The position numbers and the translations under genes are program-made. A DNA stretch of 61,817 nucleotides from an uncultured SAR86 cluster bacterium (GTDB lineage: Bacteria > Pseudomonadota > Gammaproteobacteria > Magnimaribacterales > D2472): assembly GCA_902623685.1 (NCBI GenBank), contig CACNUQ010000006.1, positions 1 through 61,817 on the forward strand. Reading direction: 5' to 3'. Numbering within the stretch: the first letter of the stretch is position 1; the number at the start of each line of letters is the position of its first letter. The notes beneath the pieces are model-generated. The model saw only the letters and a list, made by a program, of their open reading frames with translations, had not been told where the DNA came from and did not search any database. Shown here piece after piece: positions 1 to 61,817 of this stretch.

Positions 1-2715
1 GTCGTTGGTATTGGTATTGATCGCAGCAATGTTGAAGGCGAGAGGGTTGCTGTTCGCGGATTTGGTCCTGAACTCAATCTAGTAACTTTGAATGGAAGGC
101 AAATGCCAACTGTACCAGGCCAATGGGGCGGAGGTAGATCCTTTAATTTTGGAGATATCTCATCTCATGGTGTATCAGCAGTAGAAGTTTATAAATCAAC
201 AAATAGCAGATTGCCTTCAGGTGGTATTGGATCAACCATCAACATGGTTACAACAAAGCCATTAGCTATTCCGGGTAACTTGACATCTTTTAGTGTTGAT
301 ATGCTTAAAGATACCTCTAGCAAAGAAGGTAAAAATCCCCTAGAAGCAGCTTTTGTTCATAGCTCAAATAAAGGTAAGTGGGGCTATGCAGTATCAGGAT
401 CTTTTCAAGATAGAAATAACAGAGAGACAGGTACTAGAGAATCAAATTGGATTACTGTTGAAGATTTAGCGTTAATAGAAGGTTACTCAAGAGTTGATAA
501 AAATGCAGCCGGTATCACAAACAACAATCAAAGGGCAGATGGGAAGACTTTTTACCAAGAGCCATCCGCATATCAGTTCAAGGATAACGATCGTTTAAGA
601 ATAAATGGTCAAGTGACAATTCAATATGAATTTACAGAGAATATAGTTGCTACCGCAGATTACACCTATTCCAAAGTTGAGTTTAGTTCGAATGGTCAAA
701 TGTTTGGTTCTTGGTTAGGTGGATGGGGAACTCAGCAAGCTACTATCAATTCTAATGGCGTATACACAGATTTAGTTGTTGGTGATAGGGGATATGATCA
801 TCAGCTAATTTGGGGTGATACAGAAAATTTAAATGAATCAATAGGATTTAATTTGGAGTGGAATTATTCTGATGCACTCAATTTTCAGCTTGATTATCAT
901 GACTCATCTGCTGAAAAAGATGGTTCTGAGATACCTAACGAAATGGGATTTGCAACACCAGCTGATGCTGTGATAACTCATACTAACGGTGGTGCTAGCG
1001 GTATTAATTCTTTTGTTTATAACAAAGAATTTACAACATCTGATTTTGTTCATACAGGCCTGTTTTACAGAGATGCTGAAAAAGAAAATCAAATGAAACA
1101 ATTTCAGTTCAATGGAGAATGGACGAATTTAAATGGTGGATATTTAAAATCTGTTGAATTCGGTATCTCATCTATTGAGTCAGAGTTCAGAGATGTTCGC
1201 TCCGAATTAGTGACATCACTTAGCCCAGCAGTGGCAGCATCTGCTAGTATTTTTACCAGAAGATCTCTTAATGGTTTCTTTGATAACTATAACGCAGGAA
1301 ATGGATATTATTTTGAAATAGATCCAAAAATTGCTAAAAATAATTGGCAGGGTCGTGTTGGATTATTCAATGCAGGCCCAGTTGATACAAATGATAGAGT
1401 TGAAGAGACAATAGACTCCATGTTTATCCAAGCTAACATGGAATTCACAGTTGCTGATAGACCTTTAAATGTTGTTGCAGGCATAAGGTATGAAGAGGCA
1501 GACGTCATGGCTATCGGTCTTGAGTCTACGCCAACAAATATAAGATGGGACATGATAAATGGACTACAATATCTTACGGGAGGGCCAGTAGATGCTCCTA
1601 AATCTGCTAGCAATGACTTAGTGCTTCCTCAGGTATCAATGGCATATTCCTTAGATGATGATCGAGTATTGAGATTTTCTGCTGGACAATCAATGGCAAG
1701 ACCCAGTCTGCAGGACATGCGTTCTTCTTTAAACTTTAGCAACAGAGATTTCTTTACTCCTACTGCATCAGGAGGAAATCCTAGCTTAGAACCCCTCAAA
1801 TCAACTAACTATGATCTTGCCTACGAATGGTACTACGATGAAGGTAGTTATTTTGCAGTTAATTATTTCTTTAAAGAAATTGAAGACTTTATTGAAAGTC
1901 AAATTACCACTGGTGAGCTTTATGGCTTAAGAAACCCTGCATATGGAGAAATTGGTCAGTATGCACAAAATTGTGTAAATGCATGGGATCAAGCAGGTAG
2001 ACCTGATCCTGGTTTTCCAGGCGAGTGGGGTTCAAATCATTGCGTATCACAACAAGCTTTATGGGCTCAAGGCTGGATGAATACTCAGCAACATATGGGT
2101 TGGGTTGCTGTTGCAATGTCCAGAGGTATTGATGTTTCCGGTGGATTTCCTTGGGGTGCATGTGAATCAGGTGGATGGTGGAGATGTGAACCTGGTTATA
2201 TAGACGCTACAGCAAGCGATCCATTAGCAGTATTTGAGATAACAAGACCTGCAAATATAGCTACTGGAGAGGTAGATGGTTTTGAGATCGTTCTTCAGCA
2301 TTTATTTGGTGATACAGGATACGGTGTTCAATTAAATGCTACTTTTGTAGAGGGCGGTGATGTTGATATTGACAGAAATGCAATTGGTAGACAATTTATT
2401 CTTCCTGGCTTAGGTGACTCTTCCAATGCTTCAGTTTTCTATGAGGATGAAAAAATCACTGCAAGAATAGCACTGAACACAAGAGGTGAAACAGTAGCCG
2501 GCTTTGGAAACTATGATCAACCGCTTTATGTGATGGAGCGAAATCAGATTGATGCTTCTTTTGCATACAGACTGAATGAGCAGGCATCTGTTTTTGTTGA
2601 GGGTCAAAATCTAAATGATGAGGATACAAGGCTATATGCTAGATATCCTGAGATGCTTTTCTTGGCTCAAGATCATGGCCCAGTTTATCGCTTAGGCTTT
2701 AGATATAAGTTCTAA
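1..2715 (+). CDS. TonB-dependent receptor, 5'-truncated by window edge
   Basis: The frame is open from base 1, so the start and the signal peptide lie outside the window; 904 residues are visible. The N-terminal part is the plug domain: RGFG at about residue 19, LVTLNGRQMP at about 27, then VEVYKS and GGIGSTIN. These are typical of the TonB-Xanth-Caul type receptors of marine and plant-associated Proteobacteria. The rest is a 22-strand-type outer-membrane barrel ending in the expected aromatic residue (YRLGFRYKF). Such receptors import bulky ligands (oligosaccharides, siderophores, other complexes) using TonB/ExbBD energy. An unusual Trp/Gly-rich stretch with four Cys sits around bases 1960-2205, probably an extracellular loop. 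The ligand cannot be told from sequence. A strong terminator follows directly. Confidence 0.93.
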   Translation, partial: VVGIGIDRSNVEGERVAVRGFGPELNLVTLNGRQMPTVPGQWGGGRSFNFGDISSHGVSAVEVYKSTNSRLPSGGIGSTINMVTTKPLAIPGNLTSFSVDMLKDTSSKEGKNPLEAAFVHSSNKGKWGYAVSGSFQDRNNRETGTRESNWITVEDLALIEGYSRVDKNAAGITNNNQRADGKTFYQEPSAYQFKDNDRLRINGQVTIQYEFTENIVATADYTYSKVEFSSNGQMFGSWLGGWGTQQATINSNGVYTDLVVGDRGYDHQLIWGDTENLNESIGFNLEWNYSDALNFQLDYHDSSAEKDGSEIPNEMGFATPADAVITHTNGGASGINSFVYNKEFTTSDFVHTGLFYRDAEKENQMKQFQFNGEWTNLNGGYLKSVEFGISSIESEFRDVRSELVTSLSPAVAASASIFTRRSLNGFFDNYNAGNGYYFEIDPKIAKNNWQGRVGLFNAGPVDTNDRVEETIDSMFIQANMEFTVADRPLNVVAGIRYEEADVMAIGLESTPTNIRWDMINGLQYLTGGPVDAPKSASNDLVLPQVSMAYSLDDDRVLRFSAGQSMARPSLQDMRSSLNFSNRDFFTPTASGGNPSLEPLKSTNYDLAYEWYYDEGSYFAVNYFFKEIEDFIESQITTGELYGLRNPAYGEIGQYAQNCVNAWDQAGRPDPGFPGEWGSNHCVSQQALWAQGWMNTQQHMGWVAVAMSRGIDVSGGFPWGACESGGWWRCEPGYIDATASDPLAVFEITRPANIATGEVDGFEIVLQHLFGDTGYGVQLNATFVEGGDVDIDRNAIGRQFILPGLGDSSNASVFYEDEKITARIALNTRGETVAGFGNYDQPLYVMERNQIDASFAYRLNEQASVFVEGQNLNDEDTRLYARYPEMLFLAQDHGPVYRLGFRYKF

Positions 2716-2737
2716 GGAAAGCCTATCAAATTAAAAA

Positions 2738-2762
2738 AGAGGGCAATAGCCCTCTTTTTTTT
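2738..2762. terminator. Bidirectional intrinsic terminator
   Basis: A 7-bp stem AGAGGGC/GCCCTCT with AATA loop is followed by eight T on the plus strand and preceded by six A (a U-tract on the minus strand). It lies between the convergent TonB receptor and rhodanese genes and can stop both. Confidence 0.9.
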
Positions 2763-2779
2763 AATTGAAAAAAATATAT

Positions 2780-3127
2780 TTATTCAAAAAAATTTTTCCA
2801 ACCTCGAAATCCACCATCTAAATTTTTTACATTTTTAAAACCTAACTCTAGGAGTGTTGCTCCAGCCAATGCTGCTCTGCTTCCACCACCACAAAATACT
2901 ACAATGGGCATTTCTGGTTTCATAGATTCGTCATTAGGACTTAACTTCATTTCGATAAGACCTCTAGGAATATTGACGGCTCCGTCTATACTGCCTGTTT
3001 CCTCAATTTCGGAAGATTCCCTTACATCAATTAAAATCAAACCATCTTTGCTTGCAGCCAATTCCTCACATTTAATCGTAGGCACAACCATGTGTGCTTC
3101 TTTGATCAGATCTGCAAGAGTTTTCAT
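2780..3127 (-). CDS. Single-domain rhodanese-like sulfurtransferase
   Basis: 115 residues, one rhodanese domain and no signal peptide, so probably cytoplasmic. Seen: LILIDVRESSE near residue 31, GSIDGAVNIPRG near 47, the active-site loop VVFCGGGSRAAL near 76 with the persulfide-carrying Cys, and the C-terminal LDGGFRGWK signature. Family knowledge: such proteins move sulfane sulfur between donors and acceptors, or act in thiol stress. The gene is transcribed alone, converging on the TonB receptor. The physiological acceptor is unknown. Confidence 0.88.
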   Translation of the reverse strand: MKTLADLIKEAHMVVPTIKCEELAASKDGLILIDVRESSEIEETGSIDGAVNIPRGLIEMKLSPNDESMKPEMPIVVFCGGGSRAALAGATLLELGFKNVKNLDGGFRGWKNFFE

Positions 3128-3211
3128 TTATTCATTATCTACCTCTAAAAATCTTCTATCAATACAAGACTAACTAAATAGATAAATATTGTTTACAAAA
3201 AAAACATACAA

Positions 3212-3228
3212 TTGGCACAATAATTGCT
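3212..3228 (+). promoter_or_regulatory. Candidate sigma-54 type -24/-12 promoter
   Basis: TTGGCAC, five bases, then TTGCT matches the sigma-54 consensus YTGGCACGRNNNTTGCW at every fixed position except one (A for G after GGCAC). It lies about 78 bases upstream of the secreted PAN-like gene at 3306. I see no well-spaced sigma-70 alternative, although a TATAAT overlaps at 3230-3235. Whether this genome encodes RpoN cannot be seen here. Confidence 0.35.
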
Positions 3229-3305
3229 TTATAATATGTGTATTATTTAAACATAAAATAGATTTTTCGTATGAACATATCTATTTAAAATAAAGGATCA
3301 ATATA

Positions 3306-3575
3306 ATGAAAAAAATTCTATTTTTTGCTGCTATCTCTTTACCTTTTTCTATATCTGCAGAAATAGCAATCCAAGATGGCTATGAAATCCAAGGCAGAAT
3401 ATTTTCTGTTAAAACTGCAAAAAAATATTCCTCTGTTGAGGGATGTTCAAAGTATGCTCTGACAAAATCAAAAGTCCAGGGCTTTACTTTTGATAAAGTA
3501 TCTCAAAAGTGTACTTTATTTAAAAAAGTAAGAAATCTTAAACCAGAATCAAACTCTGTATCCGGGACAAAATAG
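3306..3575 (+). CDS. Small secreted protein with PAN/Apple-like domain
   Basis: 89 residues beginning with a clear Sec signal peptide (MKKILFFAAISLPFSISA, cleavage after about 18). The mature ~70-residue part has two cysteines and the pattern C-x3-A-x7-GFTFD-x4-KCTLFKKV. This resembles the core of PAN/Apple domains, where a disulfide-stabilised fold binds sugars or proteins. It is a single-gene unit: AAAGGA ribosome site upstream, intrinsic terminator 18 bases downstream. Expected location is the periplasm or outside the cell. The PAN assignment comes from pattern resemblance only, and the function is unknown. Confidence 0.72.
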   Translation: MKKILFFAAISLPFSISAEIAIQDGYEIQGRIFSVKTAKKYSSVEGCSKYALTKSKVQGFTFDKVSQKCTLFKKVRNLKPESNSVSGTK

Positions 3576-3593
3576 GGTATGCAGATTTTCTAA

Positions 3594-3619
3594 AGGGAGC
3601 TTTTTAGCTCCCTTTTTTT
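3594..3619 (+). terminator. Intrinsic terminator
   Basis: Stem AGGGAGC/GCTCCCT with a TTTTTA loop followed by a run of seven T. It ends the PAN-like gene and separates it from the coaBC operon. Confidence 0.88.
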
Positions 3620-3671
3620 GTTTTTATGTCCGAATATATGTAAGATTTATGTTTTTTTAAAGCATACTTTA

Positions 3672-4874
3672 ATGGAAAATACACAATCATCTAATATCCT
3701 TCTCTGCATTACAGGAAGCATAGCTGCATATAAATCTGCTGATTTGGCAAGATTATTTATAAAGAATGGACATAACATAAGAATTTTAATGACAGATTCT
3801 GCATGTGAATTTATTACACCTTTAACCATGCAGGCAATAAGTGGAAATAGTGTTCATCGTAACCTTCTTGATGAAAGTGCTGAGCAAGCCATGGGTCATA
3901 TTGAGCTTGCTAAATGGGCTGATATTATTTTAATTGCGCCATGTAGCGCAGAGACGATATCTAGACTATCTTCTGGAAGAGCCGATGATTTATTGGGTGC
4001 TGTAATTTTAGCTTCTAAAGCTCAAATTTATATTGCTCCAGCTATGAATATGAATATGTGGGCAAATATAGCCACACAAAATAATGTGGAGTCTTTGAGG
4101 CACAGGGCAATGATATTTATTGGCCCTTCAAAAGGCGAACAAGCATGTGGAGATAATGGTTATGGAAGAATGTCAGAGCCCGAGGAGATTTATGAGACAA
4201 TTCAAATGTCAGAAAATAAGCTCTTAAATGGAAAAAAAATTATCGTGACAGCTGGCCCAACACGAGAACAAATTGATCCTGTTAGATTTATTTCAAATAA
4301 CAGTTCTGGAAAAATGGGTTTTGCTCTTGCTGAAGCAGCTTCAAAATCAGGAGCTGATGTTACGTTAATAGCAGGCCCAGTATCTTTAGAATGTTCAGAT
4401 CAAATATTAAGGATTGATGTTAATACTGCTGCTGAGATGTATTCAGAATCAAAGAAACTTATTGTGGATGCTGATATTTTTATTGGGTGTGCTGCAGTTG
4501 CAGACTATAGCCCAATAATTCAAAATCAAAATAAAATAAAAAAATCATCTTCAAAGGACCTACAAATTTCACTGAAAAAAAATATTGATATTATCTCATC
4601 CCTGTCTAAGGAATATCCGCATAAAAAATTTATGGGTTTTTGTGCTGAAACAGAGAATGTTGAGGAGCATGCAAAAATTAAACTTGTTGAAAAAGGTTTG
4701 GACTTCATTGTTGCTAATGATGTTTCAAAAAAAGATATTGGATTTGATTCTGATTTTAATGAAATTAGTGTTTTCACAAAAGAATCTCATACCCACCTTC
4801 AAAAGGCATCAAAAAATCTTTTGGCAATTCAGTTAATTAACATGCTGAGCAAAGACAATCAATTTATTCATTAA
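3672..4874 (+). CDS. coaBC: Bifunctional phosphopantothenoylcysteine decarboxylase/synthetase
   Basis: Converts 4'-phosphopantothenate plus cysteine to 4'-phosphopantetheine, two steps of CoA synthesis, in the cytoplasm. I chose ATG 3672 (400 residues, the usual family length); an in-frame ATG at 3618 would only add 18 atypical residues. The CoaC half (1-~190) is an FMN flavoprotein: [10 protein letters not shown] near residue 13, His76 in [16 protein letters not shown] near 121, and the [10 protein letters not shown] loop with its Cys. The CoaB half (~190-400) starts with [20 protein letters not shown] and NSSGKMG, the CTP-binding region. First gene of a coaBC-panB-panC-panD run. Confidence 0.96.
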
Positions 4875-4876
4875 GC

Positions 4877-5692
4877 ATGTCAGCTCAAAACTCTCAATCA
4901 CTGATCACCATAGATACGCTGAATAACTATAAAGTTAATGGAGAAAAATTTGCTTGTCTAACTGCATATGAATCAACTTTAGCAAATGTAATTAGTGGTG
5001 CTGGAGTTGAAGTTATATTAGTTGGCGACAGTTTAGGAATGGTTATTCAAGGTCACGATAGTACTTTACCGGTAACAATGAATGATCTTATCTATCATCT
5101 AAAGAATGTTAGTCGCGGAAATATAAATTCTCATTTGATGGCTGACATGCCATTTATGAGCTATTCAACCAAGGATAAAGCTCTATCTAATGCTGCTTTG
5201 CTAATGCAAAATGGTGCACATTCAATTAAATTAGAGGGAGGTCGTTGGATCTGTGACTTAACAAGCACCCTAGCTGAGCGGGGCATACCAGTGTGTGCTC
5301 ATATGGGATTAACACCTCAATCAATTAATCGTATTGGCGGATATTTTGTTCAAGGTCGTGATACAGATAAAAAAGATGAAATGATCTCTGAAGCTAAAGA
5401 ACTTGAATCTGCAGGAGCTTCCATTTTATTGCTCGAATGTGTTCCGGATAATTTAGCAGCAGAAATTACACAATCACTATCTATTCCAGTTATCGGAATA
5501 GGTGCAGGCGCATCAACCGATGCGCAGGTAATGGTAATTCATGATTTACTTGGTATTTCTTGCCTAAAGAAGCCACCAAAATTTATCAAAAATTTTCTTG
5601 CTGAAAACGATTCTGTGCAAAGTGCAATAGCTGCATATGTTCAAGAAGTTAAATCACAAAAATTTCCAGCAAAAGAGCATACCTTCTTTTAA
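4877..5692 (+). CDS. panB: 3-methyl-2-oxobutanoate hydroxymethyltransferase
   Basis: Makes ketopantoate from 2-oxoisovalerate and methylenetetrahydrofolate, the first committed step to pantothenate. 271 residues, the normal length. Seen: LTAYESTLANVISGAG near residue 29, VGDSLGMVIQGH near 50 (Mg/substrate site), IKLEGG, HMGLTPQSINRIGGY near 142, ILLLECVP with the catalytic Glu, and PVIGIGAG near 205. It starts two bases after the coaBC stop and is followed directly by panC. Confidence 0.97.
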   Translation: MSAQNSQSLITIDTLNNYKVNGEKFACLTAYESTLANVISGAGVEVILVGDSLGMVIQGHDSTLPVTMNDLIYHLKNVSRGNINSHLMADMPFMSYSTKDKALSNAALLMQNGAHSIKLEGGRWICDLTSTLAERGIPVCAHMGLTPQSINRIGGYFVQGRDTDKKDEMISEAKELESAGASILLLECVPDNLAAEITQSLSIPVIGIGAGASTDAQVMVIHDLLGISCLKKPPKFIKNFLAENDSVQSAIAAYVQEVKSQKFPAKEHTFF

Positions 5693-5694
5693 AT

Positions 5695-6510
5695 TTGCAA
5701 ATCATTCGTTCAGTCAAAGATTTAGAAGCAGTACTTCAGCAATATGAAGAAATTAATTTTGTTCCAACGATGGGCAACCTTCATGCTGGTCATCTGAGTC
5801 TTGTATCTGAGGCAAAAAAATATGATGGGATTACTCTCGTATCTATATTTATTAATCCTCTTCAATTTGCTCCAAATGAAGATCTGGATATCTATCCCAG
5901 AACAGAAAAACAAGATTTAAAAGAATTAGAAAAAATAAATTGCGATGTGGTTTTTTGTCCTGAGCCCAATTTTGCTGAAGGAGTCAAAAAATTACATGCA
6001 AATTCAGACCTATCAAAAAAATTATGCGGAATTTCAAGACCACATTTTTTTCATGGCGTTATTTCAATCTTGAATCACTTTTTTCAATTAATAAAACCAA
6101 AAAATGTTTTTTTTGGATTGAAAGATTACCAGCAATATTTGATTGTGAAAGACTTTTTAACTCAATCAACATTGAAAACTTCTATTCATGGGATCCCAAT
6201 TGTTAGGGAGCCAGATGGACTTGCTATGTCCTCCAGAAACAATTTATTAACACCTGATCAAAGACTGATTGCTTCGAAATTATCGGTAATTTTAAAAGAT
6301 ACAGCTCTGCAAGCAAAGATTAAAAATTTAGAGCATTTAAGAGTTGAAGGTATTAAAAAGTTAGAAGAGTTAAATTTTAAAGTTGATTATTTTTCATTTT
6401 GTAACTCAAGCACATTAGAAGAAATAGATGATTTTGAGGAAAATACTTTATTGGCTATTGCTGTAAACCTCGGAGGAGTAAGGCTTATAGACAATTATCT
6501 TATTCAATAA
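5695..6510 (+). CDS. panC: Pantothenate synthetase
   Basis: Joins pantoate and beta-alanine with ATP. The reading frame has a TTG start (5695) two bases after the panB stop; no ATG fits upstream. Seen: FVPTMGNLHAGHLSLV near residue 22, containing the HxGH nucleotidyl-transfer motif; FINPLQFAPNEDLDIYPR near 52; FGLKDYQQ near 139; and REPDGLAMSSRN near 166, the KMSKS-equivalent loop. At 271 residues it is slightly shorter than many PanC, with a trimmed C-terminal lid. Confidence 0.95.
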   Translation: MQIIRSVKDLEAVLQQYEEINFVPTMGNLHAGHLSLVSEAKKYDGITLVSIFINPLQFAPNEDLDIYPRTEKQDLKELEKINCDVVFCPEPNFAEGVKKLHANSDLSKKLCGISRPHFFHGVISILNHFFQLIKPKNVFFGLKDYQQYLIVKDFLTQSTLKTSIHGIPIVREPDGLAMSSRNNLLTPDQRLIASKLSVILKDTALQAKIKNLEHLRVEGIKKLEELNFKVDYFSFCNSSTLEEIDDFEENTLLAIAVNLGGVRLIDNYLIQ

Positions 6511-6549
6511 TTTGGATTTTAGGCATTTTTCTTGCATACTGCTCAACCT

Positions 6550-6939
6550 ATGGAAAGAGTATTACTAAATTCTAAGCTCCATCGTCTAAACGTAACTCAA
6601 GTTGAAATTGATTACGAGGGCTCTTGCGCTCTGGATACCAATTTTATTTATGCAGCAAATATGACTGAATATGAAAAGGTTGAGATATATAATGTTACCA
6701 ATGGAGAGCGTTTTTCAACCTATCTTATAGCTGCAGAGGCTGGCTCAAAAACGGTTTCTATCAATGGTGCTGCTGCTCATAAAGCATCTCCTGAGGATAT
6801 TATAATTATTTGTTCATATGTATCGATGCACGAGGATCAAATGCTTAATCACAAGCCTACTCTTGTTTATTTTGATGAAACAAATGAAATTGTAGACATT
6901 AAGTCCTCAATTCCCACTCAAAGAATTAGATCTCTATAA
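6550..6939 (+). CDS. panD: Aspartate 1-decarboxylase proenzyme
   Basis: Pyruvoyl enzyme that makes beta-alanine from aspartate for PanC. I start it at ATG 6550 (129 residues): from there VLLNSKLHRLNVTQVE aligns with the known N-terminus and the self-cleavage pair falls exactly at Gly24-Ser25 in YEGSCALD, as in E. coli. A TTG at 6532 would add six residues. Also seen: Y-x-K-V-x-I-YNVTNGERF and the ISINGAA-like VSINGAAAHKA near residue 75. It ends the pantothenate block, so beta-alanine, pantoate and ligation are all encoded together. Confidence 0.95.
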   Translation: MERVLLNSKLHRLNVTQVEIDYEGSCALDTNFIYAANMTEYEKVEIYNVTNGERFSTYLIAAEAGSKTVSINGAAAHKASPEDIIIICSYVSMHEDQMLNHKPTLVYFDETNEIVDIKSSIPTQRIRSL

Positions 6940-6965
6940 TATTCACCAGCAATGGTGGACTTTCA

Positions 6966-7964
6966 ATGCTTATGAAAAACTTTATTACTTCTCAAAATTG
7001 GTCTAGATCAGAACTTCAAGACATTATTAATTTTGCAATTGAATTAAAAAATAAACCATTTCAGCCTTTGTTGAAAAACAAATCAGTTGCGATGATATTT
7101 TTTAATCCATCTTTGAGAACTAAAACTAGTTTTGAGGTTGGTATCAATGAATTATCTGGTACTGCAGTTATATTGCAGCCAGGCAAAGATGCATGGCCAA
7201 TTGAATTTGAAGAAAATATTGTCATGGATGGAGAGGCAGAAGAACATGTAAAAGAGGTTGCTCAGGTTTTATCCTCTTATTGTGATTGTATTGCCATCAG
7301 AGCTTTTCCAAAGTTTATAGATTGGGATCAAGATAGAACTGATTCTATTATAAATAGTTTTGCAAAATACTCCTCTGTGCCAGTGGTGAACATGGAGACC
7401 ATAGAACATCCTTGCCAAGAGCTTGCCCATATCTTAACTATGCAAGAACATTTTGGTGATCTACAAGGTAAAAATTATTTATTGACTTGGACATATCATC
7501 CAAAGCCATTAAATACAGCAGTGGCAAACTCGAGTCTACTTATAGCCAGTAAATTTGGAATGAATATAAAATTATTATGTCCCTCGGATGATTATCATCT
7601 TGATGATAGGTACATCAGCGCTGCGAAAGATAACTGCTCAAAAGAAAATACAGATTTTGAAATATCCTATGACATCGAAAGTGCTTACTCTAACGTAGAC
7701 ATTGTTTATGCAAAAAGTTGGGGTTCTCTAAGTTATTATGGTAAACCTGATGAGCAAGAAGCCATGAATAGTAAATACAAACATTTTATTGTTGATGAGC
7801 TGAAGATGAGCCTAACTAATAAAGCTGTATTTAGTCACTGCCTGCCACTAAGAAGAAATGTTAAAGCAACTGATGAAGTTATGGATGCAGATTATTGTTT
7901 AGCAGTTCATGAAGCTGCAAATAGAAAACATGTTCAAAAATCAATGTTAACTAAGATTTTATAG
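6966..7964 (+). CDS. argF': N-acetylornithine carbamoyltransferase
   Basis: Transfers the carbamoyl group to N-acetyl-L-ornithine, giving N-acetylcitrulline, instead of to ornithine as ordinary ArgF does. 332 residues. Seen: FFNPSLRTKTSFEVG near 45 (carbamoyl phosphate site), QPGKDAWPIEF near 71, HPCQELAH near 146, the proline-rich LTWTYHPKPLNTAVANS segment and HCLPLRRNVKATDEV. From memory the match to Xanthomonas AOTCase is close throughout. Glu92 in DGEAEEH sits where the Xanthomonas enzyme has the Glu that selects the acetyl group; succinyl-specific Bacteroides enzymes have Pro. The start is ATG 6966, 6-8 bases after GGTGGA; ATG 6972 is possible. First gene of the arginine operon. Confidence 0.95.
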   Translation: MLMKNFITSQNWSRSELQDIINFAIELKNKPFQPLLKNKSVAMIFFNPSLRTKTSFEVGINELSGTAVILQPGKDAWPIEFEENIVMDGEAEEHVKEVAQVLSSYCDCIAIRAFPKFIDWDQDRTDSIINSFAKYSSVPVVNMETIEHPCQELAHILTMQEHFGDLQGKNYLLTWTYHPKPLNTAVANSSLLIASKFGMNIKLLCPSDDYHLDDRYISAAKDNCSKENTDFEISYDIESAYSNVDIVYAKSWGSLSYYGKPDEQEAMNSKYKHFIVDELKMSLTNKAVFSHCLPLRRNVKATDEVMDADYCLAVHEAANRKHVQKSMLTKIL

Positions 7965-7973
7965 GTATTAATA

Positions 7974-9170
7974 ATGAGTAAAAAAGTAGTATTGGCATTT
8001 TCGGGAGGCTTGGATACAAGTTTTTGTATTCCGTATTTGATTGATAAAGGGTATGAAGTACATACATTATTTGTAAATACTGGCGGAATACCCGCAAAAG
8101 AGGAGCGCGCTATTACAAAAAGAGCTAGTGAGTTAGGCGCAAAAAAACATATTAATATTAATGTTGAAAAAAGTTTATGGTCTGAAATTTTAGTTCCATT
8201 AATTCAATCTGGAGCTTTATACCAAAATAAATACCCAGCATTGTGCTCTGATAGATATTTAATTGTCAAAGAGTCAATTAAATTATGCAAAAGACTCAAT
8301 ACAAATAATATTGCTCATGGCTGCACAGGCATGGGAAATGACCAAATAAGGTTTGATTTATCAATAAGAGCTCATGGTAAGTTCAACATTATTACTCCAA
8401 TTCGAGAGATACAAAACATAACCAAAAACGTTAGAGCATACGAAGAAGATTATCTAAAAGATAAAGGCTTTAAAGTTTCTTCTTTGCACAAAAAATACAG
8501 CATCAATGAAAATTTAATGGGAGCAACAATCTCAGGAAGTGAAATTGATGAATGGAAAGAGCCATCTAGCGAGAGTTTTGTTCTCTGTAAGTTACCTCAT
8601 CAATATCCTAAAAAATCAAAAACCTTAAGAATAAAATTTCTGAGAGGAAAAGTTATCTCAATAAATAATAAAAAAATGCAGGGAGCTGATTTTCTAAGAA
8701 CATTGAATAATTTAGGAGGATCTTTTGGTGTTGGACGATCAGTTTTTTCAAGTGATACTATTATCGGTCTTAAAGGGAGATTTGTATTCGAAGCTCCTGG
8801 GATCACAATATTAATGTCTGCTCATCGAGCACTAGAAGAAGCAGTTTTAACTGATAAGCAAAATCTTGTAAAAACACAAATAGGACAAGAGTGGGTCAAT
8901 CTTGTTTATCGAGGTTTTTACTTTGAGCCTTTGCGTGAAAATCTTGAAGCATTTTTGCTCGATTCTCAAAAAATGGTTTCAGGAGAAGTCACTTTGAAGC
9001 TTTCTCCAGGAAGTGTGGATGCAGTTGCTGTGTCATCAAAAAATATCTTAAAAAGTCCTGAGGGAGAATATGCCCAGTCTGCAACTTGGTCCGAATCTGA
9101 ATCCAAAGGATTTATTAAATTAATCGGTCAAAGTACATCCACTTGGGCATCGATACATAAGAAAAAATGA
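7974..9170 (+). CDS. argG: Argininosuccinate synthase
   Basis: Condenses citrulline with aspartate using ATP. 398 residues. Seen: the PP-loop at the N-terminus VVLAFSGGLDTSFCIPYL, the HGCTGMGNDQIRFD segment near residue 115, PIREI near 142, and SPGSVDAVAVSS near the end. It follows argF' by nine bases and overlaps argE' by four (ATGA). In the acetylated pathway its citrulline comes from deacetylation of N-acetylcitrulline by the next gene. Confidence 0.96.
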   Translation: MSKKVVLAFSGGLDTSFCIPYLIDKGYEVHTLFVNTGGIPAKEERAITKRASELGAKKHININVEKSLWSEILVPLIQSGALYQNKYPALCSDRYLIVKESIKLCKRLNTNNIAHGCTGMGNDQIRFDLSIRAHGKFNIITPIREIQNITKNVRAYEEDYLKDKGFKVSSLHKKYSINENLMGATISGSEIDEWKEPSSESFVLCKLPHQYPKKSKTLRIKFLRGKVISINNKKMQGADFLRTLNNLGGSFGVGRSVFSSDTIIGLKGRFVFEAPGITILMSAHRALEEAVLTDKQNLVKTQIGQEWVNLVYRGFYFEPLRENLEAFLLDSQKMVSGEVTLKLSPGSVDAVAVSSKNILKSPEGEYAQSATWSESESKGFIKLIGQSTSTWASIHKKK

Positions 9171-10231
9171 ATCCTGATCTAGATCTCTGTTTGAATCATC
9201 TTAAAGCTTTAGTTGGATTTGATACTTCTAATCCTCCCCGCAAGACTATGGAATCCGGTTTAATAGATTATCTAAATTCCTTGGATTTTATTGATCCTCA
9301 GATTCAAGATCATGGAGAGGGCTCTTTCAATATTTTTTTTACTAAAGGCTCTCCTAAATATCTTGTTAATGTTCATTTAGACACAGTTCCAGCTGGGGAT
9401 GGGTGGGAGTCAAATCCACATGAGTTAGTAATAAAAAATAATAAAGCATATGGGCTTGGTGTTTGTGATATTAAAGGCGCTGCAGCTTGCATATTAACTC
9501 TTATAGAAAATGGCTTATCAGACTATGCCATTTTATTTTCTACGGATGAAGAAGCAGGTCAAAGCACCTGTGTTAAAGAATACATTAAATTAAGACCTGG
9601 TTTTGAGGGTGTAATAGTAGCTGAGCCCACCCAAAATATGGCTGTAATCTGTCATAGAGGAATTGTGACCGGAACGCAAGAATTTTTTGGGCAAGCAGGT
9701 CACAGCTCAGATCGAAGAGCCATGACAGATAATGCTATTCATAAACTAACTCATTGGTCAGAGAATGCTTTAAAAGTTGCCCAATCTCATGATCATTCTT
9801 CATTTGAAGGATTAAGTGGCATTGCTTTTAATTTAGGAATTATCGAAGGGGGGATTAAACCAAATATTATTGCTGATCATGCTCAAGTAAAGTTTGGTAT
9901 GAGACCATTGCCAGGCCAATCTCATGATGACTTATTGCATGAAATTAATGCGACATCAAATAATGACTCTAAATTCACCAAGGGATTTATTGCTCCTGCA
10001 TTACCTTCATCTGGAGATATAAAGAGCCTAGAACTCTTTGTTGATGAATTGGATTTAAATTTGTCACCACCGGTTAATTTCTGGACTGAAGCATCTTTGT
10101 TTAGTGAAGCTGGATATAAAGCAATTGTGTTTGGTCCTGGGGATATCGCTGATGCACATCAGCCTAATGAATCAATTGATATAGATCAACTTGATCAAGC
10201 CTTAAAAAACTTCAAGAAAATAATTCAATGA
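9167..10231 (+). CDS. argE': N-acetylcitrulline deacetylase (M20 family)
   Basis: M20/ArgE-like metallohydrolase of 354 residues. Seen: LVGFDTSNPPRK near 15, VNVHLDTVPAGDGW near 68 (metal His/Asp), GLGVCDIKGAAACIL near 97 (bridging Asp), FSTDEEAGQS near 125 (catalytic and metal Glu), AEPTQN, and a late metal His in DAHQPNESI. Its position between argG and the acetylglutamate kinase, in a cluster headed by an N-acetylornithine transcarbamylase, matches the Xanthomonas acetylcitrulline deacetylase rather than a generic ArgE. Both ends overlap the neighbouring genes by ATGA. Confidence 0.9.
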   Translation: MNPDLDLCLNHLKALVGFDTSNPPRKTMESGLIDYLNSLDFIDPQIQDHGEGSFNIFFTKGSPKYLVNVHLDTVPAGDGWESNPHELVIKNNKAYGLGVCDIKGAAACILTLIENGLSDYAILFSTDEEAGQSTCVKEYIKLRPGFEGVIVAEPTQNMAVICHRGIVTGTQEFFGQAGHSSDRRAMTDNAIHKLTHWSENALKVAQSHDHSSFEGLSGIAFNLGIIEGGIKPNIIADHAQVKFGMRPLPGQSHDDLLHEINATSNNDSKFTKGFIAPALPSSGDIKSLELFVDELDLNLSPPVNFWTEASLFSEAGYKAIVFGPGDIADAHQPNESIDIDQLDQALKNFKKIIQ

Positions 10232-11538
10232 ATAATCCTTCTAACAAGTTTATAAAAGATACCATTTTAAAACTTCTTGGTGCTATAGGATCTGAGAAAG
10301 AAATAAATAAGTACATTGAAAAATTTTCTTCTCCAGAACAACGTTTTGCAGTAATTAAAGTCGGGGGTTCTGTGATTGAAAACGATCTTGAAAATCTAAT
10401 ATCTTCATTAGTTTTCTTAAATCAGGTTGGCCTAAAGCCGGTAATTTTACATGGTGCTGGCCCAATGCTTTCCAAAGCTCTTGAAGACCAAAAAATTAAT
10501 TTTTCATTCATAGACGGACAAAGGGTCACATCTATTGAGGTTAGAGATGTTGCATACTCAGTGTTTAGTAAAACTAATAAAAAAATAGTTGATTCCTTAC
10601 AGGCTCAAGGAGCCAATGCAAAAAGCGTTACTTCAGATGTATTTGAATGTGTTATGGATAATGATGATTTAGGCTATGTGGGCTCAATTCAATCAGTAAA
10701 TCATCAACTCATTAATGAAATATTAGAATCCGACTCAATACCAGTAATTGCGCCCATTGGTTTTCAAGATAACGAGATATTAAATATTAATGCAGATATT
10801 GCGACTGTTGAACTTGTTAAAGCTATTAATCCATATAAAGCCATCTTCTTATCTGATACAGGCGGCATTTTTAATCAAAGGGGTGAATTAATGCCTAATA
10901 TTAATTTAGCTCTAGAGTTTGATGAATTAATGCAGCAAGAATGGCTTCATTCTGGAATGAAGTTAAAGCTTGAACAGATTAAATCTCTTTTAGATTTTCT
11001 CCCAAAAACAGCATCTGTTTCAATCACTGAGCCAATCAATCTGCCAAAAGAGCTATTTACTGATTCTGGATCAGGTACTTTAATAAAGCATGGCTATAGT
11101 GTTCTTCAACACCAACTTCCCGAAAAAGATATTCAGGAACAATTTACAAATATTATTGAGAAATCTTTTAGTGGCAAGTTAGTAGATGATTTTTTTGAAA
11201 ACCCAAATGATTTAGATATTTTTATGACTACATGCAAGAGGGCATCAATTGCAATCTCTAATGACTTTAAGATTCCTTATATGGATAAATTTGGTGTTAT
11301 TCCTGAGGCCAAAGGAGAAGGTTTAGGTGCGGGGATTTGGCATGAGATGAGGAAAGTATATCCGCAAGTATTTTGGCGTTCTCGAGCAAATAATCCTATA
11401 AATAATTTTTACATGTCTATTTGTGAGGGTTGTCAAAAACAAGATGAATGGCATATTTTTTGGATTGGGATATCAGATTACAGTGCACTTAAAGATTGTA
11501 TTGAGTATGCTGTAAATAAACCCAAAAGTGTGATTTAA
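10228..11538 (+). CDS. argB: Fused N-acetylglutamate kinase/N-acetylglutamate synthase
   Basis: 436 residues with two domains. Residues ~30-285 form an amino-acid kinase: FAVIKVGGSVIEN near 46, LHGAGPMLSKAL near 83, and NADIATVEL plus FLSDTGGI near 190-210. Residues ~300-436 form a GNAT acetyltransferase of the vertebrate/Xanthomonas NAGS type (EGLGAGIWHEMRKVYPQVFW, then NNFYMSICEG). Family knowledge: the bifunctional NAGS/K makes and phosphorylates acetylglutamate and is inhibited by arginine, which replaces a separate argA. Start and stop couple to argE' (ATGA) and argC (TAA then ATG). Confidence 0.93.
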   Translation: MNNPSNKFIKDTILKLLGAIGSEKEINKYIEKFSSPEQRFAVIKVGGSVIENDLENLISSLVFLNQVGLKPVILHGAGPMLSKALEDQKINFSFIDGQRVTSIEVRDVAYSVFSKTNKKIVDSLQAQGANAKSVTSDVFECVMDNDDLGYVGSIQSVNHQLINEILESDSIPVIAPIGFQDNEILNINADIATVELVKAINPYKAIFLSDTGGIFNQRGELMPNINLALEFDELMQQEWLHSGMKLKLEQIKSLLDFLPKTASVSITEPINLPKELFTDSGSGTLIKHGYSVLQHQLPEKDIQEQFTNIIEKSFSGKLVDDFFENPNDLDIFMTTCKRASIAISNDFKIPYMDKFGVIPEAKGEGLGAGIWHEMRKVYPQVFWRSRANNPINNFYMSICEGCQKQDEWHIFWIGISDYSALKDCIEYAVNKPKSVI

Positions 11539-12468
11539 ATGAGCTGTAAGAAAATTGGTTTGCTAGGTGGAAGAGGCTATGTTGGTCAAGAAATCATTTC
11601 TTTACTGAATAATAACAATGATCTAAATATTGGTTCGGTTTATTCTTCCTCTAGAGCGGGACAACCAGTGAAAATTGATGCATCAGGCGAAATCATTTAT
11701 CAGGATCTTGCGCTAGATAAGATCGATCTAGGTGACGAGGAAGCATTCATTTTAGCTTTACCTAATATGAAATCTCAGCAGTATGTCGATTTAATTACAA
11801 ATCATAATAAAGAGGCAATTATTGTTGATTTGAGCTCCGATCATCGCTTTGACAAGAATTGGGAATATAGAATTCCAGAGCTATCTGATCCTGTTAGCTC
11901 AAAAAAAATTAGCAATCCAGGATGTTATGCATCCGCTATGCAATTTATGATCGCACCGATCCTTAATATTTTAGATGGTCCAGTAAATCTTTTCGGAATT
12001 TCTGGATATAGTGGTGCTGGTGCATCTCCAAATCAAAGAAATAATACAGAATTCCTTAAAGATAATATTCTCCCCTATACGCTTGTTAAGCATCTTCATG
12101 AAAAAGAAGTACAAACACATAGTTATCCAGATATTTTATTTACTCCTCATGTTGGTAATTTTTTTAGGGGCATTATGATAACTGGCAATTTTTTTGTTTC
12201 AAAACCTTCTGATCCTAAAGAAATAATGAATTTATTTACTGATTTCTATCGAGAAATGACCCTAATTTTTATTCAAGAATCACCTCCAAATTTACAGGAA
12301 GTTCAAAATACTTCGAATGTAATAATTGGAGGTTTTGAGATGGATAAAGCAACAAATAGGCTGACATTTTGCTGTGCTCTTGATAACCTGCTTAAAGGAG
12401 CAGCAACGCAGGCTGTGCAAAACTTAAATTCTGCATTTGGGTGGGACGATAACGCAGGAATTATTTGA
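11539..12468 (+). CDS. argC: N-acetyl-gamma-glutamyl-phosphate reductase
   Basis: NADPH-dependent reduction of acetylglutamyl phosphate to the semialdehyde. 309 residues. Seen: GLLGGRGYVGQEI at the N-terminus (Rossmann), VDLSSDHRF near 96, the active-site Cys in ISNPGCYASAMQ near 128, GYSGAGASP near 156, and LLKGAATQAVQN at the C-terminus. It begins immediately after the argB stop codon. Confidence 0.95.
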   Translation: MSCKKIGLLGGRGYVGQEIISLLNNNNDLNIGSVYSSSRAGQPVKIDASGEIIYQDLALDKIDLGDEEAFILALPNMKSQQYVDLITNHNKEAIIVDLSSDHRFDKNWEYRIPELSDPVSSKKISNPGCYASAMQFMIAPILNILDGPVNLFGISGYSGAGASPNQRNNTEFLKDNILPYTLVKHLHEKEVQTHSYPDILFTPHVGNFFRGIMITGNFFVSKPSDPKEIMNLFTDFYREMTLIFIQESPPNLQEVQNTSNVIIGGFEMDKATNRLTFCCALDNLLKGAATQAVQNLNSAFGWDDNAGII

Positions 12469-12470
12469 TC

Positions 12471-13760
12471 ATGAAACTTTGGAATCAAAACTCAAAAGAT
12501 AAAAACTCTGCAATTGATCATTTCTTATCAAGCGAGGATATAACTTTAGATCAAGAATTATTTTTATATGATATTGAAGCATCGATCGCCCACGCGCATG
12601 AATTAGAAAAAATCAATATTTTTACTAAAACTGAGGCAAGGAAAGTAATTTCTTCCTTAAAAAAGCTTGGAAAATTATTTCAAACTAATAAATTTAAATT
12701 GACTGCTAAATATGAAGACTGTCATTCTGCAATAGAGGATTTCCTGACAAAAGAATTAGGCTCAATTGGTAAGAAAATTCATACTGGAAGAAGCAGAAAC
12801 GATCAAATCATGGTAGCTATGCGTCTTTATGCAAGAGAGAAATTAGATGAAATTCAGTCAATAAACTTAAAGGTTGCCAAAGCTTTTCTTGAAAAGTCCG
12901 AAAAACACTCTAGCAATCCGATGCCTGGTTACACTCATCTTCAGCGAGCCATGCCATCTTCATGGGGTCTATGGTTTGGTGCATTTGCTGAATCATTTTT
13001 AGATAACGCAGAATTGCTATCAAATACTAAGACATGGATAAATGTTAATCCTCTAGGCACAGCTGCTGGGTATGGAGTCAATCTTCCTATCAAGCGGGAT
13101 ATATCTACAAAAGAGTTAAATTTTAAAAGAAAACAATTAAATAGTCTTTATGTCCAAAATAGCAGAGGGAAGTTCGAATTGGAGTTAATTGGTGTATTAA
13201 AACAGCCGATGCTTGATATCCGTAAGTTTTCATGGGATATGAGTCTCTTTTTATCTCAAGAGTTTAACTTACTAAGTCTACCACCTATTTATTCAACGGG
13301 CTCATCTATAATGCCTAACAAATCTAATCCGGATGTAATTGAGATAATGAGGGCTAACTTTTCTATCTTATCAGGCCATTATTCTGAATTAGAAAATTTA
13401 ATCTCTTTACCTAGTGGATATCATCGAGATCTACAACTCACAAAAAGATCTCTTATTCATTCTATTCATTGTGTACTCAAAACAATGAATCTATTGCCTA
13501 AGTTAGTAAGGTCAATAATGATAAATACTCATCGATCAAATGAGCTTATTGATCAAGACATGTTGATGACTGATCAGGCTTATGAAATGGTTCAATCTGG
13601 TATACCTTTTCGAGATGCTTATTCAAAAGTTAAATCTAATCGAGACAAAAATGTACCATTAAAAAATATTTCCAGACAAAAATCTTCCTCTGGATCTGCA
13701 TATAATTTAAGTTTGCAGGTGCTAAAGTCCAGACTTATTAAGCTATCTAAAAATCAGTAA
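12471..13760 (+). CDS. argH: Argininosuccinate lyase
   Basis: Splits argininosuccinate to arginine and fumarate, the last step. I chose ATG 12471 (MKLWNQ, 429 residues), two bases after the argC stop; an overlapping TTG at 12465 is the alternative. Seen: KYEDCHSAIEDFL near 77, TGRSRNDQ near 105, PGYTHLQRAMPSSWG near 150 and the fumarase/aspartase-superfamily signature GSSIMPNKSNPD near 280. It ends the arginine operon. No argD or carbamoyl-phosphate synthase is in the window. Confidence 0.94.
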   Translation: MKLWNQNSKDKNSAIDHFLSSEDITLDQELFLYDIEASIAHAHELEKINIFTKTEARKVISSLKKLGKLFQTNKFKLTAKYEDCHSAIEDFLTKELGSIGKKIHTGRSRNDQIMVAMRLYAREKLDEIQSINLKVAKAFLEKSEKHSSNPMPGYTHLQRAMPSSWGLWFGAFAESFLDNAELLSNTKTWINVNPLGTAAGYGVNLPIKRDISTKELNFKRKQLNSLYVQNSRGKFELELIGVLKQPMLDIRKFSWDMSLFLSQEFNLLSLPPIYSTGSSIMPNKSNPDVIEIMRANFSILSGHYSELENLISLPSGYHRDLQLTKRSLIHSIHCVLKTMNLLPKLVRSIMINTHRSNELIDQDMLMTDQAYEMVQSGIPFRDAYSKVKSNRDKNVPLKNISRQKSSSGSAYNLSLQVLKSRLIKLSKNQ

Positions 13761-13804
13761 CAGTTTTTGATTTTATTTTTTCTTTATGAGAGTATTAAAT
13801 CAGA

Positions 13805-13933
13805 ATGAACAAAGCTATCAGAATTCAAAAATCTGAAGCAGCTAGAAATAGACGGCATCAAAGACGCAATATTGCTGAGAAAAAACTTCAAAATGAATAC
13901 GACCGTCTTCGAAAGCTAAGAAAAAAAAGATAG
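13805..13933 (+). CDS. 42-residue highly basic hypothetical protein
   Basis: A short frame from ATG 13805 to TAG 13933 encodes 42 residues, 19 of them Arg, Lys or His, with no Cys, Trp, Gly or Pro. The stretch SEAARNRRHQRRNIAEKK followed by LQNEYDRLRKLRKKR should form one long basic helix. Such composition suggests binding to RNA, ribosomes or DNA. I do not recognise the family. It sits alone between argH and the SnoaL-like gene, with TATTAAAT about 15 bases upstream but only a weak ribosome site. It could be a real small protein or a chance frame. Confidence 0.45.
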   Translation: MNKAIRIQKSEAARNRRHQRRNIAEKKLQNEYDRLRKLRKKR

Positions 13934-14010
13934 TTTTTTAAGCTGCTTTTAAAATTTTAACAATTAAGTTGCAGGATCCTTTTAATTTTTAAACACTGCT
14001 TGCACTCTGT

Positions 14011-14433
14011 ATGCCAAAAGTTTCTAATACATTTATGAATCATACACGATCTTATCTAGAGCAATGGCATCAAGGTTTAAAGTCTATGAATTCTAATTTT
14101 TTAGACGAAATTCTTGATGACTCTTGTGTTTTTACCTCTCCAATAGTTTTTAAGCCAATCAAAGGCAAAGAAATGTCTAAACTCTATTTGATGGGCGCTG
14201 GTCAAACTTTTGATATGGATAGGTTTAAATATGTTAGAGAGTTAGTTGACGGTCTAGATACGGTATTAGAATTTGAAACTTATATTGATGATATATCTGT
14301 TAATGGAGTCGATATTATCCGTTGGAATGAAGAGGGTAAAATTATTGATTTCAAAGTTATGATAAGACCATTGCAAGCAATCGGCGCTCTCCAAAAAAAA
14401 ATGTCTGAAGCTTTAGAAAGCTTGAATAAATAA
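14011..14433 (+). CDS. SnoaL/NTF2-like fold protein
   Basis: 140 residues, no signal peptide. The pattern fits the small alpha+beta cone of SnoaL/NTF2-like proteins: a leading helix (YLEQWHQGLKSMNSNFLDEIL), the CVFTSPIVFKPIKGKEM strand-loop, FEFETYIDD-like LEFETYIDDISVNGVDI, and a terminal strand EEGKIIDFKVMIRP. This fold hosts many isomerases, hydrolases and orphan binding proteins, so no reaction can be assigned. ATG 14035 is a possible later start. It stands alone, converging on the TonB receptor. Confidence 0.8.
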   Translation: MPKVSNTFMNHTRSYLEQWHQGLKSMNSNFLDEILDDSCVFTSPIVFKPIKGKEMSKLYLMGAGQTFDMDRFKYVRELVDGLDTVLEFETYIDDISVNGVDIIRWNEEGKIIDFKVMIRPLQAIGALQKKMSEALESLNK

Positions 14434-14440
14434 TTTGCTT

Positions 14441-14467
14441 AAAAAAAAGGAGCCTTTCAGCTCCTTT
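14441..14467 (-). terminator. Intrinsic terminator for the minus-strand TonB receptor
   Basis: Eight-base-pair stem AAAGGAGC/GCTCCTTT with a CTTTCA loop. On the minus strand it is followed by an eight-base U-tract. On the plus strand it has only a short T run, so it is mainly a minus-strand terminator. Confidence 0.85.
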
Positions 14468-14487
14468 AGAAGTTTTATAATTAAATC

Positions 14488-16917
14488 TTAAAAAGAGTAA
14501 TTAACTGTTAGTCCATAGGTTGCATAATTATTTGGGTAGCCAAAAAATGTAGTGCTTGAGAGATCAACTACAGCAGGGAAAATTGTTGTAATGAATTCAT
14601 CATCATTAATATTTTTACCCCATACACTAATTGATAAATTATCTTTTTGCATTCCAGCTGAAAAGTTAAGTGTATCCTGTTTTCTAAACCCATTCCCCTT
14701 TGACTCTATAATTGCTTGAGCCGCAGGATTTTCTGTCAATACAGCTTCGCTGGAATAAAGGTGAGAAAGTCTGACGTATCCATCCCAACCATTTTTATCC
14801 CAATTCCAAGTAACACTGGAAGATAAAGTGTCATCAGGAATATTTGATGGCTTGGTACCAGACAAATCTCCAAATGCTGAGCCTGGAAAGGAATCATAAA
14901 TAGGATCGATAAAAGTTCCACCTAAAGCTATATCAATATTTTCTGTTGGCGAAAACAGCAAATCAAACTCATAACCATCTACAGATTGTGTTCCAGCATT
15001 TGCAAGCACAAAACCTGTACCTATAAATGTATTCGACTGAAAGCCTTTGATCTCCTGATCAAAAACAGCAATATTAAGATAACCAGAGGGCAAATAGATT
15101 TTTGCACCTAGCTCCATGACTTCTGCTTCTTCAGGGCCAGCATATCTTCTTCCAACGGTTGTGTTAGGATGCACTGGTGTTCCAGCAGCAGCTAGGGCTG
15201 CAGTTTCAGCAGCATCTGGTCTTGAATCTCTAGAAATAATCCATGCTGACGATTTAAAACCTGTTGAAATTCCTCCATAAATTGATGCTGCATCATTAAG
15301 TGCATATGACAATTTAAAGGTGTAATCAACATTATCATCACTAGTTTTGCCATCTTGAGCTGCATTTGGAAAGTTTATAAATTGAGGAATAACTTGAAGA
15401 GCTTGGAATGCTAACAATGGGTTAAAGTTTGGATCATTGGCTAGCACTGCTGCTTGAGCTGGAGGGATACCAGCAGCAATTAGACCTCCTGCTCCAATGG
15501 CAACAAAGTCTAAAGAAGATAGAACTGCTGTATTTACTTGACTGTAAGCAACAGTTTTTTCATCTTCAATATAACTTACACCTACCAATGCATTTAGACT
15601 ATCCGTTACGTTGTAATCTAGCTGCATGAATAAGGATGTAGTTTCGTTATCTTGCGAGGCAGTTTCGGTACCACCTTGTCCTTCACCATAGATTGCCCCA
15701 CTAGGTAAGCCTAGCGCGAGCTCTAATCCAGCAAATGTACCAGGAGCAAGATAAGCTTCAATGTAATTTCTCCACAAAGGTCCTAGATATATGGATTCAT
15801 TAAAAGCCATGTCTTCTTGGTAGTAGTAACCTCCAATTAACCAATTAAGCTTTTCATTATCATTTGAATAGAGTCTAAACTCTTGAGAAACTGCATCTCT
15901 ATCATTGCTGATAGGGCTTGGGTTTACCAAAGATCCACCATCAAAATCAACATCTTGAACACTGTAGCTAAATGTATTTCTGAAGGAGGAGATACTTTCT
16001 AATGTCATCCCATCAAAGTCTTTTTTGATATGCATGGACAAACCAGAGTTATCACCTTCAGTTTCTGGATCAAAGTCATAAAATACTTTTTGGGTGAACA
16101 CATTATTAGGAATAATTTTTCCGCCCATTAGTGATTGAATCTGGTTACCAACGCCATAAGCAGCGCTTCCAACCGCACAACAATATTCATCATATTCGTC
16201 ATAGTCAGCAGTTACTCTTATTGATAGATCATTAGATGGTTGAAATAACAACTCACCTCTAAATCCAAATCTATCTCTATTGTTCATATCATTGCCAGTT
16301 GTCACATTATCTGTGTGACCATCTGATTGATGAACATTTGCACTTAAACTATATGCGGTAGTTTCGTTCAATGGACCTGTGATATAACTTTTTACTTTTT
16401 TAGTATTAAAATTTCCTAGCGTAGATGACACATACCCTGATCTTTCAAACGATGGCTTTTTGGTGACAATGTTAATAACACCAGCAGAAGCATTTTTTCC
16501 AAATAATGTACTTTGTGGTCCTCTAAGAACTTCAATTCTCTCCAGTACTGGTAAATCAGAAATTTGTGATTGCATACTTGAGCGGTATACACCATCAATG
16601 AATAATGCTACTGAAGGTTCAACTCCTGGATTATTTGAGCCATTTCCAAATCCTCTAATAAAAAAAGTTGCATTAGTAGATGATTGATATTGTCTGGTTT
16701 CTAAAGAGGGAACTACTGCTTTGAGATCAAACATGTCGGTAATTCCAGCTTTTTCAATCGTATCGGCGGTAACAACAGATACAGCAACAGGAACTTCCTG
16801 AAGTGTTTTTTCTGTTTTTGTAGCCGTTACTATTATTTCTTCAACTTGATCTTGTGCACTTACAACAACAGGATAGACAAGCAGCGATAAAACCAAGGCG
16901 GTAATGTAATTTTTCAT
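14488..16917 (-). CDS. TonB-dependent receptor
   Basis: Complete, 809 residues. Signal peptide (MKNYITALVLSLLVYPVVVSA), then a TonB box EEIIVTATK near residue 27. The plug domain follows: DLKAVVPSLETR near 65, FFIRGFGNG near 86, VEPSVALFIDGVYRS near 100, and LERIEVLRGPQSTLFGKNASAGVINIVTKKP near 127. The remainder is the barrel, ending in the aromatic YGLTVNYSF. The DGVYR-x-LRGPQ-TLFGKN-GVINI type is abundant in marine gammaproteobacteria and sphingomonads. The ligand is unknown. A GGGGA ribosome site precedes ATG, and a candidate -10 (TATAAT) lies at 16951-16956. No transport or enzyme gene is co-transcribed. Confidence 0.95.
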   Translation of the reverse strand: MKNYITALVLSLLVYPVVVSAQDQVEEIIVTATKTEKTLQEVPVAVSVVTADTIEKAGITDMFDLKAVVPSLETRQYQSSTNATFFIRGFGNGSNNPGVEPSVALFIDGVYRSSMQSQISDLPVLERIEVLRGPQSTLFGKNASAGVINIVTKKPSFERSGYVSSTLGNFNTKKVKSYITGPLNETTAYSLSANVHQSDGHTDNVTTGNDMNNRDRFGFRGELLFQPSNDLSIRVTADYDEYDEYCCAVGSAAYGVGNQIQSLMGGKIIPNNVFTQKVFYDFDPETEGDNSGLSMHIKKDFDGMTLESISSFRNTFSYSVQDVDFDGGSLVNPSPISNDRDAVSQEFRLYSNDNEKLNWLIGGYYYQEDMAFNESIYLGPLWRNYIEAYLAPGTFAGLELALGLPSGAIYGEGQGGTETASQDNETTSLFMQLDYNVTDSLNALVGVSYIEDEKTVAYSQVNTAVLSSLDFVAIGAGGLIAAGIPPAQAAVLANDPNFNPLLAFQALQVIPQFINFPNAAQDGKTSDDNVDYTFKLSYALNDAASIYGGISTGFKSSAWIISRDSRPDAAETAALAAAGTPVHPNTTVGRRYAGPEEAEVMELGAKIYLPSGYLNIAVFDQEIKGFQSNTFIGTGFVLANAGTQSVDGYEFDLLFSPTENIDIALGGTFIDPIYDSFPGSAFGDLSGTKPSNIPDDTLSSSVTWNWDKNGWDGYVRLSHLYSSEAVLTENPAAQAIIESKGNGFRKQDTLNFSAGMQKDNLSISVWGKNINDDEFITTIFPAVVDLSSTTFFGYPNNYATYGLTVNYSF

Positions 16918-16950
16918 ATTTTCCCCATATAAAGAATTTGAAGTGTGTAT

Positions 16951-16956
16951 ATTATA
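16951..16956 (-). promoter_or_regulatory. Candidate -10 element of the TonB receptor gene
   Basis: TATAAT on the minus strand, 34 bases upstream of the ATG. The -35 region at the usual 17-base spacing is poor. Confidence 0.35.
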
Positions 16957-17013
16957 GAAATCGTCTTTAAAAGGGAATATTTTAATAACTGTAAATTAAA
17001 GTTGACAACTACT

Positions 17014-17283
17014 TTAGAGTCTTTGGTACATTCCAAAGCTAAAAATAATTATCGCAGTAATCAATCCAATAATGAGTACATCTTTTGAAAACCTGCCATA
17101 GGTTTTTTTTCGTTCTTCTTCATGAATTTTCTCAAATTTAATACTCATCCTTATTGCATTCAGAAATAAGCCTGCAAGAGATGCATAGATTAAGAAGCTT
17201 ACTAGTACCCATAAAGGATTAGCTTCTAACCATGAGATTTCAAAACTTAGAACTTCAACAAACTCACTTAGCTTTAATCGCAT
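17014..17283 (-). CDS. Small two-helix membrane protein, unknown function
   Basis: 89 residues with two hydrophobic segments: PLWVLVSFLIYASLAGLFL (about 23-41) and VLIIGLITAIIIFSFGMYQ (about 69-87). The linker (FEKIHEEERKKTYGRFSKD) is strongly charged. I do not recognise it. It lies 12 bases downstream of the lipoprotein hydrolase on the same strand and is probably co-transcribed with it. Confidence 0.6.
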   Translation of the reverse strand: MRLKLSEFVEVLSFEISWLEANPLWVLVSFLIYASLAGLFLNAIRMSIKFEKIHEEERKKTYGRFSKDVLIIGLITAIIIFSFGMYQRL

Positions 17284-17295
17284 AACTTTTATGGT

Positions 17296-18285
17296 TTAAT
17301 CTAATTCAGGTAACAACATGGCAAGATGCTCGTAAGCAGCATTCTTATATTCTGGATTTGCTCCAGCCATAACTTCTCCCTTTGTTGCACAGCTTTCATA
17401 AGCTTGTCTTCTCAATTTTGGATCAGAGAAATCAAGAAATTCATTATTTGGATCATACACCTTTTTTGTTTTGGCATTGAGTTTCAATTTACAATTGGCC
17501 CAGCTATATGCGTCTGGAATAAGTCTCAGCGGCATTGGGCCATCAAATGAGTGAAAGGAATTCGGATACAACTCAATAGATGCATCACCTCCCTCAGAAT
17601 TTATTTTTGAAACTAAATCTTTGCATGGTTGAGGCGGAGTCCAATTATCTTCTTCACCAATATAAATTTGCATTAAATCTTTGTCCCACAAGTCAAGATC
17701 TGGTAAAGCCAAGCAACCTGGGTACCACATTAAATAACCAGCAAAGGATGCCTCAGGTTTATTGAGTGCATCTTGAAGTGGAATCCAAGCATTGAAAAGG
17801 GTTGCTGTCCCGCCTAAACTCCATCCAGCTGCATAAATTTTTGTATTATCTACTCTTGGGTCATCCCAAACCAGATTTAAGGTCATTGCCATATCATATA
17901 TAACGGTTTCACTGGTAAGATTAATTTGATTGCCAACCGTGCTTTTGATATTCCGTGAATCAAAGGGATGCATTGCAAAGACAATAAAATTTGCTTTTCT
18001 AATTTGCTCTAAATATCTTAAATGATGATCACGCCAATTATATGAGCCATGTGAGGCAACAACCATTGGATATTTTTTTGACGAGTCATAATTATCTGGA
18101 AAATGCATAATTCCAAAAATCTCAACATCTTTTTGCGGATTAAGGTTGTTATTAAAAATATTTTCAAAACCTAAAATATTTTTTGAAGAATAAATAATTT
18201 TTTCAGTAAGATACGATGCTTTCTCATCTTCTTGTAACCCACATCCCGAAAGTATTAAAAATATTGCTAAATAAAGAATTTTCAT
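17296..18285 (-). CDS. Lipoprotein alpha/beta hydrolase
   Basis: I start at ATG 18285 so that MKILYLAIFLILSGC forms a proper lipoprotein signal with the lipobox Cys at 15; ATG 18300 would add five residues. 329 residues. Hydrolase features: VVASHGSYNWRDHH near 81 (oxyanion strand), nucleophile elbow AAGWSLGGTATL near 168, and a late His in FHSFDGPMP. It resembles dienelactone hydrolase/PHB-depolymerase-like secreted esterases anchored in the outer membrane. The substrate is unknown. Confidence 0.83.
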   Translation of the reverse strand: MKILYLAIFLILSGCGLQEDEKASYLTEKIIYSSKNILGFENIFNNNLNPQKDVEIFGIMHFPDNYDSSKKYPMVVASHGSYNWRDHHLRYLEQIRKANFIVFAMHPFDSRNIKSTVGNQINLTSETVIYDMAMTLNLVWDDPRVDNTKIYAAGWSLGGTATLFNAWIPLQDALNKPEASFAGYLMWYPGCLALPDLDLWDKDLMQIYIGEEDNWTPPQPCKDLVSKINSEGGDASIELYPNSFHSFDGPMPLRLIPDAYSWANCKLKLNAKTKKVYDPNNEFLDFSDPKLRRQAYESCATKGEVMAGANPEYKNAAYEHLAMLLPELD

Positions 18286-18352
18286 TGAAATACCATACAA
18301 TAAAATTTAAAACATTAGTAAAAAATTCAGATCTTATTAAAATCTTTTAAGC

Positions 18353-18381
18353 TTGAATGCTTCTTACCTTGCAGGTATATT
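18353..18381 (+). promoter_or_regulatory. Sigma-70 promoter of tRNA-Gly(GCC)
   Basis: TTGAAT, a 17-base spacer and TATATT end 13 bases before the tRNA 5' end, a normal layout for a tRNA promoter. Confidence 0.65.
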
Positions 18382-18394
18382 AATCAACTCTGAA

Positions 18395-18470
18395 GCGGGA
18401 ATAGCTCAGTTGGTAGAGCGCAACCTTGCCAAGGTTGAGGTCGCCAGTTCGAACCTGGTTTCCCGCTCCA
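18395..18470 (+). tRNA. tRNA-Gly (anticodon GCC)
   Basis: 76 bases including an encoded CCA. Seven-base acceptor stem GCGGGAA/TTCCCGC, D-arm AGCTCAGTTGGTAGAGC, anticodon stem CAACC/GGTTG with loop TTGCCAA, and T-arm CCAGTTCGAACCTGG. Reads GGC/GGU codons. Confidence 0.97.
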
Positions 18471-18508
18471 TTTTTAATATTATTTACAAAAGTTGAACAG
18501 AGTTTTTT

Positions 18509-18754
18509 ATGAAAAAATTTTTACATTTAATATTTTTTGTTTTGTTAATTTCGAGCTGTGCTTCTAGTTCTACCCAAATTAATAATCAAACAGAAGAAAT
18601 TTCAAAAGATTTGGTCTGTGAAAATGGAAAAACTCAAAGCCCTAATTCACCTGAAAAGATTTGTTTATCTCAAGAGGAGCTTAAACAATTAGAAGAAAAG
18701 AAAAGAAGAGAGCTTTTATCTGAGCAGCGCAGACGAGCTCGTATGGGCAGTTAA
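18509..18754 (+). CDS. Small lipoprotein, unknown function
   Basis: 81 residues. The N-terminus MKKFLHLIFFVLLISSC is a lipoprotein signal with lipobox LISS|C. The mature part is polar, with CENGKTQSPNSPEKICL (possible disulfide) and a basic, helical tail EELKQLEEKKRRELLSEQRR. It starts 38 bases after the tRNA gene and may be read through from its promoter. No family recognised. Confidence 0.72.
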   Translation: MKKFLHLIFFVLLISSCASSSTQINNQTEEISKDLVCENGKTQSPNSPEKICLSQEELKQLEEKKRRELLSEQRRRARMGS

Positions 18755-18795
18755 ACAATTCTTTTTGTTAAGTTTGAGCTGCATAGCCGATGATT

Positions 18796-19824
18796 TTATT
18801 TATTTTGCTCAAGTAAATAATGGGAAACAAACCATTCATTACCTTGATCATGTGCAAATAACATTTCACAGGCTAAAAAAAATAATCGCCATCGCTGATA
18901 CCATTTATTTGCATCGTCGTAATGAGCGTCAAATAAATTAATAATTTTTCTTTTATTGGCATAATGATTTTGCAGCCAGTGTCTGCATGTTTTTGCATAG
19001 TGTTTGCCATTAACTTTCCAATACTTAGATACAGAAAAATCATCATTAAAAAAATCAAAAATGTCAGCTGAGGGCATAATCCCGCCTGTAAAAAAATATT
19101 TAGACATCCAATCCGAATCTCCTCTTACTTCGTAAGGATAAGAATGCTCTTTGTGATTAAAAATATGAATAAATAATTTCCCTTCAGGTTTCATGAAGTT
19201 TCTCAGATTACTAAGTAACATTTTGTAATTTCTGACATGCTCAAACATTTCAACTGATACAATGCGATCAAACTTATCTTTAAATCTGAGATCATTTACA
19301 TCTTGTTTTTGTGGTAAAACATTTTTAAGATTTTTTTTCTTTGCTTCTTGTTTTATGAATTCAATTTGATCTGTTGAATTTGATATACATGTAAAAATAC
19401 TCTCAGGAAACTTTTGCGCAGCATAAATTGTGAAACTGCCCCAACCACAACCAAGATCTAAGATTTGCTGATTAGAAGCAATTTCTGCCCTTGAGATAGT
19501 TTTTTCTATCATATTAATCTCAGCTTGAATCAAATCATCACTATCGTTTTCATACCAACAGCATGAATATTTCAAGTTATCGCTCATAACATATTTAAAA
19601 AAGGAGGCTGGAACCTCGTAATGTTGCTCATTTGCATCATTTGTAGAAATTGCAATAGCACTATTTTTTAGTTCTTCGAAAAAATCTAACTTAGAGTTTT
19701 GTTTAAAACTATTTGCATCGGCAACTTCTTTTAGACGATTCATCAAGATTCTATTGATTGCTTTTTTAAGAATAAAATCAGGAAGATATCCTTTTTCAGC
19801 TAGTTGAATTCCACTTTTGATCAT
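18796..19824 (-). CDS. CFA-synthase-family SAM-dependent methyltransferase
   Basis: 342 residues. Seen: DANEQHYEVPASFFKYVM near 83 (the family's acceptor-positioning YDxxxxFF-like segment), YSCCWYEND near 109, the SAM site ILDLGCGWGSFTIYAA near 146, VSVEMFEHV near 215, and FFTGGIMPS near 270. This is the mycolate/cyclopropane-fatty-acid synthase fold. The closest architecture I recall is the shorter CFA-like or coclaurine-N-methyltransferase-like branch. It may modify unsaturated membrane lipids, or methylate another substrate. No redox partner (FAD amine oxidase, DUF1365) is adjacent, unlike many CFA-like loci. Confidence 0.85.
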   Translation of the reverse strand: MIKSGIQLAEKGYLPDFILKKAINRILMNRLKEVADANSFKQNSKLDFFEELKNSAIAISTNDANEQHYEVPASFFKYVMSDNLKYSCCWYENDSDDLIQAEINMIEKTISRAEIASNQQILDLGCGWGSFTIYAAQKFPESIFTCISNSTDQIEFIKQEAKKKNLKNVLPQKQDVNDLRFKDKFDRIVSVEMFEHVRNYKMLLSNLRNFMKPEGKLFIHIFNHKEHSYPYEVRGDSDWMSKYFFTGGIMPSADIFDFFNDDFSVSKYWKVNGKHYAKTCRHWLQNHYANKRKIINLFDAHYDDANKWYQRWRLFFLACEMLFAHDQGNEWFVSHYLLEQNK

Positions 19825-19863
19825 CTGTTAAGTTTAGTTAAAGACGATAAATAAACAAGGAGG

Positions 19864-19894
19864 CTGCTGCGGTTTATTTTAAGTGCGGCAGCAG
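19864..19894. other. GC-rich hairpin between two minus-strand genes
   Basis: Inverted repeat CTGCTGC/GCAGCAG with a 17-base interior, markedly more GC-rich than its surroundings. On the minus strand it lies just after the secreted NTF2-like gene, followed by a T-rich but interrupted tract, so it may be a weak terminator or an mRNA 3'-end stabiliser. Confidence 0.5.
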
Positions 19895-19920
19895 ATAAAA
19901 AGTGACTTCAGGAACTAATC

Positions 19921-20448
19921 TTACTCAGGCAAAACAAGTCTGGAGGCAACTAAAATTTCTTTAATTTTCTTATCTTCAATTCGAACATCAAAAAATTCTC
20001 TTGCAACTGTTTCCTTGCCATCAATAGTATCTGTTACTTTGTAGGAGGATGTTATCCAGTGATGCACAGATCCATCCTCTTGGGGGACATCATTCGCCAT
20101 TGCATATACAAATTCCCATGATGGATTAGACGTGTCAAACCAATTTTTAAGAAAGGCAGCATGCGCTTCAGAGCCTCTTAAAACAACACCATTTGGCGCT
20201 CTGCCTATCATGTCATCAGCATTCGCCTTATCAATTGCTTCAAGATCTCGCTGATTATGCGCTTCGACATAATCTACCCAAATTTTTATAAGAGATGGAT
20301 CTCCAGCGATAATTTCTAATTTTTCCCCATCATCAGACATCTCGTATCCAATGAGGCCTTTTTTACTCATGTGGCCTGATTCATGATGACCAGCTAAAGA
20401 AAATTGAGCTAGTAAGAATATGCTAATTATTGGTAGTAATTTCTTCAT
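19921..20448 (-). CDS. Secreted NTF2/SnoaL-like protein
   Basis: I start at ATG 20448, which has a good AAGGAAG ribosome site and a Sec signal peptide (MKKLLPIISIFLLAQFSLA). The longer frame to 20517 lacks both. 175 residues. After a His-rich mature N-terminus (GHHESGH), the core IKIWVDYVEAHNQRDLEAIDKANADD, ISGRAPNGVVLRGSEAHAAFL-like and PSWEFVYA/HHWITSSYKVTD segments match the NTF2-like cone fold (ketosteroid isomerase-like/SnoaL). Periplasmic. Ligand or reaction unknown. Confidence 0.82.
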   Translation of the reverse strand: MKKLLPIISIFLLAQFSLAGHHESGHMSKKGLIGYEMSDDGEKLEIIAGDPSLIKIWVDYVEAHNQRDLEAIDKANADDMIGRAPNGVVLRGSEAHAAFLKNWFDTSNPSWEFVYAMANDVPQEDGSVHHWITSSYKVTDTIDGKETVAREFFDVRIEDKKIKEILVASRLVLPE

Positions 20449-20631
20449 AAAACTTCCTTTGTATAAATTTTTTGAATGATTTACTTTAGCATAATAAAGA
20501 TAACTAGTTATTTTCATTAACTTTCAAATTAAATATTCTTTTTTTAAGAAAAAATTCACAAAAATACATGTAATTTTTTTACATATCTTGCATACTTGTA
20601 AATCTTAATTTTTTATATTCTGGAGAAAAAA

Positions 20632-21339
20632 ATGAAAAAATTACTTCTTACCTCAATGGCATTTTTTACTTTGTCATTTCAAATAGTTTTCGCCGATGGT
20701 TACATTGCAGCCTACTCAATAAAAGTATCCGATGTTCAAAGCTATGCTCAATCTCTTGACGATCTTATGACTTCGAAATTTGGTAAAGATTTTCCTGGTA
20801 CCGTAACTTTGGGCCACTTTGCATTTAATGGATATGATGATGCTACTCATGCTGTCGTTATTAGTTATGACTCAGAGTCTGATATGGCCAACGGAACTGC
20901 TATGTTTTATACGCCTGAATTTGCAAATTTTATTTCAAAGGTTCAACCAATATCAGAATCTGTGGAGCAATCTTTGAATCGAAAACTGATTAGTGGTGGA
21001 AACAACAACCAAGCAGATAACAGTGTTTATACAACATATTACATGTCAGTAAAAAATCCTAAAAAATATGCGGCTGCTTGGACTAAACTTACCGATGCTC
21101 AGGTTGAAGACGGTAACATTTCAGGTTCTTATGGTTTAAGGGCTCATACACATGGAAACAATAACTATTATTCTCACTATGCTTACACGGGATCCTCAAG
21201 TATAGAATCTGCAATTAAAGAGCAAAAAAACCTCATGCAAAGCGAATCATTCGAAACATTTTCAAAAAATGTAAAACGAGAGATTAAGAAGACCACAATG
21301 ATGGTTGTTTTAGCTACTTATAACTACCCAAATTCATAG
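20632..21339 (+). CDS. Secreted tandem-domain protein (ABM-like halves)
   Basis: 235 residues with a signal peptide (MKKLLLTSMAFFTLSFQIVFA). The mature part consists of two comparable halves, about 23-122 and 132-235. Each opens with a strand (YIAAYSIKVSD; VYTTYYMSVKNP), then an amphipathic helix, a mid-strand (ATHAVVISY; YYSHYAYTG), a second helix and a final strand. That is the layout of a dimeric alpha+beta-barrel (ABM-like) fold duplicated in one chain. It starts after GGAGAAAAAA and leads into the next gene 10 bases later. No enzyme signature; periplasmic binding or processing role unknown. Confidence 0.7.
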   Translation: MKKLLLTSMAFFTLSFQIVFADGYIAAYSIKVSDVQSYAQSLDDLMTSKFGKDFPGTVTLGHFAFNGYDDATHAVVISYDSESDMANGTAMFYTPEFANFISKVQPISESVEQSLNRKLISGGNNNQADNSVYTTYYMSVKNPKKYAAAWTKLTDAQVEDGNISGSYGLRAHTHGNNNYYSHYAYTGSSSIESAIKEQKNLMQSESFETFSKNVKREIKKTTMMVVLATYNYPNS

Positions 21340-21349
21340 AGGTAAAATT

Positions 21350-22087
21350 ATGAAGAACTTATTTTTAATTAGCTTATTAGTTTCTAGCTTTTTTGTTCAT
21401 TCACAGGAAGTTCCTGATCCAATAAGGGCTGAATATTTAATGTGTAATCTAAATGATGAAAAAAGCATGTATGATTTTATGCAATGGTCTAAGTCTTGGA
21501 ACGAAGTTATGGATGCAACAGATGAATCTGGTTACGATGCAGCTGTGATGGTTCCAAGATATCGAACTCCGCTTACTGATTTTGATATGTTTTGGGTTGG
21601 ACATGCTGATTCATCAACAAATCTTGGAAAAGCATTAGATAATTGGTTTGGAGATAACTTTAAAGAACTAAGAGACTCTATTCCGGTTACCTGTGTTCAA
21701 GCATTTAATGCAGTTCAGTGGGTTTTGGAGTCAAACTTCAGCCCTGAAGATTTGTCAGACGCTTATCCAGTCTCTTATCGTTATTGCAATCTAAAAGAAG
21801 GTAAATCACTTGAGGACGCATATATAAATCTAAGTAATCAAATGAAAATATCTCATAAAGCAGGGATTAAAAATGGGGCTCGCTTAATTGCACCTGGTAA
21901 TGGAGCACCAGCTCAACTTGCTGAATATGATTTTGTTTTATCTTATGGCTCACCTAGTTGGGAAGAGTGGGGTAAAGCTATTGATCATTACTGGTCTGAT
22001 GTGAATGATACAGTTGAAAATAAAGCAGTCAAAGAAACATACTCTTGTGAAAATTCAAGAATGTATTCAGGTACTTTGATTAGATAA
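21350..22087 (+). CDS. Secreted tandem-domain protein, paralogue of the gene at 45653
   Basis: 245 residues with a signal peptide (MKNLFLISLLVSSFFVHS). Two related halves: AEYLMCNLNDEKSMYDF...MDATDESGYDAAVMVP...FDMFWVGH, and YRYCNLKEGKSLEDAY...HKAGIKNGARLIAPG...YDFVLSYG. Each carries a C-N/S-L-K/N-x-G/E-K motif, a helix and a strand ending in F-x-(W/L), consistent with duplicated ABM-like domains. The protein at 45653-46399 shares architecture and local motifs (CKMKDGVTGRQVFDAYKDF; YDYVYSLYA; SNSRIYI versus ENSRMYS). Same operon as 20632; a strong terminator follows. Confidence 0.72.
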   Translation: MKNLFLISLLVSSFFVHSQEVPDPIRAEYLMCNLNDEKSMYDFMQWSKSWNEVMDATDESGYDAAVMVPRYRTPLTDFDMFWVGHADSSTNLGKALDNWFGDNFKELRDSIPVTCVQAFNAVQWVLESNFSPEDLSDAYPVSYRYCNLKEGKSLEDAYINLSNQMKISHKAGIKNGARLIAPGNGAPAQLAEYDFVLSYGSPSWEEWGKAIDHYWSDVNDTVENKAVKETYSCENSRMYSGTLIR

Positions 22088-22107
22088 CTTCTTTATGTTT
22101 GAAAAAA

Positions 22108-22133
22108 GGAGGGTAATTACCCTCCTTTTTTTT
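22108..22133. terminator. Strong intrinsic terminator
   Basis: Stem GGAGGGT/ACCCTCC with AATT loop, flanked by A6 and T8. It closes the 20632-22087 pair and could also work on the opposite strand. Confidence 0.9.
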
Positions 22134-22156
22134 GTATGACACTATATATGTCATAC
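22134..22156. promoter_or_regulatory. Perfect 23-bp palindrome, candidate operator upstream of malate synthase
   Basis: Arms GTATGACA and TGTCATAC separated by CTATATA. It sits directly after the terminator and about 100 bases before the glcB start, where a repressor or activator site would be expected. It has no T-tract of its own, so it is not a terminator. The cognate regulator is unknown. Confidence 0.55.
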
Positions 22157-22254
22157 TTTTACAATCCTCCCTACAAAATGTATAACATTTCTTTTAGAGC
22201 TTCATTTGTAATTTGTTAGACTGTATCTTTATTTTAAACTTATGTGCAAAAAAA

Positions 22255-24423
22255 ATGTCAGATAATTACATGCAAATCGGATCCTTGTCAGTTTCACGAG
22301 ATTTGGAAACATTTCTTAGATCAGAAGTTTTGCCTGGTCTAAATATAACTGAGGATCATTTTTGGAGTAGCTTTGAGGACATTGTTTATAAATTTAGCCC
22401 TAAAAATAAAGTATTGCTGGAAATCAGAGAGTCAATGCAAAAGCAAATTGATTCTTGGCATTTAGATAATCCCGGTGACGAAAAAAACCTATCTAAATAC
22501 AAAGATTTTTTAAAAGAAATAGGTTACTTATTAGAAGAGAAAGAACCATTTAGGATCACAACTGAAAATGTTGATCCAGAGATTGCATTTATTGCAGGAC
22601 CTCAATTAGTTGTTCCAGTTATGAATGCAAGATTTGCTTTAAACGCCGCCAATGCTCGATGGGGAAGTCTCTATGATGCTTTGTATGGTACTGATATGAT
22701 CTCAGAGGATAATGGTGCGTCAAGAGCAGGTGCGTACAATCCAGTTCGTGGAGAAAAAGTTATAGAATTTGCAAAGAATTTTTTGGATGAAAATTTTTCA
22801 TTAAATGATGCTAGTTTTTCTGATGTAATTTCTTTTTCAATACAGCATGGTCAGTTAGAGTTCGGGTTAGAGAATGGACAAACTGCAACTCTTAATGACA
22901 GTGATCAATTTCAAGGTTTTCAAGGCTCACCAAATCTTCCTTCTAGTATCTTGTTAAAAAACAATAACCTCCATGCTGAAATTCAAATTGATCTTGAGCA
23001 TTCTGTGGGCGCCACTGATCCCGCTGGAATCAAGGATGTTTTATTAGAATCTGCAGTTACGACGATTCAAGACTGCGAGGATTCTGTTGCGGCGGTTGAT
23101 GGAGAAGATAAAGTTACTGTTTATAGAAATTGGCTTGGCTTAATGAAAGGAGACCTTCAGGAAACATTTATAAAAGGAGGAAGTGAAATGACTCGTTCTC
23201 TTAATCCTGATAGAGATTACATTGCACCAGATGGTTCCGGCTTTAAATTGCCAGGCAGAAGCCTCATGCTTGTAAGAAATGTTGGACATCTCATGACTAA
23301 TCCAGCAATTCTTGATAAGGATGGTAATGAGGTGCCTGAGGGAATAATGGATGCAATGTTCACAATTTGTATTGCAATGCATGATATTAATGGTAAGGGA
23401 GAGATAAAAAATTCTAGGACTGGCAGCATTTATATCGTGAAACCAAAAATGCATGGACCTGATGAAGTGCAGTTTACTTGTGATTTATTTTCAGCAGTTG
23501 AAAAAGCCTTAAATCTTGATCAGTTGACAGTCAAAGTAGGGATCATGGATGAAGAAAGAAGAACCACTGTAAATCTTAAAGAATGTATTCGAGTTGCTAA
23601 GGAAAGGATAATTTTTATTAACACTGGATTTTTAGATAGGACTGGAGATGAAATTCATACCAGCATGGAGGCTGGTCCTATGATTCCTAAGGCAGACATG
23701 AAACAGCAGCCTTGGATTCTTGCTTATGAAGACTGGAATGTTGATTCAGGTCTTGAAACTGGATTTAAAGGCAACGCACAAATTGGTAAAGGCATGTGGC
23801 CAATGCCTGACGAAATGTTAAACATGTATGCAACCAAAATCATGCATCCAGAATCTGGAGCAAACTGTGCATGGGTACCATCACCTACTGGCGCCACTCT
23901 CCATGCAATGCATTATCATCAAATCTTAGTTTCTAATAGACAGCAAAGTATCCTTGAGCGACCTAAGGCCAGTATTGATGATATTCTCACCATTCCATTA
24001 ATGGAAAATCCAGAAGAACTATCTGCTGAAGATATTCAAAAAGAATTAGATAATAATGCTCAAGGTATTCTTGGTTATGTTGTTAGATGGATTGATCAAG
24101 GAGTAGGTTGTTCTAAGGTCCCTGATATTAACAACGTTGGGCTTATGGAGGATAGAGCTACATGTAGAATCTCTAGCCAACATATTGCAAATTGGTTGCA
24201 TCATTCTATTTGTTCCAAAGATCAAGTTCTCGATACCATGAAACGAATGGCTCTCGTTGTTGATCAGCAGAATTCTGGGGATCCGTCATATCTACCAATG
24301 GGCCCATCATATGATGGCATTGCCTTCAAAGCGGCATGTAATCTAGCTATAGAGGGAAGAATTCAGCCCAGCGGTTATACCGAACCAATATTGCACGAAA
24401 TGAGGTTAAAATTTAAAGCTTAA
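22255..24423 (+). CDS. glcB: Malate synthase G
   Basis: Condenses glyoxylate with acetyl-CoA to malate. I start at ATG 22255 (722 residues, normal for isoform G); ATG 22213 would add 14 residues. Seen: [33 protein letters not shown] segments near 120-150 with the G-type insertion, [13 protein letters not shown]-like [13 protein letters not shown] near 275 (Mg-binding region), [16 protein letters not shown]-like [19 protein letters not shown] near 435, [20 protein letters not shown] near 455, GKGMW, and [17 protein letters not shown] near 545. It shares the operon with DUF1330 (TAATG overlap) and possibly the GH2 gene. No isocitrate lyase is in the window, so glyoxylate may come from glycolate or purine breakdown. 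Confidence 0.97.
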
Positions 24424-24707
24424 TGAAAGCATATTGGATCACAAGATGTCACGTACATAATTCAGCTGAGTATGATGAATATATTAAGCTTGCAGGACCT
24501 GCTATCAATCAATATGGTGGTACCTTCCTAGTTCGTGGGGGCGATCAAATTGAATTAGAAGGAGGTCCATTTGAGAGGACTGTTCTAGTTGAGTTTAATT
24601 CGATGCATGAAGCCAAAGTATGTTATGAATCAAAGGAGTATCAAGAGGCTTTAAAGCACTCAGTAAATTCCTCCAATCGGCACGTTGTTTTAGTTGAAGG
24701 ATTGTGA
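24423..24707 (+). CDS. DUF1330 domain protein
   Basis: 94 residues. Pattern AYWITRCHVHNSAEYDEYIKLA, AINQYGGTFLVRGG, EGGPFERTVLVEF and EAKVCYESKEYQEALKH is the DUF1330 dimeric alpha+beta barrel family. It overlaps the malate synthase stop by TAATG, so translation is coupled. Biochemical function is unsettled in the family; the coupling suggests a link to glyoxylate metabolism, but that is inference. Confidence 0.88.
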   Translation: MKAYWITRCHVHNSAEYDEYIKLAGPAINQYGGTFLVRGGDQIELEGGPFERTVLVEFNSMHEAKVCYESKEYQEALKHSVNSSNRHVVLVEGL

Positions 24708-24713
24708 TGAGTC

Positions 24714-26762
24714 ATGAAGCTCCCTACAAATAAAAATATCATCAAAATCCTTTTATTTCTTACAGTTTTTTGGACCGTAAATGTATCTTCAGAGGAATTA
24801 TCAGATGCCGAAAGTTTTTTTAGTCGCGAGGCTCCAGCCTATCCAATAGCTGATAAGTTGCTTGGGTGGATTGATTCAAGAAACATTACTTCCTTGAATG
24901 GAGAGTGGACTTACATAATTGATCCAATGAGTAATGGTTTGCCAGAATCCTCTTTCTTTGGTGGATTTCCAAAAAATAAAACTCAAAAAACTGGAATGGA
25001 GTTAATCGAATACAATTTTGAGGATGCAGAAAAAATTCAAATTCCAGGAGCCTGGAATGCTCAAAATGAAAAATTATTATTTTACAGAGGCCCAGTTTGG
25101 CTTTTTAAAAAATTTAATCATTCATCAAAACAAAATGTTTTAACCCATTTGTATATTGAAGGCAGTAACTTTACAACAAAGGTATTTTTGAATGGGTCTG
25201 TTGTAGGTGAATTTAAAGGTGGTTATGTTCCATTTAACTTCGATATTTCCCAGTTTCTTAATGATGGTGAGAACATCTTGTTGATCCAAACAGACAATAC
25301 CCTAAATGAATCCACTGTTCCCACTCACAAGACAGATTGGTGGCCATGGGGAGGTATTGTTGGTGATGTATATCTTGTTGAGACTCCAAATGATTATATT
25401 AGAAATGCATATTTACAACTTAACCCAGATAATTTTTCTGAAGCTGTCTTTAAATTACAAATGGCAACTAAATCATCTCGGCAAAAAGTAATTTTGGAGA
25501 TTCCTGAGCTTAATTACAAAGAAGAATTTGGGACAGATTCTTCAGGGTTTATTCAAAAAAATATTACTATTTCTCCAGAACTTTGGTCGCCCTCAAATCC
25601 CAAGCTCTATAAGGTAATTATTTCATCACAAAATGAATCAATATCCGATGAAATAGGTTTTCGTTCCATTAAAACAAAGGGTCAAAAGATATATTTAAAT
25701 AATAATGAGATAAAGTTTAAGGGAATTGCTATGCACTCTGAGCCTATCGGTGCGCCAGGACCTGCATACTCCAAAGAGCATTTTAAAAAATTGCTTGCCA
25801 CAGCTGCAGATTTAAATATTAACTTTGTCAGAGCTGCGCATTATCCGTATACCCGTCATTTATCTAAGGTTGCGGATCAAATCGGATTAATGGTTTGGGA
25901 AGAGATTCCTGTGTATTGGAATATTGATTGGCAAAATCCTGATACTTTGAAGATAGCAAAAGATCAGATTAATAGATTGGTTCAAAGAGACCAAAATCGG
26001 GCATCTGTTGTAGTTTGGTCAGTAGCAAATGAAACTCCTTTTTCAATTCCAAGAATGAAATTTTTAGATGCATTATTATCTGAAATCAATCTAAATGATT
26101 CATCTCGTTTAACCACGGCTGCACTTCTTTCTGGAAATGAAGAGCAATTTAGATCCTTGATAATTGTTTTGGCATTACAGGGCACTAAATCTCAATGGGT
26201 TAATCAAACTGAAAAAATGATATTTAACTCAATTTTAGATAAGGCAAACATATCTGCTGATAAAGAGCTAACTTTTTCTATTTCAATTGATGATCCTCTT
26301 GCTAAAAATGTTGATTTGATTTCTTACAATGAGTACTTTGGTTGGTATTACGTCACATTTTTTACTGAGCAAATGATGATTCCAGAGGGAACTCTAAGAA
26401 GATTAATGTTTGAGATTATGCCAGAGATAAAAATTAGTTCTTCATTTGATAAACCAATTCATATCTCAGAATTTGGTGCTGGTGCTAAATATGGAAATCA
26501 CACTGATGAAATATGGTCAGAAGGGTATCAAGCTAAGGTATATGCAGGCCAATTAGAAATGCTTTCTAGAAATCCTCAGGTTCAAGGAATTAGCCCCTGG
26601 ATTCTCAAGGATTTTAGAGCGATGTTAAGACCACTGCCTGGCATTCAAGATTTTTATAATAGAAAGGGCTTGATTGATGAGAATGGAAATAGGAAAGAAG
26701 CGTTCAAAATTTTATCTGATTTTTACAAAAATCAATGGGACCAACAAATCATAAAAAATTAA
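24714..26762 (+). CDS. Secreted glycoside hydrolase family 2 protein
   Basis: 682 residues with an N-terminal signal segment (IIKILLFLTVFWTVNVSS). Domain order: sugar-binding jelly roll with SLNGEWTYIIDP near 60, FYRGPVWLFKKF near 123 and VFLNGSVVGEFKGGYVPFNFDIS near 160; an immunoglobulin-like domain; then a TIM barrel from about 325 (IYLNNNEIKFKGIAMHSE). The acid/base Glu is in WSVANETP and the nucleophile Glu in HISEFGAG. The order resembles beta-glucuronidase/beta-galactosidase members; substrate unproven. It follows DUF1330 by six bases and is the first gene of the sugar-degrading region. Confidence 0.92.
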   Translation: MKLPTNKNIIKILLFLTVFWTVNVSSEELSDAESFFSREAPAYPIADKLLGWIDSRNITSLNGEWTYIIDPMSNGLPESSFFGGFPKNKTQKTGMELIEYNFEDAEKIQIPGAWNAQNEKLLFYRGPVWLFKKFNHSSKQNVLTHLYIEGSNFTTKVFLNGSVVGEFKGGYVPFNFDISQFLNDGENILLIQTDNTLNESTVPTHKTDWWPWGGIVGDVYLVETPNDYIRNAYLQLNPDNFSEAVFKLQMATKSSRQKVILEIPELNYKEEFGTDSSGFIQKNITISPELWSPSNPKLYKVIISSQNESISDEIGFRSIKTKGQKIYLNNNEIKFKGIAMHSEPIGAPGPAYSKEHFKKLLATAADLNINFVRAAHYPYTRHLSKVADQIGLMVWEEIPVYWNIDWQNPDTLKIAKDQINRLVQRDQNRASVVVWSVANETPFSIPRMKFLDALLSEINLNDSSRLTTAALLSGNEEQFRSLIIVLALQGTKSQWVNQTEKMIFNSILDKANISADKELTFSISIDDPLAKNVDLISYNEYFGWYYVTFFTEQMMIPEGTLRRLMFEIMPEIKISSSFDKPIHISEFGAGAKYGNHTDEIWSEGYQAKVYAGQLEMLSRNPQVQGISPWILKDFRAMLRPLPGIQDFYNRKGLIDENGNRKEAFKILSDFYKNQWDQQIIKN

Positions 26763-26785
26763 TTATATTTTTTTAAAAAAAAGTG

Positions 26786-26813
26786 TTGACACTTTTTCCT
26801 AATCGCGTATATT
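26786..26813 (+). promoter_or_regulatory. Strong sigma-70 promoter of ncRNA copy 1
   Basis: Perfect -35 TTGACA, 16-base spacer, -10 TATATT. Start of transcription is expected near 26820. One of the best promoter matches in the window. Confidence 0.85.
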
Positions 26814-26819
26814 TAATAG

Positions 26820-27037
26820 ACCAACTCGGACTGACCTACAAACAACTGCAGACGGGAGTAGGAGAGAAAGAGAAGGAAGAGACGAAGGGTGAAAGCGATA
26901 CTAAGAGTCGGCGATAAAAAAGAGCTTAGTAACCCACCAAGGAGGAGAGAGAAGGCCTCTAAGGAGCTAAAGAGATTCTCACTTTAGACCCCTTCCAATC
27001 TCGATTGAAAAGACAGAGCTTAGCTCTGTTTTTTTTT
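26820..27037 (+). ncRNA. Predicted ~218-nt structured non-coding RNA, copy 1
   Basis: The region between promoter and terminator contains no ATG on the plus strand and is purine-rich and more GC-rich than its surroundings. Seen: a 5' stem CCTAC/GTAGG (26835-26862), a short GAAA-loop hairpin near 26889-26896, an ACT/AGT hairpin near 26900, a 6-bp stem CTAAAG/CTTTAG (26967-26987) and the terminator hairpin. GGA occurs seven times. AAGGAGG at 26939-26945 is a perfect Shine-Dalgarno sequence not followed by a start codon. I do not recognise it as 6S, RNase P, tmRNA, SRP or a known riboswitch. CsrB/RsmZ-like protein titration or a marine-specific RNA family are possibilities. Confidence 0.8.
27013..27037 (+). 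terminator. Intrinsic terminator of ncRNA copy 1
   Basis: Seven-bp perfect stem ACAGAGC/GCTCTGT with TTA loop followed by nine T. It separates the RNA from the downstream patatin gene by about 40 bases. Confidence 0.93.
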
Positions 27038-27077
27038 GCTTATAATTTATTTTCTAGTTATATCTTATGCAGCAATT

Positions 27078-27908
27078 ATGAAAGCATTAATCGTTGAGGG
27101 TGGAGGAAGCCGAGGAGTTTTTTCATTTGGGGTGACTGACACATTCATAAAAGCTTCGTACAATCCATTTTCAATTCATTTGGGTGTTTCTAATGGAGCA
27201 GTCGTTCAGCTTTGGTATCTATTGAAAGTAGCAGATTATAATTTAGATAAGATGTTATTTTCTGCTTCAAAAAAGTACGTAACATACTCAAATATATTTT
27301 TTAATAAAAGTATTATGAATTTTGAAAGACTCTATCATGATGCTCAAAAAGTTCATCCAATTGATTTTGACCGTCTTCAAGAAAATCTAAAAGATAAGAA
27401 ATTCCTTATTGTTGTATCTGATGCAAAAACAGGTGCTCCTGAGTATATTGAGTTATCAAGAGACGATTATATTAATGAAATGCTTGCAACCGGAGCATTG
27501 CCAGTGCTGATGAAAGATCCAATTAGCTTGAAAGGAAGAAGAAAGTTTGATGGAGGTATCACTGATCCAATTCCTGTTAAAAAAGCTTACGAAATGGGGG
27601 CCAGGGAAATTGTAATCATAAGAACATATGAACAAGATTTTGTTAGAAAAATTAAACTAGAAAATCATATTGCTGCATTAGCTACAAAGAACTATCCAAA
27701 AATTTCTCAAGCATTAAAAACGAATGCAGTAATCTATAATTCTGCACTAGAGTTTATTAATAATCCTCCAATTGATTGTAGAATTATTCAAATTTGTCCT
27801 CCAAAAAGACTTAAAACAAAACGAGCAACAATTGATCATAATACTCTAAAAGCAGACTATAAAATTGGAGTAAATGAAGGGTCAAATTATTTAAAAAATC
27901 TATCTTAA
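27078..27908 (+). CDS. Patatin-like phospholipase (YjjU-type)
   Basis: I start at ATG 27078 (276 residues); the frame's extra 14 residues from 27036 are atypical and partly overlap the ncRNA terminator. Seen: oxyanion loop LIVEGGGSRGVFSFGV near residue 4, nucleophile elbow HLGVSNGAVVQLW near 37 (GxSxG), ATGALPVLM near 143, and the dyad Asp in KFDGGITDPIPVKKAYEMG near 165, then IVIIRTYEQD. This resembles E. coli YjjU, a cytoplasmic lipid acyl hydrolase family of unknown physiological substrate. The gene is bracketed by the two 259-bp RNA units and has no evident operon partner. Confidence 0.9.
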   Translation: MKALIVEGGGSRGVFSFGVTDTFIKASYNPFSIHLGVSNGAVVQLWYLLKVADYNLDKMLFSASKKYVTYSNIFFNKSIMNFERLYHDAQKVHPIDFDRLQENLKDKKFLIVVSDAKTGAPEYIELSRDDYINEMLATGALPVLMKDPISLKGRRKFDGGITDPIPVKKAYEMGAREIVIIRTYEQDFVRKIKLENHIAALATKNYPKISQALKTNAVIYNSALEFINNPPIDCRIIQICPPKRLKTKRATIDHNTLKADYKIGVNEGSNYLKNLS

Positions 27909-27962
27909 GTTATTGTTTTAGAGTCTTTTTTTTAAAAACTTAATTTTTTTTAATCATAGGTG

Positions 27963-27990
27963 TTGACACTTTTTCCTAATCGCGTATATT
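27963..27990 (+). promoter_or_regulatory. Strong sigma-70 promoter of ncRNA copy 2
   Basis: TTGACA, 16 bases, TATATT, identical to copy 1. Confidence 0.85.
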
Positions 27991-27996
27991 TAATAG

Positions 27997-28214
27997 ACCA
28001 ACTCGGACTGACCTACAACCAACTGCAGACGGGAGTAGGAGAGAAAGAGGAGGAAGAGACGAAGGGCGAAAGCGTTATTAAGAGTCGACGATAAAAAAGA
28101 GCTTAGTAACCCACCAAGGAGGAGAGAGAAGGCCTCTAAGGAGCTAAAGAGATTCTCACTTTAGACCCCTTCCAATCTCGATTGAAAAGACAGAGCTTAG
28201 CTCTGTTTTTTTTT
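27997..28214 (+). ncRNA. Predicted ~218-nt structured non-coding RNA, copy 2
   Basis: Same layout as copy 1. The substitutions tend to keep the local hairpins: the GAAA-loop stem has a C-G closing pair here against U-G in copy 1, and the ACT/AGT hairpin becomes ATT/AGT (G-U). A seventh-to-eighth GGA is gained by the A-to-G change matching 26873. The only frame with a GTG in copy 1 loses that start here (GCG), which argues against a coding role. Terminated before the symporter gene. Confidence 0.8.
28190..28214 (+). terminator. Intrinsic terminator of ncRNA copy 2
   Basis: Same 7-bp ACAGAGC/GCTCTGT stem, TTA loop and nine T as copy 1. Confidence 0.93.
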
Positions 28215-28279
28215 GCTTTCAATTAATTTTATTTCAACGATAATAACTTCTTAAATCATCTCGGGGGGATATTCAATAA

Positions 28280-29845
28280 ATGCTTTTTAATGATTTAGAT
28301 ATTTTTATTGTTGTAATTTATTGTGTTGGAATCATAGCTATTGCTCAATTCGTTTCTAAGTCTAAACAGGGTCATGAGAAAACTGCAGAGGATTATTTTT
28401 TAGCAGGCAGATCACTTCCTTGGTGGGCAATCGGAGCCTCTTTGATTGCTGCTAATATTTCTGCAGAACAAATTATCGGCATGTCAGGGCAGGGATTTGT
28501 TGTTGGGATGGCAATAGCCACTTATGAGCTTACAGCGGCGATTGCATTAATTGTGATGGCAAAATATTTTTTACCACTTTTTTTAGAGAAGAAAATTTAT
28601 ACTATGCCTCAATTTCTTGAGCATCGATTTGATAATAGGGTTAGTCTCGTGTTGTCTTTCTTTTGGCTAGCTGTCTACGTATTCATTAATCTAACTAGTG
28701 TTTTATGGCTGGGATCTTTAGCAATAAACTCGTTAACAGGCCTGGATCTATTTTATGGATTAGTGCTTTTAGCAACACTATCTTTGACATATTCATTATG
28801 GGGTGGACTTAAAGCTGTGGCTATGACAGATATCATTCAAGTGATTCTATTAATTCTTGGTGGTCTATCTGTCTCTTATATAGCTTTGAATCAAATTTCA
28901 GATGGTGCAGGAGTATTTATTGGATTGAGCCAAGTTTATCAATCTCTTCCTGAAAAATTTGATATGATTTTATCTCTTGATCATCCTGCATATAAAGATC
29001 TTCCTGGTGTATGGGTTTTGATTGGAGGTTTATGGATAGCCCATTTTGCATACTGGGGATTTAATCAATACATTACTCAAAGAGCTCTGGGTGCTAAATC
29101 TTTACCAGAGGCCCAAAAGGGAGTTATGTTTGCTGCTTATTTGAAGCTCTTGATGCCATTTGTTGTTGTTCTTCCAGGGATTTGTGCTGCAATTATTTAT
29201 CCTGGACTTGAAAAGTCTGATCAAGCATATCCAATGATGATGGCATTACTTCCACACGGTCTTTTGGGGCTAACTTTTGCAGCTCTTGTTGCCGCAATTG
29301 TTTCCTCACTCGCATCAATGACTAATAGCATAAGTACAATTTTTACAATGGATATTTATAGAAGTTTTGCAAAATCAAAACCATCTCAACAAAGATTAGT
29401 CACAGTTGGAAGGAATATTGCCTGGATTGCATTAGTTATTGCTGTCATTTGTGCACAGCCACTACTTGGAAGCATGGAGTCTGCATTTCAATACATACAA
29501 AATTTTACTGGATTTTTCACACCGGGAATTTTAGTAATATTTTTAGTTGCTCTATTTTGGAAAAAAGCCACAACTCTTAGTGTTTTAGTTGCAGCAATCA
29601 TGTCTTTAATTTTATCTTTGTTAATTTTTCTTGTTTTTCCAGAATATCCTTTTATTCATAGAATGGGGGTCGTATTTCTAGTTTCAGGCCTTGGATGTTA
29701 CTTTACTGCATTATTTCAAGGATATTCTAATCAACCCAAAGCAATTGATTTAGTCAATATAAATTTTAAAACAGAATTTTCATTTAATCTAAATGCCATA
29801 ATTATCTGTTTGATTTTATTCATCACTTATTTTTTACTGTGGTAA
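28280..29845 (+). CDS. Sodium:solute symporter (SSS family), sugar type
   Basis: 521 residues with about 14 hydrophobic segments. Seen: AEDYFLAGRSLPWWAIGASLIAANISAEQIIG segments near 36-66, the SSS signature region GLLGLTFAALVAAIVSSLASMTNSISTIFTMD segments near 328-355 with conserved Ser/Thr of the Na2 site, and GFFTPGI near 412. It resembles SglT/SGLT-type Na+/glucose or galactose symporters, fitting its place directly before glucokinase, whose ATG overlaps its stop (TAATG). GGGGGGAT precedes the start. It begins the symporter-glk-pgl-GH3 operon. Confidence 0.92.
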   Translation: MLFNDLDIFIVVIYCVGIIAIAQFVSKSKQGHEKTAEDYFLAGRSLPWWAIGASLIAANISAEQIIGMSGQGFVVGMAIATYELTAAIALIVMAKYFLPLFLEKKIYTMPQFLEHRFDNRVSLVLSFFWLAVYVFINLTSVLWLGSLAINSLTGLDLFYGLVLLATLSLTYSLWGGLKAVAMTDIIQVILLILGGLSVSYIALNQISDGAGVFIGLSQVYQSLPEKFDMILSLDHPAYKDLPGVWVLIGGLWIAHFAYWGFNQYITQRALGAKSLPEAQKGVMFAAYLKLLMPFVVVLPGICAAIIYPGLEKSDQAYPMMMALLPHGLLGLTFAALVAAIVSSLASMTNSISTIFTMDIYRSFAKSKPSQQRLVTVGRNIAWIALVIAVICAQPLLGSMESAFQYIQNFTGFFTPGILVIFLVALFWKKATTLSVLVAAIMSLILSLLIFLVFPEYPFIHRMGVVFLVSGLGCYFTALFQGYSNQPKAIDLVNINFKTEFSFNLNAIIICLILFITYFLLW

Positions 29846-30783
29846 TGAATTCACAAGACAGTTTTTCTGATAAAAAAGTCTTACTTATTGATATAGGTGG
29901 AACCAATATTAGAATAGCTACAGCTGATATTGGGAGTAATGAGATAAATAATGCTTCTAAGCAAAATTTAGATTGTTTAGATTCATTTGATGAGATTATT
30001 CAAAACCTTTTAAGTAAATATCAAAATATAAAACATATAGTTTTTTCTGTTGCTGGTCCTAAGGTGCATCAATCTATATCAATGACAAATAGGGATTTTG
30101 AAATAGATGAAAAGATTATATTGAAAAAATTTGATTTAGATTCTTGTCATATTCTTAATGATTGGGAATCCATTGGCCATGGGCTATCTCTTTTTAACAC
30201 TAACGAAATGACCTTCATAAATAAATATGATGGATTTAATCAGACATCATTGGTTATTGGTCCAGGTACAGGTCTTGGGGCCGCTCTAGTTATTGAAAAT
30301 AAAATTGTACTTCCTACAGAGATTGGAAATTGCTTATTAACTCTTCCAAAATTATTTGAAGATTTTGAACCCGCAGATATTAAAAAATTTAATATTATTG
30401 AAAGTATTTTATCTGGAGGTGGGCTTAAGAAAATATATGAAATTTTCTCTAATCAAGAAAAGTCATCTGAAGAAATAGTATCAAGCTTTAATAATGACGA
30501 ATTCTCACAAAAAGCTATAAATTTCTTTCTTAATTCATTTTCTCAAATATTATCTGAACTTGCCTTAGCCTATATGCCTGGAAATGGAATATTCATCGCC
30601 GGAGGTTTAATGCGTTCAATTCGTCAATTTATAGATAATGAGATTTTCATGAAAAATTTTTTGATCAACAGAAAATCAATACATGCAAATATTTTGTCAC
30701 AAATGCCAATAGCTATTATCAATCAAGAAATGACTTGTTTGCATGGATGTTTAAATTTCATTAATAAAATTAACAAAAGATAA
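29845..30783 (+). CDS. glk: Glucokinase
   Basis: Phosphorylates glucose to glucose 6-phosphate with ATP. Start ATG 29845 (312 residues), overlapping the symporter stop; a GTG at 29839 is possible. Seen: LLIDIGGTNIRIATAD near 14 (phosphate 1), VFSVAGPK near 70, ILNDWESIGHGL near 107 with the catalytic Asp, VIGPGTGLGAALV near 139, TEIGNCLL near 160, and GIFIAGGLMRSI near 250. This is the E. coli-type Glk branch rather than the ROK repressor-kinase branch. Confidence 0.93.
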   Translation: MNSQDSFSDKKVLLIDIGGTNIRIATADIGSNEINNASKQNLDCLDSFDEIIQNLLSKYQNIKHIVFSVAGPKVHQSISMTNRDFEIDEKIILKKFDLDSCHILNDWESIGHGLSLFNTNEMTFINKYDGFNQTSLVIGPGTGLGAALVIENKIVLPTEIGNCLLTLPKLFEDFEPADIKKFNIIESILSGGGLKKIYEIFSNQEKSSEEIVSSFNNDEFSQKAINFFLNSFSQILSELALAYMPGNGIFIAGGLMRSIRQFIDNEIFMKNFLINRKSIHANILSQMPIAIINQEMTCLHGCLNFINKINKR

Positions 30784-30790
30784 GTAAAAA

Positions 30791-31429
30791 TTGAATAATT
30801 CTTCTTCAGAAAAGATATCTAAATCAATCACGAAAACATTAGATAAAGCGATTGCACTGAATGGAAAAGCAACACTAGTTGTATGTGGTGGAAATAGTCC
30901 TTTATCAATTTATAAAAAACTAAGTCGTGCTGATTTAGACTGGAATAAAGTATCTATCTATTTGGGGGATGATAGATTACTACCCTCAAATCATATTGAT
31001 TCAAATGAAAATCTTTTAAGGAAAAATCTTTTAATAAATAATGCTAAGTTGGCTAAATTCTGTCCTTTAGTTCAGCCAAGAATTAACATTAACGATATAA
31101 CACTTCCCTTTGATATAGTTTTACTCGGATTAGGTAATGATGGCCATTTTGCATCACTTTTCCCTGAGCAAGTTAAACTAAGCAGTGCCTTAAGCATTGA
31201 TGCTGATCCTGATTTTATATGTTCAGAAATTCCCCTAGGATCCCCAAGCTATAAAAGAATTTCAATGAATCTCGCATGCCTTCTCAACACAAAACGCTGT
31301 ATCTTGTTAGTAACAAATTCTGAGAAAAGATTGGTTGTTGAAAAAGCATCCACAAACAATAAAATGCCATTATATTTTCTTATAAATCAAGATAAGACAA
31401 AACTCGAATTTTCAGATATAGATTTTTAA
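30791..31429 (+). CDS. pgl: 6-phosphogluconolactonase
   Basis: Hydrolyses 6-phosphogluconolactone in the oxidative pentose phosphate/Entner-Doudoroff route. 212 residues from a TTG start at 30791; I see no ATG that keeps the N-terminal strand. Seen: ATLVVCGGNSPLSIYKKL near 28, VSIYLGDDRLLPSNHIDSN segments near 57, ILLGLGNDGHFASLFP-like VLLGLGNDGHFASLFP near 115 with the catalytic His, and RISMNLACLL near 155. Zwf and Edd/Eda are not in the window. Confidence 0.92.
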   Translation: MNNSSSEKISKSITKTLDKAIALNGKATLVVCGGNSPLSIYKKLSRADLDWNKVSIYLGDDRLLPSNHIDSNENLLRKNLLINNAKLAKFCPLVQPRININDITLPFDIVLLGLGNDGHFASLFPEQVKLSSALSIDADPDFICSEIPLGSPSYKRISMNLACLLNTKRCILLVTNSEKRLVVEKASTNNKMPLYFLINQDKTKLEFSDIDF

Positions 31430-31441
31430 TAAGGAACAAGA

Positions 31442-33874
31442 ATGAAAAAATTTTTTTTGATAATTTTATTTTCAAATATTTCATTATTATCAGCTCAAGT
31501 AGACTGGAGTCGATCAAATGCTTGTGAGTACAAAAATTTTGATAATGATTATCTAATTGAGCAACTAATCAAAGCAATGACGATAGAAGATAAGGTTGGA
31601 CAAGTTATTCAAGGCGACTTGGACTTTGTTACTCCAGCAGATGCAAAAAAATACAGACTTGGATCAGTTTTGAATGGAGGCAACACCTCACCCAATGGAG
31701 ATAAATATAGTACAGCAGAAGATTGGAAGAACTTAAGTAAAGAGTTTTATGAAGCTTCTCCAATCTTTAAAGGCATCCGAGTTCCTATTTTATGGGGAAC
31801 TGATGCAGTTCATGGCCACAATAATGTTATTGGCGCGACATTATTTCCTCACAATATAGGACTTGGTGCAACTCGTAATGAAGAGTTAATTAAAAGTATT
31901 GGTGAGGTAATTGCCTTAGAAGTTTTGTCAACCGGAGTTGCTTGGACATTTGCTCCTACAATTGCAGTTCCTCAAGATGATCGTTGGGGAAGAACGTATG
32001 AAGGGTTTTCTGAGGACTCCATCTTGGTCTCTAAGTTAGGCAAAGCTTTTGTGCTTGGGCTCCAAGGCGAGGGAGATACATTCCTTGACAAAAACCATGT
32101 TATTGCAACCGCAAAGCATTTTATGGGTGATGGAGGTACTTTGAGAGGAGTTGATCAAGGAAACACCGTAATTTCTGAGATTGGGTTACGACAATTACAT
32201 GGATATCCATACTTTGATGCTTTAGATGCTTGTGCTCAAACAGTTATGGCAAGCTTTAATTCCTGGAATGGTCAAAAGCTTCATGGATATAAAGAGTTAT
32301 TAACAGACATCCTTAAGAAAGATATGCAATTTGATGGTTTTGTTGTAGGTGATTGGAATGGCCATGGACAGGTAGATAACTGCTCAAATTCAAAATGTGC
32401 CCAATCATTCAATGCTGGTATTGATATGTTCATGGTTCCAGAGAGCTGGAAAGACCTTTTGATTAATACGATTCAGCAAGTTAAATCCGGTGAAATATCA
32501 GAGATCAGACTCGATGATGCAGTTAGAAGTATTTTAAAGGTTAAATCTAGGCTTGGTTTATTTGATGGAAGAGTCCCGCATGAATTTAAAGAAAATTTTT
32601 TAGGTCACCCAAGGCATATTGCTTTGGCTCGTCAGGCTGTAAGAGAATCCTTGGTTTTGTTGAAAAATAATAATAAATTTTTACCCATAGATCCTAGACA
32701 ACATATTGGAGTTATTGGTCACGCCGCAAACAAAATCTCATCGCAAACAGGTGGCTGGACCATTACTTGGCAAGGAAGAGAAAATTTAAATGAAGATTTT
32801 ATAAATACTAATACTATATATCAGGCTTTAGAGCAGATGGTTTTATTATCAAATGGAACAATAGAGTTTTCTGAAAATGGTAAATTTGAAAAGAATCCAG
32901 ATGTTGTGATTGGCGTATTCGGTGAGGAACCATATGCTGAAATGCTCGGTGATTTAAAAGATGTCTCTTTTGCTCCAACTGACCCAAAATTTTTATCCTT
33001 GCTTGAGTCAATTGATGCTCAGGGTATTCAAATTTTAAGCATCTTTTTGTCAGGCAGACCTTTGGTAGTAAATAAGTACATTAATGCATCTGATGCATTT
33101 ATCGCAGCTTGGTTACCAGGTACTGCTGTAGAAGGAATTGCTGATGTTATATTTAAGAAAAATGATAAAATAAATTATGATTTTTCAGGCAAACTTTCTT
33201 ATTCATGGCCAAAATCTTCTGATCAAGCAGTATTAAATTATTCTGATGCTGAATATGATCCCTTATTTCCATTTGGATTTGGTCTTACATATGAATCAAA
33301 TTTTCAGCTTCAAAAAATTCAAACTGATGAGGTTGTTTCAAATATAGATTTGATAAATGTTTTTTTAGGCGCTGCATCAATCCCCGCAAAAGAGTTTGTT
33401 ATTTCAAATAAAAAACCCGAATTTGTTTTGAAAGATAATTACTTTAGCAATAACGAACAAATTAAAGTTACAAGATTTGATTATCAGCGACAAGACGATG
33501 CAAAAAATATTGTTTTTTCAGGCAGCAAATTGTTACAAGCCTTTGGAATCTCAGCAGAGTTGCCGATCAATCTCTCTGAAATGAGTTCTCCTTTTTATGA
33601 GATTATTATGAGGGTAAATACTTTATCAAATCCACAATTATATTTTAGCGTTGGTTGCGGTAGTAATTGTATTGGGTCTATTGCACTGCCCACAAAATCC
33701 ATGACGAATTGGTCAAAAATTAATATTCCTATTTCATGCCTTGAAAAAGACGGGTTAGACAAATCCAAAATTCAATTAAGAGGACTTTTTTCAAGCAAGG
33801 AAGCTATTAATTTTGATATTAATTCCATTATCATTCGAGATGGAAACGCTACGGGATCGATGTTGAGCTGCTAA
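31442..33874 (+). CDS. Secreted GH3 exo-beta-glucanase
   Basis: 810 residues, signal peptide MKKFFLIILFSNISLLSA. Domain order: GH3 barrel (about 40-390) with MTIEDKVGQVIQGDL, WGTDAVHGHNNVIGATLFPHNIGLGA segments, AKHFMGDGGT near 220 and FDGFVVGDWNGHG near 297, whose Asp is the nucleophile; GH3 C-terminal sandwich (about 400-620); and a C-terminal beta-sandwich ending in Cys. The KHFMGDGGT form and the extra C-terminal domain resemble marine exo-1,3/1,4-beta-glucanases (ExoP type). Likely releases glucose from laminarin- or mixed-linkage-like glucans in the periplasm, feeding the symporter and Glk encoded just upstream. AAGGAA ribosome site. Confidence 0.93.
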   Translation: MKKFFLIILFSNISLLSAQVDWSRSNACEYKNFDNDYLIEQLIKAMTIEDKVGQVIQGDLDFVTPADAKKYRLGSVLNGGNTSPNGDKYSTAEDWKNLSKEFYEASPIFKGIRVPILWGTDAVHGHNNVIGATLFPHNIGLGATRNEELIKSIGEVIALEVLSTGVAWTFAPTIAVPQDDRWGRTYEGFSEDSILVSKLGKAFVLGLQGEGDTFLDKNHVIATAKHFMGDGGTLRGVDQGNTVISEIGLRQLHGYPYFDALDACAQTVMASFNSWNGQKLHGYKELLTDILKKDMQFDGFVVGDWNGHGQVDNCSNSKCAQSFNAGIDMFMVPESWKDLLINTIQQVKSGEISEIRLDDAVRSILKVKSRLGLFDGRVPHEFKENFLGHPRHIALARQAVRESLVLLKNNNKFLPIDPRQHIGVIGHAANKISSQTGGWTITWQGRENLNEDFINTNTIYQALEQMVLLSNGTIEFSENGKFEKNPDVVIGVFGEEPYAEMLGDLKDVSFAPTDPKFLSLLESIDAQGIQILSIFLSGRPLVVNKYINASDAFIAAWLPGTAVEGIADVIFKKNDKINYDFSGKLSYSWPKSSDQAVLNYSDAEYDPLFPFGFGLTYESNFQLQKIQTDEVVSNIDLINVFLGAASIPAKEFVISNKKPEFVLKDNYFSNNEQIKVTRFDYQRQDDAKNIVFSGSKLLQAFGISAELPINLSEMSSPFYEIIMRVNTLSNPQLYFSVGCGSNCIGSIALPTKSMTNWSKINIPISCLEKDGLDKSKIQLRGLFSSKEAINFDINSIIIRDGNATGSMLSC

Positions 33875-33880
33875 TTAATA

Positions 33881-36061
33881 TTACTTGCTTGGATTATAAA
33901 AATATTGAAATTTTGCATAAATCTGTGAAGTTTCAAGCCTTATGTTATCGCTAAAAGGATTTGGTTCTTCATAAAATTGAGTCCCACCTGCATAAAAAAT
34001 TGTATATGGATTTGGTTTCCATTGAATTAGTGCCTCTAGAAAGTAGTCATCAGCAAATTCATTTTTTTCAATAATAGTTCGAGTCGATAGGGCATTATCA
34101 ATTTGGTAATCAACTTCAAATCTATTGATTTCACCGGCATAAAATTCTTCTTTAGTTATTTTATCTTTTAGCTCAGAGTATCTATGACCAAGGGAGATTT
34201 TGAAACTATCAGAAAATCTAAATACTGTAAATAAATTATATTCTGTTGAATCTCCAATCTTTGGCTCCTCAATTCTGTACGCAATAGCTTCACCTTTTTC
34301 ATATCTTAAGCTTGTAAAAAAACTTTCAGTCGGATGATAAGTCCCGCTAATTTCATAATCTACTTGTTCACCATACTGAATACCCTCAAATTTTTCGCTG
34401 GGCTTGATTTGGTATTCAACGCCTCCTGTAAAATTAAAGTTCGTCTCTAGGTCCATGCTCAGTTCATAAAACTCTTGCGTCTTTTGATTTCTATAGTTAA
34501 TCCTATTTCTATTATTCCAACGAAAATTAATTTTTCTGAGTGTTCCTTGATACCTATAAGTTCTTCCATACCAATAGTTACGACTTTTATAATCATTTCT
34601 TCCAACAAAACCAACATGAGCTCTGTAAGTAGGGGATACATCTTTAAATCTTATGCCCCAATTTGATCCATCTACAGCTCTTCTTAAACGAAAGTTTTTA
34701 GCTGTTCCAGAAAAGGACTCTCCATCCATTGCATAAGTTCTTCCAGCAAATGTTTCGTTAGAATCTATAAAATTAATATGACCCTCTTGGGTATCACTTC
34801 TTGCATAATTTAGATCTAAGATGTAATCATCAAGAAAATTAATCAGACTATCAAATTCAATCAATGATCCAGAGCCTCCAATATGATAATCTCTATTTGT
34901 GGCTATAAGTCCAATGTGAGACTTATTTCCTAAATTTCTCTTATATCTGCCTATTGTGACCTTGCTTTTGCCCGCATTGCCTCTAACAGATTTGTATTGT
35001 CCAGCTGCTAAATATGGTGAATCAGTATCTGTTGCCTGCATCAAATAAGTTGAGCTACTGGTTCCTTGATTAATATACTTAAGTGCGCCAAGGGGATTGG
35101 TTATTGATCTTGTATATACGGTTTGCATGTCAGATTTAAGCAATTCTGACCCTTCAAGAAAGAAAGTTCTTTTTTCAGGAAATGACATGGCAAATGTTTG
35201 ATTTGCCATTATCATGGGAACATCAGATTCAACTTGAGAGAAGTCAGGATTAATAGTGTATTCAATTGATGAGGACTTACTAAGGTCATAAAGACCAGTA
35301 ATACCAATTTCATAATCAGGATTCTGCAATTTAAAGTCTTTTTTCGGCCTGTCACCATTCTGATTAAGAAAAATATAGGGATATAAATAGCTTCTATATA
35401 TTTTTTCTGGTGAACCTAAAAGCACTTCCTCATCTGCCTGACATGCATAGCAAGTTTCCGCTGGAAGATTTTTAAAAGATCCAAATACAGTTTGAACTCC
35501 TGCCTGATAAGATTTCCTGATAAACCCCATCTTCCATTTTTGAACTTCTTCATCAGGCAACTGAAGTTCTGCAAAAGGAATAATGAATTCAGCTGAATAA
35601 CCATCATCTTGGAAGGCTGTTGCAGAATCAAAAAGAATATCCCAGGAATTATCAGGCTCAGCATTGCTTATATGTATCTCGTCCAATTGGACTCCCAAAG
35701 CATTAACACCAATCAAAATTCCATATCTGCCGTCTCTAAAAGGATCAAACATTAAGGCAACATAATCCTCATTCCAAGTTTGATCTCTATTTTTTAAAGT
35801 AGCTCTTATTTTTTTTGGATCTCCGAAAGCTTTTATGCCTATGTATAAGTATTTTTTATCAAATTTCACATATGCAGTTGTTCTTAAAGCTGCAGGTGTA
35901 TTTCGCGACGGCATCAATTCATACTCTAAGTCAAATTCAGTTGATTGATTCCACTCATCTTGTGTTAGCACTCCATCTAGAACAATGCCATTTTCATTGC
36001 TACTAACGATTTCTAGAGCAAATACACTCATGAGTGCAAGGTAGAAATTTTTCAAACGCAT
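33881..36061 (-). CDS. CBM9-like/DUF5916 outer-membrane protein
   Basis: I start at ATG 36061, giving a signal peptide (MRLKNFYLALMSVFALEIVSS); ATG 36097 would add 12 residues. 726 residues. The N-terminal ~190 residues are a CBM9-like carbohydrate-binding sandwich (VLDGVLTQDEWNQS, DKKYLYIGIKAFG, FDPFRDGRYGILIGVN). The rest matches DUF5916: FSQVESDVPMIMANQTFAMSFPEKRTFFLEGSELL segments, then many amphipathic strands that suggest a beta barrel. A CxxC (TCYACQ) lies near 210. It converges on the GH3 gene with a six-base gap. Probably an outer-membrane glycan-binding or uptake partner; no direct function is known. Confidence 0.87.
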   Translation of the reverse strand: MRLKNFYLALMSVFALEIVSSNENGIVLDGVLTQDEWNQSTEFDLEYELMPSRNTPAALRTTAYVKFDKKYLYIGIKAFGDPKKIRATLKNRDQTWNEDYVALMFDPFRDGRYGILIGVNALGVQLDEIHISNAEPDNSWDILFDSATAFQDDGYSAEFIIPFAELQLPDEEVQKWKMGFIRKSYQAGVQTVFGSFKNLPAETCYACQADEEVLLGSPEKIYRSYLYPYIFLNQNGDRPKKDFKLQNPDYEIGITGLYDLSKSSSIEYTINPDFSQVESDVPMIMANQTFAMSFPEKRTFFLEGSELLKSDMQTVYTRSITNPLGALKYINQGTSSSTYLMQATDTDSPYLAAGQYKSVRGNAGKSKVTIGRYKRNLGNKSHIGLIATNRDYHIGGSGSLIEFDSLINFLDDYILDLNYARSDTQEGHINFIDSNETFAGRTYAMDGESFSGTAKNFRLRRAVDGSNWGIRFKDVSPTYRAHVGFVGRNDYKSRNYWYGRTYRYQGTLRKINFRWNNRNRINYRNQKTQEFYELSMDLETNFNFTGGVEYQIKPSEKFEGIQYGEQVDYEISGTYHPTESFFTSLRYEKGEAIAYRIEEPKIGDSTEYNLFTVFRFSDSFKISLGHRYSELKDKITKEEFYAGEINRFEVDYQIDNALSTRTIIEKNEFADDYFLEALIQWKPNPYTIFYAGGTQFYEEPNPFSDNIRLETSQIYAKFQYFYNPSK

Positions 36062-36219
36062 AAAGTATCGAGTTACAAAATTAAATTTAAGAAGCATATG
36101 GAAGCTTTGAAGCGTATATTTTAAGTTAATTAATAAAGCAATAAAATAGACTTTGATGAGATTTTTTATTCAATTTAATAGGAAAATATAACGATTTCGG
36201 TATAATCATCCTCAGTATT

Positions 36220-36423
36220 ATGGCAGACAGTAAAAAAAAGCAAACAAAGGTTTATTTGATCCCCGAGAGTGAGTCTAGAGACAGCCACACTTATCACTAT
36301 TTAGCGGTAAAAACAAAGAAACTTGTTATCGAAAATCAAAAATTACGATTAAAGAAATTTAATCCTGCCAAACAGAAACATGAGTGGTTTGTAGAAGCGA
36401 AATTACCTCCTCACAGTAAATAA
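36220..36423 (+). CDS. rpmG: 50S ribosomal protein L33 (bL33), extended N-terminus
   Basis: 67 residues. From about residue 22 the sequence SHTYHYLAVKTKKL-x-IENQKLRLKKFNPAKQKHEWFVEAKL lines up with the bL33 pattern GTGHFYTTTKNK...[24 protein letters not shown]. It is the cysteine-free, zinc-independent form. The first ~20 residues are longer than in most bL33 (50-55 residues). TATAAT at 36201-36206 lies only 13 bases before the ATG, so the leader is very short. rpmB, its usual partner, is not adjacent. Assignment rests on pattern match. Confidence 0.8.
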   Translation: MADSKKKQTKVYLIPESESRDSHTYHYLAVKTKKLVIENQKLRLKKFNPAKQKHEWFVEAKLPPHSK

Positions 36424-36427
36424 AATT

Positions 36428-37534
36428 TTATTTGTTTACCTTTCTTATTATTGAGGAAGAGATATCATCCCTAAAAATTTCTTCACCAAAGCCAGTGAAT
36501 CTATTATCAATATGCTCTGGTATTTCAACTGAATCAAGGCTTATGAAGATATCTTTAATTTTACGTCCAAAAACAAGAAAATTTATGTTGTGGCTGTTAA
36601 ATAGATCAAGTTGATCGAGCATATCTTTTCTATTGAGGTAAAACCTCTCGTCTAACATTCTTGTAAGTGTATCTGCTCCAATAATAAATACTGAATTAGG
36701 AAATAATTTAGCTTTATCAGAAAATTTACCTGCTTTCGTAAGTACCCAATCATAGCTTTGACTAAATTGAAGTACAGTCCTTTGAATTTCGTGATATGAG
36801 AGAGGAGGTTTGTCAGCATTTTGAATACAAATTTCATAGGCAGGACTAAGGCCGGTTTTTTTCTGTGCCAATTCACTCATTTCAGCATGGCCTGAATGAA
36901 ATGGATTAAATGAACCCGGAAAAATTAATTCTGGTAAATGATTAGATGAAGAAACATAATCAATTTTATTATCCACTAGCTTTATCCAAGATTTTTCAGC
37001 TTTTACTTTTTCAATCCTAAGATTTGGAGTTTCATCTTGAATGCCTTGATTTACTCCGCATGCACCTGATAGGGCGTTAATTATATATTTAGTAACCACT
37101 GCTTCTTCTTCATCCCTGGATAATTCTCCCTTTGTAAATTGGTAAGAAAAACTATGCGAATACTTATGAGTTTGAATGGCAATGAAAAATTTATGATCGC
37201 CCTTTTTTACGTAATTGGTTGCCAATGATGCTGTAATAGCAATACCCAATAATTTTTTTGGATGAGTTTTTGGATCAATTTTTTTTGCAGCACTGTAAGC
37301 CTTGGCGGCCATGCTTAGAGTGGTATCATGACTGCAGTAATGATCAGGTTGCCTCAAAAGATAATGATCAAGGGATTCCTTTGCATAAGGAACATACGCT
37401 TCTAAAACAGAATTACTTGCACCCGGCACTTTTAAAATTTCAGATATTGCATTGGTTCCGCCGCCACTTGAAATAAGGACAAAACGAAAAGTTGAATCAT
37501 GAATTTTTTTGATGGTTTCTAAATATTCTGACAT
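36428..37534 (-). CDS. Fusion of CinA/PncC-like amidase and NMN adenylyltransferase-like domain
   Basis: 368 residues. Residues 1-~165 resemble the CinA C-terminal/PncC domain (NMN deamidase): ISSGGGTNAISEILKVPGAS near 21 (nucleophile Ser region) and GIAITASLATN near 97 (catalytic Thr region). Residues ~200-368 form a nucleotidyltransferase: LIFPGSFNPFHSGH near 203 with the HxGH motif at 213-216, VFIIGADTLTRM near 285, and ISSSIIR at 358-364 as the ISSTxIR motif. NMN deamidase makes NaMN, the substrate of an NaMN adenylyltransferase, so the fusion would recycle NMN into NAD. Activity is inferred. It converges on rpmG and diverges from the monooxygenase. Confidence 0.82.
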   Translation of the reverse strand: MSEYLETIKKIHDSTFRFVLISSGGGTNAISEILKVPGASNSVLEAYVPYAKESLDHYLLRQPDHYCSHDTTLSMAAKAYSAAKKIDPKTHPKKLLGIAITASLATNYVKKGDHKFFIAIQTHKYSHSFSYQFTKGELSRDEEEAVVTKYIINALSGACGVNQGIQDETPNLRIEKVKAEKSWIKLVDNKIDYVSSSNHLPELIFPGSFNPFHSGHAEMSELAQKKTGLSPAYEICIQNADKPPLSYHEIQRTVLQFSQSYDWVLTKAGKFSDKAKLFPNSVFIIGADTLTRMLDERFYLNRKDMLDQLDLFNSHNINFLVFGRKIKDIFISLDSVEIPEHIDNRFTGFGEEIFRDDISSSIIRKVNK

Positions 37535-37587
37535 TTATATAATTAAGTTAAAGAGCTAATTGTTTTTGAGTGCATAATTAAATTACT

Positions 37588-39465
37588 GTGAATATTAACA
37601 AACAAACCTTATCTAATGCATTGGATTCTGCAAGTTTTCCAGTTATCGCAGCTTTAATGGTTCATTTTACAGGAGATATTTCTATCTTAAATAAATTACC
37701 TCAACCCAGCCAAGCAGTTTTGGGGGAAATACAAGGTTTCTTAAGTGAAGAAGATAAAAAAATCATCAAAGAATTTGCTATTAATGAAATAGAAAAATTT
37801 TTTGAACATTCACAAAAAAAAGATTTATATCTTCCATCCGATGATGAGTTAAACACAATGATGAATTATATTGTTGGAGAGGCTGTTTCGTCTGATTACG
37901 TTCCGATGATGTTGCAAGAGATAAATATAAATCTTCTAAACACTCAACAATTGAAGAAATCAAATGATTTTCAATCTGATCTAGAGGTGTTGATTATAGG
38001 AGCAGGGATGTCGGGAATATTAGCTGGAATTAGACTTGCTGAATTAGGTATTAAATTTAAAATTTATGAAAAAAATATTCGCGTTGGAGGAACTTGGTAT
38101 GAGAATAAATATCCAGGATCAAGAGTGGATATTGCGAATCATTTTTACTCATATTCTTTTGAAGAAAATCACCAATGGTCAGAACATTTTTCTCAACAAC
38201 CAGAATTATTAGAATATTTTGAAACATGCTTTTATAAATATGGCATTGAAAAAAATACATATTTTGAAACGGAAGTTATATCTGCAACTTTTGATGAATT
38301 GACTAACCTATGGTCTGTAACTTCTCAGAATAAAAATAACAAAATACAAGAAAAGACAAACATCATTATTTCTTGTGTTGGCCAACTGAATCAACCTAAT
38401 GTACCAAATATTAATGGCATCGATGATTTTCAGGGAGACGTTTTTCATTCTTCGCAATGGCCGGATTATGATGTGATTTCTGAAAAAAAAGTTGCAGTAG
38501 TAGGAAGTGGAGCCAGCGCCTTTCAGATAGTTCCGAGTATTGCTGATTCATGCAAGGAACTAACTATTTTTCAAAGATCTCCTCCGTGGATGTTTCCCAA
38601 TCCTATTTATCATGATGAAGTAGATCAAGGAAAAAAATGGTTGCTAGCTAATCTTCCATTTTATGCAAGATGGTATAGATTTTTATTATTTTACCCTGGC
38701 TCTGATCAATTGCTTGATTCATTATTTATAGATCCTAGTTGGAAAGAAGGTCATTCTATAAATCAGGACAATGATGCGATGAGGCAGCTTTTTACTGAAG
38801 CTATGATGTCTCAAATTTCTGATCAGTCATTAATTGAAAAAGTAATCCCAAAATACCCACCTTTTGGTAAACGTATGTTGCAAGATAATGGAGCTTGGTT
38901 AAAAGCGCTTCATCTACCAAATGTTAATTTGCTTACAGAGGGCGTCACAGATATGTTTTCAAAAGGTATTATTTCTTCTGGTCAAGAAATAGAGCTTGAT
39001 ACAATCATTTTTGCAACAGGTTTCAAGGCTCAAGAATTTTTTTGCCCAATGAAGATTGATGGAGGTTCTGGAGATTTTAACAAGATTTATAAAGATTCAC
39101 CTAAGTCATATCTTGGAATTACCTTTTCAACCATGCCCAATTTTTTTGCTATGTATGGTCCAGGTACAAATTTAGCTCATGCAGGGAGTATTATTTTTAA
39201 TTCTGAATGTCAAATTAATTATATTTGTTCTGCAATTGAATATTTGGTAAATAATAATTTAAAAACATTTAAAGTTAAGCGAGATATAGAGCAAAAATAT
39301 CAGGATAAATTTGAAGCAAGACATGAACAAATGGTGTGGGAGCATGAAAAAGTTTCAAGCTGGTATCAAAACTCCTCTGGTAAAGTTGTGACCACATCCC
39401 CATGGAAGTTGCTAGAATATTGGAATTGGACTAAAAAATTTAATGAAAGTGATTATGAATTTTAG
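37588..39465 (+). CDS. Baeyer-Villiger-type flavin monooxygenase
   Basis: 625 residues from a GTG start at 37588. FAD Rossmann motif VLIIGAGMSGILAG near 134, GGTWYENKYPGSRVD near 166, the BVMO fingerprint F-x-G-x3-H-x3-W-P realised as FQGDVFHSSQWP, NADPH motif VAVVGSGASAFQI, and FATGFKAQEFF near 480. About 130 residues precede the FAD motif, an extension seen in some BVMOs acting on large ketones. It needs NADPH and O2 and inserts oxygen next to a carbonyl. Its 3' end overlaps the sulfatase gene, indicating an operon with a sulfatase and an esterase. Confidence 0.92.
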   Translation: MNINKQTLSNALDSASFPVIAALMVHFTGDISILNKLPQPSQAVLGEIQGFLSEEDKKIIKEFAINEIEKFFEHSQKKDLYLPSDDELNTMMNYIVGEAVSSDYVPMMLQEININLLNTQQLKKSNDFQSDLEVLIIGAGMSGILAGIRLAELGIKFKIYEKNIRVGGTWYENKYPGSRVDIANHFYSYSFEENHQWSEHFSQQPELLEYFETCFYKYGIEKNTYFETEVISATFDELTNLWSVTSQNKNNKIQEKTNIIISCVGQLNQPNVPNINGIDDFQGDVFHSSQWPDYDVISEKKVAVVGSGASAFQIVPSIADSCKELTIFQRSPPWMFPNPIYHDEVDQGKKWLLANLPFYARWYRFLLFYPGSDQLLDSLFIDPSWKEGHSINQDNDAMRQLFTEAMMSQISDQSLIEKVIPKYPPFGKRMLQDNGAWLKALHLPNVNLLTEGVTDMFSKGIISSGQEIELDTIIFATGFKAQEFFCPMKIDGGSGDFNKIYKDSPKSYLGITFSTMPNFFAMYGPGTNLAHAGSIIFNSECQINYICSAIEYLVNNNLKTFKVKRDIEQKYQDKFEARHEQMVWEHEKVSSWYQNSSGKVVTTSPWKLLEYWNWTKKFNESDYEF

Positions 39466-41086
39466 ATATTTAACACTCTTTATTGCTTTATTAAGTTTTA
39501 ACTCCTTTGCAGATGTAAAAAAACCAAATGTAATTGTTATTTTAGTAGATGATCTAGGTTGGGCAGATATTTCTTTGAGAGGAGCTCCATTCAAAACACC
39601 AAACATTGATTCTTTATTTAAAGAGGGAGTTTCTTTAAATAGATTTTATACAACACCAATATGTAGTCCAACTAGAGCGGCATTAATGACGGGCAGAGAT
39701 CCATTAAAACTTGGGGTCGCCTACAGTGTAATAATGCCTTGGATGAATAACGGTATTCACCCAGATGAACATTTTATGCCTGAATCTTTTCAAATGAATG
39801 GTTACCAAACAGCAATGTTCGGAAAATGGCATCTTGGTCATTCGCAGGAAATTTTTCATCCCAATCAAAGAGGATTTGATCATTTTTATGGCCATCTTCA
39901 TACAGAGGTTGGTTATTTCCCTCCATTCTCAAATCAAGGTGGAATTGATTTCCAAAAAAATGGAGTCACTATAAATGATCAAGGTTACTCAACCTTTCTT
40001 TTAGCAAGAGAAGCGTCAAATTGGATAAATTCTAGAGATAAAGAAAGACCATTTTTTATGTATGTCCCTTTCTTAGCTCCTCATACCCCACTTGAGGCAC
40101 CTGATAATTTAATAGAAAAATATAAAACTCTTGAAGATACAAGAAAGCCTACTCGAAATATTACCGCTGATAGAACAAGAGAGGTAAGTAAAACTTTAGC
40201 CCCATCTGCTAGGCCTTTATATGCTGCGGTTGTGGATGCTCTTGATCAAGCCATTGGTGAGATTTTGTTGACTATTGAAGATGCAGGAATTGAGGAAGAT
40301 ACAATAATTCTTTTCAGCTCTGATAATGGAGGAGCTACTTATGGAGGAGGCGGGGCAGATAATTTTCCTCTTCGAGGAGGCAAGGGAGATACATTCGAAG
40401 GAAGTATCAGAGTTGTCGCAGCATTAAAATGGAAAGGGAAAATAGAAGCAGGTAGCTCACTTGATCAAATTATGACAGTTATGGATGTATTTCCGACTCT
40501 TTCATCTGCAAGCGGGATAAATATGAAAAATACAAAAATGATTGATGGCAGAAATATGTGGCCTGCGATCATTGAACGAGAGGATATTCCATTAAGAGAG
40601 GATATATACTTTGTATCGGAAATTCCTAATTATGGACATTTTCATACCACTGTATTCAATAAAAAATGGAAGCTTGTCCAATCTATTTCATCTTCATTAC
40701 TTGAAATTAAAGTTGAAAATAAGTTATTTAATATTGCTAATGATCCATATGAGTATCAGGATTTGGCATCCCAAGAACCTAATTTAGTCATAGAAATGGC
40801 TGAAAAAATTAGAAACTGGAGGGCTCTGCATCCAATTGCAGGAACTAGAACTCTCTTAGTTCCTCCGCCTGGATGGCGAGCCCCTAAAGATTGGTCAACT
40901 TACACAATTCCAAAAGATGAATTGCAAAATGATGCATCATTAGGCTTTGGGGCTCATGCTCACCAAATTTTAGACTCATACCTCAAAGATCACGGAAGAA
41001 TCATTTATGATTGTAAGCCTGGAGATTGGGAGATAGGCAAATGCATACCTCCTGAAATACCAAATCAACATGAGCGTCACCATTAA
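39443..41086 (+). CDS. Secreted type I sulfatase
   Basis: 547 residues, signal peptide ending near FNSFA. ATG 39455 is an alternative start, both inside the monooxygenase 3' end. Seen: NVIVILVDDLGWADISLRG near 29 (calcium-binding Asp pair), the formylglycine site CSPTR at 74-78 (Cys type) followed by AALMTGRDP, GKWHLGHS near 127, APHTPLEAP near 210, and SSDNGGATYGGG near 290. The modifying enzyme (FGE or anSME) is not in the window. The C-terminal region adds CKPGDWEIGKC, probably a disulfide loop. It resembles arylsulfatase A/B-like family 1 enzymes; substrate unknown. Confidence 0.93.
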   Translation: MKVIMNFRYLTLFIALLSFNSFADVKKPNVIVILVDDLGWADISLRGAPFKTPNIDSLFKEGVSLNRFYTTPICSPTRAALMTGRDPLKLGVAYSVIMPWMNNGIHPDEHFMPESFQMNGYQTAMFGKWHLGHSQEIFHPNQRGFDHFYGHLHTEVGYFPPFSNQGGIDFQKNGVTINDQGYSTFLLAREASNWINSRDKERPFFMYVPFLAPHTPLEAPDNLIEKYKTLEDTRKPTRNITADRTREVSKTLAPSARPLYAAVVDALDQAIGEILLTIEDAGIEEDTIILFSSDNGGATYGGGGADNFPLRGGKGDTFEGSIRVVAALKWKGKIEAGSSLDQIMTVMDVFPTLSSASGINMKNTKMIDGRNMWPAIIEREDIPLREDIYFVSEIPNYGHFHTTVFNKKWKLVQSISSSLLEIKVENKLFNIANDPYEYQDLASQEPNLVIEMAEKIRNWRALHPIAGTRTLLVPPPGWRAPKDWSTYTIPKDELQNDASLGFGAHAHQILDSYLKDHGRIIYDCKPGDWEIGKCIPPEIPNQHERHH

Positions 41087-41928
41087 TGAAGATTTTTTTA
41101 TCAACCTTAGCTTCATTTATTGCTTTTGACCTATCAGCTCGACAAATTCAAGAAGTAACATTTTCTTATTGGAATAAGCCAGATATCAACATTTTTTATT
41201 CAACTCCAAAGTTTATAAATCAGAAAACAAAAATTATTTTTTTAATCCATGGAGACTCAAGAGACGCAAAAAAATCTATTAACGACTGGCTTCAAATTGC
41301 CAGAGACAGAAATGTCGTTTTAGTTGCTCCAAAATTTTCTGATGATTTTTATTCAGAGTATTCCCTTTTGATGATAAGTAATGAGAAGGGTAGATTATTA
41401 AATAATAAATCAATGCATTTAGATAATTCACTAGGAATTCTATTTGATTTTTTTCACAGCAAATTAAAGCTCTCTACTTTAAGTTATAGACTCTATGGTT
41501 ACTCAAAGGGTTCTGAATTCGTTCAGCGCTATCTTTTATTTAGCAATGATACAAGAGTAGATAAAGTAGCCATGGCAAATTCTGGATTTTACACATTTGT
41601 TGATGATCAGGTAGATTTTCCTTTTGGGACTAAAAACATGAATCTTTCAAACCAAAGAATTGAGTGGTTTATGCGATTAAAAGGTGGAGTTTTCTTAAGT
41701 GATAATAATATTAAGAAAATAGATAGAACTCTTATCAAAACAAGAAAAGCAAAAAAACAAGGTAAGAATAGGCTTGATAGAGGTACAAATTTTTTCAATG
41801 ATCTGACTAGACTTGGAGTTGAAAGGAATCTCTCATTTAGATGGAGGTATCAATTAGTTCCTAATGGAATTCAAGCCCACAATGAGTTAAACCTTGCTGT
41901 TTCCGAGTTTTTGTTGGAAGATCTTTAA
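41086..41928 (+). CDS. Secreted alpha/beta-hydrolase (esterase-like)
   Basis: 280 residues with a short signal peptide (MKIFLSTLASFIAFDLSA). Seen: KIIFLIHGDSRDAKKSIN near 48 (oxyanion strand), VVLVAPKFSD near 75, nucleophile elbow YGYSKGSEFVQRY near 138 (GxSxG), and a late AHNELN His near 267. The fold is that of poly-hydroxybutyrate depolymerase-like esterases. The start overlaps the sulfatase stop as TAATG, so the monooxygenase, sulfatase and esterase are translationally coupled and may act on one substrate: ketone to ester, ester cleavage, desulfation. That pathway is inference. Confidence 0.83.
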   Translation: MKIFLSTLASFIAFDLSARQIQEVTFSYWNKPDINIFYSTPKFINQKTKIIFLIHGDSRDAKKSINDWLQIARDRNVVLVAPKFSDDFYSEYSLLMISNEKGRLLNNKSMHLDNSLGILFDFFHSKLKLSTLSYRLYGYSKGSEFVQRYLLFSNDTRVDKVAMANSGFYTFVDDQVDFPFGTKNMNLSNQRIEWFMRLKGGVFLSDNNIKKIDRTLIKTRKAKKQGKNRLDRGTNFFNDLTRLGVERNLSFRWRYQLVPNGIQAHNELNLAVSEFLLEDL

Positions 41929-43439
41929 GAAGTATTTTTTTCAATAAATGTTTCCGCAGCATGAAAAATTTTATTTTTCCTTTCAACATTCATCTTATCC
42001 AGCGATCTAATCATTAGTGCCAATCTGGGGTTTGTTGCAAAAAAATCTCTATTATTTTCTATAAATTTCCAATACAGACCATCAACCGCATCGCACCAGT
42101 CTCCCTTTTTGTAATTTGACATTCTAAGCATATAACTTGAGCCACAAATATAAGGCTTTGTAGAAAATATACCCCCGTCAGCATATGTGCCCATTCCATA
42201 AACGTTAGGCACCATTACCCAATCTGCAGAATCTACATACATTTCCATAAACCATCTATAAATTTCATTTGGATTGATGTTAGATAAATTCATCAGATTT
42301 GAAATAATCATTAGTCTATTTATATGATGCGTATAACCTGTTAATGCAGATTCTTTAATTGCATCATCTAATATGGGAATTCCTGTCTCTCCAGAATACC
42401 AATTATTATTTAAACTATTTTTATGAGACCAATAGTTCATCTGTTTGTATTGCGGCATATTTTCCCAATAAACTCCTCTAATAAACTCTCTCCATCCCAA
42501 AATTTGCCTAACAAATCCTTCTAAAGCATTTATTGGAATTTTATTATCTACATCATTGAAATAGCTAACAGCATCAACAATGCACTCCATTGGATCTAAT
42601 AATCCAGAGTTTATATATGGAGATAAAAGAGAATGGAACAGGGTATTATTTTCTTGATCGATAGCATCTTCAAAATCTCCAAATAACCTAAAGTAATTAT
42701 TTAAAAATGTTTTAAGTTGTTTTCTTGCGCCTTTATGAGTAACTGCCCAATTAAAAGCCTCTAAATCCCCAATTGAATCTGGGAAACAATTTTCTACATC
42801 AACCATTGTTGTTACTGTTATCTCATCTGATTTTATTTTGAGTCTTTTTTTTGGAATTTCTTTTAATTTTGAGATACTTTTTTGATTCTCTTTATCAAAA
42901 TTCCATTTATCTCCCAAAGGTTTATTACCATTCATAAGTAAGTTATATTTTTTTCTTAGCCATCGATAATAATATTCTTGCACTAGAGATTTTTTATCCT
43001 TTGACCATTCTGAGAATCCTTCTATTGAATCAATAAATTTAGTATCTGGATAAATTTTTAATTCAACATTATGAGTTGATCCAAAGAACATCAGTTGAGT
43101 CAAAATTCCATGATCACTTGGTTGCGTCACATGTAAAATATTAAATTCAATTTTTTTATGAATGATTTCAAGTTCATGCATTAAGTCTTTGTTTCTATCT
43201 TTGGTAATTTTTACATGAATAATATTTTGAAAATCTTTTTCTAATTCTTTTTTCCAGTGTCTTAAACCTGAAATAAGCAATACCAATTTATGTTTATGAT
43301 GTTTTAGTTGGTAAAAAGAATCACATGGCTCATAAAGTAATAGCGGATCAGAGTTTTTGATAGCAGAAAGAACTTTATTATTTGCAGATAACTCGTCTGG
43401 AAATATTAGCCCCATGTTTTTCATATTTGATCTTATCAT
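41925..43439 (-). CDS. FeS-BCP/(6-4) photolyase-like protein lacking cluster cysteines
   Basis: 504 residues of the cryptochrome/photolyase-related (PhrB/DPRP) family. Seen: GLIFPDELS near 10, GHK-type Rossmann half, [14 protein letters not shown] (FAD pocket), the [10 protein letters not shown] His pair at 371-372, [17 protein letters not shown], and [16 protein letters not shown] near 428. In iron-sulfur members MS(D/N)Y is followed by CxxC and a further Cys before LYWDF. Here the segment is shortened to [14 protein letters not shown], and the Cys about 15 residues before the HH pair is absent. So no [4Fe-4S] cluster is expected. Start ATG 43439 overlaps the PhoD stop (ATGA). Confidence 0.85.
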
Positions 43440-44422
43440 TGAAAGAAATTAATAATTTTAGAATTAAGTTTATTTCCTTTTTTGTCGTGTAGTGAGAGAG
43501 TAATTTTATTTTGTAACGGCTGTATATCCAAAATTCCGTAATTCATGTCTGGAAATGTCTCACCTATTAACAATGGATCACTTTCTTTAAATTTTGATCC
43601 AGGTTTATTCAGGGAAGAAGCCGTAATTTCGATAAAAAAATTATTTTGATAAATTCCTGATCTATGTCTATCGCCTGAAACTACAATTATTGCTTTATCT
43701 TTACCTGCTTCAGATAGAGCCCTTATTAGTTTTGAGCGCTCTAACGGAAAGTTTGCCCATTTTTCATATGGATGATCAGTAGCTAATACTTGAATAGACG
43801 ATAAGATAATAATTGCTTTTGCTGTTGAGTTAGTGACTGTTGATCGGAACCAATCCCATTGCTTTTTACCAAGAATGGTTGCATGAGGATTTGTATTTGG
43901 CTTATAAGCGTTTTTCTTACCATTTAATTTTGATCTGAAATATCTTGTATCTAGAGCAATTATTTCAATTTTAGTTCCATCTATGTCTTTAATTTTTTTG
44001 AAATACAAGCCTTCTCTGTAATTCCTTGGGTCATCCTCAGCAACATTCCAGAAATTTAAAAACATTTTTTTAGATTTTTCTTTATAGAGATAGTCTTTTC
44101 CTCCATCATTTAATCCAAAATCATGGTCATCCCATATAGCTAAAATCTCTTTTTCTTTTATTAACCACTTAGGTAGTCTAGTTTTTTGAATTTCATATGC
44201 ATTTTTCATTTTCAGAAGCTGCCCATTTGGTTGATCTCCATAAACATTGTCTCCAAGAAAAATAAATCCATCTAATTTTTCTTCTTGAATAGCCAACCAA
44301 ATTGCTTGATCAAGGCTTTGATCAAGGCAAGATCCCAGTCCATATTTATATGCATGAACTTGAGTAGAGGCAAAAAGAATAGAGCACATCCATATAACCT
44401 GTAGGCAGATATATTTTTTCAT
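43436..44422 (-). CDS. PhoD-like metallophosphatase, secreted
   Basis: 328 residues, signal peptide MKKYICLQVIWMCSILFASTQVHA. Seen: FIFLGDNVYGDQPNG near 55 (metal site), ILAIWDDHDFGLNDGG near 93, ALDTRYFRS near 155, and VVSGDRHRSGIYQ near 247. These are the metallophosphoesterase signatures of the PhoD/alkaline phosphatase D-like group. Likely releases phosphate or cleaves phosphodiesters in the periplasm. It overlaps the photolyase-like gene by four bases, an unexplained pairing. Confidence 0.9.
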   Translation of the reverse strand: MKKYICLQVIWMCSILFASTQVHAYKYGLGSCLDQSLDQAIWLAIQEEKLDGFIFLGDNVYGDQPNGQLLKMKNAYEIQKTRLPKWLIKEKEILAIWDDHDFGLNDGGKDYLYKEKSKKMFLNFWNVAEDDPRNYREGLYFKKIKDIDGTKIEIIALDTRYFRSKLNGKKNAYKPNTNPHATILGKKQWDWFRSTVTNSTAKAIIILSSIQVLATDHPYEKWANFPLERSKLIRALSEAGKDKAIIVVSGDRHRSGIYQNNFFIEITASSLNKPGSKFKESDPLLIGETFPDMNYGILDIQPLQNKITLSLHDKKGNKLNSKIINFFQ

Positions 44423-44461
44423 AATATTATTATGTCATTATTTAAATATTTTTAACTAAAG

Positions 44462-45199
44462 TTGAAATACTATCTTTTAATAATTTTGTTCATAGTTGTT
44501 TCAGGATGCGGTGGAGATCCTCAAAATTCTAATTTAGATCTTGATAACTTCATCAAGCCTGAATTCTCAACTAATCAAACTTCTTTAAATTGCAATTTAG
44601 TTTCAGGTAAAACTCTCAATTCAGTTGAGAGATTTATACCTAAATTTGTTAATAGTTTTTCAAGAATTGACGGAGGTACTGAGGAGCTATTTTTTTTATT
44701 TCCACTATTAAAAAACGATCAAATAGATACCAAATCTTTCAAACTAGTTTTTAATCACTCTTATCAGCTGTCATTGGATAGATTTAAACTTACTCTTGAA
44801 ACGTTATCCTTTGATGAGATAGCAGCATGTGAGGACTCAGATATTTTAATCAGAAGTTTGAATCTCACTTCTAAAAATATCTTGGATTCAAATGTAATTT
44901 CAGAAATATTAAATTGTGAATACATCACAGGATTTAATTATGCAACATTAAAATTAGTCCTTGAGCAATTCACGGATGCATTATTGAAATATAATTCTCC
45001 GGTGGATATTTTTTATGGAGAAGCAATTGATTCTGCAAATCAATTTCAATGGACAAATATTTTCTTATCTCTTGAATCAAGGCAAGAATTTATAGAATCC
45101 TGGCAGTCATTAAAGATAAGCAGAGAAATTCAAGCATTGCTTTTGGAGCAGTCGATATGCCAGCCCTCAAAAATGTATCGTCGTTATAAAGTGATATAA
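44462..45199 (+). CDS. Lipoprotein, unknown function
   Basis: 245 residues from a TTG start at 44462. MKYYLLIILFIVVSGC is a lipoprotein signal with lipobox VVSG|C. The mature protein is mostly helical (ELFFLFPLLKNDQIDTKSF, YATLKLVLEQFTDALLK), with further cysteines at NCNLVSG, ACEDSD and NCEYI and a terminal SICQPSKMYRRYK. I recognise no family. Divergent from the PhoD gene with a 39-base gap that must hold both promoters. Confidence 0.7.
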   Translation: MKYYLLIILFIVVSGCGGDPQNSNLDLDNFIKPEFSTNQTSLNCNLVSGKTLNSVERFIPKFVNSFSRIDGGTEELFFLFPLLKNDQIDTKSFKLVFNHSYQLSLDRFKLTLETLSFDEIAACEDSDILIRSLNLTSKNILDSNVISEILNCEYITGFNYATLKLVLEQFTDALLKYNSPVDIFYGEAIDSANQFQWTNIFLSLESRQEFIESWQSLKISREIQALLLEQSICQPSKMYRRYKVI

Positions 45200-45200
45200 A

Positions 45201-45395
45201 TTAAAATTGAGAAATTTCTTGATTAATTTTTTTCACTCCAGTGCTGACAGTTTCTAAAAAAATAAAAGGTAATAACGCATGAATAATTCCTGCTAATCCA
45301 AGAAATATTAGTCTAAATGCAATTTTAATAACTCGTATTCCATGGATTGTGTAGCCAACCTTTGCTTTTTTTAGGTGGTAAAAATCAATTAACAT
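45201..45395 (-). CDS. Small membrane protein, DUF6356-like
   Basis: 64 residues with a single strongly hydrophobic segment (IAFRLIFLGLAGIIHALLPFIFLETVSTG). The VGYTIHGIRV...FRLIFLGLAGIIHALLPF-x-LETVSTGVKKI pattern resembles the DUF6356 family of short membrane-associated proteins (H-P-x-S-VGESY...HALFP-x-LFE-x-T-S). It converges on the lipoprotein gene. Function unknown in the family; assignment from memory. Confidence 0.5.
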   Translation of the reverse strand: MLIDFYHLKKAKVGYTIHGIRVIKIAFRLIFLGLAGIIHALLPFIFLETVSTGVKKINQEISQF

Positions 45396-45504
45396 AATTA
45401 ATTTTAAACTATTTCTGTCTGTGAGTTTTTTAAAATGCTTGGATAGTATTTAATATTCTTAAGATTAGTTAAAAGATAGTGTAATATACGAAAGTCATTA
45501 AGCA

Positions 45505-45579
45505 GCGGCATTAGTATAATGGCTAGTATATCTGCCTTCCAAGCAGATGGTCCGAGTTCGAATCTCGGATGCCGCACCA
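45505..45579 (+). tRNA. tRNA-Gly (anticodon TCC)
   Basis: 75 bases including CCA. Acceptor stem GCGGCAT/ATGCCGC, D-arm TAGTATAATGGCTAGTA, anticodon stem TCTGC/GCAGA with loop CTTCCAA, and T-arm CCGAGTTCGAATCTCGG. Reads GGA/GGG. A -10-like TAATAT lies at 45482-45487. Confidence 0.97.
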
Positions 45580-45621
45580 TTTAAATAAATTTCAAACAAT
45601 AAAATTATTTTCGTGTTAATG

Positions 45622-45636
45622 TGTATTTTAAATACA
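45622..45636. promoter_or_regulatory. AT-rich palindrome upstream of the tandem-domain secreted protein
   Basis: TGTATTT, a central T, then AAATACA, six bases before the CGGAG ribosome site of the gene at 45653. It could be an operator or a leader hairpin; its AT composition makes chance likely enough to lower confidence. Confidence 0.25.
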
Positions 45637-45652
45637 TTTTTACGGAGAAAAT

Positions 45653-46399
45653 ATGAAAAATCTAACTTCTATGTTGGCAGTATGTTTGTTACTAGTGCCA
45701 GCAATTACTTATGCACAAGATGAATATAAATATCAGCCTGTTCCAAATAAAGCAGAATATTATGTTGATAAATTTAAGCCTGGTAAGGATTTTGAAGACT
45801 TATTAAAATGGGGCGATCAGTTAGTTCAATGGACCAGCAAGCATTCGATTTATGATAATTGGCAGCCTGTTGTTTTTATGCCTTACTTCAATTCAAATTC
45901 TCAAGCCCTAGATAGTGTATTTTTGGGAATTTGGCCAAATGCAACTGAACAATATGTTGGCTTAGATTATTGGATTAAAAATGGAGCTGAACTTCTTAAA
46001 AAAGCACCAACAATTCCAGTTCAAGCAATTGATACTTGGCAATGGCCAATTTCATCTCCAGAAGGTGACATGGAAGTAGGAGCGGTTAGGTTTTCAGATT
46101 GCAAGATGAAAGATGGAGTAACTGGTCGACAAGTATTTGATGCATATAAAGATTTTGCAATTGCAGCCAGATCAAAAGGAGATAATCTTGGTCGTAAAAT
46201 GATTTTTCCTGGTTCTGGTGCTACAGAAGGGGATTATGATTATGTATACTCACTTTATGCAAGAACAGTAGCTGAGCTTGGTGCTGCATCTGATAATTAT
46301 TGGATCAATATAAATGGATCAGATGAAGATAAAGCACTAGGAGAGCTTATTGATTCATGTTCTAACAGCAGGATTTATATTACTTACCAATTGAAATAA
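45653..46399 (+). CDS. Secreted tandem-domain protein, paralogue of the gene at 21350
   Basis: 248 residues with a signal peptide (MKNLTSMLAVCLLLVPAITYA). Two comparable halves: AEYYVDKFKPGKDFEDLLKW...NWQPVVFMPYF...SVFLGIWPN, and GAVRFSDCKMKDGVTGRQVFDAYKDF...KMIFPGSG...YDYVYSLYA. Both have strand-helix-strand ABM-like layout. The second half shares motifs with the 21350 protein (C-x-(M/L)-K-x-G-K/V-(S/T), A-R/K-x4-G-x3-G-R/A...PG-x-GA, Y-D-(F/Y)-V). Monocistronic: strong CGGAG ribosome site and its own terminator. Periplasmic or surface; role unknown. Confidence 0.75.
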   Translation: MKNLTSMLAVCLLLVPAITYAQDEYKYQPVPNKAEYYVDKFKPGKDFEDLLKWGDQLVQWTSKHSIYDNWQPVVFMPYFNSNSQALDSVFLGIWPNATEQYVGLDYWIKNGAELLKKAPTIPVQAIDTWQWPISSPEGDMEVGAVRFSDCKMKDGVTGRQVFDAYKDFAIAARSKGDNLGRKMIFPGSGATEGDYDYVYSLYARTVAELGAASDNYWININGSDEDKALGELIDSCSNSRIYITYQLK

Positions 46400-46420
46400 A
46401 GAATATATTCTTTTGACCAA

Positions 46421-46445
46421 AGAGGGCCTAGGCCCTCTTTTTTTA
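46421..46445 (+). terminator. Intrinsic terminator
   Basis: Eight-bp palindromic stem AGAGGGCC/GGCCCTCT with a TA centre, followed by T7. It ends the gene at 45653. Confidence 0.9.
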
Positions 46446-46488
46446 TATTTTTTTATTTCATGGAGTTGCCAATGTTAAAATTATACAC

Positions 46489-46929
46489 ATGGAAGCAAAG
46501 TCAATAATAACTCCAATTGGAAATTTTAACTCTTTCTATGTTAATTCTTTTTTGGTAAAGCTTAGTTATATTGACCAACAACATTCCTCTTATTTCCCTG
46601 ATATTAGTCTTCAAAAGGTAATAAATCATTTCTTTAGCAAACAAGGTTTAAAAAGCTTCCCAAAATATTTTCTTCAAGGCACCCCATTTCAGATAAAGTT
46701 ATGGGAAACATTACTAACAATACCAAGAGGTCATACTGAATCTTATTCTTCGCTAGCTTCAATGATTGGCTCTCCAGGAGCTGCAAGGGCAGTTGGAACT
46801 GCTTGTCGGTTAAATCCACTACCTCTTCTTATTCCATGTCACAGGGTAATTAAGCAAGATGGATCAACAGGGGATTTTGCCCTTGGGAAAATAAATAAAG
46901 AATATCTTTTAAGAATGGAGTCCGCATGA
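46489..46929 (+). CDS. ogt: Methylated-DNA--protein-cysteine methyltransferase
   Basis: Suicidal repair of O6-alkylguanine. 146 residues, so mainly the C-terminal active-site domain with a shortened N-terminal part. Seen: GTPFQIKLWETLLTIPRGHTESYSSLA segments near 64-90 (helix-turn-helix), GSPGAARAVGTACRLNPLPLLIPCHRVI segments near 93-125 with the acceptor Cys in PCHRV, and the final KEYLLRMES. It overlaps bolA by ATGA. Confidence 0.95.
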   Translation: MEAKSIITPIGNFNSFYVNSFLVKLSYIDQQHSSYFPDISLQKVINHFFSKQGLKSFPKYFLQGTPFQIKLWETLLTIPRGHTESYSSLASMIGSPGAARAVGTACRLNPLPLLIPCHRVIKQDGSTGDFALGKINKEYLLRMESA

Positions 46930-47231
46930 GTGCTTATGAAAGCATCATAAATGCTTTGAACAATCAATTAACTATCGAGCATATGTTTTTAGAGAATGAG
47001 AGTTCAATGCATAATGTCCCCCCAAATTCAGAGACTCATTTTAAATTGATAATTGCTTCAGATGATTTTATAAAACTGAGCAGAGTTAAAAGACATCAAT
47101 TGATATATCAAATTCTATCCAAAGTCATGAAAGAAATACACGCATTATCTATACAAGCCTTTACTATTGAAGAATACAAAGATAATCCAGTAATATTTTC
47201 ATCTCCAGACTGCGCCAACAAAAAATTATAA
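46926..47231 (+). CDS. BolA/IbaG family protein
   Basis: 101 residues. The class II KH-like fold of BolA is visible: YESIINALNNQLTIEHMFLENES, HFKLIIASDDFIKLSRVKRHQLIYQIL near 39-66 with the conserved RHQ motif, and ALSIQAFTIEEY near 77. BolA proteins act with monothiol glutaredoxins in iron-sulfur trafficking or bind DNA. It lies in an ogt-bolA-RND-AMACR operon, starting on the ogt stop. Confidence 0.9.
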   Translation: MSAYESIINALNNQLTIEHMFLENESSMHNVPPNSETHFKLIIASDDFIKLSRVKRHQLIYQILSKVMKEIHALSIQAFTIEEYKDNPVIFSSPDCANKKL

Positions 47232-47233
47232 AT

Positions 47234-49693
47234 ATGCAGAGTATCTTTAGATTAATTCTCAAAAAACCAATTACAGTAATGGTTTTTATAGTAGCTATTT
47301 TTCTTTCAGCAAGTGTCGGGCTTAAAAATTTTAAACTTGATGCATCTTCGGATGCATTAGTCATAGAGGGTGATGAAGCCTTTAGGATATATAGAGAGAC
47401 AGGAAAAATTTTTGGCAATTCAGATTTCTTAATTATTACTTTCACCCCCAAGGCAGACCTTTTTTCACCTCAATCATTGGCAACAATTCAAAAGTTAACC
47501 CATGAGTTAGAAAAGCTTCCCAGTATTCAATCGGTTCTTAGCATTTTAGATGCCCCAATATTCTTTCAGCCTAAAGTTCCTTTAGCCGATTTGATGGATA
47601 ATCTTAAAACTTTAGAATCTAAAGATGTTGATTTTGAAGCAGCAAAAGAGGAAATACTCAATAATCCTGTTTATTCAGAGCTCATAATTAGTCCATCTGG
47701 AGATACAACAGCAATACAGGTAACTATTCAAGAGAATAGTTTGTATAGAGATTTAATTCAAAAAAGATATGAGTTGCTCGATATATCCAGCCTTTCGATC
47801 AGCCAAAAAAATCAACTTCGTAATATCAATCAACAAATTTCTAACATAAATGACAATGAGGCGAATGAAAGAAGAGATTTAATAACTCAGATTAGAGAAA
47901 TTTTGTTACAAAACAATGATCAAGGAACTTTGTTTTTAGGTGGTGCATCAATGATAGCAACAGACATGATGAGTTTTATAAAATCAGATTTAGCTGCATT
48001 TGGAGCTGGCGTTGCAATTATTTTTTGCTTAATGCTCTATTTATTTTTTCAAAATATTTGGTTTGTAATTTTGCCATTAAGTAATGCATTTGTTACTACA
48101 GCATTTACCGCAAGTGTACTTGGTTTAATGAATTGGAAAATTAGTGTTATCTCATCAAACTTTATTGCCTTATTACTAATATTAACTATTTCATTGACCG
48201 TACATGTATTGGTAAGATTTTCGGAAGTTTCAAAAAACTCTGAATCAGTAGATGAGGCTATATTAAATACCTTAAATCAGATGGTTATGCCATGTTTATT
48301 TGCTGCATTAACTACTGCAATAGCTTTTCTTTCACTGATTATGGGAGATATTAAACCTGTAATTGAGTTTGGGAAAATGATGGCAGTTGGAATGGCTTTT
48401 GCTTTTGCTTTTACTTTTACTTTTTTACCAAGTTTAATGAAGCTTGTTATAAAAACTACACATACTCACTCACTAGATTTCATTAATAAAATACCTTCAA
48501 AACTAGCATCTTTTACAATCAATCAAGGAAAGTTGATTGCTGCCTTTTTTATTTTTATTTCAATTTCATTAGTTTACGGAATTTCAAAACTTGAAGTTGA
48601 GAATAGATTTATAGACTATTTTTCTCCAGACACAGAAATTTATCAGGGCATGTTATTGCTTGATCAACAATTAGGGGGAACTGCCACACTAGATATTTTA
48701 ATTGATCAACCAGTCCCTGAAATATTTGATGGATTGGATTTTGAAGGCGATGATTTATTTGAAGATGATTTATTTGCAGATGAATCTAGTGATGCTTCTG
48801 GTTACTGGTGGAATTCTTCATCTTTAGCGAAGCTAGAGGAGATTCATGATTATCTTGACGAAATTCCTGAAATGGGAAAAGTCTTAAGCGTAGCAAGCGG
48901 TATTAAATTAGCAAGAATGATTAATGATGATAATGAATTAAATGACCTAGAGTTAGCTTTATTACGCTCTGTGCTGCCAGAAGATATTAAAGAAACTTTG
49001 CTTTACTCTTATATTAATGAGGATGATTCAAAAGTAAGAATTTCAGCAAGAGTTCTTGAGTCTGCAGAAACACTCAATAGAAATGAGCTGTTAAACAAGA
49101 TTAATTATGACCTTGTTACTAAATTTGATTTAACTAAAGATCAAATTCAGGTAACAGGTCTAGCAGTTTTATATAATAATATGTTGCAGTCATTATTTTC
49201 CTCACAAATAAAATCATTAGGAATAGTTTTTTCCATTATTGGATTGATGATGTTAATACTTTTTAGATCAATAAAAATTACTTTAATTGCGCTTGCTCCA
49301 AATTTAATTACAGCTGGCTCTGTTTTAGGTTTTTTAGGATTTTTAAATATACCGCTGGATATAATGACTATCACTGTGGCTGCAATTAGTGTTGGAATGG
49401 CAGTAGATAATACTATTCATTATCTTTATAGGTATAAGATTGAGGTTCGTAATAAAGACTTATCTAACGATCAAAGAATATTAAACACGCATGAGACTGT
49501 AGGTAGGGCTGTTTTTTATACCGCAACAACAATAGCATCTGGATTCTCTATTTTTGCTCTTTCAAATTTTACGCCAACTGTTCTTTTTGGATTATTCACA
49601 GCTTTTGCTTTAATGGTTTCTTTTTTCGCTTCCTTAACTTTGTTACCATTTCTATTGAAATTTTTTAATGCTTTTTCATATCAGGAGTTATAA
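47234..49693 (+). CDS. RND superfamily (MMPL-type) transporter
   Basis: 819 residues with a duplicated RND layout. TM1 (IFRLILKKPITVMVFIVAIF), first extracytoplasmic loop (about 35-255), five TMs (about 258-420), TM7 near 430, second loop (about 455-650) with an acidic patch EGDDLFEDDLFADESSD near 510, and five TMs to the end. Each half has a sterol-sensing-like MMPL motif (ISLTVHVLVRFSE; ISVGMAVDNTIHYLYRY). MMPL/HpnN-type proteins export lipids or hopanoids across the inner membrane. It starts two bases after bolA and is followed immediately by AMACR. Confidence 0.92.
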   Translation: MQSIFRLILKKPITVMVFIVAIFLSASVGLKNFKLDASSDALVIEGDEAFRIYRETGKIFGNSDFLIITFTPKADLFSPQSLATIQKLTHELEKLPSIQSVLSILDAPIFFQPKVPLADLMDNLKTLESKDVDFEAAKEEILNNPVYSELIISPSGDTTAIQVTIQENSLYRDLIQKRYELLDISSLSISQKNQLRNINQQISNINDNEANERRDLITQIREILLQNNDQGTLFLGGASMIATDMMSFIKSDLAAFGAGVAIIFCLMLYLFFQNIWFVILPLSNAFVTTAFTASVLGLMNWKISVISSNFIALLLILTISLTVHVLVRFSEVSKNSESVDEAILNTLNQMVMPCLFAALTTAIAFLSLIMGDIKPVIEFGKMMAVGMAFAFAFTFTFLPSLMKLVIKTTHTHSLDFINKIPSKLASFTINQGKLIAAFFIFISISLVYGISKLEVENRFIDYFSPDTEIYQGMLLLDQQLGGTATLDILIDQPVPEIFDGLDFEGDDLFEDDLFADESSDASGYWWNSSSLAKLEEIHDYLDEIPEMGKVLSVASGIKLARMINDDNELNDLELALLRSVLPEDIKETLLYSYINEDDSKVRISARVLESAETLNRNELLNKINYDLVTKFDLTKDQIQVTGLAVLYNNMLQSLFSSQIKSLGIVFSIIGLMMLILFRSIKITLIALAPNLITAGSVLGFLGFLNIPLDIMTITVAAISVGMAVDNTIHYLYRYKIEVRNKDLSNDQRILNTHETVGRAVFYTATTIASGFSIFALSNFTPTVLFGLFTAFALMVSFFASLTLLPFLLKFFNAFSYQEL

Positions 49694-50800
49694 ATGGCAG
49701 GACCTTTAAGTGGCACAAAACTCGTTGAATTTGTTGGTATTGGGCCTGGGCCTTTTTGTGGAATGATTCTAGCTGATTTAGGAGCAGAGGTTATTAGAAT
49801 TGATAGAGCTTCTCAACATGGTCAAGGAAATACAATAGATTTTCAGCACAGATCAAAACTATCTTTGTCTGCAGATTTAAAAAATCCAAAAACAATTGAA
49901 GAAATTAAAAAATTGTTAGTAAATGTCGATGGGCTTATAGAGGGTTTCAGACCTGGTGTTATGGAACGGCTTGGTCTTGGTCCTGAAGAGTGTTTGAAAA
50001 TTAATTCAAATCTGGTTTACGGCAGGATGACAGGCTGGGGGCAAGATGGACCACTAGCAAAAACAGCTGGCCACGACATAAATTACATAGCATTAACAGG
50101 CGCACTAGGATCAATGGGCAGGAAAGGTCAGACACCTCCACCTCCACTGAATTTAGTAGGAGACTTCGGTGGGGGCGGGATGTTCCTTGCTCTTGGAATT
50201 GTTTCCGCACTTCTAAACGTAAAAAAAGGTGGTAATGGTCAGATTGTTGATGCTGCAATGGTTGATGGTGCCTCAATTCTGATGACAATGTTCTATGCTT
50301 TTAAAGCCTCTGGTTTTTGGCTAGATGAAAGAGAGTCTAATGCTTTAGATGGGGCCGCACATTTTTATGATACCTATGAATGTGCTGACCAAAAATTTCT
50401 TGCAGTTGGTTCAATTGAACCTCAATTTTATTCAGTTTTATTAGAGAAACTTGAGATCTCAGATCTAAAATTTCAAGATCAGCATAATAAAGAATTATGG
50501 CCAGAATTAAAGTCTATTATGAAAGATAGAATAAAAGAAAAGACTCGCGATGAATGGGCAAAAATTTTTGAAGGCTCTGATGCTTGTGTTGCACCTGTCT
50601 TAAGTTTGTCTGAAGCCCCTGATCATCATCATATGAAGGCAAGAAATTCATTTGTTGAAGTTGATGGGATAACCCAGCCAGCACCTGCACCACGGTTTTC
50701 TAATACAACTCCTAATATCAAGCATTCTTCAGTAAAAGCTGGAGAAAACAATGACGAAATCTGTTCCAAATATAATTTAGATAGATCTTGTTTTAGCTGA
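49694..50800 (+). CDS. Alpha-methylacyl-CoA racemase (CoA-transferase family III)
   Basis: 368 residues. Family III start LSGTKLVEFVGIGPGPFCGMILADLGAEV. The racemase catalytic pair is present: His127 in AGHDINYIALTGAL and Asp157 in LNLVGDFGGGGM, matching the His/Asp pair of mycobacterial MCR; true family III CoA-transferases use a different Asp. It inverts the 2-methyl centre of branched acyl-CoAs for beta-oxidation of sterol side chains or isoprenoid acids. It begins on the base after the RND stop, suggesting a link between that exporter and branched lipids. Its 3' end overlaps tatD by eight bases. Confidence 0.93.
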   Translation: MAGPLSGTKLVEFVGIGPGPFCGMILADLGAEVIRIDRASQHGQGNTIDFQHRSKLSLSADLKNPKTIEEIKKLLVNVDGLIEGFRPGVMERLGLGPEECLKINSNLVYGRMTGWGQDGPLAKTAGHDINYIALTGALGSMGRKGQTPPPPLNLVGDFGGGGMFLALGIVSALLNVKKGGNGQIVDAAMVDGASILMTMFYAFKASGFWLDERESNALDGAAHFYDTYECADQKFLAVGSIEPQFYSVLLEKLEISDLKFQDQHNKELWPELKSIMKDRIKEKTRDEWAKIFEGSDACVAPVLSLSEAPDHHHMKARNSFVEVDGITQPAPAPRFSNTTPNIKHSSVKAGENNDEICSKYNLDRSCFS

Positions 50801-51578
50801 AAAAATTTATGGCGTTATTAGTCGTAACATTTTTTAATTTATCTATCTTAACATCAATAAGCTCACAAATTTCTTTAGCTATGTGAGGTAAATATTTTGG
50901 CTCATTTAAATTATTTTTGGGCTTACTGATAAGATTTTTTGGGATTAGAAAAGGGCAATCAGTTTCTATCATCATCCTTTCAATTGGTATATTTTTAATT
51001 GATTTACGTAGATCAATGTTTCTTTTTGCGTCACATATCCATCCCGTAAGACCAATATAGGCTCCTAACTCTAAATATTGATCTAATTGACTTTGAGTAC
51101 CTGTAAAACAATGAACAATAAATTTAGGGAAATTTTTAATATTATCTTTAATGATTTTTATAAAATCATCATGCGCATCTCTTTGATGAAGGTAGAGAGG
51201 TAGTTTTAATTCTTTCGCAATATCAATTTGCATTCTAAAGGAATCTCTTTGAATATTAGGGGGAGAAATATTCCTAAAATAATCTAATCCAGTTTCACCT
51301 ATTGCATTAGGACAAGTTGACTGAAGTTTCGCGAGCAATTGTTTGTAATTAATATCGTTGATTTCATTAGCATGATGAGGATGAATACCAGCACAAATAA
51401 AATATTTTTCAGGAGATTTACTTTGAATAACTTTGATTGGATCAAGATCTTTTAAGCTCGCTGCTAGTAAAACAAATTTCTCTACTCCAGCATTTTCAGC
51501 ATCAGCTATAACGGTCTCTAAATTATCTTTAAAAGAATCATGAGTAAAATTACAAGCAATATCTATAAATCCAGCCAT
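50793..51578 (-). CDS. tatD: TatD family metal-dependent nuclease
   Basis: 261 residues. N-terminus FIDIACNFTHDSF is the TatD-proper form of the first metal site (compare DIGxNLT), not the DxHxH form of YcfH. Further ligands: GETGLDYFR near 95, LYLHQRDAHDDF near 128, IVHCFTG near 152 and MIETDCPFLIP near 201. It is a cytoplasmic 3'-5' exonuclease or deoxyribonuclease. Convergent with AMACR; divergent from the thioesterase with a 45-base gap. Confidence 0.93.
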   Translation of the reverse strand: MAGFIDIACNFTHDSFKDNLETVIADAENAGVEKFVLLAASLKDLDPIKVIQSKSPEKYFICAGIHPHHANEINDINYKQLLAKLQSTCPNAIGETGLDYFRNISPPNIQRDSFRMQIDIAKELKLPLYLHQRDAHDDFIKIIKDNIKNFPKFIVHCFTGTQSQLDQYLELGAYIGLTGWICDAKRNIDLRKSIKNIPIERMMIETDCPFLIPKNLISKPKNNLNEPKYLPHIAKEICELIDVKIDKLKNVTTNNAINFFS

Positions 51579-51623
51579 TTTTAAATTCTATCTATTACAA
51601 TGATGTTGTAATTATCTATCAAT

Positions 51624-52469
51624 ATGAACCAATTTGAACAGTTTCAAGCAGCCTTAGTTCTGAGCAAAGTTTCAGAAAATATTTTTTCTTTTACTCCTGA
51701 TCCAAGATATTTTGTTGGCAATACGCCTCACGGAGGATATTTATTAGCGTTAATGAATAAAGCGATGACGCAAGTACTTCCCCATCCAAGCGCAATTAAT
51801 TCAAATGTCTATTTTCTTGATAGAACCGAACCAGAATGTGCTGAGCTACATGTTGAAGTCTTCAGAACTTCTAAAGGATCATCAATGGGTCAAGTTAAAT
51901 TGATTCAGAATAATAAAATAACATGTTTGTACTCAGCACTGTGTTCTGATTTTGATTATATGAAAGGTTATTCAGGCCTTAAGACTTCAGTACCTGAAAT
52001 AATGAAAACTGTTAAACAGAATGATTTTAAAGTGATGAATTACGAGAATTTAGGGTCGGGATCAACTCCATCATTTATAAAGCAATTAAATATGTCAGTT
52101 CATCCAGATCATGCTTGGTGGGATAGAGATATTTCTTCCGATGCGGCAGAAGCTCGCTGTTCTGCTTATCTAGAATTGGAGGGAGGTATTGCGGATACAT
52201 TTGTTCTTTCATATTTAGCTGATATTTTGCCGCCTGTTGTTCAAAATAAATATGGATCTTTGGGATGGATTCCTACACTTGCATTAACTTGCAACATTCG
52301 TCAACTTCCCCAAACAAATTTATTGTTTATTGATGGACTTGCAAAAGATATAAGTAATGGATATTTTGAGCAAGATTGTTATATATGGGATATTAAAGGA
52401 AACTTAGTTGCTACTAGCAGGCAGCTCGCAAAAATCTTAAAATCAGAAGAAAAAATTTCTTCAAACTAA
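51624..52469 (+). CDS. Acyl-CoA thioesterase-like double hot-dog protein
   Basis: 281 residues, the length of a two-hot-dog TesB/4HBT_3 protein. Seen: FTPDPRYFVGNTPHGGYLLALMNKAM near 24-49 (HGG loop of the first hot-dog), NVYFLDRTEPECAELHVEVFRTSKGSSMGQVKL segments, and a second half with AYLELEGG, YLADILPPVV and LALTCNIRQLP. It probably hydrolyses acyl-CoA. First gene of a long plus-strand run reaching queF. Confidence 0.82.
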   Translation: MNQFEQFQAALVLSKVSENIFSFTPDPRYFVGNTPHGGYLLALMNKAMTQVLPHPSAINSNVYFLDRTEPECAELHVEVFRTSKGSSMGQVKLIQNNKITCLYSALCSDFDYMKGYSGLKTSVPEIMKTVKQNDFKVMNYENLGSGSTPSFIKQLNMSVHPDHAWWDRDISSDAAEARCSAYLELEGGIADTFVLSYLADILPPVVQNKYGSLGWIPTLALTCNIRQLPQTNLLFIDGLAKDISNGYFEQDCYIWDIKGNLVATSRQLAKILKSEEKISSN

Positions 52470-52483
52470 AAAAAGGAAACCAA

Positions 52484-53332
52484 ATGAAATTTACTGGTAC
52501 AAAAAATTATGTGTCTACTGAGGATCTCAGTATGGCTGTTAATGCAACTATAGCATTAGAACGTCCTTTAATAATTAAAGGAGAGCCAGGAACTGGCAAA
52601 ACATTATTAGCAATTGAAGTAGCTCAATCACTTGGAATGGATTTAATTGAATGGCACGTCAAATCTACTACAAAAGCATCCCAGGGGCTTTATGAATATG
52701 ATGCTGTCACAAGACTTAGAGATTCTCAACTTGGAGATGAGAGAGTTAAAGATATTAAAAATTACATTAAAAAAGGAAAGTTATGGGAAGCCTTTGAATC
52801 AGATAAGCAAGTTGTTTTATTAATCGACGAAATTGATAAAGCAGATATTGAATTTCCAAATGATTTATTACAGGAGTTAGATCGCATGGAGTTTTATTGT
52901 TATGAAACTGGAGAGACAATAAAAGCCAAAAAAAGACCTTTAATTATTATTACATCAAATAATGAAAAAGAACTTCCAGACGCATTTTTAAGAAGATGTT
53001 TTTTTCATTACATTCAATTTCCTGATCGTCCAACAATGGAAGGTATTGTCAAAGTCCATTATCCAAAAATCAAGAAAGCTTTAGTAAAAGATGCTCTTGA
53101 TATATTTTTTGATGTTAGAAAAATTCCAGGAATGAAGAAAAAACCATCAACATCTGAACTAATTGATTGGCTTAAATTACTTATGTCAGATGAATTGCCT
53201 GATGAAATCCTAAAGAATGCGGATACCTCTAAGGCGATACCACCTTTATACGGAGCGTTACTAAAAAATGAACAAGATGTTCAACTTCTTGAGAGGCTTG
53301 CTTTTATGTCTAGACGAGAGCAAACAAAATAA
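52484..53332 (+). CDS. MoxR-family AAA+ ATPase
   Basis: 282 residues. Walker A GEPGTGKT at 33-40, Walker B VVLLIDEIDKAD near 107, sensor 1 LIIITSNNEKELPDAFLRRC near 155 with the arginine finger. The LIIKGEPGTGKTLLA and STTKASQGLYEYD features fit the CoxD/MoxR subgroup. Family knowledge: MoxR ATPases work with von Willebrand A domain partners as maturation chaperones. The next gene, one base after the stop, is such a partner. Confidence 0.93.
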   Translation: MKFTGTKNYVSTEDLSMAVNATIALERPLIIKGEPGTGKTLLAIEVAQSLGMDLIEWHVKSTTKASQGLYEYDAVTRLRDSQLGDERVKDIKNYIKKGKLWEAFESDKQVVLLIDEIDKADIEFPNDLLQELDRMEFYCYETGETIKAKKRPLIIITSNNEKELPDAFLRRCFFHYIQFPDRPTMEGIVKVHYPKIKKALVKDALDIFFDVRKIPGMKKKPSTSELIDWLKLLMSDELPDEILKNADTSKAIPPLYGALLKNEQDVQLLERLAFMSRREQTK

Positions 53333-54508
53333 ATGTTAATCAATCTTTTTCATACAGTTCGATCAGCGGGTGTGCCATGTACTCTGAGAGAATTACTAGA
53401 TTTATTAGGTGCTCTTGAAAAAAATCTTGCATTTGCCGATATGGAAGATTTCTATTTTCTTTCAAGAACTATTCTTGTAAAAGATGAAAAAAATTACGAT
53501 AAATTTGATAAAGCTTTTGAAATATATTTTAAGGGTATAGAAACTTTAGAAGATATTTTCGAAGCTTTAATTCCAGAGGATTGGTTACGCAAAGCATTTG
53601 AAAAAGAATTAGATCCAGAGGAATTAAAAAAAATACAATCACTTGGTGGTTTAGAGAAATTATTAGAAGAATTTAAAAAAAGATTAGAAGAACAAAAAGA
53701 GAGGCATGAGGGTGGTAATAAATGGATTGGTACTAATGGCACATCTCCTTTTGGTAATAATGGTCAAAATCCTGAAGGTGTAAGAGTAGGCGGTGAGGGT
53801 GGTCAAAAAAAAGCAGTAAAAGTCTGGGAACAAAGACAATTTCAAAATTTAGATGATTCCGTTGAAATAGGAACTAGAAATATTAAAGTTGCTCTAAGAA
53901 GATTGAGAAAATTCGCTCGACAGAGCACTGAATATGAGCTGGATATGGATGGAACGATTAAATCGACTGCAAGAAATGCAGGAATTTTAGATATTAATAT
54001 GATTCCTGAGAGAACTAATCATGTAAAGGTTCTGTTATTTTTTGATGTTGGTGGATCAATGGATCCATACATTAAACTGTGTGAAGAACTTTTCTCAGCT
54101 CTAAAAACAGAATTTAAACATTTAAAATATTTTTATTTTCATAACTGTGTTTACGAGTCCGTTTGGGAAGACAATAGAAGAAGAACACAAGAAAGATTTT
54201 TAGTCCAAGATATTATTAACAAATATAGTGCTGACTATAAAGTAATTTTTGTCGGTGATGCGACTATGGCCCCTTATGAAATAACTAATGCTGGAGGAAG
54301 TATTGAACATTGGAATGAGGAACCGGGTGGCGCAACACTCAAACGTATATGTCAGCATTTTGACAAAGTTGCATGGTTGAATCCAGTTCCCGATGATCAT
54401 TGGGACTATACCTCTTCTTTATGTATTATCAGAGAGTTGATGGATAATAGAATGTTTCCACTAACATTAAAGGGCCTAGAAGAGGGGATGGCAGAACTCT
54501 CAAAATGA
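53333..54508 (+). CDS. CoxE-like von Willebrand factor A domain protein
   Basis: 391 residues. The N-terminal ~120 residues are helical and acidic, followed by a Gly-rich linker (GGNKWIGTNGTSPFGNNGQ) and VWEQRQFQNLDDS. The VWA domain starts near 220 with VKVLLFFDVGGSMDPYIK; its MIDAS motif is D-V-G-G-S rather than the usual D-x-S-G-S but keeps the metal Asp and Ser. VIFVGDATMAPYEI and WLNPVPDDHWDY follow. CoxE-type proteins pair with MoxR ATPases in metalloenzyme maturation, but no CO dehydrogenase genes are here. It overlaps the permease gene by ATGA. Confidence 0.92.
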   Translation: MLINLFHTVRSAGVPCTLRELLDLLGALEKNLAFADMEDFYFLSRTILVKDEKNYDKFDKAFEIYFKGIETLEDIFEALIPEDWLRKAFEKELDPEELKKIQSLGGLEKLLEEFKKRLEEQKERHEGGNKWIGTNGTSPFGNNGQNPEGVRVGGEGGQKKAVKVWEQRQFQNLDDSVEIGTRNIKVALRRLRKFARQSTEYELDMDGTIKSTARNAGILDINMIPERTNHVKVLLFFDVGGSMDPYIKLCEELFSALKTEFKHLKYFYFHNCVYESVWEDNRRRTQERFLVQDIINKYSADYKVIFVGDATMAPYEITNAGGSIEHWNEEPGGATLKRICQHFDKVAWLNPVPDDHWDYTSSLCIIRELMDNRMFPLTLKGLEEGMAELSK

Positions 54509-55890
54509 ATACAATTACAACATCTAAAAATAATGGAATTAAATGGGGGCCATTTACTCTAAGAATTCCATTTATTCACATAAAATTTCGAGCCCCTGAA
54601 TTTCTTCAAGGACTAGTAATTTCAGGGGCAACTGCTTTTGCGGCTGCGCCTCTGGCAATGAAACTTGGCTTAACTTTTGAAGAAGCAGTTGCCCTCAGTA
54701 TGGTTGCCGGAACTTTTATTTCTGCCGGACCAATAATATTTGGTGAACCAATGGCACCTGGATGGGTAACTCCTGCCGTACCAATAGTTATGGGTGCACT
54801 TGCAGCTGCTGGATACTATGGGGTTCCAACCGAGGGAGCAAGCACATGTGTTGACGGAGTTTGCAGGTATAACCCAGAAGCATTTCAATTTATGGCAGCT
54901 ATGTGTTTTGAATTTACTGCATTAATTTTAATTCTAGGTTTGACTGGTTGGGGCAAGATTCTAGTTGAAAAAATTCCAAATGGATTGAAAGCTGGAATTA
55001 TTCTAGGTGCAGCATTGGCAGCTTTTTATCAAGTTTTTTTTGAAGATTTTGATGCGTACCTCATGCAGCCAGTATCTATGACAGTTGCAATCATTTTATG
55101 CGTCATTACTACCTTTTCAAATCCTTTTAAAAAAATTGCTGCTAAGCATAAGTTTTTTGAAATCATTGGCTCTCTTGGATTACTGCCAGGTTTTGTGATT
55201 GCTGGCATTGTTGCATTTTTGCTGGGAGAGTTAACTTTTAATATTGAATGGGGTTTTAAGATACCTGCCATCATGAGCTTGATTGAAAAGACCTCTCCAA
55301 TTTATATTGGACTGCCCTCATTACAAATGTACATTGATGCATTTCCGCTTGTAATTATTGGTTATATGCTTCTTTTTGGAGATTTAGTAACTGCCACAGA
55401 GGTACTTAAAGATGCACAAAAACATCGAGATGACGAAAAGCTACCGATCGATCTTAATAGATCTCACTTGTCCGTTGGTATAAGAAATTTATTAGCCTCA
55501 TTAATCAACCCATTCTTTCCTACACAGGGAGCTTTATGGACAGGGGTTCATGTCGTTGTTGCAGAACAATGGAAAAAGGGCCATAAACAAATGCCATCAA
55601 TTTTTGATGGTATTGGTTCTTATTATTTAATGGGAATTCCATTTTTATACTTTACTCTGCCATTTGTAACTTTAATGCAACCTCTAATGGTTATGGCTTT
55701 AACTTTAACACTGATTTTGACTGGTTTTGCATGTGCATATGTTGCCATGTCGATACCAAACAAGAATTCAGAAATGGCAACCGCTTTACTCATTGCTTTT
55801 TTTATCACTTTTTATAGCGCATGGATTGGACTACTTATAGGATTATTATTAGCTATTTTTGTTGATGGATTTGAAGAAGAATCAGCATGA
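54505..55890 (+). CDS. NCS2/SulP-like permease
   Basis: 461 residues, about 12-14 hydrophobic segments and no signal peptide. It has the seven-plus-seven layout of xanthine/uracil and SulP-type transporters: FLQGLVISGATAFAAAPLAMKLGL near 33, GWVTPAVPIVMGALAAAGYYG segments near 90 (the half-helix substrate region), GKILVEKIPNGLKAGIILGAALAAF segments near 150, and IIGYMLLFGDLVTATEVLKDA segments near 285. A CVDGVC pair near 113 is unusual. The substrate could be a purine, uracil, or organic or inorganic anion. It is coupled by ATGA to both the VWA gene and the ABC ATPase. Confidence 0.85.
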   Translation: MNTITTSKNNGIKWGPFTLRIPFIHIKFRAPEFLQGLVISGATAFAAAPLAMKLGLTFEEAVALSMVAGTFISAGPIIFGEPMAPGWVTPAVPIVMGALAAAGYYGVPTEGASTCVDGVCRYNPEAFQFMAAMCFEFTALILILGLTGWGKILVEKIPNGLKAGIILGAALAAFYQVFFEDFDAYLMQPVSMTVAIILCVITTFSNPFKKIAAKHKFFEIIGSLGLLPGFVIAGIVAFLLGELTFNIEWGFKIPAIMSLIEKTSPIYIGLPSLQMYIDAFPLVIIGYMLLFGDLVTATEVLKDAQKHRDDEKLPIDLNRSHLSVGIRNLLASLINPFFPTQGALWTGVHVVVAEQWKKGHKQMPSIFDGIGSYYLMGIPFLYFTLPFVTLMQPLMVMALTLTLILTGFACAYVAMSIPNKNSEMATALLIAFFITFYSAWIGLLIGLLLAIFVDGFEEESA

Positions 55891-56804
55891 ATCAATTTGC
55901 ACTTGAGATCACAGATCTAAAAAAAACCTATGATTCAGGTGTGGTTGCTTTGAAAGGTATCAATCTTACAGTTAAAGAGGGCGATTTTTTTGCATTGCTT
56001 GGACCAAATGGAGCAGGCAAATCATCAACAATAGGTATCATCGCTTCATTGGTAACTAAAAGCTCTGGAAAGGTAAAAATATACAACATTGATACTGACG
56101 AAAACTTTCCAGATGCAAAGCGTATATTAGGAGTAGTTTCTCAAGAAATAAATTTTAATAATTTTGAAAAAGTTATAGATATTGTTACAACTCAAGCAGG
56201 TTTTTATGGCATTCCTCTCAAAGAAGCATTGTATAAAACTGAGTTAATACTGAAACGGCTAGGTCTTTGGGATAAGCGAGATGAGCAAGCAAGAACACTT
56301 TCTGGAGGCTTTAAAAGAAGGTTAATGATAGCCAAAGCCTTAATCCACGAACCTAAATTACTGATTCTTGATGAGCCAACTGCTGGTGTTGATATTGAAC
56401 TGCGAAGAGAGATGTGGGACTTTTTAAAAGAGATTAATGCAAATGGAACCACTATAATTTTAACAACACACTATCTCGAAGAAGCTGAGCAATTGTGTAA
56501 AAACATTGCAATTATCGATCATGGAGAATTAATCGAAAATACAACAATGAAAAACTTGTTGAGTCGGCTGGATGTTCAGGGATTTTTGCTTGATATGGAT
56601 AAGTCTCTCGAATCTCCTCCGGCAATTGCTAATTTTAAAATCGCGCTTGAAGATCCTTTGACTTTAAATGTAGAGATTAAAAAAGATCAATCTATCAATC
56701 AGCTTTTTGATCAACTAACGGAACAAGGAATAAAAGTTTTATCTATGAGAAATAAATCTAATAGATTAGAAGAAATGTTCATCGAAATGGTTAACAAAAA
56801 ATAA
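55887..56804 (+). CDS. ABC-2 type transporter ATPase (YadG-like)
   Basis: 305 residues. Walker A LGPNGAGKSSTIG near 38, signature LSGGFKRRLMIAKAL near 135, Walker B LLILDEPTAGVD near 157, switch His in TTHYLEEAEQL. The C-terminal ~70 residues form the regulatory extension typical of drug/polysaccharide exporters. Length and pairing match E. coli YadG/YadH, an ABC-2 exporter of unknown substrate. It begins inside the permease stop (ATGA). Confidence 0.93.
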   Translation: MNQFALEITDLKKTYDSGVVALKGINLTVKEGDFFALLGPNGAGKSSTIGIIASLVTKSSGKVKIYNIDTDENFPDAKRILGVVSQEINFNNFEKVIDIVTTQAGFYGIPLKEALYKTELILKRLGLWDKRDEQARTLSGGFKRRLMIAKALIHEPKLLILDEPTAGVDIELRREMWDFLKEINANGTTIILTTHYLEEAEQLCKNIAIIDHGELIENTTMKNLLSRLDVQGFLLDMDKSLESPPAIANFKIALEDPLTLNVEIKKDQSINQLFDQLTEQGIKVLSMRNKSNRLEEMFIEMVNKK

Positions 56805-56806
56805 TT

Positions 56807-57586
56807 ATGAGCAAGAATAATGAAATTTTTGTTTCCTTAACAACTCTTATAAGAAAGGAGATAAAACGTTATTTAAGAATTTGGGTACAAACCCTGGTGC
56901 CCCCAGCTGTAACAATGTCATTGTATTTTGTAATTTTCGGATCTCTAATTGGTCCAAGAATTGGAACTATGGATGGCTTGGACTATATTCAATTTATGAT
57001 TCCCGGACTAATAATGATGTCTGTAATTACAAATTCTTACGCAAATGTTGTCTCTTCTTTTTACTCTGTAAAATTTCAGAAATCTATCGAAGAATTACTA
57101 ATTTCACCTATGCCAAATTGGGCAATATTAACTGGTTTTGTCATGGGAGGAGTGTCTCGAGGAATTTTAATTGGCTTTATAGTTTTTTGTGTAAGTTTAT
57201 TTTTTTATCCAACATTTGATATTGCAAATCCCGTCTTGACTATTTTGGTACTTATTCTTACATCAATTCTCTTTTCTTTGATGGGTTTTATAAATGCTAT
57301 TTTCGCTGACAGTTTTGATGATATTTCAATTATTCCAACATTTGTTTTAACGCCATTAATCTATTTAGGAGGAGTATTTTATTCTATCAATATACTTCCA
57401 GATATCTGGAGAAGCATTTCTATGGCTAATCCGATGCTTTATGTGGTAAATACTTTCAGGGAAGGAATGCTTGGAGTTAGCGATGTCTCTATTCCCTTCG
57501 CATTATCTATGATTGTTCTGTTCATAATTATCCTAGCATCAGCATGCTTATTTTTTCTGCATAGAGGAACTGGAACTCGTCAGTGA
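56807..57586 (+). CDS. ABC-2 type transporter permease (YadH-like)
   Basis: 259 residues, six hydrophobic segments. Seen: N-terminal LIRKEIKRYLRIWVQTLVPPAVTMSLYFVIFG segments, YIQFMIPGLIMMSV near 63, SIEELLISPMPNW near 95, and the ABC-2 signature LGGVFYSINILPDIWRSISMANPM segments near 188-215. Partner of the ATPase two bases upstream. Its stop overlaps the GTG start of queF. Confidence 0.93.
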   Translation: MSKNNEIFVSLTTLIRKEIKRYLRIWVQTLVPPAVTMSLYFVIFGSLIGPRIGTMDGLDYIQFMIPGLIMMSVITNSYANVVSSFYSVKFQKSIEELLISPMPNWAILTGFVMGGVSRGILIGFIVFCVSLFFYPTFDIANPVLTILVLILTSILFSLMGFINAIFADSFDDISIIPTFVLTPLIYLGGVFYSINILPDIWRSISMANPMLYVVNTFREGMLGVSDVSIPFALSMIVLFIIILASACLFFLHRGTGTRQ

Positions 57587-58314
57587 AAACAAAATATCTT
57601 GGCAAAAAGACTGGCTCTCAAACATTAGACTATTCACCAGATCTATTGGATTCAGTGCACCGATCTCAAAATAAAAAATTTCACTTTTTTGGGGTTGACT
57701 ATTGGAATGCTTATGAGTTTTCATTTTTAAATAGCTCCAACCAACCAGTCCTAGAGTCAATTGAAATAAAAATACCACTGGATTCTAGTCATACAGTTGA
57801 ATCTAAATCTTTAAAAATTTATCTTGCTTCCTTTTATAAAAGAAAATTTAAAAATTCAATTAATGCATATAAATTAATTGAAAGAGATCTATCTCATCTA
57901 ATTAACTCTAAAGTGGTTGTTAGAAAAAAAATTAAATATGACATTCCTCCTAAATCGATTCTAATTAATGGTTTAAATAAAACTATTAAAAAAAATACTG
58001 TAATTAGATATGAGGGATTCAGATCAATTTGTCCTGTTACATCACAGCCTGACTGGGCAAATATCTATCTTCACTCAACTACTAATCTGGTTGACTCAAA
58101 AAAATTTATTAAAGTTTTAAAATCTTTTAGAGAAAGAGGGGATTTTCATGAAGCTTGTATAGATTCAATTTTTTTAACTTTAATTAATGATTTTAAATTT
58201 ATTGATCTTACTTTATGTGGAAGATTTTTAAGAAGGGGAGGCATAGATATTAATCCAGTTCGATCCACTAAGAAAAAATTCTTTTTTAAAAATTTTAGAG
58301 ATTTTAATCAGTAA
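57583..58314 (+). CDS. queF: NADPH-dependent 7-cyano-7-deazaguanine reductase
   Basis: Reduces preQ0 to preQ1 for queuosine in tRNA. 243 residues from GTG 57583 (GTGA overlap with the ABC permease stop). Long E. coli-type QueF with two T-fold halves: YWNAYEFSFLNSSNQP near 39, ESKSLKIYLASF near 82 (NADPH motif of the N-terminal half), SICPVTSQPDWANIYLHS near 147 with the nucleophilic Cys, SFRERGDFHEACID near 180, and the RRGGIDINPVRS signature near 220. About 40 residues shorter than the E. coli enzyme. No other queuosine gene is in the window. Confidence 0.94.
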   Translation: MKTKYLGKKTGSQTLDYSPDLLDSVHRSQNKKFHFFGVDYWNAYEFSFLNSSNQPVLESIEIKIPLDSSHTVESKSLKIYLASFYKRKFKNSINAYKLIERDLSHLINSKVVVRKKIKYDIPPKSILINGLNKTIKKNTVIRYEGFRSICPVTSQPDWANIYLHSTTNLVDSKKFIKVLKSFRERGDFHEACIDSIFLTLINDFKFIDLTLCGRFLRRGGIDINPVRSTKKKFFFKNFRDFNQ

Positions 58315-58975
58315 CAGTTTCGAGAATTGGTTTTAGTTTGCGCCAAATCTCCATCTCAATTGCAATATGTCCTGCTTGATTTGGGTGAATACCATCGGAT
58401 TGCATTTGGTTAGATGAAATCATTTCAACGATTGAGCCCTTTACTAAAACAAGATCATATTTTAGAGCTAGATCGACAAACATTTTTTCAAAATTACTGG
58501 AATATATTTTTCCATAGTTTGGAGGCAGCTGAACTCCAATAAGGACAACAATAGCACCATATTCATGACTCATATTAATCATGGCCTCTAAATTTTTTTT
58601 GATTACTTTGTTTATTGACATACCTCTTAAGCCATCGTTGCCGCCCAACTCCAAAATTACTAATTTCGGTTTATGTTTATCAAGTAATATGGGCAGCCTA
58701 TATAAACCTCCTGAGGTGGTATCTCCACTTATCCCAGCATTTATTACAGATAGCTTCAGATTTTTATTTGAAATTCTTGACTGAAGAAGGGAGGGCCATG
58801 ATTCATCATTTTTGACACCATATCCTGCGCTTAAACTATCCCCTAAAATCACTATAGTATTATTTTTTATAGCTATGTTTTCAGAGGAATTTACTGTAGA
58901 GGTAACTAAAAGTAAAATAGCGGAAAACGCAATCAAAAATCCATTGAAAGACTTAATTTTAGAAGTTAAAGACAT
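58304..58975 (-). CDS. tesA: Periplasmic SGNH esterase/lysophospholipase (TesA)
   Basis: I start at ATG 58975 (223 residues), giving a signal peptide (NGFLIAFSAILLLVTSTVNSS). The longer frame from 59107 is antisense to the ABC Walker A region and lacks any protein-like feature. Seen: block I VILGDSLSAGYGV near 48, ISGDTTSGG near 87, block III LELGGNDGLRG near 110, and block V DGIHPNQAGH near 197. It cleaves acyl thioesters, aryl esters or lysophospholipids in the periplasm. Divergent from ybbA, exactly as in E. coli, with start regions overlapping; converges on queF with an 11-base overlap. Confidence 0.92.
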   Translation of the reverse strand: MSLTSKIKSFNGFLIAFSAILLLVTSTVNSSENIAIKNNTIVILGDSLSAGYGVKNDESWPSLLQSRISNKNLKLSVINAGISGDTTSGGLYRLPILLDKHKPKLVILELGGNDGLRGMSINKVIKKNLEAMINMSHEYGAIVVLIGVQLPPNYGKIYSSNFEKMFVDLALKYDLVLVKGSIVEMISSNQMQSDGIHPNQAGHIAIEMEIWRKLKPILETVTD

Positions 58976-59612
58976 CACAAAAGAAGTTAACAGCCCAGAG
59001 GGCCTTTTGACAATAGTTAATAATATTAATTTATCAGTTGAGCTTGGCAAGCCTATATCTTTGGTGGGGCCATCAGGCTCTGGAAAAACTACTTTGTTAG
59101 CTATCATGGCAGGATTAGATTTGCCAACAAAAGGTTCCGTATCATTGCTAGGCTCAGTAATTACAGATATGGATGAGAATGAAAGAGCGCAAATACGAGC
59201 AATGGATGTTGGTTTTGTTTTTCAATCTTTTCATTTGATGCCTAGATTGTCTGCATTAGATAATGTGATGTTGCCTTTGGAGATAGCCGGAGATCCGGAT
59301 GCATTTGAAAAAGCTAGAAATGCTCTTGTTCAAGTTGGCCTTGGCTCCAGAGCTAAGAATTTTGCAACACAGCTCAGTGGAGGCGAAAAACAAAGAGTTG
59401 CAATTGCTAGAGCAATAGTCAATCAGCCCAAAATTTTATTTGCCGATGAACCTACAGGAAACCTAGATTCGAAAAGCTCATCTGCCATAACAGATTTATT
59501 ATTTTCAATTAATGAGTTAATCAAAACAACGCTAGTTCTCGTTACTCATGACCTATCATTAGCTAAAAAGTGTGACGAAATATATGAGCTTTCAGATGGT
59601 TCAATTTTATGA
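58944..59612 (+). CDS. ybbA: ABC transporter ATPase (YbbA)
   Basis: Probable TTG start at 58944 (LKDLILEVKDITKE, 222 residues, close to E. coli YbbA at 228). The open frame extends to 58812, but the extra part is antisense to tesA and not protein-like. Walker A LVGPSGSGKTTLL near 40, Q-loop VFQSFHLMPRL, signature LSGGEKQRVAIARA near 140, Walker B LFADEPTGNLDSKSS near 162, His in VTHD. LolD-like ATPase driving the YbbP permease; the stop overlaps ybbP ATG (ATGA). Confidence 0.9.
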   Translation: MKDLILEVKDITKEVNSPEGLLTIVNNINLSVELGKPISLVGPSGSGKTTLLAIMAGLDLPTKGSVSLLGSVITDMDENERAQIRAMDVGFVFQSFHLMPRLSALDNVMLPLEIAGDPDAFEKARNALVQVGLGSRAKNFATQLSGGEKQRVAIARAIVNQPKILFADEPTGNLDSKSSSAITDLLFSINELIKTTLVLVTHDLSLAKKCDEIYELSDGSIL

Positions 59613-61817
59613 TTAATGGTTTGAGATATGGATTTAAGAAATTTTGGTCTGAAGCCTTAAGTGGCGATCTACTGATTTTATCTATTTCAATTATTTTGGC
59701 AGTCACCTCTATTTCTAGTGTTAGTTTTTTAGGAGATAGACTTCAGACTTCAATGAAATTACAAGCATCAAGTATTTTAGGTGCAGATTTAGTTCTCCGA
59801 TCAGCATCTAATATTGATTCAAAATATTTAGATTTAGGAACAGAAAATAATCTAAATACAGCTGAGACGATTACTTTTCTTAGTATGATCATTTCTGATG
59901 AAGATAATCTTTTAACTTCAATTAAGACCACATCAGATCTTTATCCCCTTAGAGGGGAATTAATAATTGTAGATTTTGATGGATCGCCTATTAAACACAG
60001 TGGCAGTCCTCCATCTGGATATCTATGGGTAGAGAATAAAGTTGCTGAGACTTTGCAATTAAAAAAAATGGATGAAGTTTCTATTGGAAATAAAGTTTTT
60101 AAAATTGACGGAATTATCAAAGACTATCCTGATAGAAATTCAAGTTTTGTTGGTTTTTATCCTATTGCCATAGCTAACATAATTGATTTGGAAGATATGG
60201 GAGTTGTTCAAACCGGAAGTAGAGTTGTTTATAGATATTTATTTTCTGGATCAAAAAAAAATTTAAACCTTTTTAATGAACAACTTGAAGAAATTCCATC
60301 TGATATAAGAATTCAACAAGCAGAAGATGTTGGAAATAATTTAGGCGAAGCGCTTAATGAATCTGTTACTTTTTTTAACTTAGCTAGTCTCTTTACAATC
60401 ATCATTTCAGTTATTTCAGCAATGATGGCAGTAAAGAGATATGCAGACAGAAATCTACTACATGTTTCATTGATGAAGGTGTTTGGTGCTTCGCATTTTT
60501 TTATTTTAGGGCATCAAATAATGCATCTATTTCTAGTAATTATTTTTGGAACATTAGCTGGCCTCCTTTTTGGATATGCTCTTCAGCATCTTATAATTAC
60601 AACACTCCAAGATATACTTTCTACAAATTTACCACCTCCATCTTTTAAACCGATAGCGCTGGGTTTTCTTACATCAAGTTTCATTGTTTTCGCTGCTGCA
60701 TTTCCTTATGTAAAAATCTTGAGCAATACTGAGCCAATTATAGTTTTAAGGAATGACTTCAAGATAAATTTAAAAAATAATTTATTCATATATCTTGTTG
60801 CATTCACAACAATGTTTATATTTCTAGGACTTCTATTTCAGGATCTTAAGTTAGTATTCTATATTTTGGCTGCCTTAATAATTGTAACAACAGCACTTTA
60901 TATTGTTGGGAGATTATTGATTTCCCTACTTGGAATTATAAATTTTATTAACTCTAAAGGATGGAAAATTGGTGCAAGAAATATTATTCAAAGAGGCAAT
61001 GAAAGTATTTTACAAATTATCATATTTGGATTATCACTTTTATTTTTAATTGTTTTAACAGAAACAAGAACTGACTTGATAGACTCATGGAGCGATACAT
61101 TAGAAGAAGACACGCCTAATTATTTTTTGTTTAATATTCAAGAATATGACTTAGATAATATTTTTAAATATTTTCAAAGTGAAGCCGCACTCAACCCTGA
61201 ATTTACTCCATTGATAAGAGGGAGATTATTATCTGCAAACCGGTTCAACTCTGATCAGTTAAGTTCTGAAAATTTAATGGAAAGAGAAGCAAATCTCACT
61301 TGGAGTGAATCTTTGCCTAAAAGTAATAGCATCAGTAAAGGGAAGTGGTGGAGCAAGCAAAACACAAAGTCAGAGGTTTCCGTAGACAGAGAAGTCGCAG
61401 AATCAATGAATTTAAATATCGGTGATGAATTATTATTTTCTGCTGGGGGATCAAATTTTAATGCAACCGTAACAAGTTTTAGAGAAATTGAATGGGAAAG
61501 CTTTTCACCAAACTTTTTTTTCATACTTTCTCCCAGTCTTGGCAAAAAACTACCAAATTCATATATCACAAGCATCAAAATACCCTCAGATATGAATATT
61601 ATGAAAAAATTTACTCAGCAATTTCCTACTATTTCAAGCGTTGATCTAGGAGCTATTATCTTACAAATTAGAAATACCATTAGTAGCGCATCATTGGCTG
61701 TTCAGTACATATTTCTTTTAACATTGATTGCAGGAATCTTAGCTTTGGTGGCATCTATCTTTTCTAACAGGGATCAACGTGAAAAGGAAACAGCGATTAT
61801 GCATGCTATTGGTGCTA
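59609..61817 (+). CDS. ybbP: FtsX-like permease (YbbP), 3'-truncated by window edge
   Basis: The frame from ATG 59609 stays open to the last base, 736 codons. First TM near 22-42 (LLILSISIILAVTSISSVSF), then a large periplasmic MacB-like core domain (about 45-250), three TMs (about 255-375; SLFTIIISVISAMMAVKRYA, then MKVFGASHFFILGHQIMHLF), a further TM pair near 390-430, a second repeat starting GWKIGARNIIQRGNESILQI near 450, a second periplasmic domain, and TM starting near 690. The duplicated MacB/FtsX layout fits E. coli YbbP (~800 residues). Probable lipoprotein, lipid or lysolipid handling with YbbA and TesA; not experimentally clear. Confidence 0.92.
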   Translation, partial: MINGLRYGFKKFWSEALSGDLLILSISIILAVTSISSVSFLGDRLQTSMKLQASSILGADLVLRSASNIDSKYLDLGTENNLNTAETITFLSMIISDEDNLLTSIKTTSDLYPLRGELIIVDFDGSPIKHSGSPPSGYLWVENKVAETLQLKKMDEVSIGNKVFKIDGIIKDYPDRNSSFVGFYPIAIANIIDLEDMGVVQTGSRVVYRYLFSGSKKNLNLFNEQLEEIPSDIRIQQAEDVGNNLGEALNESVTFFNLASLFTIIISVISAMMAVKRYADRNLLHVSLMKVFGASHFFILGHQIMHLFLVIIFGTLAGLLFGYALQHLIITTLQDILSTNLPPPSFKPIALGFLTSSFIVFAAAFPYVKILSNTEPIIVLRNDFKINLKNNLFIYLVAFTTMFIFLGLLFQDLKLVFYILAALIIVTTALYIVGRLLISLLGIINFINSKGWKIGARNIIQRGNESILQIIIFGLSLLFLIVLTETRTDLIDSWSDTLEEDTPNYFLFNIQEYDLDNIFKYFQSEAALNPEFTPLIRGRLLSANRFNSDQLSSENLMEREANLTWSESLPKSNSISKGKWWSKQNTKSEVSVDREVAESMNLNIGDELLFSAGGSNFNATVTSFREIEWESFSPNFFFILSPSLGKKLPNSYITSIKIPSDMNIMKKFTQQFPTISSVDLGAIILQIRNTISSASLAVQYIFLLTLIAGILALVASIFSNRDQREKETAIMHAIGA

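Follow-up and report, generated by a model that had tools for sequence, protein, structure and literature searches.

The window, i.e. the whole stretch of 61,817 nucleotides analysed from an uncultured SAR86 cluster bacterium, holds a pair of genes for the small RNA IMES-1, in which the hexamer at the tip of the middle hairpin (loop 2) takes 12 forms in the 135 unique sequences compared and is self-complementary in all of them. The covariation within this hexamer makes it probable that loop 2 is a contact between two IMES-1 molecules, and we infer that IMES-1 could form homodimers or larger assemblies via symmetric kissing loops.

The IMES-1 gene pair of the window

The pair appears as two direct repeats of 259 nt, at positions 26783-27041 (copy 1) and 27960-28218 (copy 2). 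Pairwise alignment of the copies gives six substitutions and no gap over the 259 nt, at repeat positions 60, 91, 108, 116, 119 and 129. Because all six differences fall between positions 60 and 129, the promoter and the final 130 nt are the same in both copies. With a repeat-finding tool the pair stretches to 291 nt at 95%. On the + strand each copy carries the promoter TTGACA-16-TATATT (in copy 1 TTGACA at 26786-26791 and TATATT at 26808-26813, 16 nt apart and with an A/T-rich tract upstream; in copy 2 at 27963-27990), which scores 11/12 of the consensus in both cases, and an intrinsic terminator composed of a 13-pair stem followed by T's (27007-27035 and 28184-28212, + strand). The scan found 14 promoter-like sites vs 5.4 in shuffles, and, counting both strands, 4 terminator-like sites vs 1.1 expected from shuffles. 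The initial annotation had described two repeats with six substitutions and no indels, a near-consensus promoter and an intrinsic terminator in each, and identical promoters and 3' 130 nt; alignment and scans agree with it on all these points.

It had found no named RNA class for the unit, and here the Rfam search corrects it: both copies are IMES-1 (RF02034), with 188.7 and 189.7 bits for a gathering cutoff of 81. The alignment spans the full model (positions 1-191) in both copies, and the score is more than twice the cutoff. A match of AgrB at the repeat (26.3 bits, cutoff 40) was taken as chance. With ends placed from the promoter and the terminator, the RNA would be about 219 nt long, at 26816-27034 for copy 1 (Rfam core 26825-27013) and 27993-28211 for copy 2 (Rfam core 28002-28190), both on the + strand. 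It is nearly certain that each repeat is a complete IMES-1 gene, with a strong-looking sigma-70 promoter, a structured transcript of this length and a Rho-independent terminator. Transcription of IMES-1 from its own promoter is likely. Among the IMES-1 sequences compared, the best promoter-like site reaches at least 9/12 in 89/90 of family f1 (that of the window), 14/28 of f3 and 1/14 of f4, counts which cover 132 of the 135 sequences and have no shuffle control.

Distribution, copy number and gene neighbourhood

The initial annotation had proposed an Rfam search and a check for homologues with covarying stems. Matches to IMES-1 at E<=0.001 occur in 128 of the order's 203 genomes (121 above cutoff), and the helices covary (see below). 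By family, the matches at this threshold are in 84/107 genomes of f1, 4/40 of f2, 25/35 of f3 and 15/21 of f4. The four f2 matches were rejected as IMES-1, being loci of the sister RNA IMES-5. Of the weak f2 matches as a whole, the five best are IMES-5 loci, and eight others that were read resemble coding or chance sequence on visual inspection. Since many genomes are incomplete drafts, the absences of IMES-1 are soft. In a sample of 369 genomes of the class only three match IMES-1, all from the window's own order; the fourth genome of this order in the draw, G006 (f2), gave no IMES-1 match.

A pattern scan of named genomes gave 81 stretches, of which 80 were listed; IMES-1 is present in 75 of these 80, and not in the other five. 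Most of the stretches with IMES-1 are titled SAR86 cluster bacterium. IMES-1 was also seen under the titles Pseudohongiella, Woeseiaceae, Neomarinimicrobiota and Flavobacteriales (L176, L241, L201 and L226 respectively, the last one partial); these records are probably mislabelled or contaminated assemblies. A phage origin was rejected: a search of the phage collection with copy 1 gave no match, and the two contigs in IMG/VR that carry partial IMES-1 sequences, each about 2 kb long, are probably host fragments.

Many genomes have two IMES-1 genes, separated start to start by 315 nt to more than 10 kb, or located on separate contigs. In the window a gene for a patatin-like phospholipase (27078-27908, + strand; PF01734 and DUF6363) lies between the copies. 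In all nine own-genus loci with two copies that were examined, the window's among them, this gene lies between the copies, alone or with further genes. Outside this genus, none of 32 fetched long loci has a patatin gene between or beside IMES-1, and other genes adjoin the RNA there, e.g. malate synthase and its neighbours between the copies in several loci. A general link between IMES-1 and patatin is therefore rejected. Of the functional RNA unit of the initial annotation, a conserved, structured and independently transcribed RNA is well supported, by its Rfam match, its matches across the order and its covarying helices; patatin is not a general part of it. Further genes were noted around the pair: positions 22213-33874 of the window hold genes for malate synthase G, DUF1330, a glycosyl hydrolase of family 2, a sodium-solute symporter, glucokinase, a member of the glucosamine-6-phosphate isomerase/6-phosphogluconolactonase family and a glycosyl hydrolase of family 3, a group that resembles a sugar-use cluster.

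The two copies of a genome are identical in 8 of the 21 pairs compared. In G134 and G141 they are identical and, among the loci compared, the closest copy of any other genome is at 89-90%; the G134 and G141 copies are therefore young or kept alike by recombination. This is not a general rule, as in several pairs, that of the window included, a copy from another genome is closer than the sibling. The window copies are at 98.1% and 97.7% of copies in other genomes and at 97.2% of each other, so their duplication is not brand new.

We give an even chance to the proposal that the two copies reflect a hot spot of duplication or recombination, without functional meaning. The identical pairs speak for it, as do the copy spacing and the intervening genes, which vary between genomes; the age of the window duplication speaks against it. 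In any case a hot spot, which is compatible with self-assembly, would account for the copy number but leave unexplained why the RNA is conserved and covaries.

Two observations on assemblies belong here. In locus L070 (G101:C38, 7836-15899) a segment containing malate synthase occurs in two consecutive copies flanked by three IMES-1 matches, the last one partial and located where the contig ends; this corresponds either to recombination between IMES-1 copies or to an assembly artefact. IMES-1 matches were also seen at contig ends in G041:C4, G133:C5, G060:C31, G052:C80 and G087:C7. These repeats may therefore break assemblies, and the copy number may be underestimated.

Self-complementary loops of IMES-1

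The sequence set derives from 240 nhmmer matches (places often repeated across loci), of which 232 were kept after dropping spans of less than 160 model positions. They correspond to 140 distinct cores, and cores with N or of at most 200 nt were dropped, leaving 135 unique sequences, assigned by sequence signature to f1 (93), f3 (28) and f4 (14). RNAalifold on 67 representatives gives two-sided changes in 18 of 34 predicted pairs, and does not predict the 5' domain. IMES-1 behaves like a structured RNA: in the helix of the middle hairpin 6 of 9 pairs show two-sided changes, with 97.3% of cells paired. Evidence for the 5' helices comes from the Rfam alignment, and our stem-length counts support them partly: in f1 and f4 the outer 5' helix has a stem no longer than in shuffles, in f3 an only mildly longer one. 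In the window, three of the six changes between the copies are in the middle hairpin: an A-A mismatch in copy 1 becomes a U-A pair in copy 2, a C-G pair becomes U-G, and the loop-2 hexamer goes from GUCGGC, self-complementary with G.U (copy 1, 26907-26912, + strand), to the Watson-Crick GUCGAC (copy 2, 28084-28089, + strand). The two hexamers also pair with each other if G.U is allowed.

Seven forms of the loop-2 hexamer are self-complementary by Watson-Crick pairs (GUCGAC, GUUAAC, GUAUAC, GCUAGC, GGUACC, GCCGGC and GCAUGC) and five with G.U (GUCGAU, GUCGGC, GUUGAC, GUGCAU and GUGCGC). The families were counted separately because in the automatic alignments the hexamer of f3/f4 is offset by three columns from that of f1. 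All types are self-complementary in each family (8/8 in f1, 4/4 in f3, 4/4 in f4), for a mean background of 4.2% of hexamer types in f1 (217 windows), 3.6% in f3 (213) and 3.7% in f4 (218). In f3, 26 of the 28 sequences are in register and the other two fit after a shift of one column. Among the aligned f1 windows, only loop 2 and the invariant loop 1 of the 5' domain reach 100%. Other invariant windows are self-complementary, namely TTCGAA in f3, and AGATCT and GAGCTT (with G.U) in f4; having no variation, they say little.

In a tree-based null model keeping the number of changes per position, none of 5000 runs was fully self-complementary in f1, and none of 5000 for all sequences, the latter with f3/f4 hexamers registered by hand from alignment columns and with a tree which omits only the f1-register columns, part of the f3/f4 hexamer having stayed in the tree data. 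The mean fraction of self-complementary tips was 54% for f1 and 17% for all sequences. Ancestral reconstruction gives a few non-complementary intermediates of the hexamer.

Pairs were counted on pieces of 12 or 13 letters cut by hand around the hexamer. All cells are paired, 123/123 in f1 (41 sequences) and 57/57 in f3 and f4 together (19 sequences). The covariation score is 0.393 vs 0.258 in shuffles for f1 and 0.704 vs 0.195 for f3+f4, values reached by none of 500 shuffles in either set. The number of pairs with two-sided changes is not exceptional, as 159/500 shuffles reach it in f1 and 295/500 in f3+f4, and two of the three f1 pairs vary on one side only, through G.U. Slides of +3 and -3 in f1 leave 92.7% and 90.2% of cells paired, without covariation. 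The innermost pair is formed by adjacent nucleotides and occurs as CG, AU, GC, UA and UG. As adjacent nucleotides are unable to pair within one strand, the covariation of loop 2 points to two molecules. Moreover, none of the 135 sequences has a second copy of its own loop-2 hexamer elsewhere in the RNA, so no identical hexamer is available as a partner within the molecule. Loop 2 is also predicted to be exposed: its mean unpaired probability is 0.69, 0.90 and 0.75 in f1, f3 and f4, vs 0.44, 0.45 and 0.43 for all positions.

Loop 1 differs from loop 2 by its near invariance. Its hexamer is CTGCAG in 107 of the 135 sequences and CTCGAG in the other 28, both self-complementary, and an A directly flanks it on each side in all 135. 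In the window it is CUGCAG in both copies (26846-26851 and 28023-28028, + strand). The variation amounts to a single double change of the central pair, between families; for this reason the covariation of loop 1 is weak and, as a signal of contact, suggestive only. Its predicted unpaired probability is 0.61, 0.50 and 0.80 in f1, f3 and f4, the f3 value being hardly above the average (0.45). A closing stem of at least 4 bp is present in 92/93 f1 sequences (48% in shuffles), 7/28 f3 (21%) and 3/14 f4 (23%); the stem is clear in f1 and not in f3 or f4. The retroviral dimerisation initiation site also consists of a six-nt self-complementary loop flanked by purines; IMES-1 resembles it in these features and is an unrelated cellular RNA.

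Exposed loops, A-rich and purine-rich, would suit an antisense RNA which pairs with target mRNAs through its loops, their self-complementarity being secondary. This is improbable, because pairing with targets does not need self-complementarity to be retained while the hexamer changes. A role of the hexamer at DNA level, as a palindrome for binding or cutting rather than as an RNA contact, agrees with the seven forms that are perfect DNA palindromes. We hold it for very improbable: twelve different sequences offer no common recognition site, the five forms that need G.U pair as RNA and are not DNA palindromes, and the site sits in the loop of aligned hairpins.

By its similar length, its strong promoter and terminator and its two copies, which occur in some 6S systems, IMES-1 could be taken for a second or divergent 6S RNA holding RNA polymerase. 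This was rejected as highly unlikely: RF00013 gives no match at the repeats up to E=10, a 6S gene lies elsewhere in the own genome (G000:C1:26502-26677, 58.8 bits vs a cutoff of 46.4), 185 of the order's 203 genomes contain a 6S match at E<=0.001 (in 143 it exceeds the cutoff), and the architecture of IMES-1 is branched whereas 6S is one long hairpin with a central bubble. Lastly, a decoy of the CsrB/RsmY type holding CsrA by its GGA motifs is extremely improbable and was rejected, since GGA and AGGAGA are abundant in the window copies but the distribution of CsrA contradicts it: no CsrA turned up in the own genome (82% complete) or, with the Pfam model, in the 107 f1 and 21 f4 genomes, families which keep IMES-1, and its 63 occurrences among the 203 genomes are all in f2 (34/40) or f3 (29/35).

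Proposed self-assembly and the sister RNA IMES-5

In the proposed assembly, the loop-2 hexamers of two IMES-1 molecules would pair with each other in a symmetric kissing loop, of the kind known from the retroviral dimerisation signal, and loop 1 (CUGCAG or CUCGAG) would give a second contact. With two contacts, dimers bridged twice could form, or else chains and larger assemblies; this second contact, and with it assemblies beyond dimers, is possible. The loops would then pair between molecules in the cell and, as a working guess held more weakly, the assembly might serve as an abundant scaffold or a protein-holding particle. As the loops of the window copies are compatible, both could join one assembly. 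In the own genome (G000) and in G079, the two genomes for which one locus held copies that differ in loop 2, the hexamers are mutually complementary, G.U allowed. The second copy would mainly raise dosage.

OLE, ROOL and GOLLD are described in PMC12286853 as large RNAs and were seen as homo-oligomers by cryo-EM; according to the same text, the symmetric kissing loops of OLE and GOLLD are supported by covariation of adjacent nucleotides. Our argument for loop 2 of IMES-1 is the same as that used there for OLE and GOLLD, and loop 2 presents what characterises homo-oligomers of the OLE/ROOL/GOLLD type, a symmetric contact with intermolecular covariation. IMES-1 would therefore be like these RNAs in its symmetric kissing loops, here deduced from sequence comparison, and differs from them by its length of about 219 nt, outside the range of large ornate RNAs. 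The term IMES is absent from the main text of PMC12286853.

The sister RNA IMES-5 (RF02995) was found in 48 of the 203 genomes, all in f2 and f3. The IMES-1 and IMES-5 models cross-match weakly; on five f2 IMES-5 loci the IMES-1 model gives 31.0 to 35.4 bits. The two RNAs have similar blocks, e.g. GGGTGA and GACCCCTT, and the same loop 1: of the 30 IMES-5 loci fetched, 29 have CTCGAG where it is expected. The counterpart of the middle hairpin is different: in two IMES-5 alignments it is short with a GAAA loop. In several f3 genomes IMES-1 and IMES-5 are about 13-14 kb apart on opposite strands (e.g. G176:C1, 826103 for IMES-1 and 839948 for IMES-5), and this proximity suggests an old duplication. 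We also observed that IMES-5 (48/203) and CsrA (63/203) occur in the same two families, f2 and f3 (G001-G040 and G147-G181; e.g. L083 and L100), neither being found in f1 or f4; this joint distribution may reflect shared loss, with no functional link.

We propose tentatively, as a somewhat doubtful extension, that IMES-1 and IMES-5 form a family of small natural bacterial RNAs which would self-assemble, possibly as chains or particles, via self-complementary loops (two in IMES-1, a single one in IMES-5). In f3 the two RNAs could even co-assemble through their common CUCGAG; such mixed assemblies are speculation.

A search of the open-access literature on IMES-1, its relatives and SAR86 noncoding RNA found no account of covariation in IMES-1 loops, which suggests that these self-complementary, covarying loops are newly reported. 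The analysis also adds to IMES-1 a genomic host, SAR86, and a copy-number pattern. The original reports of 2009 are outside this comparison, so an earlier notice of the loops is possible. IMES-1 is reportedly very abundant in ocean RNA (Weinberg et al. 2009; Shi et al. 2009). To our knowledge it has so far been a name without a mechanism. Its host belongs to one of the commonest bacterial groups of the surface ocean. For such an RNA the covariation of the loops provides a concrete and cheaply testable idea. If this idea is true, IMES-1 would add a small and compact example to the natural RNA-only assemblies, known for the large RNAs described in PMC12286853.
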